A stretch of 64,000 nt of DNA, from positions 186,001-250,000 of the forward strand of contig NZ_JACHDZ010000001.1 of NCBI RefSeq assembly GCF_014201375.1. The letters are read 5' to 3'. Source of the DNA: Tunturiibacter empetritectus (lineage in GTDB: Bacteria > Acidobacteriota > Terriglobia > Terriglobales > Acidobacteriaceae). Shown here in pieces: positions 1 to 64,000 of this stretch; position 1 is the first letter of the stretch; every line of letters starts with the position of its first letter. A program made the position numbers and the translations under genes. Under the pieces are notes generated by a model, which saw only the letters and a program-made list of their open reading frames with translations, did no database searches and was not told the DNA's origin.

Positions 1-137
1 TCAGGATTCCGACTACGCCCGGCAAATCGATTTGCGGCACGCCTGCAGGACCCGCGCGATCCGGGCTCCGGCAAGAGCTCCGGCAGAGAACGTGCTGACC
101 GTCGGATCGCTCCTCTGGTTGCAGCCTTGAGCTGACT

Positions 138-177
138 ACAGCCGCGAGCTTGTTACAGCCGGGAGCTTGTTACAGCT
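138..177. repeat. 17-bp tandem repeat, about 2.4 copies
   Basis: Two adjacent 17-bp units (138-154 and 155-171) differ at one base. A partial third copy follows to 177. The array lies just downstream of the flavodoxin-like gene, which is read on the minus strand. No promoter or terminator shape is evident and no function is proposed. Confidence 0.6.
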
Positions 178-189
178 TTGACCGGCCAC

Positions 190-660
190 TTAAACCCGTT
201 GCCGGCCAAGCTGGCGGCCAACATCTTTCATTCGCTCCATCTCATCGGTAGCATCCGAGACCAGTGCGGGCACCGGAGTGATTCCAGCCGTGAGTAAAGC
301 CTCCTCTACGAACGTCTGTGCCTCCGTCTTTCGTGCGGCGATACCCTCCGCGCTAAACGTCCAGCACTCCTTCCCCTTCATCTGGCTCGAATCAAGCCCG
401 GACAGCACTGCAACCAGACTGTTCAGCTCCTCTGTCCCGGGCCTTTCGCCCTCCAATCCAACTACTACCGTTTCTGCCCACAGCAGATCCGCCTCCCGCA
501 GCGTCCCATAGCCCTTGTGCCCCACCTCGACCGCACCCGGGGTCCTCAGCCGTCGCAAGCGAATGCCCGCCTCCGCCTCGACCGCACCCACCCCGACGGC
601 CAGTGCCAACTGCTCCGTGCGCTCCGTATCCGCCTGAAAGACCACCAGTACGTGACTCAT
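190..660 (-). CDS. Flavodoxin-like / NAD(P)H-quinone oxidoreductase-type protein
   Basis: A 156-residue protein with a flavodoxin-like beginning: a hydrophobic beta strand (VLVVFQ) runs into a Thr/Arg-rich loop (ADTERTEQLA) at residues 9-18, where flavodoxins bind the FMN phosphate. A second strand (TVVVGLEG, near residue 65) matches the fold. The sequence is short, and the GSPxY-type motif of WrbA proteins is not visible, so FMN binding and the redox partner are uncertain. The start is supported by AAGGAG about nine bases upstream. The upstream 290 bp carry an array of GTGGTG boxes. Fold assignment is fairly safe; the enzymatic role is inference. Confidence 0.6.
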   Translation of the reverse strand: MSHVLVVFQADTERTEQLALAVGVGAVEAEAGIRLRRLRTPGAVEVGHKGYGTLREADLLWAETVVVGLEGERPGTEELNSLVAVLSGLDSSQMKGKECWTFSAEGIAARKTEAQTFVEEALLTAGITPVPALVSDATDEMERMKDVGRQLGRQRV

Positions 661-815
661 ATCTCAAAATCTCCTTCCCATCGTGAGACCCGAAGAAAAC
701 CCGCAACCGCTCCGTCTCCCTGAACCCAAAAAATACGGCTCCGACGGGCGACCGGTCAAAAATAAAGTTCAAAGCGTTGGCGTATTTTTCACCCCCGGAA
801 AAGTGACGGCTAAAA

Positions 816-916
816 CACCACACCAGCCACGCAATTCACCACAACCTCACCACGATTTACCATCCAAAAACGCCACGAAAAACGCAAAAACCCCTGCAAA
901 AAGCGCCCTGCACCAC
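816..916 (-). promoter_or_regulatory. GTGGTG box array upstream of the flavodoxin-like gene
   Basis: On the minus strand this stretch carries GTGGTG or close variants. CACCAC is at 816, 837, 848 and 911 on the plus strand, with degenerate copies near 859 and 872. Several steps are 11-13 nt. It lies in the 290-bp gap between the OPT gene end and the flavodoxin-like start, read toward the latter. A similar array in the same relative orientation precedes the S9 peptidase. A protein-binding region is inference; apart from this array the gap shows nothing. Confidence 0.35.
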
Positions 917-950
917 GCAGCAATTTTTTTCGCCACAAAATCCCAAAAAA

Positions 951-3323
951 TCATCCTTCGCTGGTGAGAGGTTTCCGCGCAAAGTAGTAAAGCGAAAAAG
1001 CCAGCAGAGCAAACATCACCACGCTGACCGGGTCATGGTGCAGAGGATTATGCTCGCTGAACCGAGGAATCGAGCGGTCCGTAGCCGCTTCGTAGAGTTT
1101 TACGCAAACCCCCAGCAATCCAACGATTCCACCCGCCGCAATCAGCCCCGAAGCATAAAGAGAACCGGGAGAAACCTCAGATTCAAGAGTTACATCGCGA
1201 GCAGTAATGGCGTTGAAGACAGGAACCCCGCCAGGATCCGCATGTGCAGGATTCGTAGGGTCAAAGTCAGGATGTTGAGCCAGCCACGATTCACGATCAG
1301 AGTGCCAAAGGGCCAAAGAAGCGTCATGCTCAAGCCGAGCCTTCTCTGCCGCATGGCGAAGCATCGCGCGATCCACCATCCAACGCATGACGCCCCCCAC
1401 AAAGATCGCCAGCGTAGTAGCAATGCTGAGATAAGCGCCTACAGCGAAGGTCAGAGATCGGACGCCAAGAAGCTCAACAACGACCACAATCGCAACACCC
1501 AGCAAGACCAGAGCCCAGGGCAGTTTGCGGCTCAGAATGCCATTGATGACGGTGGCCATGAGACGACCCTGTGGCGCTGCAGCCTTTTCGCTGCCGATAC
1601 CTTGAATCCACTGGACTTCAATCTGACCCGTCGCGGCGTTGTAGAGATATTTGCCATCATCAAGCGTCGTGGATCCGATGGCGTTGAGGAGCACATATTG
1701 CTTCGCGTTCGAGAGCTCTTCTTTGGCAGGATTGTCCGCGTTGTGCGATGTGAGCGTGATCTTGTCGCTACCGGTAAAGTTGCCGTTGTTCTGGACTCCA
1801 TCCGGTAGACGATTGAGGGAAAAGACGATTGGTTTGGGGAGACGCTGAAAGGTCTCAAGGCCTTTGTTCATCGCGTTGAGCGTAGCGCCAATCGAAAAGA
1901 TCGAGACGATGACACCGATCATGATGGCGATCTGTTGTTTCCACGGTGTTGCGCCGATGAGGTAGCCGGTCTTGAGGTCCTGCGAGGTGTCGCCTGCGTT
2001 GGAGGCGGCGATGCAGACGACTCCGCCAATGGTAATGGCGAGTGCTCCGAAGGCGGGGGCCGTCCAGCCTTTGACGAGAAAAATTGCAGCCGTAGCCATC
2101 AGTGTGGCAATCGTCATGCCGGAGACGGGCGAGGCGGAGGAGCCGACAATACCTACGATTCGCGCGCTGACGGTTACGAAGAGGAAGCCGAAGACGACGA
2201 CGAGGAGAGCGGCGGCGATGTTGGCGATGAGGCCGACCTGGGCTCCGGGGATGGGTTTGAATTCGAGGAAGAGAACCATCAGGACGATGAGGAGGAGCGA
2301 GCCGCCGAAGACGACGATGGGGGGAAGATCATGTTCTGTGCGAGAGGGTTGTGCGGCCGCCGATTTTCCTGAACCTGTCTTCTTGAAGCCTTGAGTGAGT
2401 GCACCAACGATGGTGGGTAGAGTGCGAAGGAGAGTGATGAGACCGGCAGCCGCGACTCCTCCTGCTCCCATGGGGCGGACGTAGGTTCGCCAGAGGTCGG
2501 ACGGCGACATCTGCGTGATGAGGACAGTGCCAGGGTAGAGCGGAGTGGAGAGATGCGAGCCGAAGAAGTAGATCGCAGGCATCAGGACGAGCCAGGAGAA
2601 GACTCCGCCAGCAAGCATAATGGCGGCCACGCGAATACCGATGATATAGCCGACGCCGAGGTACTCAGGAGTGCAATCGGCCCGGATGGCGGAGCCTTTG
2701 AGAAGGTGCTGCGCGCCGAGATCAGGCTGGTAGTCGGGCTGACTAGGCCAAAGTGCGAAGAGGTTGTCGTTCTGAAAGAGGGTGTAGAGGCCGCCAAGAC
2801 CTAGGCCGAGGAAGACGCGAGAGGCGAAGGAACCACCGCGTTCACCGGCGATCAGGACATCGGCACAGGCTGTTCCTTCGGGATAGATCAGGTTGTCGTG
2901 CTCTTCGACGATGAGTTGGCGGCGAAGTGGAATCATGAAAAGAACGCCGAGCCATCCGCCAAAGAGGGCGAGGGCAAAGATGCGAGAAGCTTCGAGGTCG
3001 AAGCCGAGGAAGATGAGAGCGGGAAGTGTGAAGATGACACCGGACGCGATCGATTGGCCCGCGTTGCCAGTGCTTTGAACGATGTTGTTTTCGAGGATGC
3101 TGGCCTTGCCGAAGGCTCGCAGGATCGAGATGGAGAGGACTGAGATGGGGATGGAGGCGGCGACGGTGAGACCTGCGCGGAGGCCAACGTAGACGGTGAC
3201 AGCTCCAAAGAGGACGCCGAAGACAGCGCCGAGGATAAGCGCGCGAGCAGAGAGCTCGGGTCGAGTTTCCGTGGCGGGAACGAAGGGTTTGAAGGTGGGC
3301 TTGGTCGGTGTGGATGTTGCCAT
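951..3323 (-). CDS. OPT-family oligopeptide/metal-chelate transporter
   Basis: This 790-residue polytopic membrane protein has about 14-16 hydrophobic segments and belongs to the OPT superfamily. It begins with a cytosolic tail, then the typical first helices (LRAGLTVAASIPISVLSISI, near residue 68) and the following NAGQSIASG stretch. The conserved NAGDTSQDLKTGYLIGATP motif lies in the C-terminal half. A soluble loop of about 90 residues (roughly 500-595) interrupts the helices, as in bacterial OPT members. Family knowledge predicts proton-coupled import of small peptides or peptide-like chelates across the inner membrane. The substrate cannot be read from sequence. The gene stands alone. Confidence 0.88.
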   Translation of the reverse strand: MATSTPTKPTFKPFVPATETRPELSARALILGAVFGVLFGAVTVYVGLRAGLTVAASIPISVLSISILRAFGKASILENNIVQSTGNAGQSIASGVIFTLPALIFLGFDLEASRIFALALFGGWLGVLFMIPLRRQLIVEEHDNLIYPEGTACADVLIAGERGGSFASRVFLGLGLGGLYTLFQNDNLFALWPSQPDYQPDLGAQHLLKGSAIRADCTPEYLGVGYIIGIRVAAIMLAGGVFSWLVLMPAIYFFGSHLSTPLYPGTVLITQMSPSDLWRTYVRPMGAGGVAAAGLITLLRTLPTIVGALTQGFKKTGSGKSAAAQPSRTEHDLPPIVVFGGSLLLIVLMVLFLEFKPIPGAQVGLIANIAAALLVVVFGFLFVTVSARIVGIVGSSASPVSGMTIATLMATAAIFLVKGWTAPAFGALAITIGGVVCIAASNAGDTSQDLKTGYLIGATPWKQQIAIMIGVIVSIFSIGATLNAMNKGLETFQRLPKPIVFSLNRLPDGVQNNGNFTGSDKITLTSHNADNPAKEELSNAKQYVLLNAIGSTTLDDGKYLYNAATGQIEVQWIQGIGSEKAAAPQGRLMATVINGILSRKLPWALVLLGVAIVVVVELLGVRSLTFAVGAYLSIATTLAIFVGGVMRWMVDRAMLRHAAEKARLEHDASLALWHSDRESWLAQHPDFDPTNPAHADPGGVPVFNAITARDVTLESEVSPGSLYASGLIAAGGIVGLLGVCVKLYEAATDRSIPRFSEHNPLHHDPVSVVMFALLAFSLYYFARKPLTSEG

Positions 3324-3500
3324 GTCGGTGCGTCTCCGCGTGCTCGAGCTGTGTTTCGGCTTCGATGGAGTGTATCAGCGGGGGTGAGTCTATAGGTATC
3401 GAACGGATCTAGAGGGAGGATGTTCGAGCAAGGTGCGCTTCCTTTGTGTTGTGTAGAGACTTTGCCGCGAAGTTAGCTTCGGTACAAAGAGCAGTGAACA

Positions 3501-4112
3501 TCACACTGACTCATCATCGTGCGTATACGTTTCTAATTGTGGCCTGCGTGAGTTCGTCAACTTATAGCGGAGCAATGTGGCGACGGCGCACGATATTAGG
3601 AAGAGCATGGGGCCGGTGAAGAGGAAGCGGTCTGTAATCCATTTGTTGTCGAGCAGGCCGGTGGTCTGTCCATAGAGAGGGCCGAAGAAGCGTTCAATGC
3701 GGCCGACTGATCGGTGTGTGTCGAATATGCTTGAGGCTTGAGAATTCCAGGTGGCGAAGCGGATAAGAAAAGCAATCGTGACGGGTAACCATGCCCACAG
3801 AATTGGGGGAGGGATGGCATCGGGTTCCTGGGCTAGTCCGGCAGATGCGGAAGGAGCGACGGACCGGGAGAGATCTCCAAGTGCTTTGCCGAGTTTGCCG
3901 AAGGGAACGAGGCCGAGGAGAAATCCGGCGCCCGCGAAGATGGGTAGAAAGTAACTCAGTACGTAGCCAACGCGATTCAGGCCGGTCCAGTGCATCCTGA
4001 TAGCCAGTTGCCATACGGGCGTCGTAACCACCCATGAGAATCGGATCGCGGCGATTGCGACCAAGAGGTACAGAAACAGGCATTTGGCGCACCATGTGGC
4101 GACTTTCAGCAT
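3501..4112 (-). CDS. Hypothetical membrane protein with four predicted helices
   Basis: A 203-residue protein with hydrophobic segments near residues 9-30, 50-70, 105-125 and 165-185, and a polar C-terminus. I recognise no family motif. Composition matches the neighbouring genes and the frame is clean, so I take it as real. It is divergent from comF, and the two share a 217-bp upstream region. The start at 4112 gives a natural N-terminal helix. Confidence 0.55.
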   Translation of the reverse strand: MLKVATWCAKCLFLYLLVAIAAIRFSWVVTTPVWQLAIRMHWTGLNRVGYVLSYFLPIFAGAGFLLGLVPFGKLGKALGDLSRSVAPSASAGLAQEPDAIPPPILWAWLPVTIAFLIRFATWNSQASSIFDTHRSVGRIERFFGPLYGQTTGLLDNKWITDRFLFTGPMLFLISCAVATLLRYKLTNSRRPQLETYTHDDESV

Positions 4113-4155
4113 GGCCTAGATGTAGCACAGGCGCATCTTTTGTGGTGCAGAATTG

Positions 4156-4186
4156 TTGACGGCTGATGTGGCTAAGGGGCTATACT
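4156..4186 (+). promoter_or_regulatory. Possible promoter for comF
   Basis: TTGACG (4156-4161) and TATACT (4181-4186) lie upstream of comF with a 19-bp spacer, longer than the usual 17. Immediately before it is a 15-nt string (4136-4150) shared with the GTGGTG array at 13 kb. The hexamers are good but the spacing is not, so this is a weak call. Confidence 0.3.
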
Positions 4187-4329
4187 GCGTGAAATGGCGC
4201 GGTCCGACGGACCTGGAGCGCCGGCGAGTGAGGTGAGTCTTCAGCGATTGCTTGAATGACAATGCGCTCGGGATTGGTTCCGGGGGGCCGCCCGGTGCTC
4301 CGCCTGGCGGCGGGGTAGAAGGGCACGCG

Positions 4330-5217
4330 ATGTCTCGCTGGTGGCAAGGGCCTGGACGGGTGGTTCGGGCTGCGCTGGATGATCTGGTTACTACGTTGTA
4401 TCCGACCGATTGCAGGGCTTGTGGTGGGCCGCTGCTGACAGCTGGGCTGTCTCCTGTATGTGACAGATGTATTGAGGTAGTTGAGGTGCAGTCGATGACG
4501 CTGTGCGTGCGTTGTGGCGAGGCGCTCGACATGGAGGGCGTGCGGTTCGCGGGGCAGTTTCCTGTGGAGGGGCTGGTGTGTTCGCCCTGCCGGATGGCGC
4601 CGCCGGAGTTCGAGCGGGCTGTGGCCTACGCGGTGTATCAGGATGAGTTGAGGGAGATGATTCACCTGCTGAAGTATGAGCGGATGCGTTCGGTGGCGAA
4701 GCCGCTGGGCAGGTTTCTGGCGCGGGCGATCGAGATGCTGGAGGGCGAGGCTGGTGGTGAGCTGCTGGTGGTTGCGGTGCCGTTATTTCCCTCCAAGGAG
4801 CGCGAGCGAGGCTACAACCAGGCGGTGTTGATGGCGGATGCTGCGCTTGCGGAGCTGAAGAGGACTCGTCCGCAGTGGAAGCTACGTTCGGCGCATGAGG
4901 TGATTCGCCGGGTGAAGGATACGCGGAGCCAGTTTGAGCTGACTCCGAAGGGGCGGCGGCGAAATCTGCAGGGCGCGTTCAAGGTGGACGATCGTGCGGC
5001 GCTGGCTGGGCGCGAAGTCTTGTTGGTGGATGACATTTATACGACTGGGGCTACGGCTCGCGCTTGTGCTCAGGTTTTGCGGCGGGCCGGGGCCGGCAAG
5101 GTTTGGGTGGCGACGGCGTCGCGGGCTCAGACTGAGATGGTCGCTTCCTGGGATTCCTCGGTTTCCTGGGATTCCAAGGATGCGGGTTCTGGTGTTGCCG
5201 TCTGGGATGCCGGTTAG
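4330..5217 (+). CDS. comF: ComF family amidophosphoribosyltransferase-like protein
   Basis: A 296-residue ComF-type protein. The N-terminus carries a zinc-finger-like set of Cys pairs (CRACGG at 28-33, CDRC, CVRCGE, CSPC). A type I phosphoribosyltransferase domain follows, with the PRPP-binding signature VLLVDDIYTTGAT near residues 230-242. The family is needed for inward DNA transport during natural transformation in Gram-positive and Gram-negative bacteria, though many carriers are not known to be competent. I prefer the ATG at 4330 over the upstream in-frame ATG at 4252, because the added 26 residues are low-complexity Gly/Pro. The C-terminal tail has a short repeated SWDS motif. An HNH nuclease follows 68 bp downstream. 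Confidence 0.88.
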   Translation: MSRWWQGPGRVVRAALDDLVTTLYPTDCRACGGPLLTAGLSPVCDRCIEVVEVQSMTLCVRCGEALDMEGVRFAGQFPVEGLVCSPCRMAPPEFERAVAYAVYQDELREMIHLLKYERMRSVAKPLGRFLARAIEMLEGEAGGELLVVAVPLFPSKERERGYNQAVLMADAALAELKRTRPQWKLRSAHEVIRRVKDTRSQFELTPKGRRRNLQGAFKVDDRAALAGREVLLVDDIYTTGATARACAQVLRRAGAGKVWVATASRAQTEMVASWDSSVSWDSKDAGSGVAVWDAG

Positions 5218-5285
5218 TGGAGTTGGAGTGACAAGAGAAGCTTCGCGCGAAGTGCTAACAGTAGCTGGAACCGGAGGGCTTTGAG

Positions 5286-5957
5286 ATGCAATCGGGGAAG
5301 ATGCGGAAGCAGGGGCTGAGTGGAAAACGACACGCGGGGCACGGCGGCGGGCATGGGGCTGGGCATGCTTCCGGTCGGGTTACGACGGAGCGCGACGTGC
5401 GGGTTGGCGTGTTTCGCCAGCCGGCGATGCAGACCCCGGTGCTGGTGCTGAATGCTTCGTATGAACCGATCAACATCTGCGGGGCGCGGCGGGCGCTGGT
5501 GCTGGTGTTGAAGGGCGTTGCCAGGACCGAGGAGGAGCAGGGTGCGGTGCTGCATGCGGCGCGGATGCGGGTGGCGATGCCGAGCGTGATCCGACTGCTG
5601 GAGTACCGCAGGATTCCGCACCAGACGCGGGCGCTGAGCCGTAAGAACATTCTTCTGCGCGACCGAAACTCGTGCCAGTACTGCAGCGTCATCCTGACCG
5701 CGGGGGAGTTGACGCTGGATCATGTCATACCGCGGTCGCGTGGCGGGCTTTCGACCTGGGAGAACCTGGTCGCCTGCTGCCACAACTGCAACCGGCGCAA
5801 GGGCAACCAGATGCTGCATGAGCTGACGGACATGAAGCTGCAGCGGGAGCCTCGGCCGTTTTCTTTGCATACTTCCCGGCACATCATGCGGATGATCGGA
5901 AGTGCGGACGCGGCCTGGCGGAAGTATCTCTACTTTGAGGCTGAGCCGGCGGCTTAG
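5286..5957 (+). CDS. HNH endonuclease
   Basis: A 223-residue protein with an HNH core in its C-terminal half. The motif [20 protein letters not shown] supplies the first Cys pair and the catalytic His, and [11 protein letters not shown] supplies the second Cys pair and the Asn. The region [20 protein letters not shown] just before it is characteristic of the stand-alone HNH family common in Acidobacteria and Cyanobacteria. The first roughly 48 residues are Gly/His-rich, which is unusual and could bind metal. GGAGG precedes the start. It follows comF in the same orientation, so a joint transcript is plausible. The biological target is unknown. Confidence 0.85.
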
Positions 5958-6003
5958 TTAGGTACCCCCCTCCCCCCTTGGGGTATTTTGGGCATAAAAT
6001 ATT

Positions 6004-6052
6004 TGGAATCAATGGTTTGCAGGGCGAATATGCCTGCAACGTGTTGATTCCA
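6004..6052 (+). other. Two-part stem-loop downstream of the HNH gene
   Basis: Outer arms TGGAATCAA (6004-6012) and TTGATTCCA (6044-6052) enclose inner arms TTGCAGG (6017-6023) and CCTGCAA (6033-6039), with a 9-nt loop. A 13-nt string in the left arm (6006-6018) recurs exactly at 6077-6089. A terminator follows at 6113. The segment could be the structured 3' end of the HNH transcript or a small RNA. Confidence 0.45.
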
Positions 6053-6112
6053 GATTGGTTGTGGCTAAAATACTTTGAATCAATGGTTTACGACGATTTG
6101 GTGCTGAAAGAC

Positions 6113-6147
6113 GAAAGCCCCGGGGAATGTCCTCGGGGCTTTTCTGG
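6113..6147 (+). terminator. Rho-independent terminator
   Basis: AAAGCCCCGGGGA pairs with TCCTCGGGGCTTT around a tight loop, with a single wobble, and runs into a short T stretch. It would end the comF-HNH transcript or the structured RNA before it. Confidence 0.7.
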
Positions 6148-6270
6148 TCTCTGATTCTATTCTAGCGGTTTGGGGGTAACTCGTGCGCCAGGGGGACGTT
6201 GTTGTTTCGTAAAGGCTTAGGTGGTTTTGGGGCTTGACAGCCTTTTTTGCTTGTCTGCTTGTCTGCTTGT

Positions 6271-6463
6271 GTCCTGCCGGACGGGCGCCCTACGCGGGCT
6301 GCGGTCACTTCGTGACTTGTATACCGCTTCGCTTGGTGCTCCCGTTGGTCGCAAGCTAACGTTCGTGCCGACCAACGGGAGGCCTGTGCTGCTCATCTTG
6401 CCTTGACCGGTATACGCGTCACGAAGTGACCGCAGCCCGCGTAGGGCGCCCGTCCGGCAGGAC
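6271..6463. repeat. E element copy 1: 193-bp nested inverted repeat
   Basis: The two 46-bp ends (6271-6316 and 6418-6463) are perfect inverted repeats beginning GTCCTGCCGGACGGGC. Inside them lie GTATACC/GGTATAC arms and then CTCCCGTTGGTCG/CGACCAACGGGAG around a central loop. There is no open reading frame of its own. It sits between the HNH gene and the convergent small gene at 6473, ending 9 bp from that stop codon. The rest of the 5958-6472 gap holds the stem-loop and terminator described separately. Related copies are at 10300, 16225, 16924, 22247, 43086 and 61856. Confidence 0.9.
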
Positions 6464-6472
6464 AGTGTCTCT

Positions 6473-6697
6473 TTACTCCTGAGCGTCGGGCCAATCGAGC
6501 CGATTTCCAGCTCTGTCGGGACGCGGCACCCGAGCGGAGTAAGGCACTGCTTTACACTTGTGCGCTCTATCCAATTTGGTCAACTCTTCGTCCGAGTCGC
6601 TTACACCTATGGTTCTCAAACAGGTCAAACATATCGATTGGAAATTGCCATCCGCCATTCGCCGATGGGGGAAAAATGGTTCAGTTTTTTTATCCAT
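6473..6697 (-). CDS. Small Cys-motif protein, hypothetical
   Basis: A 74-residue protein with CLTC at residues 23-26 and a third Cys at residue 48 in the string RAHKC. The arrangement DG-F-SIC-x2-C followed about 22 residues later by A-H-x-C resembles small acidobacterial proteins of unknown function that I take to be zinc-binding. Plus-strand frames overlap this region, but only the minus frame shows such a pattern. GC is lower than in neighbouring genes. Its stop lies next to E element copy 1. Confidence 0.5.
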   Translation of the reverse strand: MDKKTEPFFPHRRMADGNFQSICLTCLRTIGVSDSDEELTKLDRAHKCKAVPYSARVPRPDRAGNRLDWPDAQE

Positions 6698-7084
6698 CGC
6701 TGCGTGTCTCCTAGCCTCAAGAACGCGATGCCTGATAGTTCGGATTCCGTTTTTTTCCTCATTAAATCGGCCTTTTTCAGGGTTATTTGCGAATTAGCCG
6801 GAGAGACATCTTCTCCGCGCAGATTCACATCTTAGCGGTTTTCGCGTTGATGTCGGCGGAAGCAAAGTAAAGACAAAGATACAGAAATCTCTCCACTGAG
6901 TCGCGCGATGAGACTGCGCGACTCCGGTCGAGATGACGAGTCGCAGGGGGCGAGATGGTGAGATTTAGCGGAGTGATTGCGGAGGCTGCTGCTACTTCGA
7001 ACTTCGGATGAGTTCTGGGCGAATCTCGATCTGGGGGCTGCGCGTTGAAACGGGGATGTGATAGTTTCAGCGGCAGGAGATCGA
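6698..7084. other. Gene-free gap
   Basis: This 387-bp stretch contains the 48-bp dispersed repeat at 6891-6938 and presumably the promoters of the two flanking divergent small genes. I see no convincing reading frame, terminator or structured RNA in it. Confidence 0.5.
6891..6938. repeat. 48-bp dispersed repeat, copy 1
   Basis: This unit matches 27437-27484 in 46 of 48 positions. Its core GTCGCGC...GCGCGAC can form a 7-bp hairpin. It is far too similar to the second copy to be chance, and neither copy codes. Confidence 0.8.
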
Positions 7085-7348
7085 ATGTCTTACATCGAGA
7101 GTTATCAGTGTGACGTGTGCGGCGACAAGAAGGGCGAGGGTGGAGACTGGTGGCTGGCCTGGGTGGACTGCTTTCCGGGAGAGAAGCCGGAGGAGGATCA
7201 GCCTTTGATCAAACTGACGCGGTGGCAGCATCACCATGCGCACTCGGCTGGGGTGAAGCACCTGTGCGGCGCGCGGTGTGCGGGGACGCTGATGGATCGG
7301 TGGATGACCCAGCAGCATGCGGACCCGGATGCTCACTGCGAGACGTAG
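7085..7348 (+). CDS. Small Cys/Trp-rich hypothetical protein
   Basis: An 87-residue protein beginning MSYIESYQCDVCGDKK, a CxxC knuckle, with a later CGARCAG giving a second Cys pair. The spacing suggests one zinc site, as in treble-clef-like small proteins. Between them are Trp-rich and acidic stretches. I chose the ATG at 7085 because the extension from 7058 adds nine residues with no supporting signal. I know no function. The gene stands alone upstream of the lower-GC orphan. Confidence 0.6.
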   Translation: MSYIESYQCDVCGDKKGEGGDWWLAWVDCFPGEKPEEDQPLIKLTRWQHHHAHSAGVKHLCGARCAGTLMDRWMTQQHADPDAHCET

Positions 7349-7457
7349 TAATGGCTGGTAGTTGGTGGCTGCGTAGGCTTAGGCGTTTCGCTTTGATTGG
7401 CGAGCAAAGCGAAATACAGGGATTCTCCGACAGGCAGACGATCCAGCCAGATGCGAA

Positions 7458-7490
7458 CTCTACCATAGCAGGCCTACCATTATGGTAGAG
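7458..7490. promoter_or_regulatory. 10-bp perfect inverted repeat before the HEPN-like gene
   Basis: CTCTACCATA (7458-7467) and TATGGTAGAG (7481-7490) are perfect inverted copies separated by 13 bp. They end six bases before the proposed GTG start at 7496. The position suits an operator or an RNA hairpin over the ribosome-binding region. It is not followed by a T-run, so a terminator is unlikely. Confidence 0.45.
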
Positions 7491-7495
7491 GTCGA

Positions 7496-8440
7496 GTGCA
7501 AGATGATCCCTGTGTGCATACATGCCAAAGACTCAATTGGGGGCTAAGATTTGCTAACGATGGCACTTTGGATTCGATCAAGCCCGAGGGTTCCGTGATT
7601 CGCATTCATGGTTTCGCGTTATACGATCTCGGGGCTAGCCTTCGACCATTAAGGGATCTTTCATCAGGCGTGCCACTCTCTTCGCTTTTTATGACGCTCA
7701 TACGGGCTAGAGGAAATCTGATGTCTCCATTTTCGGAGACAGGTCCGTATCGGCTACCTATGAGCCGGGAGGCGGCGAGCAAATTGGCCGCCACCTTAGA
7801 TGGTTTTCTGTGGGACCCGTCTGGCCCACAAACCCTTGTCGTAGGAGCGAGGTTTATTGGTGTAGTCGACCCAAAACGAGCGCTGACTGCCGATGAGGTA
7901 GATCGAGTAAAGAAGGGACTAGATACGCTGGAATCGGTCTTGGCGGCAGAAATGGGGCAAGCTGACATTTGGGCTGTATCGGAGAAAGGGCTCTATTCAA
8001 TACGTAAACTGGTCGATTCGGCGCGCGATGCTTTGTCAACAACCGCACAAAGCGTAATTTGGAATACTGCCCTAACTGATTATTCTGAGGCCGGAAAATG
8101 TCTTGCCTTTGAGCGCTTCACTGCTTCTGGATTCCATTCGTTACGCTCTTTGGAATCTGTCATTAAGCAATATGTATTAACTGCTACAGGTAAACTACCG
8201 CCGCACAATAGACAGAACTGGGGCGAGTATATAGACCAACTCGACAAGAGTAAGGCTCCCGCTGCGATACTCGGAACACTACGAAGTATCAAGGACAACC
8301 ATAGAAATCCGCTGATGCACCCCGAAGATATTCTGGATGAACGCGAAGCGATCTCTCTTTTCCAGATATCGGGGATGTCAATTGGAGAACTAGTGAACGA
8401 TATGTTTACGCGAGGCCTTAGGCCAGCTTCACATCCGTGA
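7496..8440 (+). CDS. Orphan protein with a HEPN-like C-terminal motif
   Basis: A 314-residue protein starting at GTG. The N-terminal two-thirds (about 1-165) are mixed alpha/beta and not recognised. The C-terminal part is helical and contains RNPLMHPED near residues 273-281. The Arg-x4-His spacing and surrounding sequence match the RX4-6H signature of HEPN domains, many of which are RNases in toxin and abortive-infection systems. Base composition is clearly more AT-rich than the flanks, suggesting transfer. No partner antitoxin gene is evident. The start is uncertain because no strong ribosome site precedes it. A 10-bp palindrome lies at the start. Confidence 0.55.
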   Translation: MQDDPCVHTCQRLNWGLRFANDGTLDSIKPEGSVIRIHGFALYDLGASLRPLRDLSSGVPLSSLFMTLIRARGNLMSPFSETGPYRLPMSREAASKLAATLDGFLWDPSGPQTLVVGARFIGVVDPKRALTADEVDRVKKGLDTLESVLAAEMGQADIWAVSEKGLYSIRKLVDSARDALSTTAQSVIWNTALTDYSEAGKCLAFERFTASGFHSLRSLESVIKQYVLTATGKLPPHNRQNWGEYIDQLDKSKAPAAILGTLRSIKDNHRNPLMHPEDILDEREAISLFQISGMSIGELVNDMFTRGLRPASHP

Positions 8441-8592
8441 AGTAAGAATTCCGATCGCGGCGCTGCGCTTATTTTCACCGCCGATACCCGATAACAAAGA
8501 CCTTACTTATTTAAGATTTCTGCGCCGCGATTCTTCTAAACATAAGCCTTTGCGGGGTTGAATCGGATGACGACCTTCGAGTCAAGCGAAGG

Positions 8593-9339
8593 CTACTGGC
8601 CGATGGGCTCGTAGCCGGAGTTGGTGGTGGTGACCTGGAGTTTTTTTGCGGTGGCGTCGAGGACCGACCGCTGGACGTAGTTGGTGGAGTCGGGCAGGCT
8701 GGCAAAGCGTACGGCGAGAGTCACGACGTCCTTCGGTTCGTCCATGTAGGTGTTGACGTTCAAGGCGCTGATCTTCTTGTCCGCAGTATCGAAGGAGATG
8801 GTCATCTGGTCGCCGGGTTGAGCGTAGTCCTTGAAGACGATCTTTGCGATGCCTGAGTCCGGGGAAGGGTTGATGGAGACTTTTCCTTCCTGAAATGCCT
8901 GCTGCATGCGCTGCGGGTCGGGCGGCACGTACATGGCGAGCAGGATCTTGACCTGCCCCATGTAGTCCTTCATCTCTTCCTTCTTCTTTGCGATGATTCG
9001 TTGTTTGAAGCGTCCGCCGCTGGGAGCCTGCTGCTGCTGCGGGCCCATGGGAGCCTTCTCTACCTTGCCGTCGGGACCGTACTGACACATGGACTGGGTG
9101 GCGGGCTTGGCTTCGCCTTTGAGCGTGAGTTGGGTTGTCTCGAGCCACCGGTAGCGATGCAGCCTCTGCTGGTTTTCGGCGGTGGACTGCTTGAGAGCTG
9201 CTATCTTCGTCTGCAGATCGCCGAGTGCCTGGCTGTTTGCGCGGGTGGCGGGGAAGAGAAGAGAGGCAGATAGAGTTGCTGCGAGGAGTGCGCTCTGGAC
9301 GTAGCGATGCGATGGAGTGTCTGTGCTGGGTCGGTTCAT
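8593..9339 (-). CDS. Exported hypothetical protein
   Basis: A 248-residue protein starting at the ATG ending at 9339. An N-terminal hydrophobic stretch (about residues 14-34, ending near ATRANSQA) looks like a signal peptide, so the mature protein should be periplasmic. It then has a Gln-rich segment, a Lys-rich helix (KKKEEMKD) and a beta-rich C-terminal half. I recognise no enzymatic motif. A longer frame upstream overlaps the next gene and adds low-complexity residues, so I rejected it. The gene follows 9356-10156 by 16 bp on the same strand and is probably co-transcribed. Confidence 0.6.
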   Translation of the reverse strand: MNRPSTDTPSHRYVQSALLAATLSASLLFPATRANSQALGDLQTKIAALKQSTAENQQRLHRYRWLETTQLTLKGEAKPATQSMCQYGPDGKVEKAPMGPQQQQAPSGGRFKQRIIAKKKEEMKDYMGQVKILLAMYVPPDPQRMQQAFQEGKVSINPSPDSGIAKIVFKDYAQPGDQMTISFDTADKKISALNVNTYMDEPKDVVTLAVRFASLPDSTNYVQRSVLDATAKKLQVTTTNSGYEPIGQ

Positions 9340-9355
9340 CGATCCCCTGACTGTT

Positions 9356-10156
9356 TTACTTGGTGGCGGTCTTCTTGACGTGGGGGATGCGGGTGACTGA
9401 GCCGTCGGGCATGACGATGTACTTGTCTCCGGTGGCGTCCTCGATGTAGGCGTTCTTGCTTCCGGGAACGACGGTGACCTCGCGGGCGTCGGTCTGGCCG
9501 GGTGCGGTGAGGACGAAGTGTTTGCCGTCGCCTTCATCGACTACGGGCGACTTGGTGGGGAGCGGAGCGGGGGCGACCATGGCCGTGGGTGCGGGGCCGG
9601 GTGTGGGCGCTGGCGCGGCGGAGCTGGTGGGGGGTGCGCCGGTATAGGCGGTCATCTGGCCGGTCTGGCGGAAGTGGACGTACTCTGGCCCCTTGATGCC
9701 GTTGACGCACTGCTGGTAGGCGTCGACGCCGACGGTCTGGCTGGTGGCGGTGGTGCTGGCGACGGCCTGGCTGTTGCGGTCGGTGCGCTGGGTGGCTCCG
9801 GTGGCGGCGGCGGTCTGGGCGCCGTTATTGTTGCCGCCCCACCAACCGTAGTTGTTCTTGCGGGAGATGGCGCTGGTGGCGGCGCCGGTGATTCCGGTGA
9901 TGCCGCCCTGGGCCATCTTGTCCTTGTCCTGACCGTGCTCGCGGTCGTGGAGGGTTTTTTGCTCGTCGGTGAGCTGGCTGGAGGCCTGCTGGCGGCACTG
10001 GGTGAGTTGCTCCTGGGTGATGGGCATCATGTCCATGGTGATGCCGTCGGCGGGGCCGGCTGCGGGTGGTGCGGGAGCGGGTGCTGTCTGGGCGAAGGCG
10101 TAGCCCAGGGAGAGGGTGGCGATGCAGGTGGTTTTGAGAAGGAATTTGATTGGCAC
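9356..10156 (-). CDS. Exported Ala/Pro-rich hypothetical protein
   Basis: A 266-residue protein with a clear signal peptide (positive start, hydrophobic core, cleavage after AYAFAQ near residue 23). It continues with a Pro/Ala-rich region, two isolated Cys residues (TQCRQQ and YQQCVNG) that could form a disulphide, a Gly/Asn-rich patch, and a second Pro/Ala linker. A C-terminal beta-rich stretch (GDKYIVMPDGSVTRIP) looks like a short repeat-type fold. Function unknown. It lies directly upstream of the 8593 gene in the same orientation. Confidence 0.6.
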   Translation of the reverse strand: MPIKFLLKTTCIATLSLGYAFAQTAPAPAPPAAGPADGITMDMMPITQEQLTQCRQQASSQLTDEQKTLHDREHGQDKDKMAQGGITGITGAATSAISRKNNYGWWGGNNNGAQTAAATGATQRTDRNSQAVASTTATSQTVGVDAYQQCVNGIKGPEYVHFRQTGQMTAYTGAPPTSSAAPAPTPGPAPTAMVAPAPLPTKSPVVDEGDGKHFVLTAPGQTDAREVTVVPGSKNAYIEDATGDKYIVMPDGSVTRIPHVKKTATK

Positions 10157-10299
10157 GGTGACCTCCCGGTGTGCGATCGTTCCCGACGATCAGACGCTGC
10201 AGGGGCCCGTGAATCCTAGAGTAACGGGAACACCGTGATAGTAAACTCGGCGCGGTTGGGGGGCAAGCGAATCTTCGGTAACTTTGATGAATTCTTGTT

Positions 10300-10491
10300 G
10301 TCCTGCCGGACGGGCGCCCTGCGCGGGCGGCGGTCACGTCGTGACTTGTATACCCCTTCGGTTGGTGCTCCCGTTGGTCGCAAGCTAAAGTTTGCACCGA
10401 CCAACGGGAGGACCTAAGGTGTTCATCCAGCCAAGACCGGTATACGCGTCACGACGTGACCGCGCTCCGCGCAGGGCGCTCGTCCGGCAGA
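10300..10491. repeat. E element copy 2
   Basis: About 192 bp with the same plan as copy 1. Compared with copy 1, the stretch CACTTCGTG reads CACGTCGTG here, and the opposite arm carries the matching change, so pairing is kept. The right end is shortened by two bases and runs straight into the stop codon of the gene at 10492. Confidence 0.88.
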
Positions 10492-11442
10492 CTATGGTTT
10501 GGGATTGGCGGGTGGATTGGCCGGGGGCTGCTGGGTGGTGTCCTTCTTGTCGGTGATGTCCTCGCCGTTGTAGATGATGCGCGCGGTGGCGTGGTACTGC
10601 TTGTAATCGGTGTATTTGACGATGTTGCGCATGTGGACGTCTTGCGAGAGGGCGCCCTCCTGGGCGACGAAGTGGAGGTTGCCTTCGGCCTTGGTGTAGG
10701 TGGGGAACCAGTATTTACCGTCGATCTGCTCGTAGTAGGTGGTGAAGGGTGGGGAGAGATCTTCGTGGCCCTTGCGCTTGTCCTGGGGGACGGTGATGCC
10801 GTTGACGAGGACGATCTGGAAGTCCTGCTGATCGACCCAGACCTTGCCCTGGAAGTAGCGCTTGCCTTTTTCGAAGGTCTTGGGGGCGGCGGAGAAGACG
10901 TAGGTGTCGAGCTCGTCGATGTGCTGGCGGCCGAGGTAGGTGATGTCGTACTTGGGCAGGTCTTCGGTGGTGAGGATGAAGGGGAGACGGTGCTCGATCT
11001 CGTCGAAGTCGGCGGGGGTCATCTGGACGCGGTCGAGGGTGTTCTGGGGGGCGAAGACGACGTGCTCGGCGCGCTTGCCGTCCTTGTCGAAGGTGATGTC
11101 GGTGACCTGCTGGTACTCGCCGTCGATGCGGTTGGTGTCTTCGGCGAGGGTGTCGACTTTGACGGTCTGGCGGAAGGTGTAATTCTGGCGGGCGAGCTTG
11201 AAGAGGGTCTCGCGGGCGGCGAACTTATCGATGATCTGCTGGGGGGTCGTGCCGGCGGGGGGCGCGGGGTCAAGCTGGCCAAAGCCGGAGGGTTCCTGGG
11301 AGGCGGTGGAGGCGGGGGCGGCTCCGTCTGGATTTGCGACAGCGGCGATGGCTGCGGTGGACGGGGCCGATAGCAAGAGGGATAAGACGCTTGCAGCAAA
11401 AAAGTAATGGGTCGCGGAGGCAGAGGCGCGGCTGGGCTTCAT
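10492..11442 (-). CDS. Exported LolA-like outer-membrane lipoprotein-sorting superfamily protein
   Basis: A 316-residue protein with a signal peptide (hydrophobic core about residues 12-35). The body is beta-rich, with the motif YFQGKVWVDQQDFQIVLVNG near residues 212-231. That is typical of the LolA/LolB-like or DUF4292-type fold, where an incomplete barrel binds acyl chains. The C-terminus is Pro-rich. Whether it carries lipoproteins or acts otherwise in the envelope cannot be decided. The stop codon is immediately adjacent to E element copy 2. It is divergent from the histidine kinase gene, with an 83-bp shared upstream region. Confidence 0.6.
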   Translation of the reverse strand: MKPSRASASATHYFFAASVLSLLLSAPSTAAIAAVANPDGAAPASTASQEPSGFGQLDPAPPAGTTPQQIIDKFAARETLFKLARQNYTFRQTVKVDTLAEDTNRIDGEYQQVTDITFDKDGKRAEHVVFAPQNTLDRVQMTPADFDEIEHRLPFILTTEDLPKYDITYLGRQHIDELDTYVFSAAPKTFEKGKRYFQGKVWVDQQDFQIVLVNGITVPQDKRKGHEDLSPPFTTYYEQIDGKYWFPTYTKAEGNLHFVAQEGALSQDVHMRNIVKYTDYKQYHATARIIYNGEDITDKKDTTQQPPANPPANPKP

Positions 11443-11525
11443 GTGGAGAACTCCATGGGCGGGGCTGTCTCTGTGCGTTGCCCCGCACGCTACTAAGAAT
11501 AGACGCGATTTGGGGAGGTTTGGTG

Positions 11526-13040
11526 ATGTGGCCTGGAGCGAGGGAGATGGGCGGTTTGATTGTGCTGCGCTGGCTGGAGCTTTCGCTGGCGGGCGGGGGC
11601 TTGTGGGCGCTGTGGAGCCGGATGCAGGTTGGGGTGGCGGAGGGCAGGCGGGAGCGGCGGGAGCAGGAGGAGTTGCGCGCCTATGCGGGGCTGGATGTTC
11701 GGCTGGGTGCGGATGTGGAGATGCCTGAGCTGGCGACGCGGGTGAGCCGGCTGATGGCGGAGAAGAGCGTCTTTCGCAGGACGGCGGTGATGGTGCGGGA
11801 TGCAGGGGGAGCGCTTTCGGTGGCGGCCAATGCGGGAATGGAGGAGACGACCGTGGAGTCGCTGAATGCCTGGGCGGAGGGTGTGGTGGAGGCGGAGCGC
11901 CGGGGTGGGATTGGCACGCGGCGGGGGGAGGGCGGCCTGGGCAGGCGGGTGAAGAATAATGCGTTTGCGGTGGTGTTTGGGGTGGGGTTGGGAATGGGAA
12001 GTGGGACGGGTAGGGGACAAAGTGGGCGATTTGGGGAGGAGGCGCGTGGGGCGATCGTGATTCCGCTGTGGACTACCAGCGGGAGAATGATGGGGGCGCT
12101 GGCGGTGGGAGCGGACGGGTTGCTGAGCGTGCGGCAGAGGGAGCTGAAAGAGGCGCTGTGGCCGCTCGAGGCGCTCGGGGTGAAGGTGGCGCGGGCGATG
12201 GAGAACGCTGCGCTGGCCGAGAAGCTGATGCGCGCGGAGAGGCTTGCGGGCTTGGGAATGCTGGCTGGGGGGATGGCGCATGCGCTGAGTAATCCGCTGA
12301 CGGCGGTGCTGGGGTTTGCGGAGCTGATTGCGGGGTCGACGGGCGAGGCGCGGGTGAAGACGGATGCGGAGATCATCGTGCGGGAGGCGCTGCGGATGCG
12401 GCAGACGGTGGAGACGCTGCTGGAGTTCTGGAAGCCGGTGGGGCAGGGCGATGAGCTGGTCGATCTGACGGAGCTGGTGCGGGAGTTGGCGGCGGCGTGT
12501 GGAGAGAAGCTTGAGGGCAGGGGGATTCGGCTGGTGGTGCAGGCCGATGGCGAGATGCCCGAGGTGCGGGGGAACCGGCACAGGCTGCGGCAGTTGCTGG
12601 AGCACCTGCTGAATAATGCGGCGCAGGCGCTGGTTGGGGTGCGGGGGGTGAAGACTAACGATGAGATGGTGATCCGGATGTCTTTGAGTTGTTCGGGGAG
12701 TTGTTCGGGGAACACTGCGGGAGATGGTTCGGGCGAGGCGTCAGAGGATCTGGATGGGTGGCGGAGGGTTCATTTGATTGTGAGCGATACGGGGCCGGGT
12801 TTTCGTGAGCCGGGTAGGATCTTCGATCCGATTTATACGATGCAGGAGGCGGGCGATGGTGCGGGGATGGGGTTGAGTCTCTGTTACTCGATTGTGCAGG
12901 AGCATGGAGGGGAGATCAGCGCGTTCAACATGCATCCGCATGGGGCGGCGGTGGCGGTGGAGCTGCCGGTGAGGATGGCGGCGGGAAAAAAATCTGCGGT
13001 GGCGGAGGAGAAGATTCGCCGCGCTGCTGTTGGGGGATAG
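11526..13040 (+). CDS. Sensor histidine kinase, orphan
   Basis: A 504-residue sensor kinase. One N-terminal membrane segment (LRWLELSLAGGGLWALW) is followed by a GAF-like sensory region (about 60-220) and a HisKA dimerisation helix with the phospho-acceptor at His252 (GGMAHALSNPLTA). The HATPase domain shows the N box (LLEHLLNNAAQAL), G1 (VSDTGPGF) and G2 (GAGMGLSLCYSIV). The ATG at 11526 has GGGGAGG seven bases upstream, whereas upstream in-frame codons lie in the divergent gene. No response regulator is adjacent, so its partner is elsewhere. The ligand is unknown. Confidence 0.85.
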   Translation: MWPGAREMGGLIVLRWLELSLAGGGLWALWSRMQVGVAEGRRERREQEELRAYAGLDVRLGADVEMPELATRVSRLMAEKSVFRRTAVMVRDAGGALSVAANAGMEETTVESLNAWAEGVVEAERRGGIGTRRGEGGLGRRVKNNAFAVVFGVGLGMGSGTGRGQSGRFGEEARGAIVIPLWTTSGRMMGALAVGADGLLSVRQRELKEALWPLEALGVKVARAMENAALAEKLMRAERLAGLGMLAGGMAHALSNPLTAVLGFAELIAGSTGEARVKTDAEIIVREALRMRQTVETLLEFWKPVGQGDELVDLTELVRELAAACGEKLEGRGIRLVVQADGEMPEVRGNRHRLRQLLEHLLNNAAQALVGVRGVKTNDEMVIRMSLSCSGSCSGNTAGDGSGEASEDLDGWRRVHLIVSDTGPGFREPGRIFDPIYTMQEAGDGAGMGLSLCYSIVQEHGGEISAFNMHPHGAAVAVELPVRMAAGKKSAVAEEKIRRAAVGG

Positions 13041-13052
13041 GCCGTTTTGCTT

Positions 13053-13136
13053 GTGGTTTTTTGTGGTGCAGAACGTGGTGGGATGCGTGGTGGACGTGGT
13101 GGCGATGTGGTGTTTTGCGTGGTGAATTTTGTGGTC
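13053..13136 (+). promoter_or_regulatory. GTGGTG box array upstream of the S9 peptidase
   Basis: GTGGT boxes start at 13053, 13063, 13075, 13087, 13096, 13107, 13119 and 13131. The steps are 10, 12, 12, 9, 11, 12 and 12 nt, close to one DNA turn, in the gap before the peptidase gene. A related array lies upstream of the flavodoxin-like gene. The phasing suggests cooperative protein binding on one face; this is inference. Confidence 0.4.
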
Positions 13137-13255
13137 GAAAAAGGTGCCACGTCTTCTGGATTTATTTTTGTGCGGAGTGCGAAAACTTTGGTGGGGATTT
13201 CTTCCGTGGTTCCCCTTTTGGTTCGATCTTTGAGTTGCGGGGTTAAACTGGCGCG

Positions 13256-16198
13256 ATGAAGAGGCGCGCGATTCGGGCGGGTGTTCTGGCATTGTCGGTG
13301 GTTGGGATTTGGGCCTGGGCCGGTGGCAGGATGTTGGCGCAGGGGTTTGGTCCTGACTCCGACTCTCTGTTGGGTGGTGCGGTGGGAAGACGGCCGATGA
13401 CGTTTGCGGATCTGCAACGGATGAAGCGGGTGAGCGATCCGCAGGTTTCGCCGTCGGGCAGGTGGGTGATGTTTTCGGCGACCGATGTTGATCTGGAGAA
13501 GAATACGAAGGTGAATCATCTCTGGGTGGTACCGATGGCGGCTGCGCCTGCGGATGGTGCAGGAAAAGCAGATTCCTCCGCTGCGCTACGGAATGACAAA
13601 CAAAAAAGCGGGGCTGATGGGCAGCCAAAAAGCGGGGCCGATGGGCCGGTAAAAGGCAGGACTGAGCGGCAGGTGACTTTCTGGAAGGACGGCGAATCGG
13701 GGGGACGATTTTCGCCGGATGGGAGGCAGGTTGCGTTTGTGGCGACCGATAGCGCGACGGGGTTGTCGCAGATCTTTCTGGCGACGTGGGATGATGCCGC
13801 GGGGACGCTGGGGACGCCGAAGCGGCTGACGAATGTGAGCACGGAGGCGGATGGGGCGGTGTGGTCGCCGGATTCGAAGAGGATCTTGTTTGCGTCGCGG
13901 GTGTATCCGGAGTGCAGTGACGAGGCGGCGTGGCTGAATGAGGATCTGTGCAACAAAAAGAAGGATGATGCCGCTGCGGCGAACCCGGTGAAGGCGCAGG
14001 TGTTTGAACATCTGCTGTATCGGCACTGGAATAGTTATGTGGGGCCGAAGCGGAGCCATGTGCTGGTGGTGTCGGCGACGGATGGAAACGCTGTGCGTGA
14101 CCTGACTCCGCGGCGGGATATTGGAGATGCGGAGTCGCCGACGTTTACGCTGGGCGGCCCGGTGGGGTATGCGTGGGCGCCTGGCTCGGAGGAGATTGCA
14201 TATGTAACCAATGTTGATCTTGTTCCGGCGGCGAGCACGAATAACGACGTGTTTACGCTGCTGCTGGATGATGCGGGTGCGCGGCCGCGCAAGGTTTCGA
14301 CGTCGATGGGGAGCGATGATGCGCCGGCTTACTCGCCTGATGGGAAGTACCTTGCGTTTCGTTCGCAGGCGCGGGCGACGTATGAGAGCGACCGATTTCG
14401 GCTGATGCTGTTTGATCGGCTTGCCGGAACGACGAAGGAGCTGCTGCCGAAGATGGATCGGTGGGTGGATGAGTTTGTGTGGAACCCGGTGAATCCGGAG
14501 ATCTGTTTTACGACGGCGGATCATGGGGGAGAGCGCATCTTCTGCACTTATCCGAATGTGGGTGATTCCCTTTTTGCGCTTCAGGGGAGTGGCGAGTATG
14601 GGGAGCTGCAGTTTGCGGCGTTGAAGGACGTTGGTTATGAACTGGTGGCGACGAAGATGACGGTGGAGTCGCCGTCTGTGGTGGTGGCGTTGTTTCGTGG
14701 GGATGTGAAGGAGTTTGCGGACAGGGAGATTGCAAGTGTCTCAAGCCAGATTGTAACTACGGAGGTTCGGCTGACGCATTTGAACGATGACCTGGAGCAG
14801 CATCTTGATCTGCCGAAGATGACGAGCTTTACGTTCAGCGGTGCGGAGGGTGCGCCGGTGCAGGGTTTTATGATTCCGCCGCCGAAGTTCGATGCTGCGA
14901 GAAAGTATCCGGTGAAGTTTTTGATTCATGGGGGGCCGCAGGGGGCGTGGGGAGATGCGTGGAGTTATCGGTGGAATGCGGAGCTGATGGCGGCCAGCGG
15001 ATACGTGGTGGTGATGGTGAATCCGCGCGGGTCGACGGGGTATGGGCAGGCGTTTATCGATGGCGTGAACGGCGACTGGGGCGGGAAGGCTTACGTCGAT
15101 CTGATGAAGGGGCTGGATTTTGCGGAGTCGAAGTTTGCGTTCATCGATAAGACGCGGGAGTGTGCTCTGGGTGCGAGCTACGGCGGATTTATGGCGAATT
15201 GGATTCTGACGCATACGGATCGTTTTGCGTGCATTGTGACCCATGATGGGATGTTCAATCCGGCGAGCGCGTATGGGACGACTGAGGAGATTTGGTTTAA
15301 CGAGTGGGAGTTTCGGCGAACGGGCGAGGTGGCTCCTGGGCAGCCGTGGAGGTATGCGGCAGGGCCGATTGCGAGTGATCCTTTCAGGAAGTGGTCGCCG
15401 ATGCTTTCGATTGAGAACGCGAAGACGCCTACGCTGGTGGTTCATTCGCAGAGGGACTATCGGCTGGATGTGTCGGAGGGGTTTCAACTCTTTACGGCGT
15501 TGCAGCGACAGAATGTGCCGAGCAAGATGCTTTATTTTCCGGATGAAGGGCACTGGGTGTTGAAGCCGCAGAACTCGAAGCTTTGGTATGAGACGGTGGG
15601 GGATTGGTGCGACAAGTGGACCAAGACGAATCTGTATGCGCCTGTTGCTGCTCCTGCTAAGGGAGGGGCGAAGGGGAAGGGGGTAGTTCGTGTGGCTGTT
15701 CCGGTGGTCTCTGCTGCTCCTCTAGTGGCTGCTGCGCCTGTCGATGCGGATGCTGCGTCTGAGGCGGATCTACCGCAGCGAGCTGTGATTGTAGAGGATT
15801 TTACGGTTGCGATCGGTGCTCCGCAGGATGAGGTGAAGTTGGGGTCGGATGCGAAGGTGACGATTGCGCTGAGGAATGTTTCAGACCACCAGGTTGCGTT
15901 TGCGCATCGGCCGGGGGCGAATAATCCGGAGTTTTCATACAGGATCGAGGTGAAGGATGCGAAGGGGCATGCGGTGGCGTTGACTGCGTATGGGCGGGAG
16001 GCGTTGCTGCATCAGCAGGAAGAGACGCGCATGGTGGAGTATGTGCAGCCGGGGAAGGCGGCGGTGCAGACGGCGCATCTGGAGAAGCTGGTGAATATGA
16101 ATCGGCCGGGGCGGTATACGGTGGTGGTGTTTCGCAAGGATGCGAAGAGTGGGGCGGTGGTGCGGTCGAATGAGCTGACGATGAACGTGGTTCCCTGA
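13256..16198 (+). CDS. S9 family prolyl oligopeptidase / acylaminoacyl-peptidase
   Basis: A 980-residue secreted peptidase. A signal peptide (about 1-30) precedes a WD40-like beta-propeller (TolB-type repeats such as PSGRWVMFSATDV and SPDGRQVAF). The C-terminal alpha/beta hydrolase has its triad visible: Ser641 in GASYGGF, Asp734 in SQRDYRLD and His766 in DEGHW. The family cleaves short peptides. Two features are odd. Residues about 105-135 are encoded by a dispersed repeat plus a tandem duplication. The last 150 or so residues form an extra beta-rich domain after an Ala/Pro/Val linker, beyond the usual hydrolase end. The preceding gap holds the GTGGTG array. Confidence 0.88.
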   Translation: MKRRAIRAGVLALSVVGIWAWAGGRMLAQGFGPDSDSLLGGAVGRRPMTFADLQRMKRVSDPQVSPSGRWVMFSATDVDLEKNTKVNHLWVVPMAAAPADGAGKADSSAALRNDKQKSGADGQPKSGADGPVKGRTERQVTFWKDGESGGRFSPDGRQVAFVATDSATGLSQIFLATWDDAAGTLGTPKRLTNVSTEADGAVWSPDSKRILFASRVYPECSDEAAWLNEDLCNKKKDDAAAANPVKAQVFEHLLYRHWNSYVGPKRSHVLVVSATDGNAVRDLTPRRDIGDAESPTFTLGGPVGYAWAPGSEEIAYVTNVDLVPAASTNNDVFTLLLDDAGARPRKVSTSMGSDDAPAYSPDGKYLAFRSQARATYESDRFRLMLFDRLAGTTKELLPKMDRWVDEFVWNPVNPEICFTTADHGGERIFCTYPNVGDSLFALQGSGEYGELQFAALKDVGYELVATKMTVESPSVVVALFRGDVKEFADREIASVSSQIVTTEVRLTHLNDDLEQHLDLPKMTSFTFSGAEGAPVQGFMIPPPKFDAARKYPVKFLIHGGPQGAWGDAWSYRWNAELMAASGYVVVMVNPRGSTGYGQAFIDGVNGDWGGKAYVDLMKGLDFAESKFAFIDKTRECALGASYGGFMANWILTHTDRFACIVTHDGMFNPASAYGTTEEIWFNEWEFRRTGEVAPGQPWRYAAGPIASDPFRKWSPMLSIENAKTPTLVVHSQRDYRLDVSEGFQLFTALQRQNVPSKMLYFPDEGHWVLKPQNSKLWYETVGDWCDKWTKTNLYAPVAAPAKGGAKGKGVVRVAVPVVSAAPLVAAAPVDADAASEADLPQRAVIVEDFTVAIGAPQDEVKLGSDAKVTIALRNVSDHQVAFAHRPGANNPEFSYRIEVKDAKGHAVALTAYGREALLHQQEETRMVEYVQPGKAAVQTAHLEKLVNMNRPGRYTVVVFRKDAKSGAVVRSNELTMNVVP
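13569..13658 (+). repeat. Dispersed repeat plus 24-bp tandem duplication inside a coding frame
   Basis: Bases 13571-13600 match the repeat also seen at 27514-27545. The next 50 or so bases are two imperfect 24-bp copies (AAAAAGCGGGGC-type units), encoding KSGADGQP and KSGADGP. All of it stays in frame in the S9 peptidase, between the first propeller blade and the RQVTFW strand. Confidence 0.7.
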
Positions 16199-16224
16199 AG
16201 GCTGGATTGTGAACTGCAACAACT

Positions 16225-16319
16225 GTCCTGCCGGACGGGCCTCCTGCGCGGAGCGCGGTCACTTCGTGACTTGTGTACCGGTCCTGATGGATTAGGTGCA
16301 TGGGGCCTCCCGTTGGTCG
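16225..16319. repeat. E element copy 3, half element in reverse orientation
   Basis: Only one half is present: the GTCCTGCCGGACGGGC end, the TCACTTCGTGA arm, and the inner part through CTCCCGTTGGTCGG. The inner spacer resembles the right-hand half of copies 1 and 7 read backwards, so this is a single arm in inverted orientation. It lies 26 bp after the S9 peptidase stop. Confidence 0.75.
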
Positions 16320-16372
16320 GCGTGGGATCTGGTCTTTAATGATTCGGGTGAGAATGGGTGGGGGGATTCGCG

Positions 16373-16918
16373 ATGGCGTTTGCACGGCCGAAGAAGCGGG
16401 AGCCGGTGGGTGAGGCGGGATTGTTCGAGTATGCGGTGGGGGCGCTGGCGCGACGGATGCGAACGGTGCGGGATCTGCGGCGGTTGATGAAGGCTCGCGC
16501 GGAGGAGGGGGAGGCAGGGGAGCGGGCGATGGATGCGGTGATTGTGCGCCTGAAGGAGCTGAACTATCTGAGCGATACGCGGTTTGCCGAGGACTATACG
16601 CGGGTGCGAAAGGAGAATGAGAAGTTCGGGAAGAGGCGGGTGCAGCAGGATTTGATGATGAAAGGCGTGGAGAAGGAGCTGGTGGCGTCGACGCTAGAGA
16701 CGGCGTATGAGGATGTGGATGAGGTGGGGCTGGCTCGGCAGTATATTGCGCGGAAGCGGATAAAGAAGCCTGGTGGGGAGAACGCTCAGAAGGAGACGGT
16801 TCGGACGATGAATCGGCTGATGCGGGCTGGGTTTTCTTCGAATGCGATCTTTAAGGTGCTGCGGGAGTGGGATCTGCCGGAGGAGGCGCTGGCTGGGGTG
16901 GAGGAGGAGATGGATTAA
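16373..16918 (+). CDS. recX: Regulatory protein RecX
   Basis: A 181-residue RecX-type protein built of three-helix repeats. Typical strings are LARRMRTVRDLRRLMK, LKELNYLSDTRFAEDYTR and KFGKRRVQQDLMMKGV, which mark the family. RecX binds RecA filaments and limits their extension. The ATG at 16373 is preferred because it has a G-rich sequence just upstream and gives a normal length; the frame also opens at 16358. No recA gene is close, unlike in many bacteria where recX follows it. An E element begins 5 bp after the stop. Confidence 0.87.
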   Translation: MAFARPKKREPVGEAGLFEYAVGALARRMRTVRDLRRLMKARAEEGEAGERAMDAVIVRLKELNYLSDTRFAEDYTRVRKENEKFGKRRVQQDLMMKGVEKELVASTLETAYEDVDEVGLARQYIARKRIKKPGGENAQKETVRTMNRLMRAGFSSNAIFKVLREWDLPEEALAGVEEEMD

Positions 16919-16923
16919 GGCTT

Positions 16924-17104
16924 GTCCTGCCGGACGGGCGCCCTGCGCGGGCGGCGGGCGTTTGCACGCGCCCTTTTAAAGCTTCGCGTGGTCCTCCCGT
17001 TGGTCGGAATCAATCTTTCTTCGCGACCAACGGGAGCGCCATGCGAAGCGGTATACACGTCACGAAGTGACCGCGCTCCGCGTAGGAGGCCCGTCCGGCA
17101 GGAC
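16924..17104. repeat. E element copy 4
   Basis: A 181-bp full element between the convergent recX and S4-domain genes, within 6 bp of both stop codons. One half is the type found on the left of copies 1, 2 and 5. The other half replaces the TCACTTCGTGA/GTATACC part with a GGGCG...CGCCC arm plus an A/T-rich spacer. Read in reverse it aligns with copy 5 along its length. Confidence 0.88.
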
Positions 17105-17110
17105 CTATCT

Positions 17111-17494
17111 TTAGTAGTCGCCGCGGAAGCTGTGGATGAGGCGGCGGTCGCGCTTGCTGGGGCGCTTGGAGGGTGCCGCGTAGGCGATGGGGCCGAGGAG
17201 CTTGCGCTCTTCGGCGGCTTTGCGGCGAGCCTCTTTGCTGTCTTCGGTTTCGCGATAGAGAGTTTGAGCTACGGCTGCGGAGCCGCGCTGCTGGCTTAGG
17301 GCCAGGACTTCGACTTCGAACTCGCCAGCTTCGTTTTTTATTCGGAGCATGTCGCCGAGGCGGACCTCGCGGGAGGGCTTGGCGGAGAGGTTGTTTGAGG
17401 TGATGCGGTTCATGTCGCAGGCTTTGGAGGCCTGCTCGCGGGTCTTGAAGAAGCGGGCGGCCCAGAGCCACTTGTCGATGCGGGTGCCGGTCAT
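17111..17494 (-). CDS. hslR: S4-domain RNA-binding protein (Hsp15/HslR-like)
   Basis: A 127-residue protein. The N-terminal S4 domain (about 3-65) starts with RIDKWLWAARFFKTREQA, the classic alpha-L opening of the Hsp15 family, and continues with the beta loop VRLGDMLRIK. The C-terminal tail is basic. Hsp15 binds 50S subunits carrying nascent peptide in Escherichia coli and recycles stalled ribosomes; here the role is inferred from similarity. It is convergent with recX, and E element copy 4 fills the gap. Confidence 0.8.
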   Translation of the reverse strand: MTGTRIDKWLWAARFFKTREQASKACDMNRITSNNLSAKPSREVRLGDMLRIKNEAGEFEVEVLALSQQRGSAAVAQTLYRETEDSKEARRKAAEERKLLGPIAYAAPSKRPSKRDRRLIHSFRGDY

Positions 17495-17527
17495 GGATCT
17501 ATTTTCTTCTACTTCTGCGGAGAGGTG

Positions 17528-17719
17528 TTAGATGGCGCGGAGCATACGCACGGGGAGATAGAAGAGCGCTGCGATGAGCTCGAAGGTGCCGCCGACCACG
17601 ATGCCGACGAGGCGGAAGGGCAGGAGGATCAGCCAGATCAGCGGGTAGAGCAGGATGGCTGCGAGGGCGAGGGGCCAGCAGACGACCATCAGGATCAGAA
17701 AGAGTAGAAGGTTGAGCAT
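17528..17719 (-). CDS. Small hydrophobic membrane protein
   Basis: A 63-residue protein made almost entirely of hydrophobic residues, with two adjacent helices (about 3-30 and 34-55) and a short basic end (VRMLRAI). It starts at the ATG ending at 17719. A much longer frame on the same strand is an artefact of the high-GC DUF429 gene on the other strand. No family is recognised. It is divergent from the DUF429 gene. Confidence 0.55.
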   Translation of the reverse strand: MLNLLLFLILMVVCWPLALAAILLYPLIWLILLPFRLVGIVVGGTFELIAALFYLPVRMLRAI

Positions 17720-17800
17720 CGGTGTTTCTCTCCTGAGGAAGGAACGCAGGTGGGGCGGAAAAAGTTCCGTTGGGTGGATGATAGGAGGATGGCTAGCGGG

Positions 17801-18700
17801 ATGCAGAGGGTGGTGGGGGTGGACTGGTCGGGGGATAAGGGGCCGGGGCAGCGGAGGAAGATCTGGGCGGGGGTTTGGACGGCTTCCTCTATGGGCGGCA
17901 AGGTGACGCTGGAGGGTGGGCGGACGCGGGAGGAGTTGGTGGCGTGGCTGGTGGAGATGAGCCGCGAGACTCCGCGGATGGTGGTGGGGTTTGATTTTTC
18001 GTTTAGCTATCCGGCGTGGTTTCTGCGGGAGCTTGGGATTGCATCGGCGCCGGAGTTCTGGGAGCTGGTGGCGGGGGGGCGGGGCGAGGAGTGGCTGCAT
18101 CGGGAGTGTGCGGATGTGCGGTTCTGGGGACGGGTTGGGCCGAGGCGGCATGGGAAGAAGCCTGCGGAGTTTCGTGGGGAGCATGCGCACAGGATGCTGC
18201 GGAGGGCGGAGACGGTGTTGAAGGTGCGGGAGGAGATGACGGACCCGTTGCAGGTGGCGAAGATTGCCGGGATCGCGCCGAAGTCCGTGTTTCAGATTGG
18301 CGGGGCGGGGGCGGTGGGGACGGCTTCGCTGCGGGGGATGCCGGGGTTGCTGGTGCTGCGGGAGGCGGGGTTTCGGATTTGGCCTTATGATGAGCCGGAT
18401 GTGGGGAGTGCTCCGTTGGTGGTGGAGATCTATACGCGGCTGATGACGGGGGCGGTGAATAAAAGCTCGGAGGTGGCGCGGACGGCTTATCTCGCGAAGA
18501 AACGGAGGGAGAGTGCGCTGTATGCCGGGCTGTCGCGGGGAGTGATGGCGAAGGCGCGGGCTTCGGAGGACGCGTTCGATGCGTTGGTGAGTGCGATGGT
18601 GATGGTGGAGCACGCGCGAGAGTTTGCGGCGCTGAGGAAGACGGAGGATGAGGTGTTTCGCTTGGAAGGGCAGACGTGGGTGCCGGGGTTGATCGGTTAG
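17801..18700 (+). CDS. DUF429-type predicted RNase H-fold protein
   Basis: About 299 residues. It opens with RVVGVDWSGDKG, an acidic strand typical of the RNase H fold, and a second acidic strand VVGFDFSFSYP follows near residue 65. Near the C-terminus SEDAFDALVSAMVM supplies a further Asp. DUF429 proteins have been proposed to be nucleases or to bind nucleic acid, with no firm function. Two ATGs are possible. AGGAGG ends one base before 17789, too close for it, so I favour 17801, although its 12-base spacing is a little long. A GTG or other upstream start is less likely. Confidence 0.6.
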   Translation: MQRVVGVDWSGDKGPGQRRKIWAGVWTASSMGGKVTLEGGRTREELVAWLVEMSRETPRMVVGFDFSFSYPAWFLRELGIASAPEFWELVAGGRGEEWLHRECADVRFWGRVGPRRHGKKPAEFRGEHAHRMLRRAETVLKVREEMTDPLQVAKIAGIAPKSVFQIGGAGAVGTASLRGMPGLLVLREAGFRIWPYDEPDVGSAPLVVEIYTRLMTGAVNKSSEVARTAYLAKKRRESALYAGLSRGVMAKARASEDAFDALVSAMVMVEHAREFAALRKTEDEVFRLEGQTWVPGLIG

Positions 18701-18738
18701 GGCTTGGGAGGTAAAGCGGTTCGCGCGTGGCGCAAATG

Positions 18739-18764
18739 CCCACATCTCGGAATCGAGATATGGG
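18739..18764. repeat. Short hairpin element
   Basis: CCCACATCTCG (18739-18749) and CGAGATATGGG (18754-18764) form an 11-bp stem with one mismatch and a 4-nt loop, in the gap between the DUF429 and methyltransferase genes. The sequence has the look of a dispersed acidobacterial intergenic repeat. Only one copy is seen here, so that is a recollection rather than something shown. Confidence 0.45.
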
Positions 18765-18823
18765 GCACCCGGCCGTGGTTGGTGATCGTACACTGAGAGC
18801 TTGGGGACTAAAAGAGTGGACTC

Positions 18824-19237
18824 ATGAGAGCAAATCTGCTGACGCTTGCTGTCGTTATCTTTACGCTTGGTCTGCTTTTGGCCAATACCCCTGAGGTTGT
18901 TTGGAGTACGGCGAAGGTGATTGGGGCGGTGATTGTGGGGGTATCGTTTCCATTATTCGTGCTGGCTCGGTTGCAGCTGGGCAGTTCGTTTTCGATCAAG
19001 GCGAAGGCTGGACGACTTGTGACTACGGGTCTTTATTCGCGGATTCGTAATCCGATCTATCTGTTTGGGGGATTGTTCACGGTGGGGGCGTCGCTCTTCT
19101 TTTCGGTGTGGGGACCGCTGGTGGTGGCTTTGGTGATTGTGCCGTTGCAGGTCGTCAGGGCGCGCAGGGAAGAACAAGTTTTGGCTGGGGCGTTTGGGGA
19201 GGAGTACGCGCGGTACAAGAGCCGGACGTGGTTTTGA
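18824..19237 (+). CDS. ICMT-family (isoprenylcysteine carboxyl methyltransferase-like) membrane protein
   Basis: A 137-residue membrane protein with three to four helices. The C-terminal cytosolic motif is diagnostic: LVTTGLYSRIRNPIYLFGG, then RREEQVLAGAFGEEYARYK. The Arg-x-Pro-Tyr-like NPIY and the Glu-Glu pair mark the ICMT/PEMT methyltransferase family, which uses S-adenosylmethionine at the membrane. Bacterial members often act on lipids or small isoprenoids, and the substrate here is unknown. It precedes alaS by 31 bp, so joint transcription is possible. Confidence 0.75.
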   Translation: MRANLLTLAVVIFTLGLLLANTPEVVWSTAKVIGAVIVGVSFPLFVLARLQLGSSFSIKAKAGRLVTTGLYSRIRNPIYLFGGLFTVGASLFFSVWGPLVVALVIVPLQVVRARREEQVLAGAFGEEYARYKSRTWF

Positions 19238-19268
19238 GGGGTGGGCTCGCTGGTAGACTTTAAGGTCT

Positions 19269-22238
19269 ATGACGAATCGTTCGGGCAGCCAGCGTTTTTT
19301 TTCAGGAACGCAAATCAGGGAAGATTTTTTGCGGTTTTTTGAGGGTAAGGTGTCTGAAGCTACCGGACAGGGGCATCGGCGGGTGCACTCTTCTTCGCTG
19401 GTGCCGGTGAACGATCCTACGCTGCTGTTTACCAATGCGGGGATGAATCAGTTCAAGGATGTTTTTCTTGGGAACGAGAGGCGGGACTATACGCGGGCGG
19501 TGAGTTCGCAGAAGTGCGTGCGGGCGGGGGGGAAGCACAACGATCTGGAGAACGTTGGGTTTACGCGGCGGCACCATACTTTTTTTGAGATGTTGGGGAA
19601 TTTTTCGTTTGGGGATTACTTCAAGAAGGATGCGATTGCTTATGCGTGGGAGCTGCTGACTTCGAATCACGATCATTGCTTTGGGATCGATCCTTCGCGG
19701 CTTTATGTGACGATCTTTGAGGGCGATGCTAAGGTTCCGCGGGATGATGAGGCGGAGAGGTTCTGGATTGAGATTGGGGTGCCGAAGGAGAGGATCTTTG
19801 GGATGGGGGCCAAGGATAACTTCTGGCAGATGGGGGAGACGGGGCCTTGTGGGCCTTGTAGCGAGATCTTTTATGACATGGGGATTGGGGCCGCGGAGGA
19901 GGGGGGAGTTGATAAGCCGTTTCCGTTGGATGATCAGCGGTATGTCGAGGTGTGGAACCTGGTGTTCATGCAGTTTGATCGAAGCAGCGATGGGACGTTG
20001 ACTCCGCTGCCTAAGCCTTCTATCGATACGGGCATGGGGTTAGAGCGGATTGCAGCGGTGCTGCAGGGAGTGCTGTCGAACTTCGAGACGGATCTGTTTA
20101 CTCCGCTGATAAAGCGGGCGGAGGAGTTGACCGGGCATAAAGTGGAACCCGAGCATGCTGTCGATGAGCGGTCGTGTGCGAGCTTGAGGATTATTGCGGA
20201 CCATGCTCGGGCGGCTACGTTTTTGATTTCTGATGGGGTGAATCCTGCGAATGAGGGCAGAGGGTATGTGCTGCGGAAGATTCTGCGGCGCGGGATTCGG
20301 CATGGACGGCTGCTGGGGCAGGAGAAGCCGTTTATGCATGAGATGGTGTTTGCCGTTCGGGATGAGATGCAAGTGGCTTATCCGGAGTTGAAGGAGTCGG
20401 CGGAGCGGGTGAGCAAGGTGGTGCTGGCGGAGGAGGAGCAGTTTGCTCGGGTGATGGATAAGGGCTCGCGCGAACTCGACGATGCGATTCTTCGAATCAT
20501 TGAACCAGCAATTCCAAGTGGTATGGATGCATCTGAAGCAGCGAATCCCCGAGAAATTGATGACAGCATCGAATCGCTTTCCGAGACCTCTGAGTTGTTT
20601 TTGAAAAGGATAATGCAAAAGAACCCAGAGTTCTGGCGAGATCAGCAAATTAGTGGTTCGAAAGCTTTATATAGCTTTCTTGTGTCTAATCGCCATTTGG
20701 CGCGAGTCCAATTCGATGGACGAGAAGCATTTCGTCTTTACGAGACTTACGGGCTGCCATTGGATTTCATGACCGATGCTATTCGTGATGCCCAAGTTGA
20801 TTTCGATATGGGAGGGTTTGAAGCTGCGAAGCTTGAGGAGCAGCAGCGGGCTCGTGCGAGTTGGAAGGGTGGGTCGCAGAAGTCGGCGGCACCGGTTTAT
20901 CGGGAGTTGCCGAAGACGGAGTTTGAAGGGTACTCGACGCTGCGGGTGGATGGGGCGAAGGTGCTGGCTCTGGTGAAAGATGGCGTTGGTGTGCCGGAGT
21001 TGAAGGGTGGCGAGTCGGGTGAGGTGGTGCTCGATACTACGAGTTTCTATGCGGACTCGGGTGGGCAGGTTGGGGATGTGGGGTGGTTGTATTCGGGGGA
21101 TCACAACCTGGTGGTGGCTGAGGTGAGTGGCGCGACTAAGCCGGTGCAGGGAGTGTTTGCGCATAAGGTGCGGGCGAATCAGACGATTGCGGTGGGCGAT
21201 GCGGTGGACACGGTGGTCGATGCGGCGACGCGGGTGGCTACGACGCGGAATCATACGGGGACGCATCTGCTGCATGCGGCGCTGAGGGAGGTGCTGGGCA
21301 AGCATGTGAAGCAGGCGGGGTCGCTGAACGATGCGACGCGGCTGCGGTTTGATTTTTCGCACTTCGCGGGGGTGGCTGAGGAGGAGTTGCGCGAGGTTGA
21401 GGAGATTGTGAACCGGCAGGTGATGGCGAACTCGAAGGTGGAGACCCTGGTGGATGTGCCGATCGATGTGGCGGTGAATGAGCTGGGGGCGATGGCGCTG
21501 TTCGGGGAGAAGTATGGCGAGAAGGTGCGGGTGGTGACAATCGGTGGGCCCGGCGGCTTTTCGACGGAGCTTTGCGGCGGGATTCATACCGGGGCTACGG
21601 GAGAGATTGGGTTGATCAAGATTGTGGGGGAGGGGTCGGTGTCTTCGGGGGTGCGGCGCGTGGAGGCGGTGTCGGGTACGGGGGCGCTGCATGAGTTCCG
21701 GCGGGACTTCGAGGTGGCTCGTGTGGTGGGGGCTTTTGTGGGTTCGGGGGCTGGGAGTTCGTCTGAGGGCGTGACGCCGGCTGAGGCGCTGCGGGCGCGG
21801 ATTGCGGCTCAGGAAGAGGAGATGAAGAAGCTGCGGCGGGAGCTGGATGCGGTGCGGATGAAGTCGGCTTCGGCTTCTCTATCCGACGCTGGCGTGGCGG
21901 CCGTGGAGGTGAAGGGTGTGAAGGTGCTGGCGCAGAGGGTGGATGGTGTGGAGAAGGCGCAGATGCGGGAGCTGGTGGATTCGCTGCGGATCAAGCTGGG
22001 GAGTGGCGTGGTTGTGCTTGGTGCTGCTGTGGATGGGAAGGTTTCGTTGATTGTGGGTGTGACGAAGGATCTTACTTCGCGGGTTCAGGCGGGGAAGGTT
22101 GTTGGGCAGCTTGCCGCGCAGGTTGGCGGGAAGGGTGGGGGACGGCCGGATCTGGCAGAGGCTGGAGGGAGTGATGTGGGATCGCTGGATGCGGCTTTGA
22201 AGGGCGCGGCGGAGGTGGTTGGGGGATTGCTGGGCTAA
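19269..22238 (+). CDS. alaS: Alanine--tRNA ligase with an internal insertion
   Basis: A 989-residue AlaRS that charges tRNA-Ala in the cytosol. The class II catalytic domain begins with [11 protein letters not shown] and contains [13 protein letters not shown]. The editing domain has the HTGTHLLH zinc motif near residue 661 and a Cys-Gly-Gly-x-His motif ([10 protein letters not shown]) near 766. The C-Ala region follows to the end. The protein is about 100 residues longer than usual. An extra segment at about residues 403-480 lies between the first helical bundle ([11 protein letters not shown]) and [14 protein letters not shown], and is AT-richer than its surroundings. The frame is intact, so the gene is probably functional. 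Confidence 0.93.
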
Positions 22239-22246
22239 GTGCTTGT

Positions 22247-22423
22247 GTCCTGCCGGACGGGCCCGCTGCGCGCGGTGCGATCACTTCGTGATTGGTATAC
22301 CGCTTCGCTTGGCGCTCCCGTTGGTCGCGAGGATGATCGTTCCGACCAACGGGAGGACCACGCGAAGCTCTAAAAAGGCGTGCGAACGCCCGCCCTCCGC
22401 GCAGGAGGCCCGTCCGGCAGGAC
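22247..22423. repeat. E element copy 5
   Basis: A 177-bp full element between the convergent alaS and mntH genes, starting 8 bp after the alaS stop. Read left to right it aligns with copy 4 read in reverse. Copies 4 and 5 also share the flank CTATCTTT beyond the same right-hand end. Confidence 0.88.
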
Positions 22424-22438
22424 CTATCTTTTGTGTGT

Positions 22439-23779
22439 CTACTGGTGGCCGCGGAAGATTTGTATCAGGAGCCAGAGGTTTAGTCCGGCTATAAGGAATG
22501 CTACGGCGTAGCTTAGGAGCCTGGTTCTTGCTTGATTGACGAAGGGACCCATCTTCGCTGGGTTGCTGGTGAAGGCTACGAGTGGGAAGACCGCGAAGCT
22601 TAACTGCATGCTGAGGATGACCTGGCTTAGGACCAGCAGGTTTGCGGTGCCGCGCTCGCCGTAGAAGTAGGTGACGATTACGGTTGGGATGATGGCGAGC
22701 GAACGGGTGATGAGCCGACGGAGCCAGGGAGCGAGGCGGATGTGGAGGAAGCCCTCCATGACGATCTGGCCGGCGAGGGTTCCGGTGATGGTGGAGTTTT
22801 GACCGGAGGCGAGGAGGGCGAGGGCGAACATGGTGCTGGCTCCGGCGAAGCCCAGCATGGGGGTGAGGAGCTTGTAGGCATCGTTGATCTCGGCGACTTC
22901 GTAGTGGCCTGCGCGATGAAAGACGGCGGCGGCGAGGATGAGGATGGCGGCGTTGACGAAGAGGGCGAGCATGAGGGCGGTGGCGGAGTCGATGTTGGCG
23001 AAGCGGATGGCTTCGCGTTTGCCCTGCTCGGTGCGCGGGTAGTTTCGGGTCTGGACGATGGAGGAGTGGAGATAGAGGTTGTGCGGCATGACGGTGGCGC
23101 CGAGGATTCCGATAGCGATGTAGAGCATGTCGGGGTTGGTGATGATGGAGGTGGAGGGGATGACGAGGTTGCGGGCGATGGGGAGCCACTCGGGATGCGA
23201 GAGCAGGACTTCGACGCCGAAGAGAGCGGCGATGGTGCCGATGAGGGTGATGACGAGCGCTTCGAGGTAGCGGAAGCCGCGGTTTTGCAGGAGCAGGATG
23301 AGCAGGACGTCGGCGCCGGTGATGAGGACGCCGAGCATAAGGGGAATGTGGAAGAGGAGTTGGAGGGCGATGGCGGAGCCGATGACTTCGGCGAGGTCGC
23401 AGGCGCCGATGGCGATCTCGGCGAAGAGCCAGAGAAGAATGTTGGTGGGGCGGCTGTAAGTCTCGCGGCAGGACTGGGCTAGGTCGCGTTCGGTGGCGAT
23501 GCCCAGCTTGAGAGCGAGGCTTTGGAGGAGGATCGCCATCAGGTTGGAGAGCATGATGACGAAGAGGAGGGTGTAGCCGTACTTGGAGCCGCCGGCGAGG
23601 TCGGTGGCCCAGTTGCCGGGGTCCATGTAGCCGACGGAGATGAGGAAGCCGGGGCCGAGAAAGCCGAAGAGGCGTCGCCAGAAGCCGGGCGACTGCGTGA
23701 GGCGCACCGAGGAGAATGCCTCCGGCAGGGACGGACGCAGCTCGCGATTGGTTTCCTGGAGGGTCGGCATAGGCGGCAT
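22439..23779 (-). CDS. mntH: NRAMP-family divalent metal (Mn2+) transporter
   Basis: A 446-residue inner-membrane protein of 11-12 helices. Helix 1 contains the metal-binding Asp-Pro-Gly-Asn ([10 protein letters not shown]). Helix 6 contains Met-Pro-His ([13 protein letters not shown]). These are the conserved NRAMP coordination motifs for Mn2+ and Fe2+ import with protons. The gene follows mntR by 48 bp on the same strand, and a palindrome overlapping the mntR stop lies in its promoter. Manganese control by MntR is therefore likely. Two close ATGs (23779 and 23770) are possible starts. Confidence 0.9.
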
Positions 23780-23817
23780 TGGGACGTGCAGTCTTATATG
23801 CAGTATGCCACATTTAG

Positions 23818-23830
23818 TTAACCGAGGTTA
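23818..23830. promoter_or_regulatory. MntR-type operator before mntH
   Basis: TTAACC-GA-GGTTA is a near-perfect palindrome overlapping the last bases of mntR and lying 38 bp upstream of the mntH start. A related sequence precedes mntR itself. The position at both genes of a metal-uptake unit supports binding by the neighbouring DtxR-family repressor. Confidence 0.5.
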
Positions 23831-24547
23831 CGTTTTTTTACGTCGCCTTGGTTCATCTGCCGTGCCTAACCTTGTGCCTGACCCTGGGCTTGGGCGTACC
23901 CAGACCCTGATGGCGGCTGATTGGCCGAGGGTTACGGAGCCGTTGGGGGTCTTGATCTGCATGGTGTTGTCGTAGTTGCGTCTCTGGACGCGGACGGCGA
24001 CTTTGGGCCCTATTCCGAGTTCGTGAAGAAATTCGAGCAGGCCGGAGTCTCGTTCGTAGAGACTTGCGACGACGTAGTCGGTGTTCTCGGTTGCTTCAGA
24101 GAGTGCGACGAGGCCTCGGCGTTTGATCTGCGCGGGGGTCTCCGGGAGGACCTTGTTGCCGTGGGGGCAGTCGCCCTCTTCGCCGAGTTTTTCGATGAGC
24201 TTGGCTTCGAATGCGGGGGAGATGGCGTGTTCGAGGCGTTCGGCCTCGGTGTGGATCTGATGCCACTCCATGCCGAACATCTCGGAGAGCATGCGTTCGA
24301 CCAGATGATGCCTGAGGGCGGTGCGGTGTGCGGCTTCGCGGCCTTTTGTGGTGAGTTTGAGGGCGCCTTCGCGGCCCGCTTCGATGTATCCGTCTTCGCG
24401 GAGGCGCTTTACGGCTTTGGTGACGGCGGGTGCGGAGACCTCCAGCCACTGGGCGAGCAGGGCGGCGATGACGGTGTGGCCTTCGCTCTCGGCTTCAATG
24501 ATTGCCTTGAGGTAGTCTTCTTTCGAGACTGTGATTTCCTGCGACAT
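23828..24547 (-). CDS. mntR: DtxR/MntR-family metal-dependent regulator
   Basis: A 239-residue regulator. The N-terminal winged helix (about 7-70) is SKEDYLKAIIEAESEG then AVTKAVKRLREDGYI. A helical dimerisation and metal-sensing region follows, with ligand-type residues HHLVERML, EAERLEHAIS and the conserved CPHG. A C-terminal SH3/FeoA-like domain spans about 150-225 and a basic tail ends the protein. Proteins of this family repress metal uptake genes when loaded with Mn2+ or Fe2+. Linkage to mntH argues for manganese. It likely controls itself through the box at 24557. Confidence 0.85.
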   Translation of the reverse strand: MSQEITVSKEDYLKAIIEAESEGHTVIAALLAQWLEVSAPAVTKAVKRLREDGYIEAGREGALKLTTKGREAAHRTALRHHLVERMLSEMFGMEWHQIHTEAERLEHAISPAFEAKLIEKLGEEGDCPHGNKVLPETPAQIKRRGLVALSEATENTDYVVASLYERDSGLLEFLHELGIGPKVAVRVQRRNYDNTMQIKTPNGSVTLGQSAAIRVWVRPSPGSGTRLGTADEPRRRKKT

Positions 24548-24556
24548 GATTGCAAG

Positions 24557-24570
24557 TTAACCATGGTAAA
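24557..24570. promoter_or_regulatory. MntR-type operator before mntR
   Basis: TTAACC-AT-GGTAAA resembles the palindrome before mntH and lies ten bases upstream of the mntR start codon. Such placement would allow autorepression. Confidence 0.45.
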
Positions 24571-24607
24571 GGCGATTTGTCATCGCAGGAGTGCGTGGGT
24601 GGCTTGG

Positions 24608-24778
24608 TTATTTCGGCTTTTCCTCGTCTTCGAGAAGCTGTCTGGCTTCTTCGAGGTTGAGGAGGTTGCCGTCTACGACGATTTCGTAGACGCCCGCGTT
24701 ATCCGGTACCGAGAAGACGCTCTGGACGGTGTGGCCGCGTTTGCGAATCGCTTCGACGAGAAGATCGATGTCTACCAT
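24608..24778 (-). CDS. Small acidic hypothetical protein (56 aa)
   Basis: A 56-residue frame beginning MVDIDLLVEAIRKRGHTVQS, with a beta strand (NAGVYEIVVDG) and a Glu-rich end (LEEARQLLEDEEKPK). Codon use fits the genome and the alpha-beta-alpha pattern looks like a small folded protein. It is 60 bp upstream of mntR on the same strand. I know no family for it. Confidence 0.5.
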   Translation of the reverse strand: MVDIDLLVEAIRKRGHTVQSVFSVPDNAGVYEIVVDGNLLNLEEARQLLEDEEKPK

Positions 24779-24959
24779 GGGTGAGAGTTTATCGCAGGTT
24801 GAGTTGCTGTGATCGGGATTGGATTAGGGGCTTGATGCTGTCCATGCGCAATAGGTTGGGGTGCGGGGGGTGTCGGGGGGAGTACCGGGCTTCTTTTCAC
24901 ATGCGTTGCTGGGTGGGCTCTCTTAAACTTAGGCAGTCTGTCGGTTTTTGAAAAAGACT

Positions 24960-27344
24960 ATGGGCCTGGGGAAGACAAGGCGTGGTGTCTGGCGGGGTGC
25001 GGCTTGCGCGGTGGTGTTGAGCTGCGTGATGGTGCAGGTTCTGCCTGCGAGGGCGGCGCGGCAGCGGCATGTGGAGTTGAGTCTTTGGGAGCAGGCTGAG
25101 CGGGGGCGGCAGACGCTGGAGGCGATGCCGGCGGGGACGCGGACCAGGGCAGACTATGCGCGGGCGATGGATGGATTTCGTGCGGTGTACCACGAGGCTC
25201 CGGGAGACAGGCACGCTCCTGACAGCGTGAACGCGGTGGCGGAGCTGCTGGCTGAGCAGGGACGCGGGCTGCATGATGCGAAAAGTCTGAAGGCGGCGGT
25301 GGGGCAGTATGAGTTTTTGCGGACGCAGTATCCCGGGAGCTCGCTGCGGGTGGGGGCGCTGCTGGCGGAGGGGCAGATCTATGAGAACGATCTGCAGGAT
25401 GCGGGGGCGGCGCGGGAGAGATATGCGCTGCTGGTGAAGCAGTATCCGCGGAGTGAGTTGGCGGAGGAGGCTCGGGCTGGGCTGGCTTCGTTGGAGCAAG
25501 GGGGAGGGCGTAAAGACCAGGGGGTAGGGCGTAGGGATCAGGGTGTAGTGTCGGCTGCGGCTCCGGGTTCTTCTGGGTCTTCGATTGCTGCTGTTGAGGC
25601 TCCGGTTACGCGGGAGGGTGGAGCTGGCAGGATGCTGGCGACGGCGGGTGCGTCTGATGGGCGCGATGCTAAGGTCTCGGGCGTTGGTTCTGGTGCAGGT
25701 TCTGGTGTTGGTTCTGGGGGGCAGGGGGTGGTTGGGGAGAGGCAGGGGGTTGCGGCGCCGGGGGATGAGGCGCTTGATGCGGCTTCGGGCTTGGCTTCGG
25801 GCTCGGCTGTGGGATCCGACGCGGGAGGGCAGAGTGGAGCGCCGATGCATGTGGCGAAGGCGGGGCGGCGGGGGCACATGGCGCAGGTGACGGGGATTCG
25901 TCACTGGTCGACGCCGAACTATACGCGGGTGGCGATCGACCTGGGCGACGATGTGACGTATGAGGCGGCGCGGGTGCCGCATCCGGATCGTATCTACTTT
26001 GATCTGCATGGGACTCGGCTGGCGCAGGAGCTGGTGGGCAAGAGCTTTGCTGTGACCGATGATGGTTTTCTGAAGAAGATTCGGGTGGCGCAGTTTTCGA
26101 ACGATATGACTCGCGTGGTGCTGGATGTTAATGATGTGACGGAGTACTCGGCGTTTCTGCTGCCGAATCCTTATCGCTTGATTATTGATATTCATGGTGG
26201 GAGTAAGGCGGAGCCGGGTGCGCCGGCGGTGAGCGTGCCGATGCAGAGGCCGGCGGCTCCTGCGCCTTCGGTTCCGAATACGACGGCGGTGAGGTCGGGG
26301 AGTTCGTTTGATGTGGCGGCGGTGAGTACGCAGCCGGGGAGGGTGGAGGCGACGACGCAGCCTACGTCGCAGCCGATCTCGGCGGTGGTTGCGGACAGGA
26401 CTCAGCCGGACGGGACTCAGCCGGACAGGGCACAGGGTTCAGGGCACAGGGTTCAGGGGGGCGATGGTGCTTCGGCGGGTGCGGCGGCGACAAGCTCTGC
26501 TGACGTAGCGGTGCCTGGGCCGAGTGCGAGGAAGCTGCGGCACGGCAAAGGCGTGAAGGATGCGGATGCGGTTCCGGCGCGTGCGGCGGTGCCTACGGCC
26601 GATGGCGAGACCTCGATGGTGCGGGCGCTGGGGTTGAAGGTTGGACGGATCGTGATCGATGCCGGGCATGGGGGGCATGACTCGGGGACGCTGGGCGTGG
26701 ATGGGATTGAAGAGAAGGACGTGGTGCTGGATGTGGCGCTGCGGCTGGGGAAGCTGCTGCATGAGCGGCTGGGGTCGGAGATTATCTATACGCGGTCGGA
26801 TGATACGTTTGTTCCTCTGGAGACCAGGACGGCGATTGCGAATAAGGCGCAGGCGGATCTGTTTCTTTCGATCCATGCGAACTCGTCGGCGGATGCGAGT
26901 GCGCGTGGGGTGGAGACTTACTATTTGAACTTCACTTCTTCGCCCGATGCGCTGGAGACGGCGGCGCGAGAGAATGCGGTGTCGGATCAGTCGATTCATC
27001 AGCTGAGCGATCTGGTGAAGAAGATTGCGCTGAAGGACAAGATCGCCGAGTCGCGGGAGTTTGCGGGGGATGTGGAGCAGAGTCTGTATGGCGGATTGCA
27101 GAAGGGCAATGCGGGGCTGAAGGATCGTGGGGTGAAGAAGGCTCCGTTTGTGGTGCTGATCGGGGCGAATATGCCTTCGATTCTGGCGGAGATCTCGTTT
27201 GTGACGAATGCGAGGGATGCGCGGCAGCTACAGCAGCCGGAGTATCGGGAGCGAGTGGCGGAGAGTCTGTATAAAGGCGTCGCGAGGTATGCGGGTGGGT
27301 TGAGTGGGACGAAGACACCGACGGAGCGGGCCAGCGGGAATTGA
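24960..27344 (+). CDS. N-acetylmuramoyl-L-alanine amidase with TPR and AMIN domains
   Basis: About 794 residues, exported (signal peptide ending near LPARAA). TPR-like helical repeats occupy about 40-185. A low-complexity Gly/Ser/Ala/Val linker follows, with repeated KDQGVGRRDQG-type units. The AMIN domain (about 310-415, HWSTPNYTRVAIDLGDDV) targets septal peptidoglycan. A second linker leads to an amidase_3 domain with zinc ligands His (DAGHGGHDSG), Glu (EEKDVVLD) and His (SIHANSS), and catalytic Glu (LAEISFVTN). It should cleave the amide between MurNAc and the stem peptide during cell separation. ATG at 24960 is preferred; an in-frame TTG is at 24948. Confidence 0.88.
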   Translation: MGLGKTRRGVWRGAACAVVLSCVMVQVLPARAARQRHVELSLWEQAERGRQTLEAMPAGTRTRADYARAMDGFRAVYHEAPGDRHAPDSVNAVAELLAEQGRGLHDAKSLKAAVGQYEFLRTQYPGSSLRVGALLAEGQIYENDLQDAGAARERYALLVKQYPRSELAEEARAGLASLEQGGGRKDQGVGRRDQGVVSAAAPGSSGSSIAAVEAPVTREGGAGRMLATAGASDGRDAKVSGVGSGAGSGVGSGGQGVVGERQGVAAPGDEALDAASGLASGSAVGSDAGGQSGAPMHVAKAGRRGHMAQVTGIRHWSTPNYTRVAIDLGDDVTYEAARVPHPDRIYFDLHGTRLAQELVGKSFAVTDDGFLKKIRVAQFSNDMTRVVLDVNDVTEYSAFLLPNPYRLIIDIHGGSKAEPGAPAVSVPMQRPAAPAPSVPNTTAVRSGSSFDVAAVSTQPGRVEATTQPTSQPISAVVADRTQPDGTQPDRAQGSGHRVQGGDGASAGAAATSSADVAVPGPSARKLRHGKGVKDADAVPARAAVPTADGETSMVRALGLKVGRIVIDAGHGGHDSGTLGVDGIEEKDVVLDVALRLGKLLHERLGSEIIYTRSDDTFVPLETRTAIANKAQADLFLSIHANSSADASARGVETYYLNFTSSPDALETAARENAVSDQSIHQLSDLVKKIALKDKIAESREFAGDVEQSLYGGLQKGNAGLKDRGVKKAPFVVLIGANMPSILAEISFVTNARDARQLQQPEYRERVAESLYKGVARYAGGLSGTKTPTERASGN

Positions 27345-27735
27345 TCTGGGTTGTGCCGGGTGAGGCGAGATCCTCCGCTGCGCTGTTGTGGAAGGACTAA
27401 CAAACACAGACAACTACAACGGCGAATACGGGGGCTCTCCACTGCGTCGCGCGATGAAACTGCGCGACTCCGGTCGAGATGACGGTGTTGTTGTTTAGGG
27501 GTGGGTGAGAAGAGGATTCCTCCGCTGAAGTGCGGAATGACACAAAGGCGTTATATTTTTGGAAGGAAGATTCGCGATGTGCTGGGTGGACATTCTTAGA
27601 TTCTTCCAATCTGGATGATGCGGGGATGGCGGCTCGTTTGCTTTTGACCTCGACGCGGAGATTTTTCCGCTCGAAGATGCGCAGATTGTCTCGTTGATTT
27701 CGATGCGGAGACTGCCCTCTTCCGTGAGGAGGTCC
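27345..27735. repeat. Gene-free gap with three dispersed repeats in series
   Basis: The gap holds a degenerate TCCTCCGCTGCGCT-type repeat (27366-27405), the 48-bp repeat (27437-27484, two mismatches from 6891-6938), and a better copy of the first type (27514-27545). The rest looks empty: no terminator for the amidase and no supported frame. Confidence 0.7.
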
Positions 27736-28998
27736 ATGAGGCCTGAGACGCAGAAGATTCAACCGCAGTACGGGAGCGCCTTTCAGTGTATCGGGGCGGA
27801 GTGTGAGGACTCCTGTTGTCATGGCATGAGCGTTCTGGTGGACAGGAAGACTTATGAGGGATACCAGGCGTTTCCGGAGGAGACTCTGGGGGCGCTGGTG
27901 ACGCAGTATGTCTCGATTCTGCCGGCTGGCGCGACCGATGCTCTGTATGCACGGATTAAGCCGAACGCTTCGGGGCGGTGTCCGTTTCTTTCGGCGGAGC
28001 AGCTTTGCGGCGTGCACAAGGAGTATGGTTTGGGGCTGTTGTCTGCGACTTGTTCGACTTATCCTCGCGCGTTGAACCGTGTGGAGAACGAGCTTGAGGT
28101 TTCGCTGTATCTCTCATGTCCGCAGGCGGCTCGGCAGGTGCTGCTGGATGCGGACTCGACGCGGGCGGTGGGGGATGCTTCGGCGGGTCGCTTTCGGACG
28201 GATCAGAGTTCGCGGCTGGCCACCGGGGAGGGTGCGATTCATAAGCCGATACGCTACTTCTGGGAGGTTCGGGATCTGGTGGTGGCGATGATTCAGGATC
28301 GCCGACGCCCGATGTGGCAGCGGCTGTTTCTGCTGGGGATGCTCTCTAAACGGCTGAACGAAGTGACTACGGCACGGGACGACGAGGCTGTGCCGGAGGT
28401 GCTGGCCAGCTATTGGGAGATCCTGGAGAGTGGGGCGCTGCGCGACAAGCTGGAGATGGTGCCGGCGCAACCAGCGGTGCAGTTGGATGTGGTGCTTCGG
28501 CTGATCGATCAGAGGATTCGTGCGGGGTCGTGCGGGCAGCGATTTCTGGACTGCTTTGATGAGTTTCTGCAGGGCATCGGGTATTCCGCAGGATCGACCG
28601 CTGCGAGTGATGCGCTGCATTATGTCGAGGCTGAGTCGCGGTACTGTGCCCCGTTCTTTGCGGAGCGCCCACATATTCTGGAGAACTATCTTCTGAACTA
28701 TGTTTACCGGACACTGTTTCCTTTTGGTCGCGAGGCGAGCGCGCATATCACTCCGCAGGGAGTCTTTGGGGAGTACATGCTGATGGTGACGCAGTATGCG
28801 CTGGTGTATGGTCTGCTGGTTGGGATGGCGGGTCATGCGCGGGAGAACTTTGGGGAAGAGCATGTTGTCAGACTGGTGCAGTCCTTCTCGAAGACGGTGG
28901 AGCATAGTCCTCGATACTTAGAGGAGATCAATGAATTGATCGCGAGCAGGGGGTTGGGAGATCCGCAGGGGACCGCGACGCTGCTGAAGTTTTCTTAG
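27736..28998 (+). CDS. FliB-like lysine-N-methylase
   Basis: A 420-residue protein of the flagellin lysine-N-methylase family. It has the Cys cluster CIGAECEDSCC near residues 17-27, then CPFLSAEQLCGVHKEYG and the motif CSTYPRAL, which together likely hold an Fe-S or zinc site. The C-terminal half is helical. In Salmonella FliB methylates flagellin lysines. No flagellar gene is present nearby, so the target here may be another surface protein. The start at 27736 follows AGGAGG by three bases, tight but workable; the frame opens 14 codons earlier. Confidence 0.75.
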   Translation: MRPETQKIQPQYGSAFQCIGAECEDSCCHGMSVLVDRKTYEGYQAFPEETLGALVTQYVSILPAGATDALYARIKPNASGRCPFLSAEQLCGVHKEYGLGLLSATCSTYPRALNRVENELEVSLYLSCPQAARQVLLDADSTRAVGDASAGRFRTDQSSRLATGEGAIHKPIRYFWEVRDLVVAMIQDRRRPMWQRLFLLGMLSKRLNEVTTARDDEAVPEVLASYWEILESGALRDKLEMVPAQPAVQLDVVLRLIDQRIRAGSCGQRFLDCFDEFLQGIGYSAGSTAASDALHYVEAESRYCAPFFAERPHILENYLLNYVYRTLFPFGREASAHITPQGVFGEYMLMVTQYALVYGLLVGMAGHARENFGEEHVVRLVQSFSKTVEHSPRYLEEINELIASRGLGDPQGTATLLKFS

Positions 28999-29159
28999 GA
29001 TGATGCTGATGGATTGCTTCGGACTGAGTTCGGCTGGCTGGCTTCAGCTGGGTTCGGGTTAGGCTCGGGTGGCTTTGGGTTGGCTTGGATTGCTGGCGGC
29101 CCGGGAGTGGGGCGAGGCTCTAGGCTTACGTTCGGGCGCTGGTGTAGTCTGACCAACGT

Positions 29160-30320
29160 ATGGGTTTTCTCTCTCGGATGCGGGTGGCGGCTGTGCTGGG
29201 GCTGGTGGTGATGGGTGCGCCGGCGAGTTGGCTTTGCGCGCAGGAGGCAAAGACGATGTTGGTGGAGCCGCCGGCTCCCCTGCTGCCGGACCAGATTGGG
29301 GAGTGGCTCCTGGAGCCGCAGCCTACGGGCGCAATTATGTGCTCGGACCAGAGCGAGAGGCCTGAGTCTCTGGTTTTAGGCGAAGATGGACTGAAGTGCT
29401 ATGAGCATGGAGTCTATCGTTCGACGGCGAATAAAAATTGGACCATTACGGTCACTGCACGTCAGTTTGTTGACGCGACGGGTGCACAGTCTGCATACAG
29501 TTACTACCGTCGGCCGGGGTCTGCATCGGGCGGATCGAAGATCGGCGATGAGTCTGGGAACGGCTATCTGTCTCGTAGTGGGACGACGGTGGTGTCTGCG
29601 GATTCGACTGCGCCGTCGGTCAAAACCGTTGCTATGTTGAAGGAGTTGGAGACACATCTACCGAAGGTAGGTGGCCCGAAAGGCCTGCCTCCGCTGTTGC
29701 CGACTTATCTGCCAGCGAAGGGTCTGAAGACAGAGACAATAAAATATGCTCTGGGGCCGGTGGGTTATCAGGCGACGGGTGGGGTGCTTCCGGCGGAGAT
29801 GATTGGCTTTGATAAAGCAGCCGAGGTGGTGACGGCGAAGTACGAGGGGAAAGGTACGCTGACGATGCTACTGTACCCGACGCCGCAGATTGCGGGCGCC
29901 CACGGGCGACAGATCGAGGCGGAGATGAACCGGGAGGGCAGTGCGGCGGGGACGGTGAAGCTGAGGCGTGAGGGGCCGCTGGTGCTGCTGACGACGGGGG
30001 CCTGGGGTGCGGCCGAGGCGCAGAGGCTGGTGGAGGGGATCCATCTGCGGAGTGAGGTGACCTGGAACAGGCCGGTGCCGCCGGAGTTCCATGCGGAGAT
30101 CAGGAAGACGGTGAGCCTGCTGACCAGCATCCTTGTGTTCTGCGGACTGGGGGCGCTGGCGGCTGTGATTCTGGCGCTGTTTCTGGGTGGCGGACGGGCG
30201 GCGATCAGGGTACTTCAGGGTAAGCCTGCGGCGACGGAGCCGGAGTTTCTTCGGATCGATCTGAGCGGAAGCGCGGCTCGGATTCATACGGAGGGGTCCG
30301 GGGTTGAGCACGGGGGATGA
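29160..30320 (+). CDS. Exported, membrane-anchored hypothetical protein
   Basis: A 386-residue protein. A signal peptide (about 1-27, ending WLCAQ) precedes a large beta-rich extracytoplasmic region with two similar halves: residues 35-170 and 185-300 each carry a W-x-ITVTARQF or TLMLLYPTPQ-like strand. A single C-terminal transmembrane helix (about 325-348) is followed by a short cytosolic tail. I believe similar proteins occur widely in Acidobacteria without a known role. The next 470 bp contain only a predicted small RNA. Confidence 0.55.
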   Translation: MGFLSRMRVAAVLGLVVMGAPASWLCAQEAKTMLVEPPAPLLPDQIGEWLLEPQPTGAIMCSDQSERPESLVLGEDGLKCYEHGVYRSTANKNWTITVTARQFVDATGAQSAYSYYRRPGSASGGSKIGDESGNGYLSRSGTTVVSADSTAPSVKTVAMLKELETHLPKVGGPKGLPPLLPTYLPAKGLKTETIKYALGPVGYQATGGVLPAEMIGFDKAAEVVTAKYEGKGTLTMLLYPTPQIAGAHGRQIEAEMNREGSAAGTVKLRREGPLVLLTTGAWGAAEAQRLVEGIHLRSEVTWNRPVPPEFHAEIRKTVSLLTSILVFCGLGALAAVILALFLGGGRAAIRVLQGKPAATEPEFLRIDLSGSAARIHTEGSGVEHGG

Positions 30321-30508
30321 CCTGAGGGCTCGCAGATCTGCACTGGGGATGGTGCAGGGGGGAAGCTAAGCGGCTGATAGGAATGCGGTTTAGATTTTGA
30401 TGAGGACGGTAAAAGCGAAAATTAGGCGAATGTAAGAGGCGCTGTTGGCAAGTGAGTAACCCCCGTAACCATTGAGGAATAAGGACTTACAGTAGTCGAG
30501 TTTTGGCC

Positions 30509-30537
30509 TTGACACGTCATATCGCCAAACTTAGTAT
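30509..30537 (+). promoter_or_regulatory. Strong sigma-70-type promoter
   Basis: TTGACA (30509-30514) and TAGTAT (30532-30537) are separated by exactly 17 bp. No gene starts in the following 90 bases, and a strong terminator follows, so this appears to drive a free-standing short transcript. Confidence 0.65.
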
Positions 30538-30543
30538 TTCGCC

Positions 30544-30630
30544 AGAAAGTTCTGATGGCTTTGCCTCCGTTGGAACTATTCTCCCTAAAGAAGAGGCCAC
30601 CCTGTTGCCGGGTGGCCTCTTCGCTTTTTC
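30544..30630 (+). ncRNA. Predicted small RNA, about 87 nt
   Basis: The predicted start lies about seven bases after the TAGTAT box, and the transcript would end at the hairpin at 30591-30621. The 5' part can form CAGAA/TTCTG. The middle is single-stranded and pyrimidine-rich, with CTCCGT and TTCTCCCT segments that could pair with ribosome-binding sites. No frame of plausible coding character occurs inside. It stands alone between a plus-strand gene and a minus-strand gene. Existence is inferred from promoter plus terminator. Confidence 0.5.
30591..30628 (+). terminator. Rho-independent terminator of the small RNA
   Basis: A perfect 12-bp stem (AAGAGGCCACCC with GGGTGGCCTCTT), a 7-nt loop and a TCGCTTTTT tail. 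It is one of the cleanest terminators in the window and sits 270 bp after the nearest upstream gene. Confidence 0.85.
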
Positions 30631-30792
30631 CGGAGGGGATTTTCTTGGTTATCTTCCGAGAGAGTTGGTTACCAAAGTGGGATGGCTGTGATGAAGGAAT
30701 CTGCTGTGGTGGCGGCGTTGCGTGACGGTTGAGAGTGTTGCTGCCGATGAAGATCTCAGGGAACGTAAGGCTCTTCGAAGGAAGAGGCGTCT

Positions 30793-30921
30793 ATGTCTCA
30801 GGGTCTACATCCGGTGCTTCAAGTAGCAATCGCTCTGGTGGCGCTCGCGATACTGGTCTGGCCGGCCGACATGGTGGACTCTGAAGGAGAAGACTTTGAT
30901 GGTGTTGGTCGTCGTGACCTG
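30793..30921 (+). CDS. Possible small membrane peptide (42 aa)
   Basis: A frame of 42 residues beginning MSQGLHPVLQVAIALVALAI, one hydrophobic helix then an acidic tail. There is only a weak purine stretch before the ATG. The remaining bases from 30631 to 31028 show no other feature. This is a tentative call. Confidence 0.2.
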
Positions 30922-31028
30922 TGAGCCTTGGTCTGTGATATTTGATCTGTGAGTGTGGGTCGGGCTTGTTTGACTCTGATGGACGTTGACGCGTGTGGGG
31001 TCTTTGGCCATTGGTCTTTGCTCATTGT

Positions 31029-31520
31029 TCAGGGAGTGGGGAACGATAGCTCCATCGAGACGTCTGCGCGGGCGTACGGAGACGGCACTACACGGTCTGG
31101 TGGGAGCCGTTTGAAGCCGACGGCTTCGTAGAGGTGAATGGCCGGGGTCAGCTTGTGGTTGGTTTCGAGATAGAGCCGGGTTGCGCCTGAGGTCCTTGCT
31201 TCGTCGACGACGGCCTGGAGGAGTCGGCGTCCGATTCCGGTTCCCTGGCAGGCTTGCGTTACGGCCATCTTGGCTACTTCGAACTCCCCGGGCTTCATCG
31301 CGACCAGAGCACAGCAGCCGACGGTCTCGCCGTTTTGAATGGCGAAGAAGATGCGGCCGCCGTGATCGAGGATGGTTGCCTGTGGGTCGGAGAGGGAGTA
31401 GACGTCCTTGGGCTCGAGGACGAACTCGCGGGTGATCCACTCTTCGTTGAGGAGGCGGAAGGCGATCTCGTCTCCCGGTTCGAACTCTCGGATCTTGAAC
31501 TCCAGAGCTGTGTTGTTCAT
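31029..31520 (-). CDS. GNAT-family N-acetyltransferase
   Basis: A 163-residue GNAT protein. The acetyl-CoA loop is visible as QACQGTGIGRRLLQAVVDEA near residue 97, preceded by the beta-4 strand FEVAKMAVT, and the end of the fold is HLYEAVGFKRLP. Family members acetylate small molecules or protein amino groups. The ATG at 31520 has GGAGGT four bases upstream, so I chose it over the in-frame ATG at 31580. The gene is divergent from the LysR gene at 31643, the usual arrangement for a regulator and its target. Confidence 0.85.
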   Translation of the reverse strand: MNNTALEFKIREFEPGDEIAFRLLNEEWITREFVLEPKDVYSLSDPQATILDHGGRIFFAIQNGETVGCCALVAMKPGEFEVAKMAVTQACQGTGIGRRLLQAVVDEARTSGATRLYLETNHKLTPAIHLYEAVGFKRLPPDRVVPSPYARADVSMELSFPTP

Positions 31521-31642
31521 GGGACCTCCACTGAATTCTGCGATGCGGAAAGGGTCATTGAGGACGCCTCCTGAACTCAACGCTACGAGGAGATTCTTGG
31601 GATGTCCAATAGCTGAAAGGTCGCGATCTATATGATTGAGAT

Positions 31643-32536
31643 ATGAATGATCAGATCGAGCTGCGGCATCTGCGCTACTTTTTGGCGGTCGCTGAGACGC
31701 TTCACTTCAGCAAGGCGGCGAGGCGCCTGGGGATGGCGCAGCCTCCGTTGAGCCAGCAGATCAAACGGCTGGAACAGATGCTTGGTCATGCGTTGTTTGA
31801 GCGGACGACACGCGGAGTGAAGCTGACGGCTGCTGGACATCTGCTTGCGAGGCGCGCGCGGAGCACGATGGAGAAGGTGGACGAGGATTTTGCTCAGGTT
31901 CGGCGGTTGGGGCGTGGCGAAGAGGGGACGCTGACGGTGGGTTTCAGCGGTTCGGTGATGTTTACGGAGCTGCCGGCTGCGATTCGGAGCTTTCGGCGCC
32001 GTTATCCGAAGGTGGAGCTACGCCTGCGGGAGCTGGTGACGTCTGCGCAGATTGCCGCGTTGTTGAATGGGCAGATCGATCTTGCGTTTCTGCGGGATGG
32101 AGATCCGACGGAGGGGATTCGCATCACTACGTTGTTGAAGGAAAAGTACGTGGCTGTGTTGCCGGAGGCGCATCCGCTGGCTGGTCGAAAGACGTTGGGC
32201 GTGAAGGCGCTGGAGGGCGAACCGTTCATTATGTTTGCGCGGCGTATGGGGCCGCTGGCCTATGACCGGACGATCGCGTGTTGCGAACGGAGCGGGTTTC
32301 GTCCGAACATCGTTCAGGATGCGCCGCAGTGGCTGACGCTGGTGCGCCTGGTGGCAGCAGGGCTTGGGGTTACGCTGGCTCCGGCTTGTGTCGCGAGGGT
32401 TGCGATGCCGGGAGCGGTGTATCGAGAGGTGAAGGATGCGTGCCGGACGTCGATTGATCTTGGTGTGAAGGCGGGTGCGGAGAGCGTCCTTGCGAGGAAC
32501 TTCATCGAAATTGCGAATCAACATCTGGGCGGTTGA
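31643..32536 (+). CDS. LysR-family transcriptional regulator
   Basis: A 297-residue regulator. The N-terminal winged helix-turn-helix is LRYFLAVAETLHFSKAARRL then QPPLSQQIKRLEQMLG (about 6-45). The ligand-binding periplasmic-protein-like domain covers about 92-290, with the typical start TLTVGFSGSVMFTELP. It probably responds to a small aromatic or carboxylate inducer, as in the CatR/BenM branch its sequence resembles, but that is inference. It is divergent from the GNAT gene, and the 120-bp intergenic region is the expected operator site. Confidence 0.88.
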   Translation: MNDQIELRHLRYFLAVAETLHFSKAARRLGMAQPPLSQQIKRLEQMLGHALFERTTRGVKLTAAGHLLARRARSTMEKVDEDFAQVRRLGRGEEGTLTVGFSGSVMFTELPAAIRSFRRRYPKVELRLRELVTSAQIAALLNGQIDLAFLRDGDPTEGIRITTLLKEKYVAVLPEAHPLAGRKTLGVKALEGEPFIMFARRMGPLAYDRTIACCERSGFRPNIVQDAPQWLTLVRLVAAGLGVTLAPACVARVAMPGAVYREVKDACRTSIDLGVKAGAESVLARNFIEIANQHLGG

Positions 32537-32591
32537 TCTCCAGCGTAGGTTGTTTTCTTGGCAAGAGCTAATTTCCGGACGAACGGAAGAT

Positions 32592-32620
32592 TTGGCGGAT
32601 GGCCACGAAGCCGATAGAAT
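32592..32620 (+). promoter_or_regulatory. Promoter of tRNA-Thr
   Basis: TTGGCG (32592-32597), 17 bp, TAGAAT (32615-32620), ending ten bases before the mature tRNA 5' end. Confidence 0.55.
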
Positions 32621-32630
32621 AGAGGAACAG

Positions 32631-32706
<76 letters not shown>

Positions 32707-33140
32707 TTCAAACTCTCCCTCAAATAAAGTGCTTAGGAAAAACTCTGGCCGCGCGATGGCGAACCTAGGTGTATCTGTGGAACCGCACCTCCACATTCGG
32801 ACGGGGTGTCGTCGGAGATCTCTATCATGCAGAGACTGATGGTCGTGTTGTGGAACGGCAGATCGCGATCTTTTCTCGTAACTCTTGGAGTACCGATGCA
32901 TACGCTCCCATCTCCTAGTCGGTTTCGGCGATTGATGACGGTCAGCAGCTGAAAACATGCAGCGATACTTGAATCAATGCTATAAACACTGCACCTTAGC
33001 TTTGTCCTCGGGATGGTTTTGTGTAGTTGATGGGAAGTGTGATCCGATGGATCGAAGTGGGGCAGGTAGTCAGGCTGTGGGGCCCTCTGAACTAAAAGTT
33101 CGATTTGAAAAGGCTTTTAAATCAATGAGGAGAGAGAGCT
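32707..33140. other. Gene-free gap
   Basis: About 430 bp between tRNA-Thr and the next gene. Short frames on both strands have no codon or motif support. I see no hairpin with a T-run after the tRNA. Confidence 0.5.
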
Positions 33141-33596
33141 ATGCCGAGGATCACTAAGTGGACTACTCAGCTTTTGGTTGAGAAGGGTAACAGGCATGGA
33201 CTGTGCGGGGTTCATCCGGATTGGGGGATGCACCCGTCGTGGATCGCGGGAATCGAGGGTTTGGACGCCTATAACCGCTGGGTGTGTGAGGTGCTGATGC
33301 CGATCGCGTTCCAGTGGATCGAAGAGAACTATACGGCGGTATATGCGAGCGTACCGGACGATTACAAGGATGATGTGGGTGTGGTCATCGCGTCGGCCTT
33401 CGAGCTCGTGAAGGCCATGTCGAATTACTCGGATGGAGAGGACAAAGCTAAAGAGTTCGATGCAGCGCATGAGGGCGGGAACGTGGATCTCACAAAGCTC
33501 AACCCGGTATGGACCGATATCGTCAAGCAGGTAAGAAACGACACGAAGACGGAGTATGACAAGTACAAGAGTGTTCTCAAAGACACCATTGATTGA
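33141..33596 (+). CDS. Hypothetical protein (151 aa)
   Basis: A soluble, mostly helical acidic protein. The first third is Trp- and His-rich (CGVHPDWGMHPSWIAG) and the remainder has charged helices (ENYTAVYASVPDDYKDD). AGGAGAGAG lies before the ATG. I recognise no family. It is isolated: tRNA-Thr lies 434 bp upstream and the convergent phosphatase gene begins its 3' end 28 bp downstream. Confidence 0.5.
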   Translation: MPRITKWTTQLLVEKGNRHGLCGVHPDWGMHPSWIAGIEGLDAYNRWVCEVLMPIAFQWIEENYTAVYASVPDDYKDDVGVVIASAFELVKAMSNYSDGEDKAKEFDAAHEGGNVDLTKLNPVWTDIVKQVRNDTKTEYDKYKSVLKDTID

Positions 33597-33624
33597 TCTG
33601 CGGTGAGTCCGCTCACAGGCGTTC

Positions 33625-35754
33625 TTACAGGTTCCGATCGGCTGCCGTGAGATCGGTGGACGCGTTGCCGGCGGGTACGCGGACCAGGGTGACGATGGTG
33701 ATGTCGTCGTCCTGGCCAAAGTGCACCGCGGCTTCGGCGGCGCGAGCGGCGTTGGGGAGTGCAGCGAAGAGTTCGCGTGTCCGGTCGAAGCCGTAGAGTT
33801 CGCCGGTCTTGCTGCGAGCCTCAAGCAAGCCGTCGGTGTAGAGCGCGAGGTGATCGTTGACTTGAAGGTGCAGGTAGCTTTCCTCGTAGGCGATGGTGGG
33901 GAATAAGCCGAGGGGGAAGGAGCCGTGGATGACTACCTCTTGATCGTTGAGATAGGGAGGGGGATGGCCGGCGCTGGCGAGGACGCAGTTACCGTGGGGA
34001 TCGAGACGCAGCGCCACGCAGGTGGCAAATCCGCCATGCAGGCGGCCGCTCAATCGCCGGTTCAACTCGGTCAACAATTGAGCAGGGCTGTGGGTGTTTT
34101 CCACCAGGACACGCACCAGTCCGACGATGAGTGAGACCGCGATGGCAGCCTTGAGGCCTTTGCCACTGACATCGCCAAGGATGACGAGCGTGAAGTCGTC
34201 ATCGAGGGGGATGATCTGGAAGAAGTCTCCGCCGACTTCAAGCGCTGGACGATAGGCGCTGGTGACGGCGAAGCCTGGGATTGACGGGAAGGTTTCGGGG
34301 ATGAGCACGTGCTGGAGTTCGCGGGCGCTGCTCATCTCCTGCTCGAGAAGGCTGCGACGGCGGCGGTCGTCCATGGAGGTGCGATAGACGGCGTACAGCA
34401 GAGCGACAAGCAGAAAGATTCCGGCGAGCGTGGGTGCCGATACGGCGTTGCCATAGAGATGAAAGAGGGGGGCGTGCAGTTTGTCGGCGAGAGTCCAGTG
34501 CGTGAAGCGCTGTCCCTGGGGGGCGAGTCCCTGGACAACCTGAATCATGCCCCAAAGAAATGCTGCGATGACCAGCAGCCGGCGAGCCAGATCCAAATGG
34601 CGGTGCTGCTTGATAGCGAGGGCGACGAGGGCAAGGGGAACCGCAGCAGTGATGAAGTAGATCGCTGTGAGGATCGCGTCCGTTATCTGAATGAGCCAGT
34701 ACCAACTCACGCTCGCATCCAGGAGCGACAGAAGGCCATCGGAAGTACTGGCTGCGAGGCTGACGATGGCAAAGCGACGGATGAGTCGTATTAAGGATGG
34801 GTTGTCGTCGAGGTGTAGAAGCCAGAGCAAGAGAAACCAGAGAGAGATGTCGCGAATCGAGGAGATGGGCGGTCCCAGTGCGTTGGATAAGCCTACGGGC
34901 CACGCGATACGCATTCCATAGAGGACTAGCCGGAGGAGCGGGGTCAAGGCGAATCCGGTCATCCACAGGAGCGCTTTCTGCTCTCGATCTCGGAGCCAGG
35001 AGAAGAGGGCAAGGAGACCGGCGATGCCGTAGAGGAGGTATTGGCCGAATGAGAACTGATTGGCGCGGAGCCACTGGTAGTCGAGCGTGGTTTTGTAAGC
35101 TGCTACGGATTCGGGATAGCCGATGACAGGGGATCCCTCGAAGCCGCCGGACTGTCCGGAGTCCTCGGAGGTAAGAGGAGCCTTCCAGACGCGGATGGCG
35201 AGCGTGCCGCTAAGTTGGCGCTCGTGTTCCGGTCTGGACTCAGGGGTTCCTGGGTTGAGAGGGTAGAGGACTGGTGCGTCGGTGGATCGATACCAGATGG
35301 GGTAGGGAGGGAACTTTCCGCTGCGGCCGATGGAGTTGCCGTTCCAGAAGATCTCGTACACATCGTCCAAATGCGGCACGAGGAGGGCGAAGTTGGTTTG
35401 ATCTCCCGGGACCGAATTGAGCGACAGGTGCAGGCGGTACCAGGCATAGCCGGTGTAACTGGGGTGTCCCTGCTCGCCCCAGGGCTTCTCTGCCGTGAGC
35501 CGTTCCCAATGGGAGTCGTCAAAGGTGGGAGAGGCCCAGTTGGGATCGTCGCCCAGATGGAACTGCCAGGGGCCCTCGAGCGGTGCGACGGCCCTGCCTA
35601 GACCTTCGATCGCGAGAGCGGATGCCGAGGATGGCGGCACAGGGGACGCCTGGCCGAGCGCGAGTGTCGGAAGAGATACGACGAGGGAGGAGACGTAAAG
35701 CAGGAGTGCGGGCAGGCAGCACGAATGCGATAGACGCCAGGCAGGCCGAAGCAT
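33625..35754 (-). CDS. Membrane-bound PP2C-type (SpoIIE) protein phosphatase with 7TM receptor region
   Basis: A 709-residue protein. A signal peptide (about 1-34) is followed by an extracellular jelly-roll-like region (about 45-220, WQFHLGDDPNWASPTFDDSHW), seven hydrophobic helices (about 230-445) as in 7TMR-DISM receptors, a short coiled linker (DRRRRSLLEQEMSSARELQHV), and a PP2C/SpoIIE phosphatase domain. Metal-binding Asp residues lie in EVGGDFF and GDVSGKG. Such proteins dephosphorylate anti-sigma antagonists in response to an outside signal. No sigma, anti-sigma or STAS gene is adjacent. Divergent from the XRE regulator. Confidence 0.85.
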   Translation of the reverse strand: MLRPAWRLSHSCCLPALLLYVSSLVVSLPTLALGQASPVPPSSASALAIEGLGRAVAPLEGPWQFHLGDDPNWASPTFDDSHWERLTAEKPWGEQGHPSYTGYAWYRLHLSLNSVPGDQTNFALLVPHLDDVYEIFWNGNSIGRSGKFPPYPIWYRSTDAPVLYPLNPGTPESRPEHERQLSGTLAIRVWKAPLTSEDSGQSGGFEGSPVIGYPESVAAYKTTLDYQWLRANQFSFGQYLLYGIAGLLALFSWLRDREQKALLWMTGFALTPLLRLVLYGMRIAWPVGLSNALGPPISSIRDISLWFLLLWLLHLDDNPSLIRLIRRFAIVSLAASTSDGLLSLLDASVSWYWLIQITDAILTAIYFITAAVPLALVALAIKQHRHLDLARRLLVIAAFLWGMIQVVQGLAPQGQRFTHWTLADKLHAPLFHLYGNAVSAPTLAGIFLLVALLYAVYRTSMDDRRRRSLLEQEMSSARELQHVLIPETFPSIPGFAVTSAYRPALEVGGDFFQIIPLDDDFTLVILGDVSGKGLKAAIAVSLIVGLVRVLVENTHSPAQLLTELNRRLSGRLHGGFATCVALRLDPHGNCVLASAGHPPPYLNDQEVVIHGSFPLGLFPTIAYEESYLHLQVNDHLALYTDGLLEARSKTGELYGFDRTRELFAALPNAARAAEAAVHFGQDDDITIVTLVRVPAGNASTDLTAADRNL

Positions 35755-35881
35755 GTGGCCAGCATACGCTGGGTTTCGGTTGTGAGATATCGAAACTGCC
35801 TCGGCAGATTCTTGTGGTGTCTCGAGGGTAGCGGTTTTCCGGGTTGAGGTCGGGCATTAAATTGCGCTTGATTTTTATTAC

Positions 35882-35905
35882 ATATTGCGATATAAATATT
35901 GCGAT
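35882..35905. promoter_or_regulatory. Direct repeats upstream of the XRE regulator
   Basis: ATATTGCGAT occurs at 35882-35891 and 35896-35905, 14 bp apart, followed by a weaker ATTTGCAATT. The region ends a few bases before the XRE start. A binding site for the regulator itself is plausible but unproved. Confidence 0.4.
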
Positions 35906-35916
35906 TTGCAATTGAC

Positions 35917-36483
35917 ATGAAACTCAGTGACAAAATTCGTTATCTGCGTGAGGTCGAAGGCAATCTCCGCGGCCTCAATCGCGCCATGACGCAGCAGGAG
36001 CTGGTTCGTGTGATTCAACAGGAAAACGGCACGGGCAAAAAGGCGGGCAACAGAGTAGGTAAGGGAACAATCAGCCAGTCGTATCTGTCGCAGATTGAGA
36101 GTGGAGCGCGCCCGCACCTGACGAATACGACGCGGCTGCTGCTGGCGAAGTTCTTCAAGGTTCATCCCGGCTATCTCGTCGATGATCCCGAGGGGTATCA
36201 CTCCGAGTTGATCTCCGACCTGCGAACGGCGGAAGACAAGCTCGACCTCTGGCTGGTCGCAGGCGTCGAACGTTTTCGACGTGATCCGGCACTCTGCCAG
36301 GCGCTGCTGGCGCTGGCGAATCACAACAATTCGCGGCGCTGCTTCCTTCTGATCGAGAGCATTCTCGAGACGCCGGCGCTGCTGGATCGTCTCTTTCAGG
36401 TTCTTCGGCCCGAAAGCTCTTCGTTGACGGCTTCTTTAACTCAACCGGCTGAAAAGAAAGCTGCGAAACGGAGCACCAAATAA
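35917..36483 (+). CDS. XRE-like helix-turn-helix regulator
   Basis: A 188-residue protein. The N-terminal HTH (about 1-75) includes KIRYLREVEGNLRG, QQELVRVIQQENGTGK and QSYLSQIESGARPHLTN, the SQIE-type recognition helix typical of XRE/phage-repressor proteins, interrupted by a longer than usual loop. The C-terminal half is helical and unassigned. It ends one base before the NfeD-like gene, so translation is probably coupled and it likely regulates that operon. ATG at 35917 is preferred over the frame opening at 35899. Confidence 0.8.
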   Translation: MKLSDKIRYLREVEGNLRGLNRAMTQQELVRVIQQENGTGKKAGNRVGKGTISQSYLSQIESGARPHLTNTTRLLLAKFFKVHPGYLVDDPEGYHSELISDLRTAEDKLDLWLVAGVERFRRDPALCQALLALANHNNSRRCFLLIESILETPALLDRLFQVLRPESSSLTASLTQPAEKKAAKRSTK

Positions 36484-36484
36484 T

Positions 36485-37099
36485 ATGGACTCCTTCTATC
36501 TCATCTGCTTTTGTGTCGGTCTGGTCCTCAGCCTGATCTCGGTCGTCGGGGGCTTCGCCCATCTGCATATTGGCCGGTTTCACGTTGGTCATGTGGCTCA
36601 TGGTCATGCGACGCATGGGGCGCATCGGGGATTTCCTGAATCTGTTGGATCTCATGGATCTGGATTGTCTGCGGTGAATGGCTTCACCATCACGGTGTTT
36701 CTCTGCTGGTTTGGTGGTGCCGGATATCTGCTGCATCACTCCAGCATCTTCGGCGGTGCGCTGATTTTGCTGATCGCATTGTTGAGCGGCGTTGTTGGAG
36801 CCACGCTCATCTGGGCTGTCCTGTTCAAACTGCTTCTTCCTCGCGAGCGTGTTCTGACGCCGGAAGAGACGGAGATGGCGGGCGTACTCGCCGAGGTGAG
36901 CGACTCCATTCGCGACGGAGATGGGATTGGCGAAATTATCTTTTCGCAGGCCGGGGCTCGTCGTGCGGCTGCTGCCCGGAGCGAAGACGGGAGCGCCATC
37001 GCGCGCGGAACGGAGGTTGTCGTCATTCGTTATGACCGCGGCGTTGCCTATGTCCGTCGATGGGACGAACTCGCGAACGGACTGCACGACGCGGTGTAG
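36485..37099 (+). CDS. NfeD-like membrane protein
   Basis: A 204-residue protein. Helix 1 (about 5-25) is followed by a His/Gly-rich loop (GRFHVGHVAHGHATHGAHRG). Two further helices (about 65-85 and 92-120) precede a soluble C-terminal OB-fold-like domain (about 140-195, EGEIIF/GTEVVVIRYDRGVAYVRRW-type strands). This arrangement, directly before a flotillin gene, matches NfeD/YqiJ proteins, which work with flotillins at membrane microdomains. The His-rich loop is unusual and might bind metal. The gap to the flotillin gene is 134 bp and contains three TGATC repeats about 14 bp apart. Confidence 0.7.
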   Translation: MDSFYLICFCVGLVLSLISVVGGFAHLHIGRFHVGHVAHGHATHGAHRGFPESVGSHGSGLSAVNGFTITVFLCWFGGAGYLLHHSSIFGGALILLIALLSGVVGATLIWAVLFKLLLPRERVLTPEETEMAGVLAEVSDSIRDGDGIGEIIFSQAGARRAAAARSEDGSAIARGTEVVVIRYDRGVAYVRRWDELANGLHDAV

Positions 37100-37233
37100 T
37101 TTTCTGATCGTAGTTTTTTGATCTTGGTTCTTGATCCAGGCGGCCTCACTTGCCGAGGCACTCCGCCCGCTCAACTTTCTCTTGAGGCAAGCACATCACA
37201 CGCTCTCTCGTCCGTCCGGGACAAAGGAACGAT

Positions 37234-38652
37234 ATGCCGAACTCGGTCGTTATTATTGTTGGTCTGGTAGTTCTCGCCACTCTCGCATTAGCCCTTCTGA
37301 TGGCTAAGATGTTTCGCAAAGCTGGTCCTAACGAAGCGATTATTGTCTATGGATTTCGCGGGCCGCGCGTCATCAAGGGCGGGGGCGCGGTGATCTTTCC
37401 GGTGGTGGAGAACTCTCGTCAGCTTTCGCTGGAGCTGATGAGCTTTGATGTGGCGCCGCAGCAGGATCTCTACACTAAGCAGGGCGTCGCGGTGACTGTA
37501 GAAGCGGTTGCGCAGATTAAAGTTCGTTCGGACAAAGAGTCGATCCTTACTGCGGCGGAACAGTTTCTGACAAAGTCTCCCGATCAGCGCGAGGGCCTCA
37601 TCCGGCTGGTGATGGAGGGCCATTTGCGCGGCATTATTGGTCAGCTTACGGTTGAGCAGATTGTGAAAGAGCCTGAGATGGTGGCCGAACGGATGCGCTC
37701 TACCTGTATGGATGACATGAGCAAGATGGGGCTGGAGGTGATCTCGTTTACGATTCGCGAGGTGCGCGATAAGAACGAATACATCACGAACATGGGCCGT
37801 CCCGATGTTGCTCGGATTCGGCGCGATGCGGAGATTGCTGCGGCGGAGGCTGAGCGCGATACCGCGATTCGCCGCGCCATTGCACTGCGCGAGGCAGCGG
37901 TCGCTAAGGCATCGGCGGATCAGGATCGTGTGATCGCCGAGACGGCATCGCTTGCTAAACAGGCGGAGGCTCAACGTGACCTTGATATTCAGAAGGCGCA
38001 GTTCATGGAGCAGAGCCGTCGTCAGGAGGCCCAGGCCGATAAGGCGTACGAACTCCAGACGAACGTCATGCAGCAGAAGGTTGTTGCTGAGCAGGTCCGC
38101 GTGCAGCAGGTTGAGAAGCAGGAGCAGGTAAAGGTGCAGGAGGCTGAGATTCTGCGTCATGAGAAGGAGCTGATTGCTACGGTTCTCAAGGGCTCGGAGA
38201 TCGAGCGTCAGCGCATCGAGAATATCGCTCAGGCCGATAAGTCGCGCATCATGATGGAGGCGGAGGGTCGCGCCGCAGCCACGAAGCTGCAGGGCGAGGC
38301 GGAGGCCAACATCATCTTCCAGAAGGGTGAAGCTGAGGCGAAGGCGATGAACGTGAAGGCCGAAGCTTATCAGGAGTGGTCGCAGGCCGCCGTCGTCGAC
38401 AAGCTCATTACCAATATGGCCGACGTCGTTCGCGCGATGGCCGAGCCTCTGAGCAAGGTCGACAAGATCACGATTGTCTCGACCGGCAATGATGGTGCGA
38501 CCGGAGCTAACAAGATCACGGGCGAGATGACGAAGATCGCCGCCCAGGTTCCCGCGCTCTTCGAAGCTCTCTCTGGCATGAATCTTCACGATTTGATGTC
38601 TAACGTCAAAGCGATGAAGCCTCGCGATGATGGCAATAGTCCGCAGGCCTGA
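37234..38652 (+). CDS. Flotillin / YqiK-like SPFH protein
   Basis: A 472-residue protein. An N-terminal membrane segment (about 4-24) is followed by the SPFH/band-7 domain (about 25-210: AGPNEAIIVYGFRG, QLSLELMSFDV, VTVEAVAQIKV). A long Glu/Ala-rich coiled coil (about 210-400) with repeated AEAERDTAIRRA and GEAEAKAMNVK units drives oligomerisation. The ending GMNLHDLMSNVK is typical. Flotillins assemble on the membrane and organise envelope stress responses. AAGGA precedes the ATG. It is followed after 65 bp by pspA, with a GC-rich hairpin between. Confidence 0.9.
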   Translation: MPNSVVIIVGLVVLATLALALLMAKMFRKAGPNEAIIVYGFRGPRVIKGGGAVIFPVVENSRQLSLELMSFDVAPQQDLYTKQGVAVTVEAVAQIKVRSDKESILTAAEQFLTKSPDQREGLIRLVMEGHLRGIIGQLTVEQIVKEPEMVAERMRSTCMDDMSKMGLEVISFTIREVRDKNEYITNMGRPDVARIRRDAEIAAAEAERDTAIRRAIALREAAVAKASADQDRVIAETASLAKQAEAQRDLDIQKAQFMEQSRRQEAQADKAYELQTNVMQQKVVAEQVRVQQVEKQEQVKVQEAEILRHEKELIATVLKGSEIERQRIENIAQADKSRIMMEAEGRAAATKLQGEAEANIIFQKGEAEAKAMNVKAEAYQEWSQAAVVDKLITNMADVVRAMAEPLSKVDKITIVSTGNDGATGANKITGEMTKIAAQVPALFEALSGMNLHDLMSNVKAMKPRDDGNSPQA

Positions 38653-38660
38653 TCTATCAG

Positions 38661-38688
38661 CCGGCGCGGAGAACGCTCTCCGCGCCGG
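38661..38688 (+). other. Intercistronic GC-rich hairpin
   Basis: A perfect 12-bp stem (CCGGCGCGGAGA with TCTCCGCGCCGG) and a 4-nt loop between the flotillin and pspA genes. No T-run follows, so it is more likely a partial stop or an mRNA-stabilising end that would set different levels of the two products than a full terminator. Confidence 0.65.
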
Positions 38689-38717
38689 ACGCACTACCGC
38701 AGTAAAGGAGAACTCCC

Positions 38718-39386
38718 ATGGCACTGCTTGAGCGTGTAGGAACACTCTTACGAGCCAACATCAACGACCTTATCGAGAAGGCGGAAGATCCTGAGAAGCT
38801 GGCAAAGCAACTCGTGCTGGATATGGAAAATCAGCTTCTTCAGGTCAAGACGCAGGTTGCTATCGCCATCGCCGATCAGCACCTTCTCCAGAAAAAACTG
38901 AAGGAGCACGAGGATGCCATGAACCAGTGGAATCGGAAGGCCGAGCTGGCGGTCCAGAAGCAGCAGGACGATCTGGCGCGCGCTGCGTTGGAGCGCAGCC
39001 TGAGCAACCAGCAGCTGACGGCAAACTTTGCGCAGCAGCTTGACGACCAGAAGGCTGAGACGGAGACTCTTCGCAACGCCTTCAATCGGTTGCAACAGAA
39101 GCTGTCCGAGACGCGCTCGGCCTGCGAGTTGTTGATCGCCCAGCAACGCCGCGCCCGCACGGTAGGCAAGGCGAACGCTGCCCGCACGATCGCGGCCTCG
39201 CACCAGAGATCGACCGCCATGAACCGGCTGCGCTCGAGCATTCAACGTGAGGAGGCCGACAACCTGGCCAGCCACATCCTTCTTGAATCTCAGTCTCTTG
39301 AAGATCGGCTCAACACTTTGGAAAGAGAGGATCAGATCGAGCGGCTGCTCGAAGATCTCAAGAGCAGACAACCGCGTCTGAGCTGA
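38718..39386 (+). CDS. pspA: PspA/IM30 family membrane-stress protein
   Basis: A 222-residue, almost fully helical protein. The start ERVGTLLRANINDLIEKAEDPEKLAKQLVLDME is the family hallmark (amphipathic helix, then DPEK motif), followed by a long coiled coil. ESCRT-III-like PspA proteins coat and stabilise the inner membrane under stress. AGGAG seven bases before the ATG supports the start. Downstream of NfeD-like and flotillin genes it forms a membrane-integrity unit, comparable in parts with the liaIH/yuaFGI and pspA/yqiK arrangements of other bacteria. Confidence 0.9.
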   Translation: MALLERVGTLLRANINDLIEKAEDPEKLAKQLVLDMENQLLQVKTQVAIAIADQHLLQKKLKEHEDAMNQWNRKAELAVQKQQDDLARAALERSLSNQQLTANFAQQLDDQKAETETLRNAFNRLQQKLSETRSACELLIAQQRRARTVGKANAARTIAASHQRSTAMNRLRSSIQREEADNLASHILLESQSLEDRLNTLEREDQIERLLEDLKSRQPRLS

Positions 39387-39571
39387 AGGGCTTGCGATTT
39401 TTTCGAGTGTGAATTTGGCTTGAAGATCGGCGAACCCATTTTGGTACGAGTTATCCACGGCTATTTGAGGAGGTTAGGAGCTTTGGTCTTGATTGGCGCG
39501 GGTTTCGAAGGCATACTCCAGAGAGAGTTCGCAGGATGAACTTGTAAGACGGTGCCAACTGAGACACCACT

Positions 39572-40480
39572 GTGACCCGATATAGCCGTCAAGACGTAAT
39601 CCGGATCCTTCACTTGCAGGCACGCCAGCTAACAGCGTGGGAGCGAGCGGGACTTATCTCTCACAAGGACGACTACTCTTTTGACGCGCTGGGGCAGCTG
39701 CGCAGACTGCGTGATCTGCAGGCGACGACAAAGATCTCTGCGAAAAATATACGAGCGTCGGTGGAGGCCATGCAGCGGCTGGGGGGAGTGCGAAATCCGC
39801 TGCTGGAGGCGAGCTTTGTGCGGCGCGGGTCGCGGTTGAGCTTTCGGCATGGCGGCGCGCTGATGGATCCGCTGACGCAGCAGCTTGCCTTTGACTTTGA
39901 GACTGCGCCGGCGCGTCAGCTTCGTGTCGTGGGCTCGGGAGATGCTGCCCTGCGGCAGGCGGCAGAGATTCAGGAGATGTTTTTGCGGGCGGTGCAGCTG
40001 GAGGAAAATCCGGCTACGATCCAGGAGGCTGCCGAGATCTACGCGGCGATTCTGGTGATGCGTCCGCAGCATGCGCCGGCATTGATCAATCTCGGGACGA
40101 TCCACTACAACCTGCGACGGTTTGAGGATGCGGAAGGACTCTATCGGCAGGCGACGGTGGCCGATCCGGAGTATGCGCTTGCGTTCTTCGATTTGGGCAA
40201 TGTGCTGGACGAGATGCAGCGGCTGGCTGACGCGACGACCGCTTATCAGAAGGCTGTTGCGCTGGTTCCGCAGTATGCGGATGCGCACTACAACCTGGCG
40301 CTGGCGTATGAGCGGCAGGGGCAGCGTCGGCGGGCGTTGCGGCACTGGCTGGCTTACGTGCGGCTCGATCCGGTGGGGCCGTGGGCCAATCATGCCAGAG
40401 AGCAGGCTCGGAAGATTTTGAATACCGAGAAGCTCTCGATCGTCACCCGGCGTGGGCGGCTGGTGAAGGTCGCGGGATAG
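39572..40480 (+). CDS. MerR-like HTH protein with TPR repeats
   Basis: A 302-residue protein starting at GTG. An N-terminal MerR-type winged helix (about 1-70, YSRQDVIRILHLQARQLTAWERAGLI) is unusual in being joined to at least three tetratricopeptide repeats (about 150-265, including PALINLGTIHYNLRRFEDAE and AHYNLALAYERQGQRRRA). MerR proteins typically remodel promoter spacing, and TPRs bind proteins, so a partner-controlled regulator is likely. It follows pspA by 185 bp in the same orientation and may control that unit, but it may also have its own promoter. Confidence 0.75.
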   Translation: MTRYSRQDVIRILHLQARQLTAWERAGLISHKDDYSFDALGQLRRLRDLQATTKISAKNIRASVEAMQRLGGVRNPLLEASFVRRGSRLSFRHGGALMDPLTQQLAFDFETAPARQLRVVGSGDAALRQAAEIQEMFLRAVQLEENPATIQEAAEIYAAILVMRPQHAPALINLGTIHYNLRRFEDAEGLYRQATVADPEYALAFFDLGNVLDEMQRLADATTAYQKAVALVPQYADAHYNLALAYERQGQRRRALRHWLAYVRLDPVGPWANHAREQARKILNTEKLSIVTRRGRLVKVAG

Positions 40481-40604
40481 CTTCCGTCCTCTTTCGCCGG
40501 AGACTTGACACATCTTCTTGGCCGCCCGGTGGGTGAATGGCTATTCAGTCGAGGGTTCAAAGTGCTAGACTCGCCTTTTCCTGAATACTGGTTGAGGTGA
40601 GTGG

Positions 40605-41771
40605 ATGTCGCAGCAGGTTGGACCGATGGGGTTGACGCAGTTGGGGGATGATGAGCAGCTTTTTCGCGATACGATACGGCGTTTTGCGGTGGAGCAGATC
40701 GGTCCGCTGGTGCGCGGCATGGATGAGTCGCAGCAGATGGATGCCGGGCTTATTCGAAAACTCTTTGAGCTTGGGTTGATGGGGATCGAGATTCCCGAGG
40801 AGTACGGCGGGGCGGGTGGGACGTTTTTCAACGCGATTCTCGCGGTCGAGGAGATCTCTGCGGTCGATCCGTCAGTCGGGGTGATGGTCGATGTGCAGAA
40901 CACGCTGTGCATCAATGCGCTGGTGCGTTGGGCGAATGAAGAGCAGAAGAAAAAATATCTGACACGCCTTGCGACAGACACCATTGGATCGTATGCGCTC
41001 AGCGAAGCGTCGTCCGGGTCTGACGCCTTTGCGCTGCAGACGCGGGCGGTGAAACGTGGGGACGACTATGTTCTCAACGGACAGAAGCTGTGGATTACGA
41101 ATGCGAAAGAGGCAGGACTGTTTATTGTCTTTGCCACGATTGATCCGGCGGCTGGGTACAAGGGGATTACCGCATTTCTGGTCGAGAAGGGTGCGGCTGG
41201 ATTTACGCTTGGGAAGAAGGAAGACAAGCTTGGTATTCGCGCGTCGAGTACGTGCGAACTTATCTTTAACGACTGCGTTGTGCCTGCGGCGCAGGTGCTG
41301 GGCGAGCCGGGCAAGGGATACAAGATCGCTATCGAGACGCTGAACGAAGGCCGTATTGGGATTGGCTCGCAGATGCTGGGGCTGGCCGAAGGTGCGTGGG
41401 GCTATGCGGCCAAGTGGGCGAAGGAGCGCAAGCAGTTCGGCAAGACGCTGGTGGAGTTTCAGGCGATGCAGTTTCAGCTGGCCGAGATGGCGACTGAGAT
41501 CGAGGCGGCGCGGCTGATGGTCTATAACGCAGCTCGGCTGAAGGACGCGAAGCTCGACTTCCTGAAGGAGGCGGCGATGTGCAAGTACTTCACGTCGCAG
41601 GTGGCGGAGCGCGTTGCCAGTCTCGCGGTCGAGGTCTATGGGGGATCGGGCTTTGTGAAGGACTACCCAGTCGAGAAGCTGTACCGCGACGCGAAGATCG
41701 GCAAGATCTATGAAGGCACTTCGTTTATGCAGCTAGCGACCATTGCTAAGTTGACGCTGGGCAAGGTTTAG
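40605..41771 (+). CDS. Acyl-CoA dehydrogenase
   Basis: A 388-residue flavoenzyme. The FAD/substrate signature YALSEASSGSDAFALQT lies near residue 127. The C-terminal YGGSGFVKDYPVEKLYRDAKIGKIYEG motif contains the catalytic Glu (in YEGTS) of short-chain acyl-CoA dehydrogenases. It should oxidise an acyl-CoA to the 2-enoyl-CoA and pass electrons to ETF. The chain-length preference (butyryl-like or isovaleryl-like) is not decided by sequence reading. No ETF or other beta-oxidation gene is adjacent. Confidence 0.93.
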   Translation: MSQQVGPMGLTQLGDDEQLFRDTIRRFAVEQIGPLVRGMDESQQMDAGLIRKLFELGLMGIEIPEEYGGAGGTFFNAILAVEEISAVDPSVGVMVDVQNTLCINALVRWANEEQKKKYLTRLATDTIGSYALSEASSGSDAFALQTRAVKRGDDYVLNGQKLWITNAKEAGLFIVFATIDPAAGYKGITAFLVEKGAAGFTLGKKEDKLGIRASSTCELIFNDCVVPAAQVLGEPGKGYKIAIETLNEGRIGIGSQMLGLAEGAWGYAAKWAKERKQFGKTLVEFQAMQFQLAEMATEIEAARLMVYNAARLKDAKLDFLKEAAMCKYFTSQVAERVASLAVEVYGGSGFVKDYPVEKLYRDAKIGKIYEGTSFMQLATIAKLTLGKV

Positions 41772-41841
41772 CGGCGCCACATCGATCCCGGCCTCTGGTC
41801 GAATCTGCTCCAATGCTTTACACTTGAGTTAGAGCATTGGT

Positions 41842-43080
41842 ATGACCACTTTATTGCAATCCGAAAAACGTGCCCCACTGCCTTTTCTGGGGATGGCCTG
41901 CGCTGTGGGCGTTTCGACGATGTACTACAACCAGCCGCTTCTGCTGGAGATGGGCCGCTCCTACGGGGTTACGGCTGGTCATGTGGGCTTCGTGGCGGTG
42001 GCGACGCAGGTGGGTTACGCGTGTGGCTTGCTGTCCTTTGTTCCGCTGGGCGATGTGCTGGAGCGCCGTGCGTTGATGATGAAGATGTATGGCGCGGAGG
42101 CGATTGCGCTTCTGCTGGTTGCGGTTGCCCCTGGACTAACCTGGCTGATTGCTGCGAGTGTGTTGATTGGACTCTTTGCGTCGGTCACCCACGTTGCGCT
42201 TCCGATTGCGCCCGATCTGGTTTCGCATGAAAAGCGCGGCCGGGCTATCGGTACGGTGATGACCGGGCTGCTGCTGGGTATTCTGCTGGCGCGCACCTTT
42301 GCTGGGTGGGTGAGCGGCATCCACGGCTGGCGCTGGGTCTTTGTGGTGGCGGCGGTGGTGAATGCAGCCTTTGTTCCGCTGATGGGGAGGGTGATGCCCA
42401 AACTGCCGCCGAAGCAAAAGTTGCGCTATGCGGATGCGATGAGGTCGCTCTGGACGCTCTTTCGCACGCAGCCTGTGTTGCGGGAATCCTCTGTTGTCGG
42501 CGCGCTTGTCTTTGCGTCGTTCAGCTGCTTCTGGACGACGCTGGCTTTTGTGCTGCATAGCCATTACGGGCTGGGTGCGGGGGTTGCCGGTACCTTCGGG
42601 GTGGTGGGCGCGGCGGGAGCATTGGTCGCACCACTGGCGGGGAGGCTGTCGGACAGGCATGGGTCACGGTGGGTGATCTCGGTTGGGGGAGGACTGCTGA
42701 CGTTTTCCTACATCCTGTTGTGGGTCGAAGAGTTGACTAGGCTGCCGATTGCAGTCCACATCATTGCGCTAGCGGCCGGAGTGCTGGTGCTCGATATCGG
42801 GGCGCAGATGATCCAAGTGGCGAACCAGACGCGGATCCTCGGGCTGGTGCCCTCTGCGCGCAGCCGGATCAACACGGTCTATATGACGGTGTACTTCAGC
42901 GGGGCGGCCGTGGGGTCGGCTCTGGCGACGATCGCGTGGGAGCACTGGAAGTGGAACGGAGTCTGTTGTCTGGCGATCGGCTTTATCGCGCTGGCTGGGC
43001 TGCGACATGCGGCCGGAAGCCGCGATGCTGGAGCAGATCACCACCGGATCACGGAAGAAGATATTTTGCTCGAGGCTTAG
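41842..43080 (+). CDS. MFS transporter
   Basis: A 412-residue protein with twelve hydrophobic segments. The opening VSTMYYNQPLLLEMGRSYGV is typical of the AraJ/YdeR-like drug and sugar-efflux branch. The GRLSDRHGSRWV string in the second half is the A-motif loop. The substrate cannot be inferred. It lies 70 bp downstream of the acyl-CoA dehydrogenase but shows no functional tie to it. An E element starts 5 bp after its stop. Confidence 0.88.
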   Translation: MTTLLQSEKRAPLPFLGMACAVGVSTMYYNQPLLLEMGRSYGVTAGHVGFVAVATQVGYACGLLSFVPLGDVLERRALMMKMYGAEAIALLLVAVAPGLTWLIAASVLIGLFASVTHVALPIAPDLVSHEKRGRAIGTVMTGLLLGILLARTFAGWVSGIHGWRWVFVVAAVVNAAFVPLMGRVMPKLPPKQKLRYADAMRSLWTLFRTQPVLRESSVVGALVFASFSCFWTTLAFVLHSHYGLGAGVAGTFGVVGAAGALVAPLAGRLSDRHGSRWVISVGGGLLTFSYILLWVEELTRLPIAVHIIALAAGVLVLDIGAQMIQVANQTRILGLVPSARSRINTVYMTVYFSGAAVGSALATIAWEHWKWNGVCCLAIGFIALAGLRHAAGSRDAGADHHRITEEDILLEA

Positions 43081-43085
43081 GAGCT

Positions 43086-43194
43086 GTCCTGCCGGACGGG
43101 CCTCCTGCGCGGAGGGCGGTCACTTCGTGACGCGTATACCCCTTCGGTTGGCGCTCCCGTTGGTCGCGAGGAAGATGATTCTGACCAACGGGAA
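43086..43194. repeat. E element copy 6, truncated
   Basis: The left half and central hairpin (GTTGGTCGCGAGG...CTGACCAACGGGA) match copy 5, but the right-hand arm is missing after about 43194. It lies between the MFS gene and the convergent tRNA-Arg gene. Confidence 0.8.
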
Positions 43195-43233
43195 GGGTAG
43201 GGAGGTTTGGGAGTCGCAGACGCCTGGTGCGGA

Positions 43234-43310
43234 TGGTGGGCGAGGCGGGGATCGAACCCACAACCCCGAGCTTAGAAGGCTCGTGCTCTATCCAATTGAG
43301 CTACTCGCCC
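43234..43310 (-). tRNA. tRNA-Arg (anticodon UCU)
   Basis: A full cloverleaf on the minus strand. Acceptor GGGCGAG/CTCGCCC; D arm GCTC/GAGC; anticodon stem CGAGC/GCTCG around CTTCTAA with anticodon TCT, reading AGA; T arm TGGG/CCCGC-type with TTCGATC; CCA encoded. TACAAT on the minus strand (43327-43332) is a likely -10 box. Confidence 0.96.
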
Positions 43311-43370
43311 GCGCGCGTCTCTATCGATTGTATCGGGGAAGGCGAGGGTTCGGGTTTGGAAAATTGGCGG

Positions 43371-43970
43371 CTAGCCCAGGGCAAGATCCTTGCTGCGCAA
43401 CAGTGCGACGACCGCGTCCAGAGCCGAGGCCCAGTTCTGTTCCGCGGCGTGGGGGTCGTGGCCGATGGCCTTCACATACAGGCTGACGGCAAAACCCTCC
43501 TGCGGGCCAGCGAGATCGACGAGTGCAGGACGGATGACGCAGTCGAGCATGGCGTAGGGCTGATCGAGCGGAGAGGAGTGGCGTGTCAAACGATGTACCC
43601 TCTGCTCCATCTGGTGGTAGGAGGCGAAGAGAGATCGCTCACGCCAGAGGAGGTCGATGTAGCTGCCGAAGCCTGCCGGGGCATCGTCGGAGCTGGCGTC
43701 AAGATTTGCGCGAAGATCGTCGAGCTCATCTGCTTCGAGCGGCCATGCATCGCACTTCGCGGTGAAGACAGCGGATCGCGGGGCGTTGAGCGCGCGCAGG
43801 GCATGCATCAGCGGGGGATGCTGTTCGACTTCGGGGAGGTGGTCGAGATCGTAGGGGTTTTCGCGGAGATCGATGAATCTGCGATTGCCGGAGGGATCGG
43901 ATGGGTCAGACCAGGGAACCACGAGTACAGGATCGTCTGAAGAACATTCGGCGGACCAGTCAGAGAGCAT
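43371..43970 (-). CDS. Hypothetical protein (199 aa)
   Basis: A soluble, acidic protein with no motif I recognise. It follows the YheT-type hydrolase by 11 bp on the same strand, which suggests co-transcription (DUF72 - hydrolase - this). The overlapping plus-strand frame covers the tRNA-Arg gene and is rejected, so this minus frame is the better candidate. Confidence 0.55.
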   Translation of the reverse strand: MLSDWSAECSSDDPVLVVPWSDPSDPSGNRRFIDLRENPYDLDHLPEVEQHPPLMHALRALNAPRSAVFTAKCDAWPLEADELDDLRANLDASSDDAPAGFGSYIDLLWRERSLFASYHQMEQRVHRLTRHSSPLDQPYAMLDCVIRPALVDLAGPQEGFAVSLYVKAIGHDPHAAEQNWASALDAVVALLRSKDLALG

Positions 43971-43981
43971 TAGGAACTATC

Positions 43982-45022
43982 TTATGCGTTGGCGAGCAGG
44001 AAGCGCAGCAGGGTGTGCTCGGCCCAGTAGCCGTCGTAGCCGGTGTCGGCGTCGGGCTGCGCAAGAAAGGCGCAGTGGCCGCCGTGATGGGTCGTGATCA
44101 GCTGGATATTCGGATTCGCATCGAGTCTGCTGCAACTCTCATCGGTGATGCGGACGAAGGGATCGTCCAGCGCATGGAGGACGAGTGTCGGTACGGCGAT
44201 CTGGTCGATGACGCGGGCGGCAGCGGCACGATAGTAGTAGTCTTCCGCGCCGGTGAACCCTGAATAGAAGGCGGTGATGCGATCATCCAGCTCGCGCAGA
44301 GAGCGTATTCCGGTGGCGAGATTGGGATTGTAGACATGGGGAAACAGTGCGACCTTGCGGCGATAGCGACTTAGGAGAGCGCGCAGGAACTTCATCTCGT
44401 AGATCCGATTGTGCGGGCGATGCAGAGCGTCAGCCGATGCGCCAAGATCGAGCGCGGGCGATACACCGATGACGGAGTGCAGCTCTGGTGGAGCAGCGGA
44501 GCCAAGCTCGCCGGCAAGCTTGAGGACCAGATTTCCGCCCATCGAGTAGCCGATCAAGGAGATCGACCGCAGCCCGTGTTGTGCGACGAAGAAGTTCACT
44601 ACGGCGAGTACATCGTTGGAAAGCCCCGAATGGTAGAGCGTCGGCGTGAGCGCCTCGGTGCCTCCGCAGTTACGCATGTTCATGCGGATGATGTTGCATC
44701 CGGCTCGCCAGAGCTTGTTCGAGTTGCCGATGACGTACTGCGAGTTCGAAGAGCCTTCCAGCCCATGCACGAGGATGGCGGTTGGGCGGGAGGAGCGAAC
44801 GTCCTCGGGCTGCCAATGACAGTGGCATAGGACCTGGCTTGCGATCTGGCTGGTTGTGGTCGGCGAAACCTCGACGAGCGTTGCCTCGGGCGCGGGCAGA
44901 CTGTTGAGTCGCGGCAGGTAGTTGCCCATGATCGTCTGCAGATGTCCGTTGATGATGAAACGCCGAGGCTGAAACTCTACGGCGTGGCTCTCGATGCTCT
45001 CGATCTCGGCTGTCTGCGTCAC
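43982..45022 (-). CDS. Alpha/beta hydrolase, YheT family
   Basis: A 346-residue hydrolase starting at GTG. The YheT-family opening RRFIINGHLQTIMGNYLPRL is clear. The triad comprises Ser in GYSMGGNL, Asp in LDDPFVRI and His in HHGGHCAF. HGLEGSSNS supplies the oxyanion-hole region. Family members are cytosolic carboxylesterase-like enzymes with unclear natural substrates. The GTG start overlaps the DUF72 stop by 4 nt, so the two are translationally coupled. Confidence 0.85.
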   Translation of the reverse strand: MTQTAEIESIESHAVEFQPRRFIINGHLQTIMGNYLPRLNSLPAPEATLVEVSPTTTSQIASQVLCHCHWQPEDVRSSRPTAILVHGLEGSSNSQYVIGNSNKLWRAGCNIIRMNMRNCGGTEALTPTLYHSGLSNDVLAVVNFFVAQHGLRSISLIGYSMGGNLVLKLAGELGSAAPPELHSVIGVSPALDLGASADALHRPHNRIYEMKFLRALLSRYRRKVALFPHVYNPNLATGIRSLRELDDRITAFYSGFTGAEDYYYRAAAARVIDQIAVPTLVLHALDDPFVRITDESCSRLDANPNIQLITTHHGGHCAFLAQPDADTGYDGYWAEHTLLRFLLANA

Positions 45023-45816
45023 TGTTTCTCCGCCAGTGCCTGGATGCGAGCAAGAAATTGCGTGGCGTTGAGTGCTCCGGTTGGCTCGTCCTCGTGCTTG
45101 AAGTAGACGTAGACATCGCGCTGCTGGGCGAGAGTTGCGAAACGCTGCGCGAAGGCGTCAAGCTCGATTGGCGAGTAGCCGCTGCTTCGCCGCAGCCGGT
45201 AGCAGGTATGGTCCTTCGCGGTGTGTACCTCCGGCGTTAGCAGGTCATCGCTCTCGGCGATGCAGACCGCTGCGTTGTGTTCGCGCAAGACCGCATAGAT
45301 CTTCTCGTCGAACCAGGACTCGTGGCGAAATTCAAAGGCGATCGGCGGGGCGCTGTTTTCGTGAAGGGCGGAGAGAAAAAGGAAGGTGCTGAGAAGTTCG
45401 GCGTCAGCCTTGAAGTTAGGGGGAAGCTGAAAGAGCAGAAGGCCAAGTTTGCCCGCCTGACGAACTGGTTCAAGGGTTGCCACAAACTGAGCTACAAGTT
45501 CTTCGCAGTTGCGCAGTCGCTTGAGGTGGGTGATGCGTTGTGGTGCCTTGAAGCTGAAGCGAAACTCTGACGGGGTCGAAGCGAGCCAGCTCTCAAGTAT
45601 CTTCGCCGTCGGCAGGGCACGGAAGGTGTAGTTGACCTCTACCGAGGTGAGTTGCGAGGCGTAGAACTCTAGAAATTTCTTCGCTGGCGTGCCCGCAGGA
45701 TAGAACTCCGGCTTCCAGCTCGGATAGGCCCAACCCGATGTCCCGGCGTAGAGGCGCGCGAAGGGTTTCGGAGCGGCGACCGGGACGGGCGTTGAGGATT
45801 TGGGAACGCGGGGCAA
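45019..45816 (-). CDS. DUF72 family protein (YecE-like)
   Basis: About 265 residues, TIM-barrel-like. It opens with LYAGTSGWAYPSWKPEFYP and continues with FYASQLTSVEVNYTFRALP, the DUF72 signature, then FSFKAPQRITHLK and AFEFRHESWFDE. Function is unknown; barrel proteins of this type are suspected phosphate- or sugar-binding enzymes. The frame extends through the tRNA-His gene, so the start must lie below 45849. I chose the TTG at 45816, the only good start codon before the first conserved strand, though no clear ribosome site precedes it. Confidence 0.75.
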   Translation of the reverse strand: MPRVPKSSTPVPVAAPKPFARLYAGTSGWAYPSWKPEFYPAGTPAKKFLEFYASQLTSVEVNYTFRALPTAKILESWLASTPSEFRFSFKAPQRITHLKRLRNCEELVAQFVATLEPVRQAGKLGLLLFQLPPNFKADAELLSTFLFLSALHENSAPPIAFEFRHESWFDEKIYAVLREHNAAVCIAESDDLLTPEVHTAKDHTCYRLRRSSGYSPIELDAFAQRFATLAQQRDVYVYFKHEDEPTGALNATQFLARIQALAEKQ

Positions 45817-45848
45817 GGTTGATCCGCAGTCTGAAGATTTGAGAAGTT

Positions 45849-45924
45849 TGGGGCGGCTAGTGGGTTTCGAACCCACGACATCCGCTGCCACAGAGCGGCG
45901 TTCTGCCACTGAACTATAGCCGCC
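45849..45924 (-). tRNA. tRNA-His (anticodon GUG)
   Basis: A cloverleaf with acceptor GCGGCTA/TAGCCGC plus the extra 5' G (-1) paired with C73 that marks tRNA-His. The anticodon loop contains GTG, reading CAC and CAU. CCA is encoded. Confidence 0.97.
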
Positions 45925-45934
45925 GTATACTGGA

Positions 45935-45962
45935 ATTATAGCACTGGCCGCCTGCGGGACAA
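45935..45962 (-). promoter_or_regulatory. Promoter of tRNA-His
   Basis: On the minus strand TTGTCC (45957-45962), 16 bp, then a perfect TATAAT (45935-45940), ten bases before the tRNA 5' end. It lies in the gap shared with the divergent DUF4112 gene. Confidence 0.6.
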
Positions 45963-45989
45963 TCTCTCGGTTGGGGCGAGGAGGGTCCG

Positions 45990-46532
45990 ATGCCGTTTAC
46001 CGCAAAGCCTGAGGTCCTGTCCCCTCGCCTGAAGCGTGGTGGAAAAGCCTTTGATGACGAGAATCTGGACCTGCTTTCGCATGTTTTAGACGATTTCATC
46101 AGAATTCCCGGCACCTCGATCCGATTCGGTCTGGACGGGATTGTGGGCTTCATTCCCGGCATCGGAGATTTGATCGGCGGGATCGCCTCTTGCATCATCA
46201 TCATCGCGGCGTGGGTGCGTGGCGTATCGTATGCCACCGTGGCGCGCATGGTGGCCAACGTTGCGATCGAAGTTGTGGTGGGGTCTGTTCCGGTTCTAGG
46301 CGATATGTTTGACATCGCGTGGCGTGCGAATCGACGGAACTACGCTCTTCTAGTCGGCAGCGTAGATGAGCCGCGCAAACATACGCTGCAGAGCTGGCTT
46401 TTTCTTGGGGTGCTCTGTCTTGTGTTGGCTGGGCTGGTCATTCTGCCGCTCCTTCTGCTCACGTGGGTCTTTGACGGTCTCTTCCACGCACTCTTCGGTA
46501 CAAGCAGCCACGGCATGTTTCGAACACTCTGA
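45990..46532 (+). CDS. DUF4112 membrane protein
   Basis: A 180-residue protein. The core FIRIPGTSIRFGLDGIVGFIPGIGDLIGG is typical of DUF4112, with paired Gly/Pro-rich helices. Further helices near 55-75 and 130-165 complete the membrane part. No function is known for the family. It is divergent from tRNA-His and followed by tRNA-Pro. Confidence 0.8.
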   Translation: MPFTAKPEVLSPRLKRGGKAFDDENLDLLSHVLDDFIRIPGTSIRFGLDGIVGFIPGIGDLIGGIASCIIIIAAWVRGVSYATVARMVANVAIEVVVGSVPVLGDMFDIAWRANRRNYALLVGSVDEPRKHTLQSWLFLGVLCLVLAGLVILPLLLLTWVFDGLFHALFGTSSHGMFRTL

Positions 46533-46570
46533 TCGCGGTGGCTGGCTCGATGCGATAAACTAAATGAAGT

Positions 46571-46647
<77 letters not shown>

Positions 46648-47763
46648 TTACTCTTTCGCTCGGCAGAGCGCTCCCTCCAGACCGCGAATCAATTTCTCAT
46701 TGTCTGCTTCGGAACGGACTGCGATTCGCAGGTGACCTGCTGCGAGTCCTTCAAAGTTGATGCAGGAACGAAGCACGATCTGGTGTTCAACGATCATCTT
46801 TTTCCAAAGCAGCGAGACGTCCACCTCCGCGGAAAATCGTAACAGCAGGAAGTTCGTGCTCGAGGGATATGTGATGATCTTCAGGCGAGCGAGTTCCCGC
46901 ACCAGACAGTTTCGTTGCAGGGAGTTCTTTCTGCGAGTGTCCTCCGCATAAGCGTCGTCCTGCAAAGCAGCGCAGACCGCACTCGAGGCTAAAGTTGTAA
47001 CTGGCCAGGGCGCAAGCCTGCGATTCAGATCGTCTATTGAGGAAGCACTGCTGACGGCATAGGCGACGCGTAATCCGGGGATGGCAAAAAATTTTGTGAC
47101 AGAATGGAACACAACCAAATTCTCGAGTTCGGTGGCAGTCTGCGTGAGGGACTGTGCTGGAACATAGTCTATGAAAGCTTCATCAAGCAGCACCTTGATT
47201 CCATGCTCTGCGGCCATATCCACGAGGCATCGCAGCCTCTCGGCTTCGCAAAGTACGCCAGAAGGATTCTGCGGATTCGCCAGCAGGATTGCGTCGCACC
47301 CCTCTTCCAGCACAGCCTGCAACACGGAGTCCGGAGCGTACGAGAAACTATTTTCCTGAGAGAGGCAGTATGGAACGACCTCGACGCCGGCGTTCTCGAG
47401 CGTGCGCCGATACTCGCTGAACGAGGGCACAGGCAGAAGACAACGTGCAATCCTGAGCGAACGCAGAGCGGCTTCGAGCAGCGGTACGAAGCCATTCGCC
47501 ACGGCGATGTTTTCTGGCAAGATCTTCGCAGTTTTCGCCAGTATCTTCTTGAGCTCGGTGAGTTCAAGGTCGGGATATGCTGTCAGCGTGGTGGGGTCTG
47601 CTAAGGCTCGATTTAGAGCCGCAAGCACCGACGGAGGAGGACCAGTCGGGTTGATGTTGGCGCTGAAATCAATAAGTTTCTCGGCCGGAACTCCATATCG
47701 CGCAGCGATCAGACGGAGTTGCCCACCGTGTGCCGGCAAGAAAACCTGCGGAGGATTCTTCAT
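46648..47763 (-). CDS. cobD: L-threonine-O-3-phosphate decarboxylase
   Basis: A 371-residue PLP enzyme of the class I/II aminotransferase fold. It makes (R)-1-amino-2-propanol phosphate, the linker between corrin ring and nucleotide loop. The PLP lysine is in SVTKFFAIPGLR (near residue 225). LDEAFIDY carries the Asp that contacts the ring nitrogen. ANINPTGPP at residues 35-43 is typical of the CobC/CobD branch. It is the last gene of the operon, overlapping cbiB by 4 nt; its stop codon abuts tRNA-Pro. Confidence 0.9.
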   Translation of the reverse strand: MKNPPQVFLPAHGGQLRLIAARYGVPAEKLIDFSANINPTGPPPSVLAALNRALADPTTLTAYPDLELTELKKILAKTAKILPENIAVANGFVPLLEAALRSLRIARCLLPVPSFSEYRRTLENAGVEVVPYCLSQENSFSYAPDSVLQAVLEEGCDAILLANPQNPSGVLCEAERLRCLVDMAAEHGIKVLLDEAFIDYVPAQSLTQTATELENLVVFHSVTKFFAIPGLRVAYAVSSASSIDDLNRRLAPWPVTTLASSAVCAALQDDAYAEDTRRKNSLQRNCLVRELARLKIITYPSSTNFLLLRFSAEVDVSLLWKKMIVEHQIVLRSCINFEGLAAGHLRIAVRSEADNEKLIRGLEGALCRAKE

Positions 47764-48713
47764 CTTCGTCCCCTGTGCAGTAACAGTACAGCAGCTGCTG
47801 CAACGGCAGAGACGACTGCGACAATCCTGATTGCCTGTCTTGCCTTGAGCGCATCAGGCGGCGGAAAATCCGCTCCAAGCAGAGGCGCTGCCATTGGCTC
47901 ACCAGCGTAGTAATTTTTCCCTCCCAGCCGAACACGCAGCGCACCCGCCATGGCGCTCTCTGGCTGTCCGGCATTCGGACTTTTGTGTTTCATGCCGTCG
48001 CGTCGCCATGTTTCAAGCGCCGCCGCAGGATTCGCGTCTTCTACGGTGGCTGCTGCCGCTATGCCCAGGGCTGTCAATCGTGACGGTACAAAATTGGTCA
48101 CATCATCGAGCCGCGCTGCGATCTTTCCGAAGTAAAAATATCTATCATCTGCATGGCCGATCATCGAATCGAGAGTGTTGATCGCCTTGTAGGCCATAGC
48201 AAGCGGAACCCCTCCGATAGCCATGTAAAAGAGCGGCGCGACGACGCCATCCGAGCTACTCTCTGCAACGGTCTCGATTACCGCGCGGCTGATCTCATGC
48301 TGGTCGAGTGCCTGAGTATCGCGACCGACGATTCGTGCCAGCCGCTGTTGCGCTAGAATGTTGTCGCCTTCCTCCATAGCGTCGATGACAGCGGAAGCTT
48401 CGTTGTGCAGACTGCGCGATGCAAGGCACGTCCATGCGAGCAGCATCTCCACCGCGAATCCCAGCCGCCGGTCCCTTTTATGCGCCAAGACAATCGTCTT
48501 TGCCGTAGCTAGATACGTCGCAACGACTATGCCAAAGGTCAGCACTCCACCAGCGGCAAGCTCAACTGCGGGAGTCTGTCCAGGCCTTCGTAGAATTAAC
48601 TCTCCCCCTTCTATGCCTTTGCCAATCAATCGAACGGGATGAGGGAACCATTCAGGATCGCCGGCCACCCAGTCGAACAAATATGCTGCTGCGAGAACAC
48701 TTCGACGACTCAT
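47760..48713 (-). CDS. cbiB: Adenosylcobinamide-phosphate synthase
   Basis: A 317-residue membrane protein with four to five hydrophobic helices. It joins aminopropanol phosphate to adenosylcobyric acid. Family marks are LFDWVAGDPEWFPHPVRLIG at the start, the ESSSDGVVAPLFYMAIGGVP stretch and ALAMAYKAINTLDSMIGH-like region with a conserved KxxNTLDSM. The ATG at 48713 overlaps the cobQ stop as ATGA; the frame opens 25 codons earlier inside cobQ, which is less likely. It sits between cobQ and cobD, which supply its substrates. Confidence 0.9.
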   Translation of the reverse strand: MSRRSVLAAAYLFDWVAGDPEWFPHPVRLIGKGIEGGELILRRPGQTPAVELAAGGVLTFGIVVATYLATAKTIVLAHKRDRRLGFAVEMLLAWTCLASRSLHNEASAVIDAMEEGDNILAQQRLARIVGRDTQALDQHEISRAVIETVAESSSDGVVAPLFYMAIGGVPLAMAYKAINTLDSMIGHADDRYFYFGKIAARLDDVTNFVPSRLTALGIAAAATVEDANPAAALETWRRDGMKHKSPNAGQPESAMAGALRVRLGGKNYYAGEPMAAPLLGADFPPPDALKARQAIRIVAVVSAVAAAAVLLLHRGRR

Positions 48714-50320
48714 CGCGCCACACCAGAACCTCGACGCTGCGGGGATGCGTCTTCCGGAGGAGGGACCTCGTAAGGCAGGCCCACCCATTCGAAGATTTCT
48801 TTCATATCAAGCGAGCTTTCTACCTCGCGCGCCAGCCTATTCAGGGAGTCTTCCCGAAGTTGCTTCCATGGATTCATCTTCGTCGGTGCGGAGAGCTTGT
48901 GAAACCCGCGAGCGGCACTGAGAAACTGATGACGGAAGCTGTCATCGTCGAAGATTCCGTGGAGATAGGTGCCGAAGACGCGTGTGTCAGCGCTGACGCA
49001 GCCATCTCTGCTTCTGCTGGACGAGCCGTTCTCAGAGGAGAGAGTCGAGAAGTGCTTTGCTCCAATCTCATAGTCAGTGTGTCCAATATGAATTTCATAT
49101 CCTGCGAGCCGGCTGTCAGTAATGGGTTGCCCGAAGAGAACCGCAACCTCTACCTCGCCTTTCGCATTTCGGGTCACCTTCTCGGTATGCATGACGGTGC
49201 TGATAGGCAGCAAACCCATACCCGCAACCGATCCCTTGTGCTCCATCCCGGAAGGGTCGCTGATTGCCTTGCCGAGCATCTGCATGCCACCGCAGATACC
49301 TGCAACAAGACCTCTCTGCGCGTATCGCTTTATAGCGACATCCAACCCTGAACTTCTCATCCACAACAGGTCATCTACGGTCTGCTTACTGCCAGGCAGA
49401 ATGACTACATCAGCGTGTGCGATTGCCTCTGCTGTGCGACAGAACAGAAGAGATACAGATGGTTCCGCGCGCAAAGAATCGAAGTCAGTGAAGTTCGAAA
49501 AAGAGGGGAGCGCAATCACAACGATCCGCAAAGCGCGATCAGTCGATCGGTCTGCAATCTGCTCTCCCGTCCACTGAGTTTGAGCCGACACAGGCAGACC
49601 CAGGCTGTCTTCCTCTTCGAGCATGAGAGAAGTCAGATAGGGAACTACACCGAGGCATGGTTTGTTCACACGCTCTTCCATCATTCGTATGCCGGGCTCT
49701 AAGAGGTTTGCATCGCCGCGGAATTTATTGATCGCGAATCCACGAACCCGCCGCCGCTCGTCGGGCTCCAGCAGTTCCAGCGTCCCCAGCAGCGACGCGA
49801 AGACCCCTCCCCGATCTATATCCCCAACAAGCAGACAGCTGGCATCAGCCATCTCTGCCATTCGCATGTTCGCAATGTCATGTTGCTTAAGATTGATCTC
49901 CGCGGGCGATCCGGCGCCCTCGAGAATGATCACGTCGTACTGAGAGGCCAGCGAATCATAGCTCTCGCATACCACCGGCAGCAACTCTTCTATGCGCCGC
50001 CGATGATAGTCCGCTGCCGTGACACGTCCCCAGATCCTGCCGCGCACAACCACCTGGGAAGACTGATCGCCCGACGGCTTGATCAAAATCGGATTCATGT
50101 GGACCGACGGGGCAACTCCGGCGGCCTCCGCCTGCAACGCTTGCGCGCGCCCGATCTCGAGACCCTCAATAGTTGCTGCAGAGTTCAACGACATATTCTG
50201 CGATTTGAATGGAGCAACGCGATAACCGTGTTGCGCGAAGACGCGACATAGAGCAACAGTCAATAACGACTTGCCGACATGAGAGCCCGTACCCAAAACC
50301 ATGATTGCTCGCGCTCTCAC
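48710..50320 (-). CDS. cobQ: Cobyric acid synthase
   Basis: A 536-residue enzyme that amidates carboxyls b, d, e and g of adenosylcobyrinic acid a,c-diamide with glutamine and ATP. The N-terminal dethiobiotin-synthase-like domain has the P-loop-type VLGTGSHVGKS. The C-terminal glutamine amidotransferase domain has its nucleophile in ICGGMQMLG and the triad His in YLHGIFDDD. The start is GTG, overlapping the bluB stop by 4 nt. Confidence 0.93.
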   Translation of the reverse strand: MRARAIMVLGTGSHVGKSLLTVALCRVFAQHGYRVAPFKSQNMSLNSAATIEGLEIGRAQALQAEAAGVAPSVHMNPILIKPSGDQSSQVVVRGRIWGRVTAADYHRRRIEELLPVVCESYDSLASQYDVIILEGAGSPAEINLKQHDIANMRMAEMADASCLLVGDIDRGGVFASLLGTLELLEPDERRRVRGFAINKFRGDANLLEPGIRMMEERVNKPCLGVVPYLTSLMLEEEDSLGLPVSAQTQWTGEQIADRSTDRALRIVVIALPSFSNFTDFDSLRAEPSVSLLFCRTAEAIAHADVVILPGSKQTVDDLLWMRSSGLDVAIKRYAQRGLVAGICGGMQMLGKAISDPSGMEHKGSVAGMGLLPISTVMHTEKVTRNAKGEVEVAVLFGQPITDSRLAGYEIHIGHTDYEIGAKHFSTLSSENGSSSRSRDGCVSADTRVFGTYLHGIFDDDSFRHQFLSAARGFHKLSAPTKMNPWKQLREDSLNRLAREVESSLDMKEIFEWVGLPYEVPPPEDASPQRRGSGVAR

Positions 50321-51000
50321 GATGCCGGCCGTCCTTTGTCCCAGCTGCTGTCATATTCATCCAGCGAGAGCACGTTCTTCAGAGGCGTTCTCGTCTCCCA
50401 TCCTGCGCGCTCCAGATCCGGCTCTGTCGCAAACGCATCGACGTATCCCAGGCACAGATAAGCCACCGGGATGATATGGCCGGGAATCTTCAGAGCTTCG
50501 CGTAACAAAGTTGGCTCGAGAATACTCACCCAGCCAACGCCAATGCCCTCGGCTCTTGCGGCGAGCCACAGATTCTGAATTGCGCAGACAGCCGAGTAGA
50601 TTGCGGTCTCAGGCATCGTGCGTCGCCCTAGCTGGTGCCCCTGGCTGCTCTGCGAATCACACACGATGCACAGATTCTGTGGTGCTTCGAGTATGCCTTC
50701 GAGCTTCATCCCCGCATAGCTCTGTTGTTTTTCTCCCTCGTAGCTCGCGAGTGCCTGTTTGTTGGCATCGAGAAAGATCTGGTGGACCTTTTGACGCACG
50801 GCGAGTTCGCGCACGACGATGAATCGCCATGGCTGCATCAGGCCAACGGAAGGTGCGTTGTGTGCGGCTTCAAGCAGCCGATATAACAGTTCGTTTGGAA
50901 TAGGCTCCGGTAGAAAGCCGCGGCGTACATCTCTCCGCTCGCGAATAGCCCGGTAAACGGCGTTTCGCTCACTCTCGTCGAAGCCTGTAGCCTTCGTCAT
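50317..51000 (-). CDS. bluB: 5,6-dimethylbenzimidazole synthase
   Basis: A 227-residue flavin enzyme of the nitroreductase fold that breaks FMNH2 to give the lower ligand of cobalamin. The motif RRDVRRGFLPEPIPNELL then APSVGLMQPWRFIVV is diagnostic of BluB. LGYVDAFATEPDLERAGW forms the C-terminal part. The ATG at 51000 gives a 4-nt overlap with cobO, as elsewhere in the operon; upstream in-frame ATGs exist but are less consistent. Its presence means the organism can make its own DMB under oxygen. Confidence 0.92.
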   Translation of the reverse strand: MTKATGFDESERNAVYRAIRERRDVRRGFLPEPIPNELLYRLLEAAHNAPSVGLMQPWRFIVVRELAVRQKVHQIFLDANKQALASYEGEKQQSYAGMKLEGILEAPQNLCIVCDSQSSQGHQLGRRTMPETAIYSAVCAIQNLWLAARAEGIGVGWVSILEPTLLREALKIPGHIIPVAYLCLGYVDAFATEPDLERAGWETRTPLKNVLSLDEYDSSWDKGRPAS

Positions 51001-51575
51001 TTCCATGCCCTTGACCACTTCGGTCCAGCAGTGTCGCCGCTGCGCAACCGCGCATCTACGCCCGCCTTTACTTCAATGAGTCGCCCAAAGAGCCAGATTA
51101 CATCTGACAGTCGGTTGAGGTACGAGAGTATTTCAGGCTTAATCTCCACGCCACTGTTCGCAAGTCGAACCGCATTTCGCTCTGCGCGCCGGCAAACCGT
51201 GCGAGCAACTTCGTAAGCGGCAGACTCGGTGTGCGCACCAGGCAAAGACCAGTCGGAGAGTATGCCTTCGGTCGCCTCGATCTGATGAACCAGATTGGTC
51301 AGCATATCAACGTCTTCGGTCAAAACAGACGGTGGGCTCTTCTTGCTCTCCGGCGGAGTAGCCAGCGCGGACCCCACTCGAAACAGCGTGCGTTGAATCG
51401 TCTCGGTCCAGTCATGGATCTCCTTGTTCGTGCAGATGCTTCGGGCAAAGCCTAGAGTCGAGTTCAACTCGTCGACCGTCCCGTAAGCTTCAACGCGCAA
51501 GTCAGCCTTCGAGATGCGAATCCCGCCGGCCAGTCCAGTCTGGCCGCCATCTCCTCGTTTTGTTGCGATGCTCAT
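50997..51575 (-). CDS. cobO: Corrinoid adenosyltransferase, PduO type
   Basis: A 192-residue enzyme that attaches the 5'-deoxyadenosyl group of ATP to cob(I)alamin-type corrinoids. The PduO-type signature is complete: ATKRGDGGQTGLAGG, EAYGTVDELNS, CRRAERNAVRL and YLNRLSDVIWLF. This trimeric family is unrelated to the CobA/CobO fold although the reaction is the same, so the symbol refers to function. It overlaps its neighbours by 4 nt on both sides. Confidence 0.9.
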   Translation of the reverse strand: MSIATKRGDGGQTGLAGGIRISKADLRVEAYGTVDELNSTLGFARSICTNKEIHDWTETIQRTLFRVGSALATPPESKKSPPSVLTEDVDMLTNLVHQIEATEGILSDWSLPGAHTESAAYEVARTVCRRAERNAVRLANSGVEIKPEILSYLNRLSDVIWLFGRLIEVKAGVDARLRSGDTAGPKWSRAWK

Positions 51576-52441
51576 AGTCTCTCCCCTTGTTCTTGAACTT
51601 CGTCAAATGGCTCCAGCGACTCTTCCACACGAATACGAATGACTTTGCGAAGAGCAGTTCTTTCGTAGCTCAGGATCATGCCGCTATCAAGAAAATCCTT
51701 GACCTGTGGAGGGCGGTCAGAGAACAGCTGCTCTTCATCAAAAAACCATGAGGCGGTCGCGCCAAGTTCCTCGATGCTCCGGGCATAGATCACCACTGCG
51801 GGAATGCGATTTACTCCCGCCTGCAACAAATGGTAGGCGCGATGATAGCCATCGCGCAAAAACCACCGTCCGCGAAACTCTGCTACTTCGAAGAAAGGGC
51901 TGCCGCCATAAAGCGAAAGTGGCAAAGCTCCGCATCCGCTCGTCTTCGGAGTCAATCGTAGCTGCAGGTCAGGATTGCTCGAATGCAGACCAATATCCAA
52001 GCGGTCAATATCGCTGCCGTTACGAACCAGAACATGCTCGGTGCTTCGTTGTGAGCCGACTGCGAGTGAGATCAATCCGGGCCAATCACCTTGCACTGGT
52101 ATGGTCGAAACTTGCTGCGACGGACTAAAGATCAACCTGCGTTGAAATGCAAGCAGAAGGCGCAGGTCGACCACGCCCAGCGTCCAGTCGAGGCCCCGAT
52201 ACTCCAAGAGTAAGTCTTCGCGTTGCGTTGCCGTCGCGAACAAAGGTTGAATGTCTCGTGTCTCTTGGTCGAGCAAGGCGCTGGCACTTGTGTAACGATC
52301 ACGTTCGGCTAATCTCGCGCTTGCTTGTCCGATTCGGGCATCTAACTCCATCGAATCGAAACCTGCGGCGTCGTCGCGGTAGGAGTACTCATCCAAACCC
52401 CAGGCTATCAACTCATGTACATCAACCTTACGGGAAGTCAT
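51572..52441 (-). CDS. Unknown protein in the cobalamin operon, with ParB-like motif
   Basis: A 289-residue protein, ATG at 52441 overlapping the cobC stop by 4 nt and its own stop overlapping cobO by 4 nt. The N-terminal half is acidic and helical (VDVHELIAWGLDEYSYRDDAAG). The C-terminal half includes FLRDGYHRAYHLLQAG, reminiscent of the D-G-x-H-R motif in the ParB/sulfiredoxin fold, followed by IPAVVIYARS. No cobalamin-pathway family I know matches. It may be a binding, regulatory or assembly factor, or a passenger. The strict coupling argues for a linked role. Confidence 0.7.
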   Translation of the reverse strand: MTSRKVDVHELIAWGLDEYSYRDDAAGFDSMELDARIGQASARLAERDRYTSASALLDQETRDIQPLFATATQREDLLLEYRGLDWTLGVVDLRLLLAFQRRLIFSPSQQVSTIPVQGDWPGLISLAVGSQRSTEHVLVRNGSDIDRLDIGLHSSNPDLQLRLTPKTSGCGALPLSLYGGSPFFEVAEFRGRWFLRDGYHRAYHLLQAGVNRIPAVVIYARSIEELGATASWFFDEEQLFSDRPPQVKDFLDSGMILSYERTALRKVIRIRVEESLEPFDEVQEQGERL

Positions 52442-53025
52442 GAGCGCGCTCCTATGCTCTGCGCCTGGAGCGATGGTGCAACAGTATGTCGAACGATCGC
52501 ACAGTAAGTCTTGGTCTGCCTCCAGGCATCGTCCTGACTGCAGTTGTTCAGCGAGCACAGCACGGTTCTCAGCACTCCCGCGTGCGTCACAACCGCGATC
52601 TTTTGCTCCGCAGCCTCCGTGGACAAGAACTCTACCTCTCTCAACACACGTCGTTCAAAGTCGCTGAAAGCTTCCCCATTAGGCGTCGGCAGCATTGGAT
52701 ATTCCGCTATCCAGCGACGAGCATAAACCGCATCCCGTTGCTCAATCTCCTGCCAGCTAAGCCCCTCCCATGTCCCGAAGCCGATCTCGCGCAGTGCCAG
52801 ACGCGCATGGCATCCGACTCCGAATGCCTCGGCGATTGCGTTGGCGGTCGCCACGGCGCGGCGCAGATCGCTCGTGTAAACGACGTCGATATTCTCATGT
52901 TGAAGTCTGTGGATCAACTCGGAGATCTGTTCACGACCAAGCGCATTAACCTCAGGGTCGGAGTGGCCGCAGAAGGTCCCCGCCATATCTGTCTCTGCAT
53001 GACGAACGAAGAGTATCTCGCTCAT
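52438..53025 (-). CDS. cobC: Alpha-ribazole phosphatase (histidine phosphatase family)
   Basis: A 195-residue phosphatase removing the phosphate from alpha-ribazole-5'-phosphate or from adenosylcobalamin phosphate. The phosphohistidine motif is LFVRHAETD at residues 5-13 (RHAE), the second His lies in VVTHAGVLR, and EIGFGTWEGLSWQEIE is the typical substrate loop of this branch. The start at 53025 overlaps cobS by 4 nt as ATGA, which rules out the longer frame. Histidine phosphatases are broad, so the assignment rests partly on operon position. Confidence 0.87.
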   Translation of the reverse strand: MSEILFVRHAETDMAGTFCGHSDPEVNALGREQISELIHRLQHENIDVVYTSDLRRAVATANAIAEAFGVGCHARLALREIGFGTWEGLSWQEIEQRDAVYARRWIAEYPMLPTPNGEAFSDFERRVLREVEFLSTEAAEQKIAVVTHAGVLRTVLCSLNNCSQDDAWRQTKTYCAIVRHTVAPSLQAQSIGARS

Positions 53026-53786
53026 GCGATCCATATCCCACAAAAGTAAACCGCGATTTCGGTGAGCTGATTGGTTGCACCGAAGCAATCTCCAGTCACG
53101 CCATCGATCTTTCGATAGTAGAACCAACCACTCAATATCACTATAACGAGAGAGACAAGAAGAGGTTGCATGGAGGCTCTTCGAAGAGCGAAGATCACTA
53201 TCCCGGCAGCAACGAGTGAACCGAACAACAGCGAAGGGAGGGATGTGAGTCGAGCGATGCGCGCACCTTGTCCCTCCTGTTCTCGAGCAGGGGGAAGAAA
53301 ATAACTCAGCGGAAGGGAGCTCCATCGGCAGAGCACGTGGGCCGAGATGACGTATGCGGCAAAGTGCTCCATCGGTATCGAAGACAGCAGTAGATAACGC
53401 GCCAGCAACGACAGGACAAGAGCGGTTGCACCATAACTTCCAATCCTGCTGTCGCGCAGGATGGCCAATACCCGATCCTTCGTCCAGCCGCCACCGAAAC
53501 CGTCTGCAGTATCAGCAAGGCCATCTTCGTGCAGAAAGCCGGTAATCAGCACGAGGTAAGTCAGCACGACCAGCGCGGCGAGTGGGCGAGTCAGGTGCGT
53601 TATCAGCAGCTTTTGCAGTAGCACAGCTCCTGCCCCGACGATCAATCCAACCAGCGGAAAGAATTTGACGGCGCGCGAGAGGGAATCGGACTCGAACGCA
53701 ATCGCAGGCATGGGGATTCGCGTAAGAAATTGAAAGGCGACCACGAGCTCTTCGCCAAACCTCCGAATCTGTCCTGCTGCGGTCAA
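53022..53786 (-). CDS. cobS: Adenosylcobinamide-GDP ribazoletransferase
   Basis: A 254-residue inner-membrane protein with six hydrophobic segments that joins the activated corrinoid to alpha-ribazole. FLTRIPMP near the start and HEDGLADTADGFGGG (active-site acidic motif) are the family hallmarks. The start is TTG, forming TTGA with the cobT stop. It works between CobU and CobC/CobT. Confidence 0.9.
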   Translation of the reverse strand: MTAAGQIRRFGEELVVAFQFLTRIPMPAIAFESDSLSRAVKFFPLVGLIVGAGAVLLQKLLITHLTRPLAALVVLTYLVLITGFLHEDGLADTADGFGGGWTKDRVLAILRDSRIGSYGATALVLSLLARYLLLSSIPMEHFAAYVISAHVLCRWSSLPLSYFLPPAREQEGQGARIARLTSLPSLLFGSLVAAGIVIFALRRASMQPLLVSLVIVILSGWFYYRKIDGVTGDCFGATNQLTEIAVYFCGIWIA

Positions 53787-54853
53787 TCCTTAGCCTCGCT
53801 CACACCAGCAGATTCGAATGTCGCCATCTGGTTGTAGAGGCACATCGCGGACTCGAGGATCGGCATAGCCAGGACTGCGCCAGTGCCTTCGCCGAGGCGC
53901 ATATTCAACTCGAGAATTGGCTTCAACTCCAGATAGTCGAGCAGTATCTGGTGCCCTGGCTCTTCGGATTGATGTCCAGCAAAAAGATAGCCGCGCACCT
54001 GCGGCACTAACGCAAAGGCAACCGCAGCAGCAGCCGTCGAGATGAAGCCGTCGACGACTACCGCGATTCCATGCCGCGCTGCGCCGAGTATGAAACCTGT
54101 CATCGCGGCGATCTCCAGTCCGCCGACGATACGGAGCACATCGACGGGATCAGGCAGAGTGTCGCCTCCCGCTTCTCCGAAGTGCTTCTGCAAAACCGCT
54201 TCGATGATCCGGCGCTTGTGCTGCAACGCCTCGGTGTTCAGGCCGGTTCCTATGCCGGTCGTGAACTCAACCGGTTTCCGGGTAAGCAGAGACGTGATGG
54301 CGCTCGCAGCCGTGGTATTTCCAATTCCCATCTCTCCGACAGCGACCAGGTTGTGTCCCTTCGCCTTCGAATCGTCAGCAAGGTCAAGTCCAACACCAAG
54401 AGCTTCCGTCAGCTCGTCGCTGCTCATCGCGGGCTCATGCATCATATTGCGTGTTCCCCTGCGCACGTTGCGCTGCAGCAGGCCGTCGATCAGATCGAAG
54501 TCCGCATCAACGCCCACATCGACTACATGCATCTCGACGCCATGAAGCTTCGCAAGCACATTGATAGCCGCACCATGAGCAAGAAAGTTAAGCACCATCT
54601 GTCGCGTCACTTCGCTTGGATACGCACTGACGCCCTCAGCGGTAATCCCATGATCGGCAGCAAAGATGTAGACAGCCTTGCGTAGCGGCTCCGTATACCC
54701 CAGCTGTCGAATCGACACCATCTGCGCCGCAAAATCTTCCAACCGGCCAAGGCTGCCCAGCGGCTTGGTCAAAGTATCGAGATGCGCTCGTGCCTTTGCC
54801 AGCCATTGCTCGCTGGTGGGCTCAATTGTCGACATGACGTTAGAGTCGCTCAC
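53783..54853 (-). CDS. cobT: Nicotinate-nucleotide--dimethylbenzimidazole phosphoribosyltransferase
   Basis: A 356-residue enzyme that makes alpha-ribazole phosphate from DMB and nicotinate mononucleotide. Motifs: TKPLGSLGRLEDFAAQM at the start, EMGIGNTTAASAI (NaMN loop) and RLGEGTGAVLAMP with the catalytic Glu. The start is GTG, overlapping cobB by 4 nt (GTGA). It pairs directly with BluB in this operon. Confidence 0.93.
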   Translation of the reverse strand: MSDSNVMSTIEPTSEQWLAKARAHLDTLTKPLGSLGRLEDFAAQMVSIRQLGYTEPLRKAVYIFAADHGITAEGVSAYPSEVTRQMVLNFLAHGAAINVLAKLHGVEMHVVDVGVDADFDLIDGLLQRNVRRGTRNMMHEPAMSSDELTEALGVGLDLADDSKAKGHNLVAVGEMGIGNTTAASAITSLLTRKPVEFTTGIGTGLNTEALQHKRRIIEAVLQKHFGEAGGDTLPDPVDVLRIVGGLEIAAMTGFILGAARHGIAVVVDGFISTAAAAVAFALVPQVRGYLFAGHQSEEPGHQILLDYLELKPILELNMRLGEGTGAVLAMPILESAMCLYNQMATFESAGVSEAKD

Positions 54854-56241
54854 CGCGCCACCGTCTGCAGTGGGCGCGCTCGTCGCATGGCAGCGACAAG
54901 ATCTCTCGCGATGGTGAGATTCGCTCGCAAGTGCAGATGAACATAGCTGGCCAGCACATTGCCCTGCTGAAATCCTTCAAGTTCTTCTTTCCCAGACATG
55001 GAGTACTGCACCCGATAAGTTGTTGCCACCTCTCCACGTGACACAAGGCATGAATAGTGAAAGCTATGCCCGCGAACTGTGGTTCCTTTCACGCCCAGCA
55101 GACAGTCTTCCGTGAACTCAACAGTGACGTATCCGAACTGCACGAGCTTGTCGGTCATCTGCATTGACAGCGGCAGCACGCCAGCCATCGTATACGTCTC
55201 CCCATCGTTGGTGCTGAGGCTCCTGGACAGATAGATCATCCCGCCGCACTCCGCATAGACCGGTCTCCCCGAAGCAGCGAAAGCGCGAACATCCTCGAGC
55301 ATCCCACGATTGCTGCTCAACTTTTCTGCATGAAGTTCGGGATATCCTCCTCCTAGATACAGCCCGTCCAGTCTGGCTGGAAGACACCTGTCGTGCAGTG
55401 GACTGAACCAAACGATCTCGGCTCCCTGTTCGCGCAGCAGGTCCAGATTGTCCTCGTAGTAGAACGAGAAAGCGTGATCAGACGGCACGCCGATTCGCAC
55501 ACCTTCTTCTGATTGCGAACGCCTCACGCCGAAATCATGATCCTCGTTCAGCTCCAAACCACACTGCAGCTCAAGCAAGCGATCCAGATCGAAGAACTTT
55601 TCCGCAAGCGCAGCCAGTGTATCGATCGCAGCATCCTCACCAATCGCAGCTTCTGCCGCACCCCGCAAGCCAAGATGTCGCTCAGGAATCGCGATCGTCT
55701 GATCTCGCGGCAGCCAACCCAGAATCTTTGTCCTGCAGTTGGTCTCAATCGCCGCCCGCAGCATCTCGTAATGTCTCTCTGTCGCAACCCGATTCAGAAT
55801 CACACCCGCAAGCCGTAACTCGGGATCGAACATCTCAAAGCCGAGCACCACCGCTGCGATGCTTCGCGCAGTCTTAGCCGCATCGACCACCAGCACCACC
55901 GGCAGCTTCAGCAGTTTGGCAATCTCCGAGGTGCTCCCCGCTTCGGTGTTCCCGCTCTTCCCGTCGAACAAGCCCATCATGCCTTCAGCGACCAGAACAT
56001 CCGCGCCCCGTGCTGTATCACGCAGAACACTGCGGTTCGCCCCTTCGCTCAGCATCCACGTATCAAGATTACGAGCCTTTCGCCCACATATTCGTGTGTG
56101 ATGTCCGGTATCCAGAAAGTCGGGCCCACATTTGAACGGCTGCACTGCAAGTCCACGTCGTCGCAGGCCCGCCATAATCGCAAGCGCAACTGTAGTCTTC
56201 CCCACGCCGCTAGCCGCGCCCGAAATCAACAGCCCTCTCAC
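54850..56241 (-). CDS. cobB: Cobyrinic acid a,c-diamide synthase
   Basis: A 463-residue ATP- and glutamine-dependent enzyme (CbiA/CobB family). The P-loop is SGAASGVGKTTVALAI. The class I amidotransferase domain carries Cys in YAECGGMIYLS and His in the C-terminal HSFHYS stretch. Whether the substrate is cobyrinate (anaerobic route, CbiA) or hydrogenobyrinate (aerobic route, CobB) cannot be told, because no ring genes are here. The start is GTG, overlapping cobU by 4 nt. Confidence 0.9.
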   Translation of the reverse strand: MRGLLISGAASGVGKTTVALAIMAGLRRRGLAVQPFKCGPDFLDTGHHTRICGRKARNLDTWMLSEGANRSVLRDTARGADVLVAEGMMGLFDGKSGNTEAGSTSEIAKLLKLPVVLVVDAAKTARSIAAVVLGFEMFDPELRLAGVILNRVATERHYEMLRAAIETNCRTKILGWLPRDQTIAIPERHLGLRGAAEAAIGEDAAIDTLAALAEKFFDLDRLLELQCGLELNEDHDFGVRRSQSEEGVRIGVPSDHAFSFYYEDNLDLLREQGAEIVWFSPLHDRCLPARLDGLYLGGGYPELHAEKLSSNRGMLEDVRAFAASGRPVYAECGGMIYLSRSLSTNDGETYTMAGVLPLSMQMTDKLVQFGYVTVEFTEDCLLGVKGTTVRGHSFHYSCLVSRGEVATTYRVQYSMSGKEELEGFQQGNVLASYVHLHLRANLTIARDLVAAMRRARPLQTVAR

Positions 56242-56792
56242 AGAGTAACCTCGAGGTGTCCCTTCAAGGCAAGCGGCAGTCCAGCTACCATCAGCACCAC
56301 ATCATCGGCGACTCTCGCCACGCTCTGATTGATCTCGCCCAGCAGATCGCGATAACGCCGCCCCAACGGATACGCCGGCACCACTCCGCTGCCCACCTCA
56401 TTTGAAACCAGCACAACCGAGCAACTAGCCGACCGCAATGCCGCACATAAAGCCTCAACGCGCCGATCCACAGCACCCTGATCGTCGCCCTCCGCCTCAA
56501 GCAGATTCGCCGCGAAGATCGTCAGGCAATCCACCACCATCACATCGCAGCTGGGTCCACGCTGCGTCAATACCTGAACCAACTCCAGCGGCTCCTCCAC
56601 GGTAGTCCACTCCGCCAACCGCTCTTCGCGATGCCGTTCGATCTTCCTCCGCATCTCGTCGTCCGAAGCCTTCGCCGTCGCTACAAAGATTACGCGGCTC
56701 TCCCGCTCTGCAAGTTGTTGCGCATAACGGCTCTTGCCGCTGCGAACGCCGCCAAGAACGAGTGTCACGGAACTCTGGCGCATCTCCTGCAT
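56238..56792 (-). CDS. cobU: Adenosylcobinamide kinase / guanylyltransferase
   Basis: About 184 residues; it phosphorylates adenosylcobinamide and activates it with GTP. The P-loop is LGGVRSGKSRYAQQLAE; further marks are RKIERHREERLAEWTTVEEP (with the guanylated His) and EVGSGVVPAYPLGRRYRD. I chose the ATG at 56792, which has AAGGAG six bases upstream; other in-frame ATGs at 56783, 56813 and 56825 are less supported. First gene of the operon, directly below the cobalamin riboswitch. Confidence 0.9.
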   Translation of the reverse strand: MQEMRQSSVTLVLGGVRSGKSRYAQQLAERESRVIFVATAKASDDEMRRKIERHREERLAEWTTVEEPLELVQVLTQRGPSCDVMVVDCLTIFAANLLEAEGDDQGAVDRRVEALCAALRSASCSVVLVSNEVGSGVVPAYPLGRRYRDLLGEINQSVARVADDVVLMVAGLPLALKGHLEVTL

Positions 56793-56935
56793 CGTTAGCT
56801 CCTTGCCCGGCATCTTTCGAAGCAATCGAGCAGAGCGGGATGAATTTTAGGCAGCGCTCGGGCAGACCTATTGCAGTCAGCGAGAATGCTCTCCAGCTCT
56901 CCCAGCGAAGCTGAATCAAGCCTGGTCGGCCACCG

Positions 56936-57115
56936 GCAGGTCTCCTGACTTACGCCTCATCGAGCTTTGACTCACCTTCCCAGGACAAATCCCAGTGGCT
57001 TAGTACCAATCGTCAAAACTCTCAGCGCTTACAGTTACGGGGTAGCGACGGATTCACACCGTCTTCCCAACACCAGTGTAGAAAAGACTATCCCGGTCAC
57101 CCCGCCGGGTCAAAT
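56936..57115 (-). promoter_or_regulatory. Cobalamin riboswitch
   Basis: On the minus strand the region shows the conserved elements in order: GGTGTGAATCCGTCGC, then GCTACCCCGTAACTGT, the B12-box GCCACTGGGATTTGTCC, GGGAAGG and the 3' AGTCAGGAGACCTGCC. This is the adenosylcobalamin-class leader that turns expression off when the cofactor is abundant. It lies about 145 bp upstream of cobU and directly after the hemG stop. End points are approximate. Confidence 0.92.
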
Positions 57116-57117
57116 CT

Positions 57118-58530
57118 TTACAACTCCGCGACCCCGGTGAGACTTTCGCTCTTACCAACGATTCTCCTCGCCGCAACCCGAGCATCCCGAATTAGATCGG
57201 GCACGCCTACGCCGCGATATCCGTTGCCAAGCAGCGATAGTCCATCGAGTGCACTCACTCGTTCATCGAGCCTCTTCATCCGTTCCAGATGCGCGACGGC
57301 ATACTGCGGGAGGCTCCGCGGCCATCGCCGAACCACGGTCACCTGAGGCTCCGGCAACGGCCCCAGAATCCTCGCCAGCTCCATCCGCGCCACTGCGGCA
57401 GTCTCATCGTTACCGCATCGCATCAGCCGTTCGGCAGCTTTGCCACCAAAGAAGGCTCGCACTAAGCGCCCACCAGGCGGCACCCTATCTTCAAACTTCT
57501 GATCGACAAAGGTCGCCGCAAGCAGCAGACTATCGGAGCCCGGGGGCACCAGAAAGCCAAATCCAGGCGGAACGGGAAACCTCGCCGCGTCAGGAAATCC
57601 AAATGCCACCACCACCGCAGAGCTTGCCTCCATCTCCATCAACGGAGCCATCTCCGCGTCCACCGGCTTCAGCAAGGAGCAAGCAACATCAAGAGGAGCA
57701 GCCATCATCACGGCATCGAACCGTTCCACACCGCGAGCTGTTCCCACCAGCCACCCTTCGTCGCCGTACGACACAAATCGCACTTCGGCAGCCAGCCGAA
57801 TCCAGTCTTCAGGAATCGCCGCGATCATACGATCCACCAGCGTTCCCATACCGCTGCGCAGTGTAGTAAACACTGAGTGTTTCTTCGCTCCCGCATCACG
57901 CGCCCGCAGTGCGACGATCAGGCTGCCGTGCTCTCGCTCCATCGCGACGAAGGGAGCCATCACGGCACGCACACTCAACTTCGTTAAATCGCCGCCAAAC
58001 ACACCGCTCAGCAAAGGCGCACCGATCTTCGTCAGCACCTCTTCCCCAAAGTGGCGCCGAACAAACTCCGCGATGCTCTCGTCCTCGTCAGGAGCGTCCG
58101 CCCGCAACTGCTCCGCGCGCCCCACCTCTTCGTGATAAGCCAGCTTCGCCGTCGCGCTAAAAAGCTCCGAAGCATCCAGCGCATCGAGATCGACCGGCAC
58201 CATCATCCGCATACCGTCCGGCATCGCCTGCAGCTTCTTGTCGACCAGCACATAGGTCTTCCGCGTGGCATCGTTGGAAGGCATCACTTCATCACCCATG
58301 CCAAGCTCTTCTGCCAACTCACGCGCCCACGGCTTCTCCGTCACCCACGCATCGGGTCCGCACTCAATGACGAACTCACCTTCATGTACCGTCTCGATGA
58401 TTCCACCCAGCCGCGTCGAGGCTTCGAACAACACCACCTGCAGCGACGCGCCGTTGCGAGCCTGCCGCGCCAGCTCATATGCCGCCGCCAGCCCTGCGAC
58501 TCCACCGCCAACGATCGCAACGCGCTTCAT
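57118..58530 (-). CDS. hemG: Protoporphyrinogen/coproporphyrinogen oxidase, FAD-dependent
   Basis: A 470-residue flavoenzyme (HemY-type; the symbol usage varies). The FAD-binding Rossmann motif is AIVGGGVAGLAAAYELA at residues 4-20, and the C-terminus has NGYRGVGVPDLIRDARVAA, typical of the family. It oxidises the porphyrinogen with oxygen. Whether the substrate is protoporphyrinogen IX or coproporphyrinogen III cannot be settled here. The ATG at 58530 starts the Rossmann strand; the frame opens seven codons earlier. It follows hemH after 79 bp. Confidence 0.9.
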   Translation of the reverse strand: MKRVAIVGGGVAGLAAAYELARQARNGASLQVVLFEASTRLGGIIETVHEGEFVIECGPDAWVTEKPWARELAEELGMGDEVMPSNDATRKTYVLVDKKLQAMPDGMRMMVPVDLDALDASELFSATAKLAYHEEVGRAEQLRADAPDEDESIAEFVRRHFGEEVLTKIGAPLLSGVFGGDLTKLSVRAVMAPFVAMEREHGSLIVALRARDAGAKKHSVFTTLRSGMGTLVDRMIAAIPEDWIRLAAEVRFVSYGDEGWLVGTARGVERFDAVMMAAPLDVACSLLKPVDAEMAPLMEMEASSAVVVAFGFPDAARFPVPPGFGFLVPPGSDSLLLAATFVDQKFEDRVPPGGRLVRAFFGGKAAERLMRCGNDETAAVARMELARILGPLPEPQVTVVRRWPRSLPQYAVAHLERMKRLDERVSALDGLSLLGNGYRGVGVPDLIRDARVAARRIVGKSESLTGVAEL

Positions 58531-58609
58531 TTTCTCTCTCCAGAAAAACATCTGCCAATAAAAAGAGCGGAGAGCAGCCTCCGCCTTCGGCCCTCAAGAC
58601 AGCCTATAC

Positions 58610-59632
58610 CTACGCCGGAACCATCACCTCATCGACGGTCGCCTTATATTTACCGGTGACCACATCCACAAACGCCTCCACCAGCACCGGGGAGTCGTTC
58701 AGACTCTCCGCCCGCCACAACTTCAGCCCCAGCTCGATGGCTTTCTGACGAAAAGCAATGTCGACGTCGTACAGAATCTCCACGTGATCGCAGAGAAACC
58801 CCACCGGTTGCATCACCACACCCACGTGCCCTTCGGCTTTGATCGCTTTGAGCGTGTCCTCCACCGTAGGTCCAATCCACGGTCCTCCGCTCATTCCCTG
58901 GCTTTGAAACGCAAAGTACCAATCGTTCTCGCGAAAACCGACTGCCGACATCCGCTCCGCCACCATCTGTGCAGTGCGCTTGGCCTCCACCGGATAAGGG
59001 TCCGGCGAATCCTGCACCGGAGTTCCCGGCCTTGCTCCCGCAATTGAAGCCTCACCGGTCATAATCGTTCGGCATGGCACGCTGTGCGCGGTAAACAACA
59101 CAGGCACCCGCTGTCCCGACTCAGCGCAGGCTTCCGCCCACACCGGCCGCAGTTTCTCGGCAAACGCCTCTGCCAGCAGCGGACTGTCCGCCCATCCAGC
59201 AACAAACTCAACCTCAATACCAGTCGCGGCAGAGAGCACAGCCTTCCGGTAAAGTCCCACGCTGGTACGAGAGTTCTGCGGAGCTAGACACACGGCCTTG
59301 ATCCGCGTCACCCCATCCCGCCGCATCTCTGCGACTGTGTCCGCAATATAAGGATGCCAGTTGCGCATGCCGACATACACCTTGCCCGAGCCCAGCACGT
59401 GCTCCAGCATATGTGCCTGCACCATCGTCCACTTCGTCAGCGGCGGAGGCTCCAACCCAGGCGCCTCCTGCAGCCCAATCTGCGCATACCGATGCTGAAG
59501 TTCTTTCACAACCTCCTGCGGCATCGCCCGGCCACCGGTCACCTTGTTCAGATACTCGGCCATCTCGCCCAGCATGTCCGGCGTTCCATGTGCCAGCAGC
59601 AGTACCGCGCTCTTACCTGTCTCAGAGCTCAT
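58610..59632 (-). CDS. hemH: Ferrochelatase
   Basis: A 340-residue enzyme inserting Fe2+ into the porphyrin. The opening AVLLLAHGTPDML and conserved His in FTAHSVP and Glu in HVEILYDVDI are the metal-insertion residues. FQSQGMSGGPWIGP is the family signature. The start at 59632 overlaps hemE by 4 nt. Proto- or coproporphyrin specificity is not visible. It lies between hemE and hemG, the usual heme order in part. Confidence 0.93.
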   Translation of the reverse strand: MSSETGKSAVLLLAHGTPDMLGEMAEYLNKVTGGRAMPQEVVKELQHRYAQIGLQEAPGLEPPPLTKWTMVQAHMLEHVLGSGKVYVGMRNWHPYIADTVAEMRRDGVTRIKAVCLAPQNSRTSVGLYRKAVLSAATGIEVEFVAGWADSPLLAEAFAEKLRPVWAEACAESGQRVPVLFTAHSVPCRTIMTGEASIAGARPGTPVQDSPDPYPVEAKRTAQMVAERMSAVGFRENDWYFAFQSQGMSGGPWIGPTVEDTLKAIKAEGHVGVVMQPVGFLCDHVEILYDVDIAFRQKAIELGLKLWRAESLNDSPVLVEAFVDVVTGKYKATVDEVMVPA

Positions 59633-60765
59633 CGTCGTGTCACTCCCACCGCGCTCAGCTCTTTGCTCAGATCCTTGACCCACTCCACCACGCGGATCAC
59701 ATTTTCGACGGGCGTCCCAGGCACGATGCCGTGGCCCAGATTGAAGATGTGTCCCGGCCGTCCACCAGCAGCAGCCAGAATCTCGCGCACCTGCTCCTTC
59801 AACACCTCTTCGTTTGCAAACAGCGCAATCGGATCAAGATTCCCCTGTACCGCGCAGCCCGCGCCCACAGCCTTCCAGCCGGCATCGAGCGGCGTCCGCC
59901 AATCCAACCCAATCACATCCGCTCCCGTCTCACTCATCGCCGGCAGCAGGGAAGCAGTCTCCACGCCAAAGTAGATCACCGGCACTCCAAGTGTCTTGAT
60001 GCGCTCGACCAGTTCCGTCGTCCAGCCCAGACAGTACTGCCGATAGTCTCGAACGCTCAGTTTTCCCACCCAGCTATCGAAGACCTGAATCACATCCGCG
60101 CCTGCCTCCACCTGCTGCTGCGCATAAGCAACTAAAACAGTAACAATCTTCTCCATCAGCAGCGACCATGCGGCTCCATCGGAGTACATCATCTTCTTCG
60201 TCTCGATGTAGTTGCGGTCCCCGCCACCCTGCTTGCCGCCCTCAATCATGTATCCAGCAAGCGTCCAGGGAGCACCGCAGAATCCTATGATTCCCAACTC
60301 ATCCCCATCGGCACGCGGAGCGGCAAAGTGCTTCGCAACCTTTTCGATCGCCCGCGCAACGTACTGCAACTCCTCCACGCGATCGGTCCGCAGCGCCTTT
60401 ACATGCTCTAGCGTCCGCATCGGCGTATGAACCACCGGCCCTTCGCCCGCAACAAACTCAAAGTCCAGCCCCATCGGCGTAAACGGCAGCAGCAGATCGG
60501 CAAAGATGATCGCAGCATCCACGCCCAGCCGCTCAGCAGCCGTAATTGTCACCTCGGCCGCAATCTCCGGCGTCCGGCAGATCTCCAGCAGCGAATGGTG
60601 CTTCCGCACGGCCATATACTCCGGCATGTACCGCCCTGCCTGCCGCAAAAACCACACCGGCGTCCTGTCCACTGGACGACGCAGGCACGCCCGCACAAAT
60701 CTGCTGCGGCCCGAACCCGCATCGACAGAATTCACTGCCGCACTTTCCACAATCGCATCACTCAA
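59629..60765 (-). CDS. hemE: Uroporphyrinogen decarboxylase
   Basis: A 378-residue enzyme that turns uroporphyrinogen III into coproporphyrinogen III. The N-terminal signature PVWFLRQAGRYMPEY and GFCGAPWTLAGYMIEGG are diagnostic, with the catalytic Asp in FADLLLPFTPMG. First gene of hemE-hemH-hemG; its stop overlaps hemH by 4 nt. The N-terminal 20 residues before VRACLRRP are variable, so the start could lie a few codons inside. Confidence 0.93.
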   Translation of the reverse strand: MSDAIVESAAVNSVDAGSGRSRFVRACLRRPVDRTPVWFLRQAGRYMPEYMAVRKHHSLLEICRTPEIAAEVTITAAERLGVDAAIIFADLLLPFTPMGLDFEFVAGEGPVVHTPMRTLEHVKALRTDRVEELQYVARAIEKVAKHFAAPRADGDELGIIGFCGAPWTLAGYMIEGGKQGGGDRNYIETKKMMYSDGAAWSLLMEKIVTVLVAYAQQQVEAGADVIQVFDSWVGKLSVRDYRQYCLGWTTELVERIKTLGVPVIYFGVETASLLPAMSETGADVIGLDWRTPLDAGWKAVGAGCAVQGNLDPIALFANEEVLKEQVREILAAAGGRPGHIFNLGHGIVPGTPVENVIRVVEWVKDLSKELSAVGVTRR

Positions 60766-60899
60766 AAGGCTCGTCCTCTATAACCTTTTAAGCCTAGCAC
60801 CCATGGCTCGCCACGCGAACTCGCATCAGCTCCAGCTGTTCATGACCCCGAAAAAATCACGTCAATTTATCGTCGACTATCGCCCCAAAAAGCCTGCGC

Positions 60900-61145
60900 T
60901 CAGGCCTCAAGCCGGAACGTAAACTCCTCAATCACAGGGTTTGTCAGCACCTCACGCGCAATCCGCTCCACCTCGGCCTGCGCGGCGCTCTGTTCCAATC
61001 CATTCTCCAAGGTCAGCAGGAAATACTTCCCCTGCCGCACATCGGCAACGCCGCGATATTCCATCCGCCGCAATGCATCTGCAACCGTCTGCCCCTGGGC
61101 ATCCAGCACCGTTCGTTTCAGCGTGACATAGACATGAGCCTTCAT
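60900..61145 (-). CDS. purS: Phosphoribosylformylglycinamidine synthase, small subunit
   Basis: An 81-residue PurS protein, dimeric bridge between PurL and PurQ in purine synthesis. KAHVYVTLKRTVLDAQGQTVADALRRMEY and the end VLTNPVIEEFTFRLE match the family (V-L-D-x-Q-G motif). No purQ or purL is adjacent. Divergent from the pyrophosphatase gene, with a 139-bp region between. Confidence 0.9.
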   Translation of the reverse strand: MKAHVYVTLKRTVLDAQGQTVADALRRMEYRGVADVRQGKYFLLTLENGLEQSAAQAEVERIAREVLTNPVIEEFTFRLEA

Positions 61146-61284
61146 CTTGTCTGATTATAGACAAGGTGCAGCCTTCGTCCTCAATCGAGGTCACGAACCT
61201 CCGCCAAGGCAAGCTCGGCCACAGAAACACAACGCCGACCGCCGCCTAAATTTTTGTTGGACAAGAGAAGAGATCCCAGCCTTT

Positions 61285-61842
61285 ATGACGAACTACCTGG
61301 AACTCCCCGTAGGGCCTCACAGCCCCGAGGTCATCAACGCAGTCATCGAGATTCCCTACGAGGGTGTCAACAAATACGAGTACGACAAAGAGCTCCACGT
61401 CTTCCGCCTCGATCGCAACCTCTACTCCCCCGTCCACTATCCCGGCGACTACGGCTTCATCCCCAGCACCCTCGGCGACGACGGTGACCCCCTCGACTGC
61501 CTCGTCCTCGTCGACACCCCCAGCTTCTCCGGCTGCGTCATGCAGGTCCGCCCTATCGGTGTCCTCGAGATGCTCGACCAGGGCCTCGGCGACGAGAAGG
61601 TCCTCTGCGTCGGCCAGGACAATCCGCGCTACAAAGACGTCTGGAACTTCTCCGAGATCTATCCCCACATGCTCAAGGAGATCACCCACTTCTTCGCCAT
61701 CTACAAGGACCTCGAAGGCAAGCGAGTAGAAGTCAAAGGCTGGCGCGACGCCTCCTTCGCCCGCAACAAGGTCCTCGAAGCCCAGCAGCGCTTCCTCGAC
61801 AACAAGGTCACTCCCATCCCCAAGCCAGTCCCAAAGAAATAG
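61285..61842 (+). CDS. ppa: Inorganic pyrophosphatase
   Basis: A 185-residue soluble pyrophosphatase hydrolysing PPi to phosphate. The signature DDGDPLDCLVLVD and nearby YPGDYGFIPSTLGDD are the metal-binding core; NKYEYDKE supplies further ligands. It is typical of the family I group. The ATG at 61285 fits the family length; the frame upstream contains unlikely residues. E element copy 7 starts 13 bp after the stop. Confidence 0.95.
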   Translation: MTNYLELPVGPHSPEVINAVIEIPYEGVNKYEYDKELHVFRLDRNLYSPVHYPGDYGFIPSTLGDDGDPLDCLVLVDTPSFSGCVMQVRPIGVLEMLDQGLGDEKVLCVGQDNPRYKDVWNFSEIYPHMLKEITHFFAIYKDLEGKRVEVKGWRDASFARNKVLEAQQRFLDNKVTPIPKPVPKK

Positions 61843-61855
61843 CCGAGCCCAGATC

Positions 61856-61993
61856 CCGACCAACGGGAGGGCCCAAGCCCACATCCTGCCGAGACCGGTA
61901 CACAAGTCACGAAGTGACCGCCCGAACCGGGGTCCCCGCAAACAAGTCTTCGTTTGCGGGGTGGCCTAGCGAAGTGGGCCCGTCCGGCAGGAC
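61856..61993. repeat. E element copy 7, right half with an inner insertion
   Basis: This 138-bp copy starts at the central CGACCAACGGGAG and includes the right half with GGTACAC, GTCACGAAGTGACC and the terminal GTCCGGCAGGAC. A separate hairpin (CCCCGCAAAC with GTTTGCGGGG) is inserted in the outer arm. The left arm is absent. It lies between the convergent ppa and permease genes, ending 21 bp from the latter. Confidence 0.8.
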
Positions 61994-62014
61994 AAGCGCC
62001 TTTAGCCACACCCG

Positions 62015-63397
62015 TCAGCTAGCAAAACGCCCCCGCCGCACCATCCGCGCCGCCAGATAAACCACCGGCCCCGCCGCCGCCACAATCCCCGCAAACTCCA
62101 GCGCCGGCAGCCCAGCCACGCGCTCTCCCCGCGCCGCCCAAAGCGCAAACGCGATCAGACCCCCCGGCCCAACCCCCATCCCCACCGCCCCCAAAACCCC
62201 ACCCGGCACCTTGAACGGCCTCGCCAACTCAGGCTCCTTCACTCGCAGCACCACCAGCGCCACAAACTCCAGCATCAGCGCCGCCCCATACAGCACCAGG
62301 TCAATCGAGATCAGCCGCTCAAACGACAACCGCAGCGCCAACGCCCACCCCACCGAGCACACCGCCAAACTCACCCACGGCACACCCCACCTGTTCTTCC
62401 GCTCCATCACCTCCGGCAGCATCCCCTCCTCTGCCAGCGCATACGGCACCCGCGTGTAGCTCATCATCAGCGCATTGAACATCCCCCCACCGTTGATCAT
62501 CCCGCCCAGCACCACGCACACCGCCAACCACGGCCCCGCCAGCTCCCTCGCCGCATCCACCCACGCCCCCGTAGAAAACCGAGCCGCCGGAATCCCCGCC
62601 AGCCCCACCGCCGCCAGCGGCAGCACATACGTTAGCGCCACCAGCCCCGTCGCCAACAGCATCGCCCGCGGATAGTTCCTCTGCGGCTCCTCCACCTCCT
62701 GAGCCACCGTCGACGCGTTGTCCCACCCCATATAGTTCCACAGCGTCACCGACACAGCCCCGGCCCAATCCGCCCGAGGCAACCCTGTCCCAACCAAGCC
62801 CCCGCCCATCCCCGAACCACCCATGCCCGCCAACCCATGCGCACCCATCAGCCCCTTCCACAACCCCACCGCCGTCAGCACCACAAACGGCGACAGCAGC
62901 ACGCAGAACAGTCCCACCGACCCCTCGCCCACCGCCCGCGCGCCCAGCAGATTCCACGCCATGCACACCACCACCACCCCCAGCGCCCACGCCGTCCCGC
63001 GATACCCCGCCGTCCACGCCGGTTCCATCCTCCCCATATACAGCACAAAGATCGTCGGGTAGATCGCCATATCGAACACGCTCGCCGCCAGGCTCAGCCA
63101 CGCCTCCTGAAACCCCCAGAACTCCCCCATCGCCCGCCGCACCCACCGGTAATACCCACCCTCCTCCGGAATCGCTGCCGCCAGCTCCCCCACCATTAAA
63201 CTAGTCGGCAGACTCCACACCACCGGAATCACCAGCAGCAGCAGCAGCGCCCGCACATATCCCGCCATGCCGATCACATCTTCCAGCCCATACGGCCCAC
63301 CCGAAACCATAAAGTAGGTCGCGGCAATTAACGGCAGCAGCCGCATCTTCCCCCCACCCGCCACCGCTCGCCGCAAACCCACCCGCCCCACCGCCAT
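62015..63397 (-). CDS. APC-superfamily amino acid permease
   Basis: A 460-residue protein with about 12 helices. The opening ISGGPYGLEDVIGMAG-like VSGGPYGLEDVIGMAGY resembles PotE/YcaM-type permeases, and the helix PEEGGYYRWVRRAMGEFWGF is the family consensus. A Gly-rich loop (HGLAGMGGSGMGGGLVG) at about 205-222 is peculiar. The amino acid or polyamine specificity is unknown. The frame is Pro- and Gly-heavy, in line with very high GC. Confidence 0.88.
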   Translation of the reverse strand: MAVGRVGLRRAVAGGGKMRLLPLIAATYFMVSGGPYGLEDVIGMAGYVRALLLLLVIPVVWSLPTSLMVGELAAAIPEEGGYYRWVRRAMGEFWGFQEAWLSLAASVFDMAIYPTIFVLYMGRMEPAWTAGYRGTAWALGVVVVCMAWNLLGARAVGEGSVGLFCVLLSPFVVLTAVGLWKGLMGAHGLAGMGGSGMGGGLVGTGLPRADWAGAVSVTLWNYMGWDNASTVAQEVEEPQRNYPRAMLLATGLVALTYVLPLAAVGLAGIPAARFSTGAWVDAARELAGPWLAVCVVLGGMINGGGMFNALMMSYTRVPYALAEEGMLPEVMERKNRWGVPWVSLAVCSVGWALALRLSFERLISIDLVLYGAALMLEFVALVVLRVKEPELARPFKVPGGVLGAVGMGVGPGGLIAFALWAARGERVAGLPALEFAGIVAAAGPVVYLAARMVRRGRFAS

Positions 63398-63474
63398 TCA
63401 GCCTTTATATAGTCCCCAAGCGTCGTCATGCCACGAAGTTGCTGACTCGCTAACCCGCTGACTAGCTGACTTGC

Positions 63475-63480
63475 TATAAT
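63475..63480 (+). promoter_or_regulatory. TATAAT -10 box before tRNA-Ser
   Basis: A perfect TATAAT lies 50 bp before the tRNA-Ser 5' end. No good -35 is seen; three GCTGACT heptamers (63441, 63457, 63465) precede it. Confidence 0.35.
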
Positions 63481-63530
63481 TCTCTTCAGCCGGGCATCGC
63501 CGAGAGGCAGATGCTCACCGCAACACAGAC

Positions 63531-63622
63531 GGAGAGTTGGCCGAGTGGCTGAAGGCGGCGGTTTGCTAAACCGTTATAGGGCGAAAGCTCTATCGGGGGT
63601 TCGAATCCCCCATTCTCCGCCA
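63531..63622 (+). tRNA. tRNA-Ser (anticodon GCU)
   Basis: A class II tRNA with a long variable arm. Acceptor GGAGAGT/ATTCTCC; anticodon stem CGGTT/AACCG-type around loop with GCT, reading AGC and AGU; variable arm TATAGGGCGAAAGCTCTA; T loop TTCGAAT; CCA encoded. Confidence 0.96.
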
Positions 63623-63812
63623 TAATCTTGTTTTTAGGACATCCAAGCACATCCAAAGGAATTATCACAACCTCAGCAAATGCTGGGGTTTCGTGCTTTT
63701 ACCCCGACGCTTCTCTTCTCGACAACTCCGCATAGCCTTTCCTGTTAGACTGCGTCGTACAAACGCACTTGAAGAGAATTTGCTGGAGGCTCCCCTGAAT
63801 TCTTCCTGTTCC

Positions 63813-64000
63813 ATGCGCAAAGGCCCATTCCTCTTCGGAGTATTTCTCCTCACTTTTTCACTGCTTACATTTCAGATCATCCAAACGCGAATCCTTTCAG
63901 TGATCGCTTGGTACTACATGGCTTTTTTCGCGATCAGCGTAGCCATGCTGGGCATGACCGTCGGCGCGGTCTGGGTCTATCTGCGCCGCGAGCGATTTGA
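63813..64000 (+). CDS. Start of a polytopic membrane protein (cut by the window end)
   Basis: Only the first 62 codons are present, starting at the ATG at 63813 (MRKGPFLFGVFLLTFSLLTF). Two hydrophobic helices and YMAFFAISVAMLGMTVGAVW are visible. The pattern LLTFQIIQTRILSVIAWY resembles the opening of spermidine-synthase-like membrane proteins, but the rest is missing. GGAGG lies 24 bases upstream, so a slightly earlier start is possible. Confidence 0.6.
   Translation, partial: MRKGPFLFGVFLLTFSLLTFQIIQTRILSVIAWYYMAFFAISVAMLGMTVGAVWVYLRRERF

Follow-up and report, generated by a model that had tools for sequence, protein, structure and literature searches.

A family-wide small RNA of Acidobacteriaceae with a predicted target in a separately encoded Lys/Ala-rich mini-gene

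The locus considered here lies in a 64,000-nt stretch of Tunturiibacter empetritectus DNA (hereafter, the window), in the space between a DUF6599 gene and a GNAT acetyltransferase gene. The initial annotation had placed a free-standing small RNA (sRNA) in this space, and that reading is supported by a conserved locus, an invariant -35 element, and a covarying two-hairpin fold. The relevant features are as follows:

29160 to 30320, + strand: DUF6599 gene (Pfam PF20244), the conserved upstream neighbour, used as an orthology marker.
30465 to 30491, + strand: A/T-rich block, moderately conserved by column information over 59 loci, spanning roughly -44 to -18 relative to the -35 hexamer.
30509 to 30514, + strand: -35 element TTGACA; CTTGACA in 59 of 59 family loci.
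30532 to 30537, + strand: -10 element TAGTAT; spacer of 17 nt here and of 17 or 18 nt in 59 of 59 family loci.
30543 to 30629, + strand: predicted sRNA of about 87 nt (from fold, conservation, and covariation).
30544 to 30582, + strand: 5' hairpin (AGAAAGUUCUGAUGG ... CCGUUGGAACUAUUCU); double changes at 5 of 15 pairs, 98.4% of cells paired.
30576 to 30587, + strand: core CUAUUCUCCCUA; CT[AG]TTCTCCC in 58 of 60 family sequences.
30590 to 30622, + strand: terminator hairpin of 13 bp, then GCTTTTT; double changes at 11 of 13 pairs, 99.4% of cells paired.
30604 to 30609, + strand: terminator loop GUUGCC, a candidate contact with AUGGCAAC at the mini-gene start; TTGCC in 55 of 60 family loops.
31029 to 31580, - strand: GNAT acetyltransferase, the next sizeable ORF downstream.
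G000:C1:1152226-1152237, - strand, outside the window: mini-gene Shine-Dalgarno (SD) region TAGGGAGAATAG, a perfect 12-nt complement of the core.

The promoter that had been claimed, TTGACA-17-TAGTAT, is present, and among the 59 family loci the -10-like hexamer follows at a spacing of 17 nt in 38 and 18 nt in 21. Conservation starts at CAGAAAG, 5 nt past the -10 element, and from these two positions we infer a transcript start near 30543. As bare consensus matches, the promoter and terminator are near chance level: A consensus scan of 7 kb gives 3 promoter-like sites versus 2.5 expected, and 7 terminator-like sites versus 6.1 expected. It is on conservation that we accept the locus as real. 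The A/T-rich block upstream may represent an UP element or else a binding site for an activator or other regulator. With its own promoter and an intrinsic terminator that covaries, the locus has the free-standing organization of a trans-encoded base-pairing sRNA.

Two other readings of the locus bear directly on its surroundings. A cis-acting element, serving either as terminator or 3' UTR of DUF6599 or as a leader for the downstream gene, would fit the constancy of the upstream neighbour, which all 40 family loci with 3-kb flanks (L109-L148) possess and which in most loci sits about 210-290 nt away on the same strand, with no terminator called between. An invariant promoter does intervene, however, the downstream genes vary from locus to locus, and the core matches the SD region of a different gene altogether (see below), so that we consider a cis role improbable. 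Still less credible, to the point that we give it almost no weight, is a small protein-coding gene: Both a 56-aa ORF from 30555 and a 62-aa ORF from 30503 are open in the window's genome, but in 19 of 60 family sequences the former has ACG in place of its ATG, loop insertions shift the frame, and the changes that do occur preserve base pairs. Neither the ORF list nor Pfam at the locus shows a conserved gene across the sRNA, and the description of the region as free of genes thus holds, the crossing 56-aa ORF not being conserved.

At the genus level, a blastn-type search (E < 1e-15) places the sRNA locus in 56 of 62 genomes; the same search did not find it in G020, G045, G050, G051, G054, and G060, of which G045, G050, and G060 are incomplete assemblies. 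A covariance model built from 39 distinct genus sequences for the wider search detects the sRNA in 226 of 250 family genomes, representing 78 of 79 genera, and in 74 of the 299 genomes of a class-wide draw, 70 of these being within the family. At least 80 loci match a 22-base core pattern; those listed are all from organisms of Acidobacteria type, including Edaphobacter, Granulicella, Acidicapsa, and Terracidiphilus. Among the 41 f7 genomes with matches, 8 were accepted as orthologues on the basis of promoter, hairpin, core, and terminator, all of which are retained in the distant orthologues of f7 (GGAACTATTCTCCCCT) and f8 (AAACTATTCTCC); DUF6599 adjoins 5 of the 8 accepted f7 orthologues and the f8 orthologue. 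L268-L271 and the low scorers among the f7 matches proved on reading of the loci to be terminator-only look-alikes and were rejected. Two diverged orthologues with an altered or lost core, L281 (G274) and L282 (G074), also lie beside DUF6599. A phylum-wide search with R2 gave weak matches (E 5.5e-5 to 0.0086) in 15 genomes outside family f1, which we do not count as orthologues, and a search of the plasmid collection returned no match. We note in passing that one assembly, G059 (L059, L060), carries the sRNA as a tandem pair with about 180 nt between the copies, an arrangement present on two of its contigs.

The 87-nt RNA has a minimum free energy of -41.5 kcal/mol (z -6.4), equalled by 0 of 200 shuffles. 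Across 60 family sequences, 16 of the 28 pairs in the two helices are changed on both sides while 98.9% of cells remain paired, and on none of the five measures is this level attained by even one of 500 shuffles; the locus therefore passes the in silico check that the initial annotation had proposed, namely conservation in relatives with covariation. The terminator described there, a perfect 12-bp hairpin with a T-run, is likewise present, apart from its length, which is 13 perfect pairs. The predicted fold leaves CCCUAAA unpaired and ties up UUCU of the core in four pairs, so that CCCU may serve as a toehold. Rfam 15 contains no family matching the sRNA locus, permissive E-values yielding chance matches far below gathering scores; elsewhere in the window, Rfam identifies a cobalamin riboswitch (56918-57092, - strand, 91.4 bits).

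The linker core of the RNA, CUAUUCUCCCU, is complementary to AGGGAGAAUAG. A loose version of this complement, with G-U pairs allowed, occurs at 101 places in the window's genome versus 87 for the reversed control, and is for that reason uninformative. Among 100 of these 101 sites, the exact complement AGGGAGAATAG occurs only once besides the antisense of the sRNA itself, in the SD region of a mini-gene: The site lies 4 nt upstream of the ATG of a free-standing, Lys/Ala-rich ORF of 22 codons (MATKKAAKKAPAKKAAKKATKK), which is preceded by a CTTGACA/TATACC promoter and followed, past its stop, by a strong hairpin. The mini-gene has a dedicated promoter of the CTTGAC/CTATAC type, and its terminator comes no more than about 100 nt after the stop. 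Of 200 family genomes, 155 contain the pattern AGGGAGAATAG-N3-9-ATG, versus 4 for the reversed control. A Lys-rich ORF of 14-37 codons follows in 26 of the 30 loci that this search returned; a Lys-rich ORF is also present in 23 of 30 loci returned by a T-or-C pattern search, and in 98 of 111 loci read overall, a figure in which some places are repeated and many were picked because the string looked right. The initial annotation had singled out two pyrimidine segments as able to mask ribosome-binding sites; of these, TTCTCCCT lies in the conserved core and does complement the mini-gene SD region, whereas CTCCGT is for the most part base-paired within the 5' hairpin and is unlikely to be a principal contact.

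The encoded peptides are 12-37 aa long, Lys/Ala-rich, and not hydrophobic, with no match in Pfam and a best E of 0.4 in NCBIfam. Their Lys/Ala make-up is kept under synonymous variation of the ORF, which argues that the peptide matters, and this composition suggests that it may bind nucleic acid. The neighbours of the mini-genes that we examined gave no hint of function. In three assemblies (G080:C3, G088:C24, and G149:C104), sRNA and mini-gene lie about 6-9 kb apart on one contig.

The two partners also vary together. At core position 3, CTGTTCTCCC replaces CTATTCTCCC in six genus genomes (G003, G004, G005, G006, G034, and G057), and all six have AGGGAGAACAG before the Lys-rich ORF, whereas the 33 A-type genomes read have AGGGAGAATAG; the 39 genus pairs thus comprise 33 A:T (A-U in RNA), 6 G:C, and no crossed combination, in a search whose target pattern permitted T or C at this position (Fisher p 3e-7, a test that takes no account of relatedness). 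Mapped onto the best DUF6599 protein tree, which has 67 rows, the sRNA letter shows four changes, one of them in G127, where the target was not found, and the target letter shows three, at the same places as the sRNA, two of the three falling on well supported branches; with so few origins, no significance is attainable by a sign test. Duplex position 12, which lies outside every search pattern, is Watson-Crick in 55 of 74 cases, versus a permutation mean of 32 and a maximum of 45 in 10,000 (relatedness again ignored), and on the tree this amounts to 1-3 supported independent pairs, with the target unchanged in many of them. Exchanging partners weakens the predicted core duplex, from -19.7 kcal/mol (native) to -14.8 for an A-type sRNA on a C-type site, and from -22.0 (native) to -19.9 for a G-type sRNA on a T-type site. 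Pairing extends over at least 11 bp in 74 of 75 rows, a length partly predetermined by the search, which located targets via the complement of the core. Whole-molecule duplex energies separate poorly (mean -50.7 versus -41.4 for mononucleotide-shuffled leaders, sd 6.4, minimum -68.7). In its complementarity to an mRNA from another locus, and in the matched changes of the two, the RNA again fits the profile of a trans-encoded base-pairing sRNA.

That pairing is perfect and co-evolving would also be expected if the mini-mRNA, as a short RNA with a strong promoter, were itself the regulator, either as a sponge or decoy for the sRNA, or as one half of a pair resembling type I toxin-antitoxin systems, in which the cationic peptide would be the toxin; moreover, the mini-gene's own promoter and terminator make both RNAs sRNA-sized. 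The preserved composition of the peptide and its lack of hydrophobicity speak against such arrangements, as does the finding that the two genes are far apart in G000, G095, and G135, and we regard them as unlikely. Our preferred reading is instead that the sRNA is the regulator and the mini-gene its target.

A second contact between the two RNAs is suggested by the terminator loop. The loops of intrinsic terminators usually vary freely. Here, TTGCC persists in 55 of 60 loops on a stem that covaries. GUUGCC complements GGCAAC within AUGGCAAC, and codon 2 of the mini-gene is GCA in 73 of 73 cases of Ala; in the same ORFs, GCA makes up 217 of the 401 codons for Ala at codon 4 and beyond. This bias could also reflect a general preference for A close to the start. 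At codon 3, the third base is variable (ACG 27, ACC 27, ACT 8, ACA 2). Among the five family loops without TTGCC, two show matching changes in the target (G177, loop GGTGCC with GGCACC; G102, CTGCC with GGCAG), two belong to genomes in which no target was found (G092, G225), and the fifth, that of G283, was outside the target search. In G136, a GTTGCC loop faces GGCACC, a mismatch, and G116 departs as well, with ATGCCAGC. The geometry of the loop contact is unproven, since it crosses the core contact. A second GGCAA or GGCAAC often occurs just before the mini-gene terminator (L317, L328, L332, and others), and is absent in L339, L343, L346, and L349.

In some lineages only one of the partners is apparent. 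All 11 g64 genomes retain the sRNA, loop, and promoter with a different core, CTGCCTCCCATAG; from this new core, a mini-gene leader with CTATGGGAGGCAG before the start is predicted. The pattern TGGGAGGCAG-N3-9-ATG is not enriched in g64 (7 of 11 genomes versus 22 of 29 others), and 0 of the 30 loci read are Lys-rich. In f7, the expected GGGGAGAATAG-ATG occurs in 7 of 42 genomes; six of the eight matches listed are the antisense of the sRNA itself, and the two in G451 are not Lys-rich. The sRNA is present and the target site was not found in G032, G043, G059, G061, G127, G077, G106, and G107, while G056 and G058 have the sRNA and only a site match of other look. The sRNA of G043, G058, and G059 reads CCCA, for which a complementary leader, TGGGAGAATAG, is predicted. 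Conversely, G054 has the mini-gene, and the sRNA was not found there. Because g64, f7, and several individual genomes show one partner alone, the sRNA may act on additional targets or on older ones. Exact core-complement sites also occur before other ORFs in G004, G005, G006, G165, and G239 (L365, L366, L338, L342), among them those of a 501-aa secreted or membrane protein (G005) and a 129-aa membrane protein (G165 and G239); these are possible extra, lineage-specific targets.

The same observations are relevant to a broader view, in which the molecule is an anti-Shine-Dalgarno sRNA with many targets, the mini-gene being merely the most visible, and the core is kept by their sum. The f7 (8 inspected) and f8 (L283) orthologues keep ACTATTCTCC-type cores, with no mini-gene found there, and the exact sites before genes such as those for the 501-aa and 129-aa proteins are what one would expect of such an RNA. 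It is nevertheless a single gene type that recurs in the family, and the leader of that gene tracks the changes in the sRNA, so that we see the broad alternative as possible while leaning against it.

The explanation that we consider likely, on the conservation, fold, complementarity, and matched changes observed in the sequences, is that of a family-wide, trans-acting sRNA of about 87 nt that represses a separately encoded Lys/Ala-rich mini-gene, with the linker on the SD region and possibly the terminator loop on the start. Transcription of the sRNA would begin at a dedicated sigma-70-type promoter and stop at the RNA's own terminator; the linker CUAUUCUCCCU would then pair with the SD region AGGGAGAAUAG of the mini-mRNA encoding the histone-H1-like peptide, and the loop GUUGCC could contact AUGGCAAC, the start region of that mRNA. 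Repression is the usual outcome of pairing across SD sites. Since 11-12 bp of pairing would span the SD region, initiation should be blocked, shutting out ribosomes and lowering production of the peptide. In its fullest form, this would be a dedicated two-RNA switch of Acidobacteriaceae, whose two-place grip (linker on SD, loop on start codon) restrains a peptide resembling polylysine; left unchecked, that peptide would coat DNA, RNA, or ribosomes. The terminator hairpin would double as a recognition loop. This extension is tentative, and we would not count on it.

For one of the commonest phyla in soil, these results provide, from sequence alone, a base-pairing sRNA spread through a family and a target for it that can be tested, with matched changes in both partners. 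The partner mini-gene, with its own promoter and terminator, is new and matched no family of Pfam or NCBIfam. Should the proposed mechanism hold, the pair would give convenient experimental access to post-transcriptional control in Acidobacteria, and would open the question of why a bacterium would restrain a histone-tail-like peptide; the terminator loop as second contact would, if true, be an unusual and checkable detail. The remark that sRNAs are little known in this phylum agrees with the table of a 2022 review, which gives 4 annotated sRNAs for Acidobacteria (PMC9029176). At the level of titles and abstract openings, the literature on acidobacterial sRNAs or on such a peptide showed nothing on this RNA.

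By analogy, the sRNA, which belongs to no family tested, may work like Yfr1 or the RsaE-type anti-SD sRNAs. Yfr1 is described as having a 5' stem-loop, an unpaired ultraconserved 11-nt motif, and a GC-rich terminator hairpin with a U-tail, and as being lineage-wide (PMC2190773). The present RNA resembles this cyanobacterial sRNA in its 5' stem-loop, unpaired motif, and terminator hairpin, kept through a lineage; it differs in that the motif ACUCCUCACAC is absent, the phylum is another, no sequence relation was seen, and there is a recurrent partner mini-gene with matched changes. The sRNAs of RsaE, LhrC, and AbcR type use short, C-rich UCCC or CUCCC motifs to cover the ribosome-binding sites of several targets, and share with our sRNA the short C-rich motif over the ribosome-binding site; our sRNA matched no Rfam family. 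The mini-gene peptide recalls histone H1-like Lys/Ala-rich proteins in its AAKK/KKAA-type composition, although it is only 12-37 residues long and matches no curated family (Pfam, NCBIfam). In IstR-1/tisB and other type I pairs, a trans-encoded RNA pairs with an mRNA leader that precedes a very short ORF. The pair proposed here would share that arrangement, with the differences that its peptide is polycationic and that both members are maintained together throughout a bacterial family.
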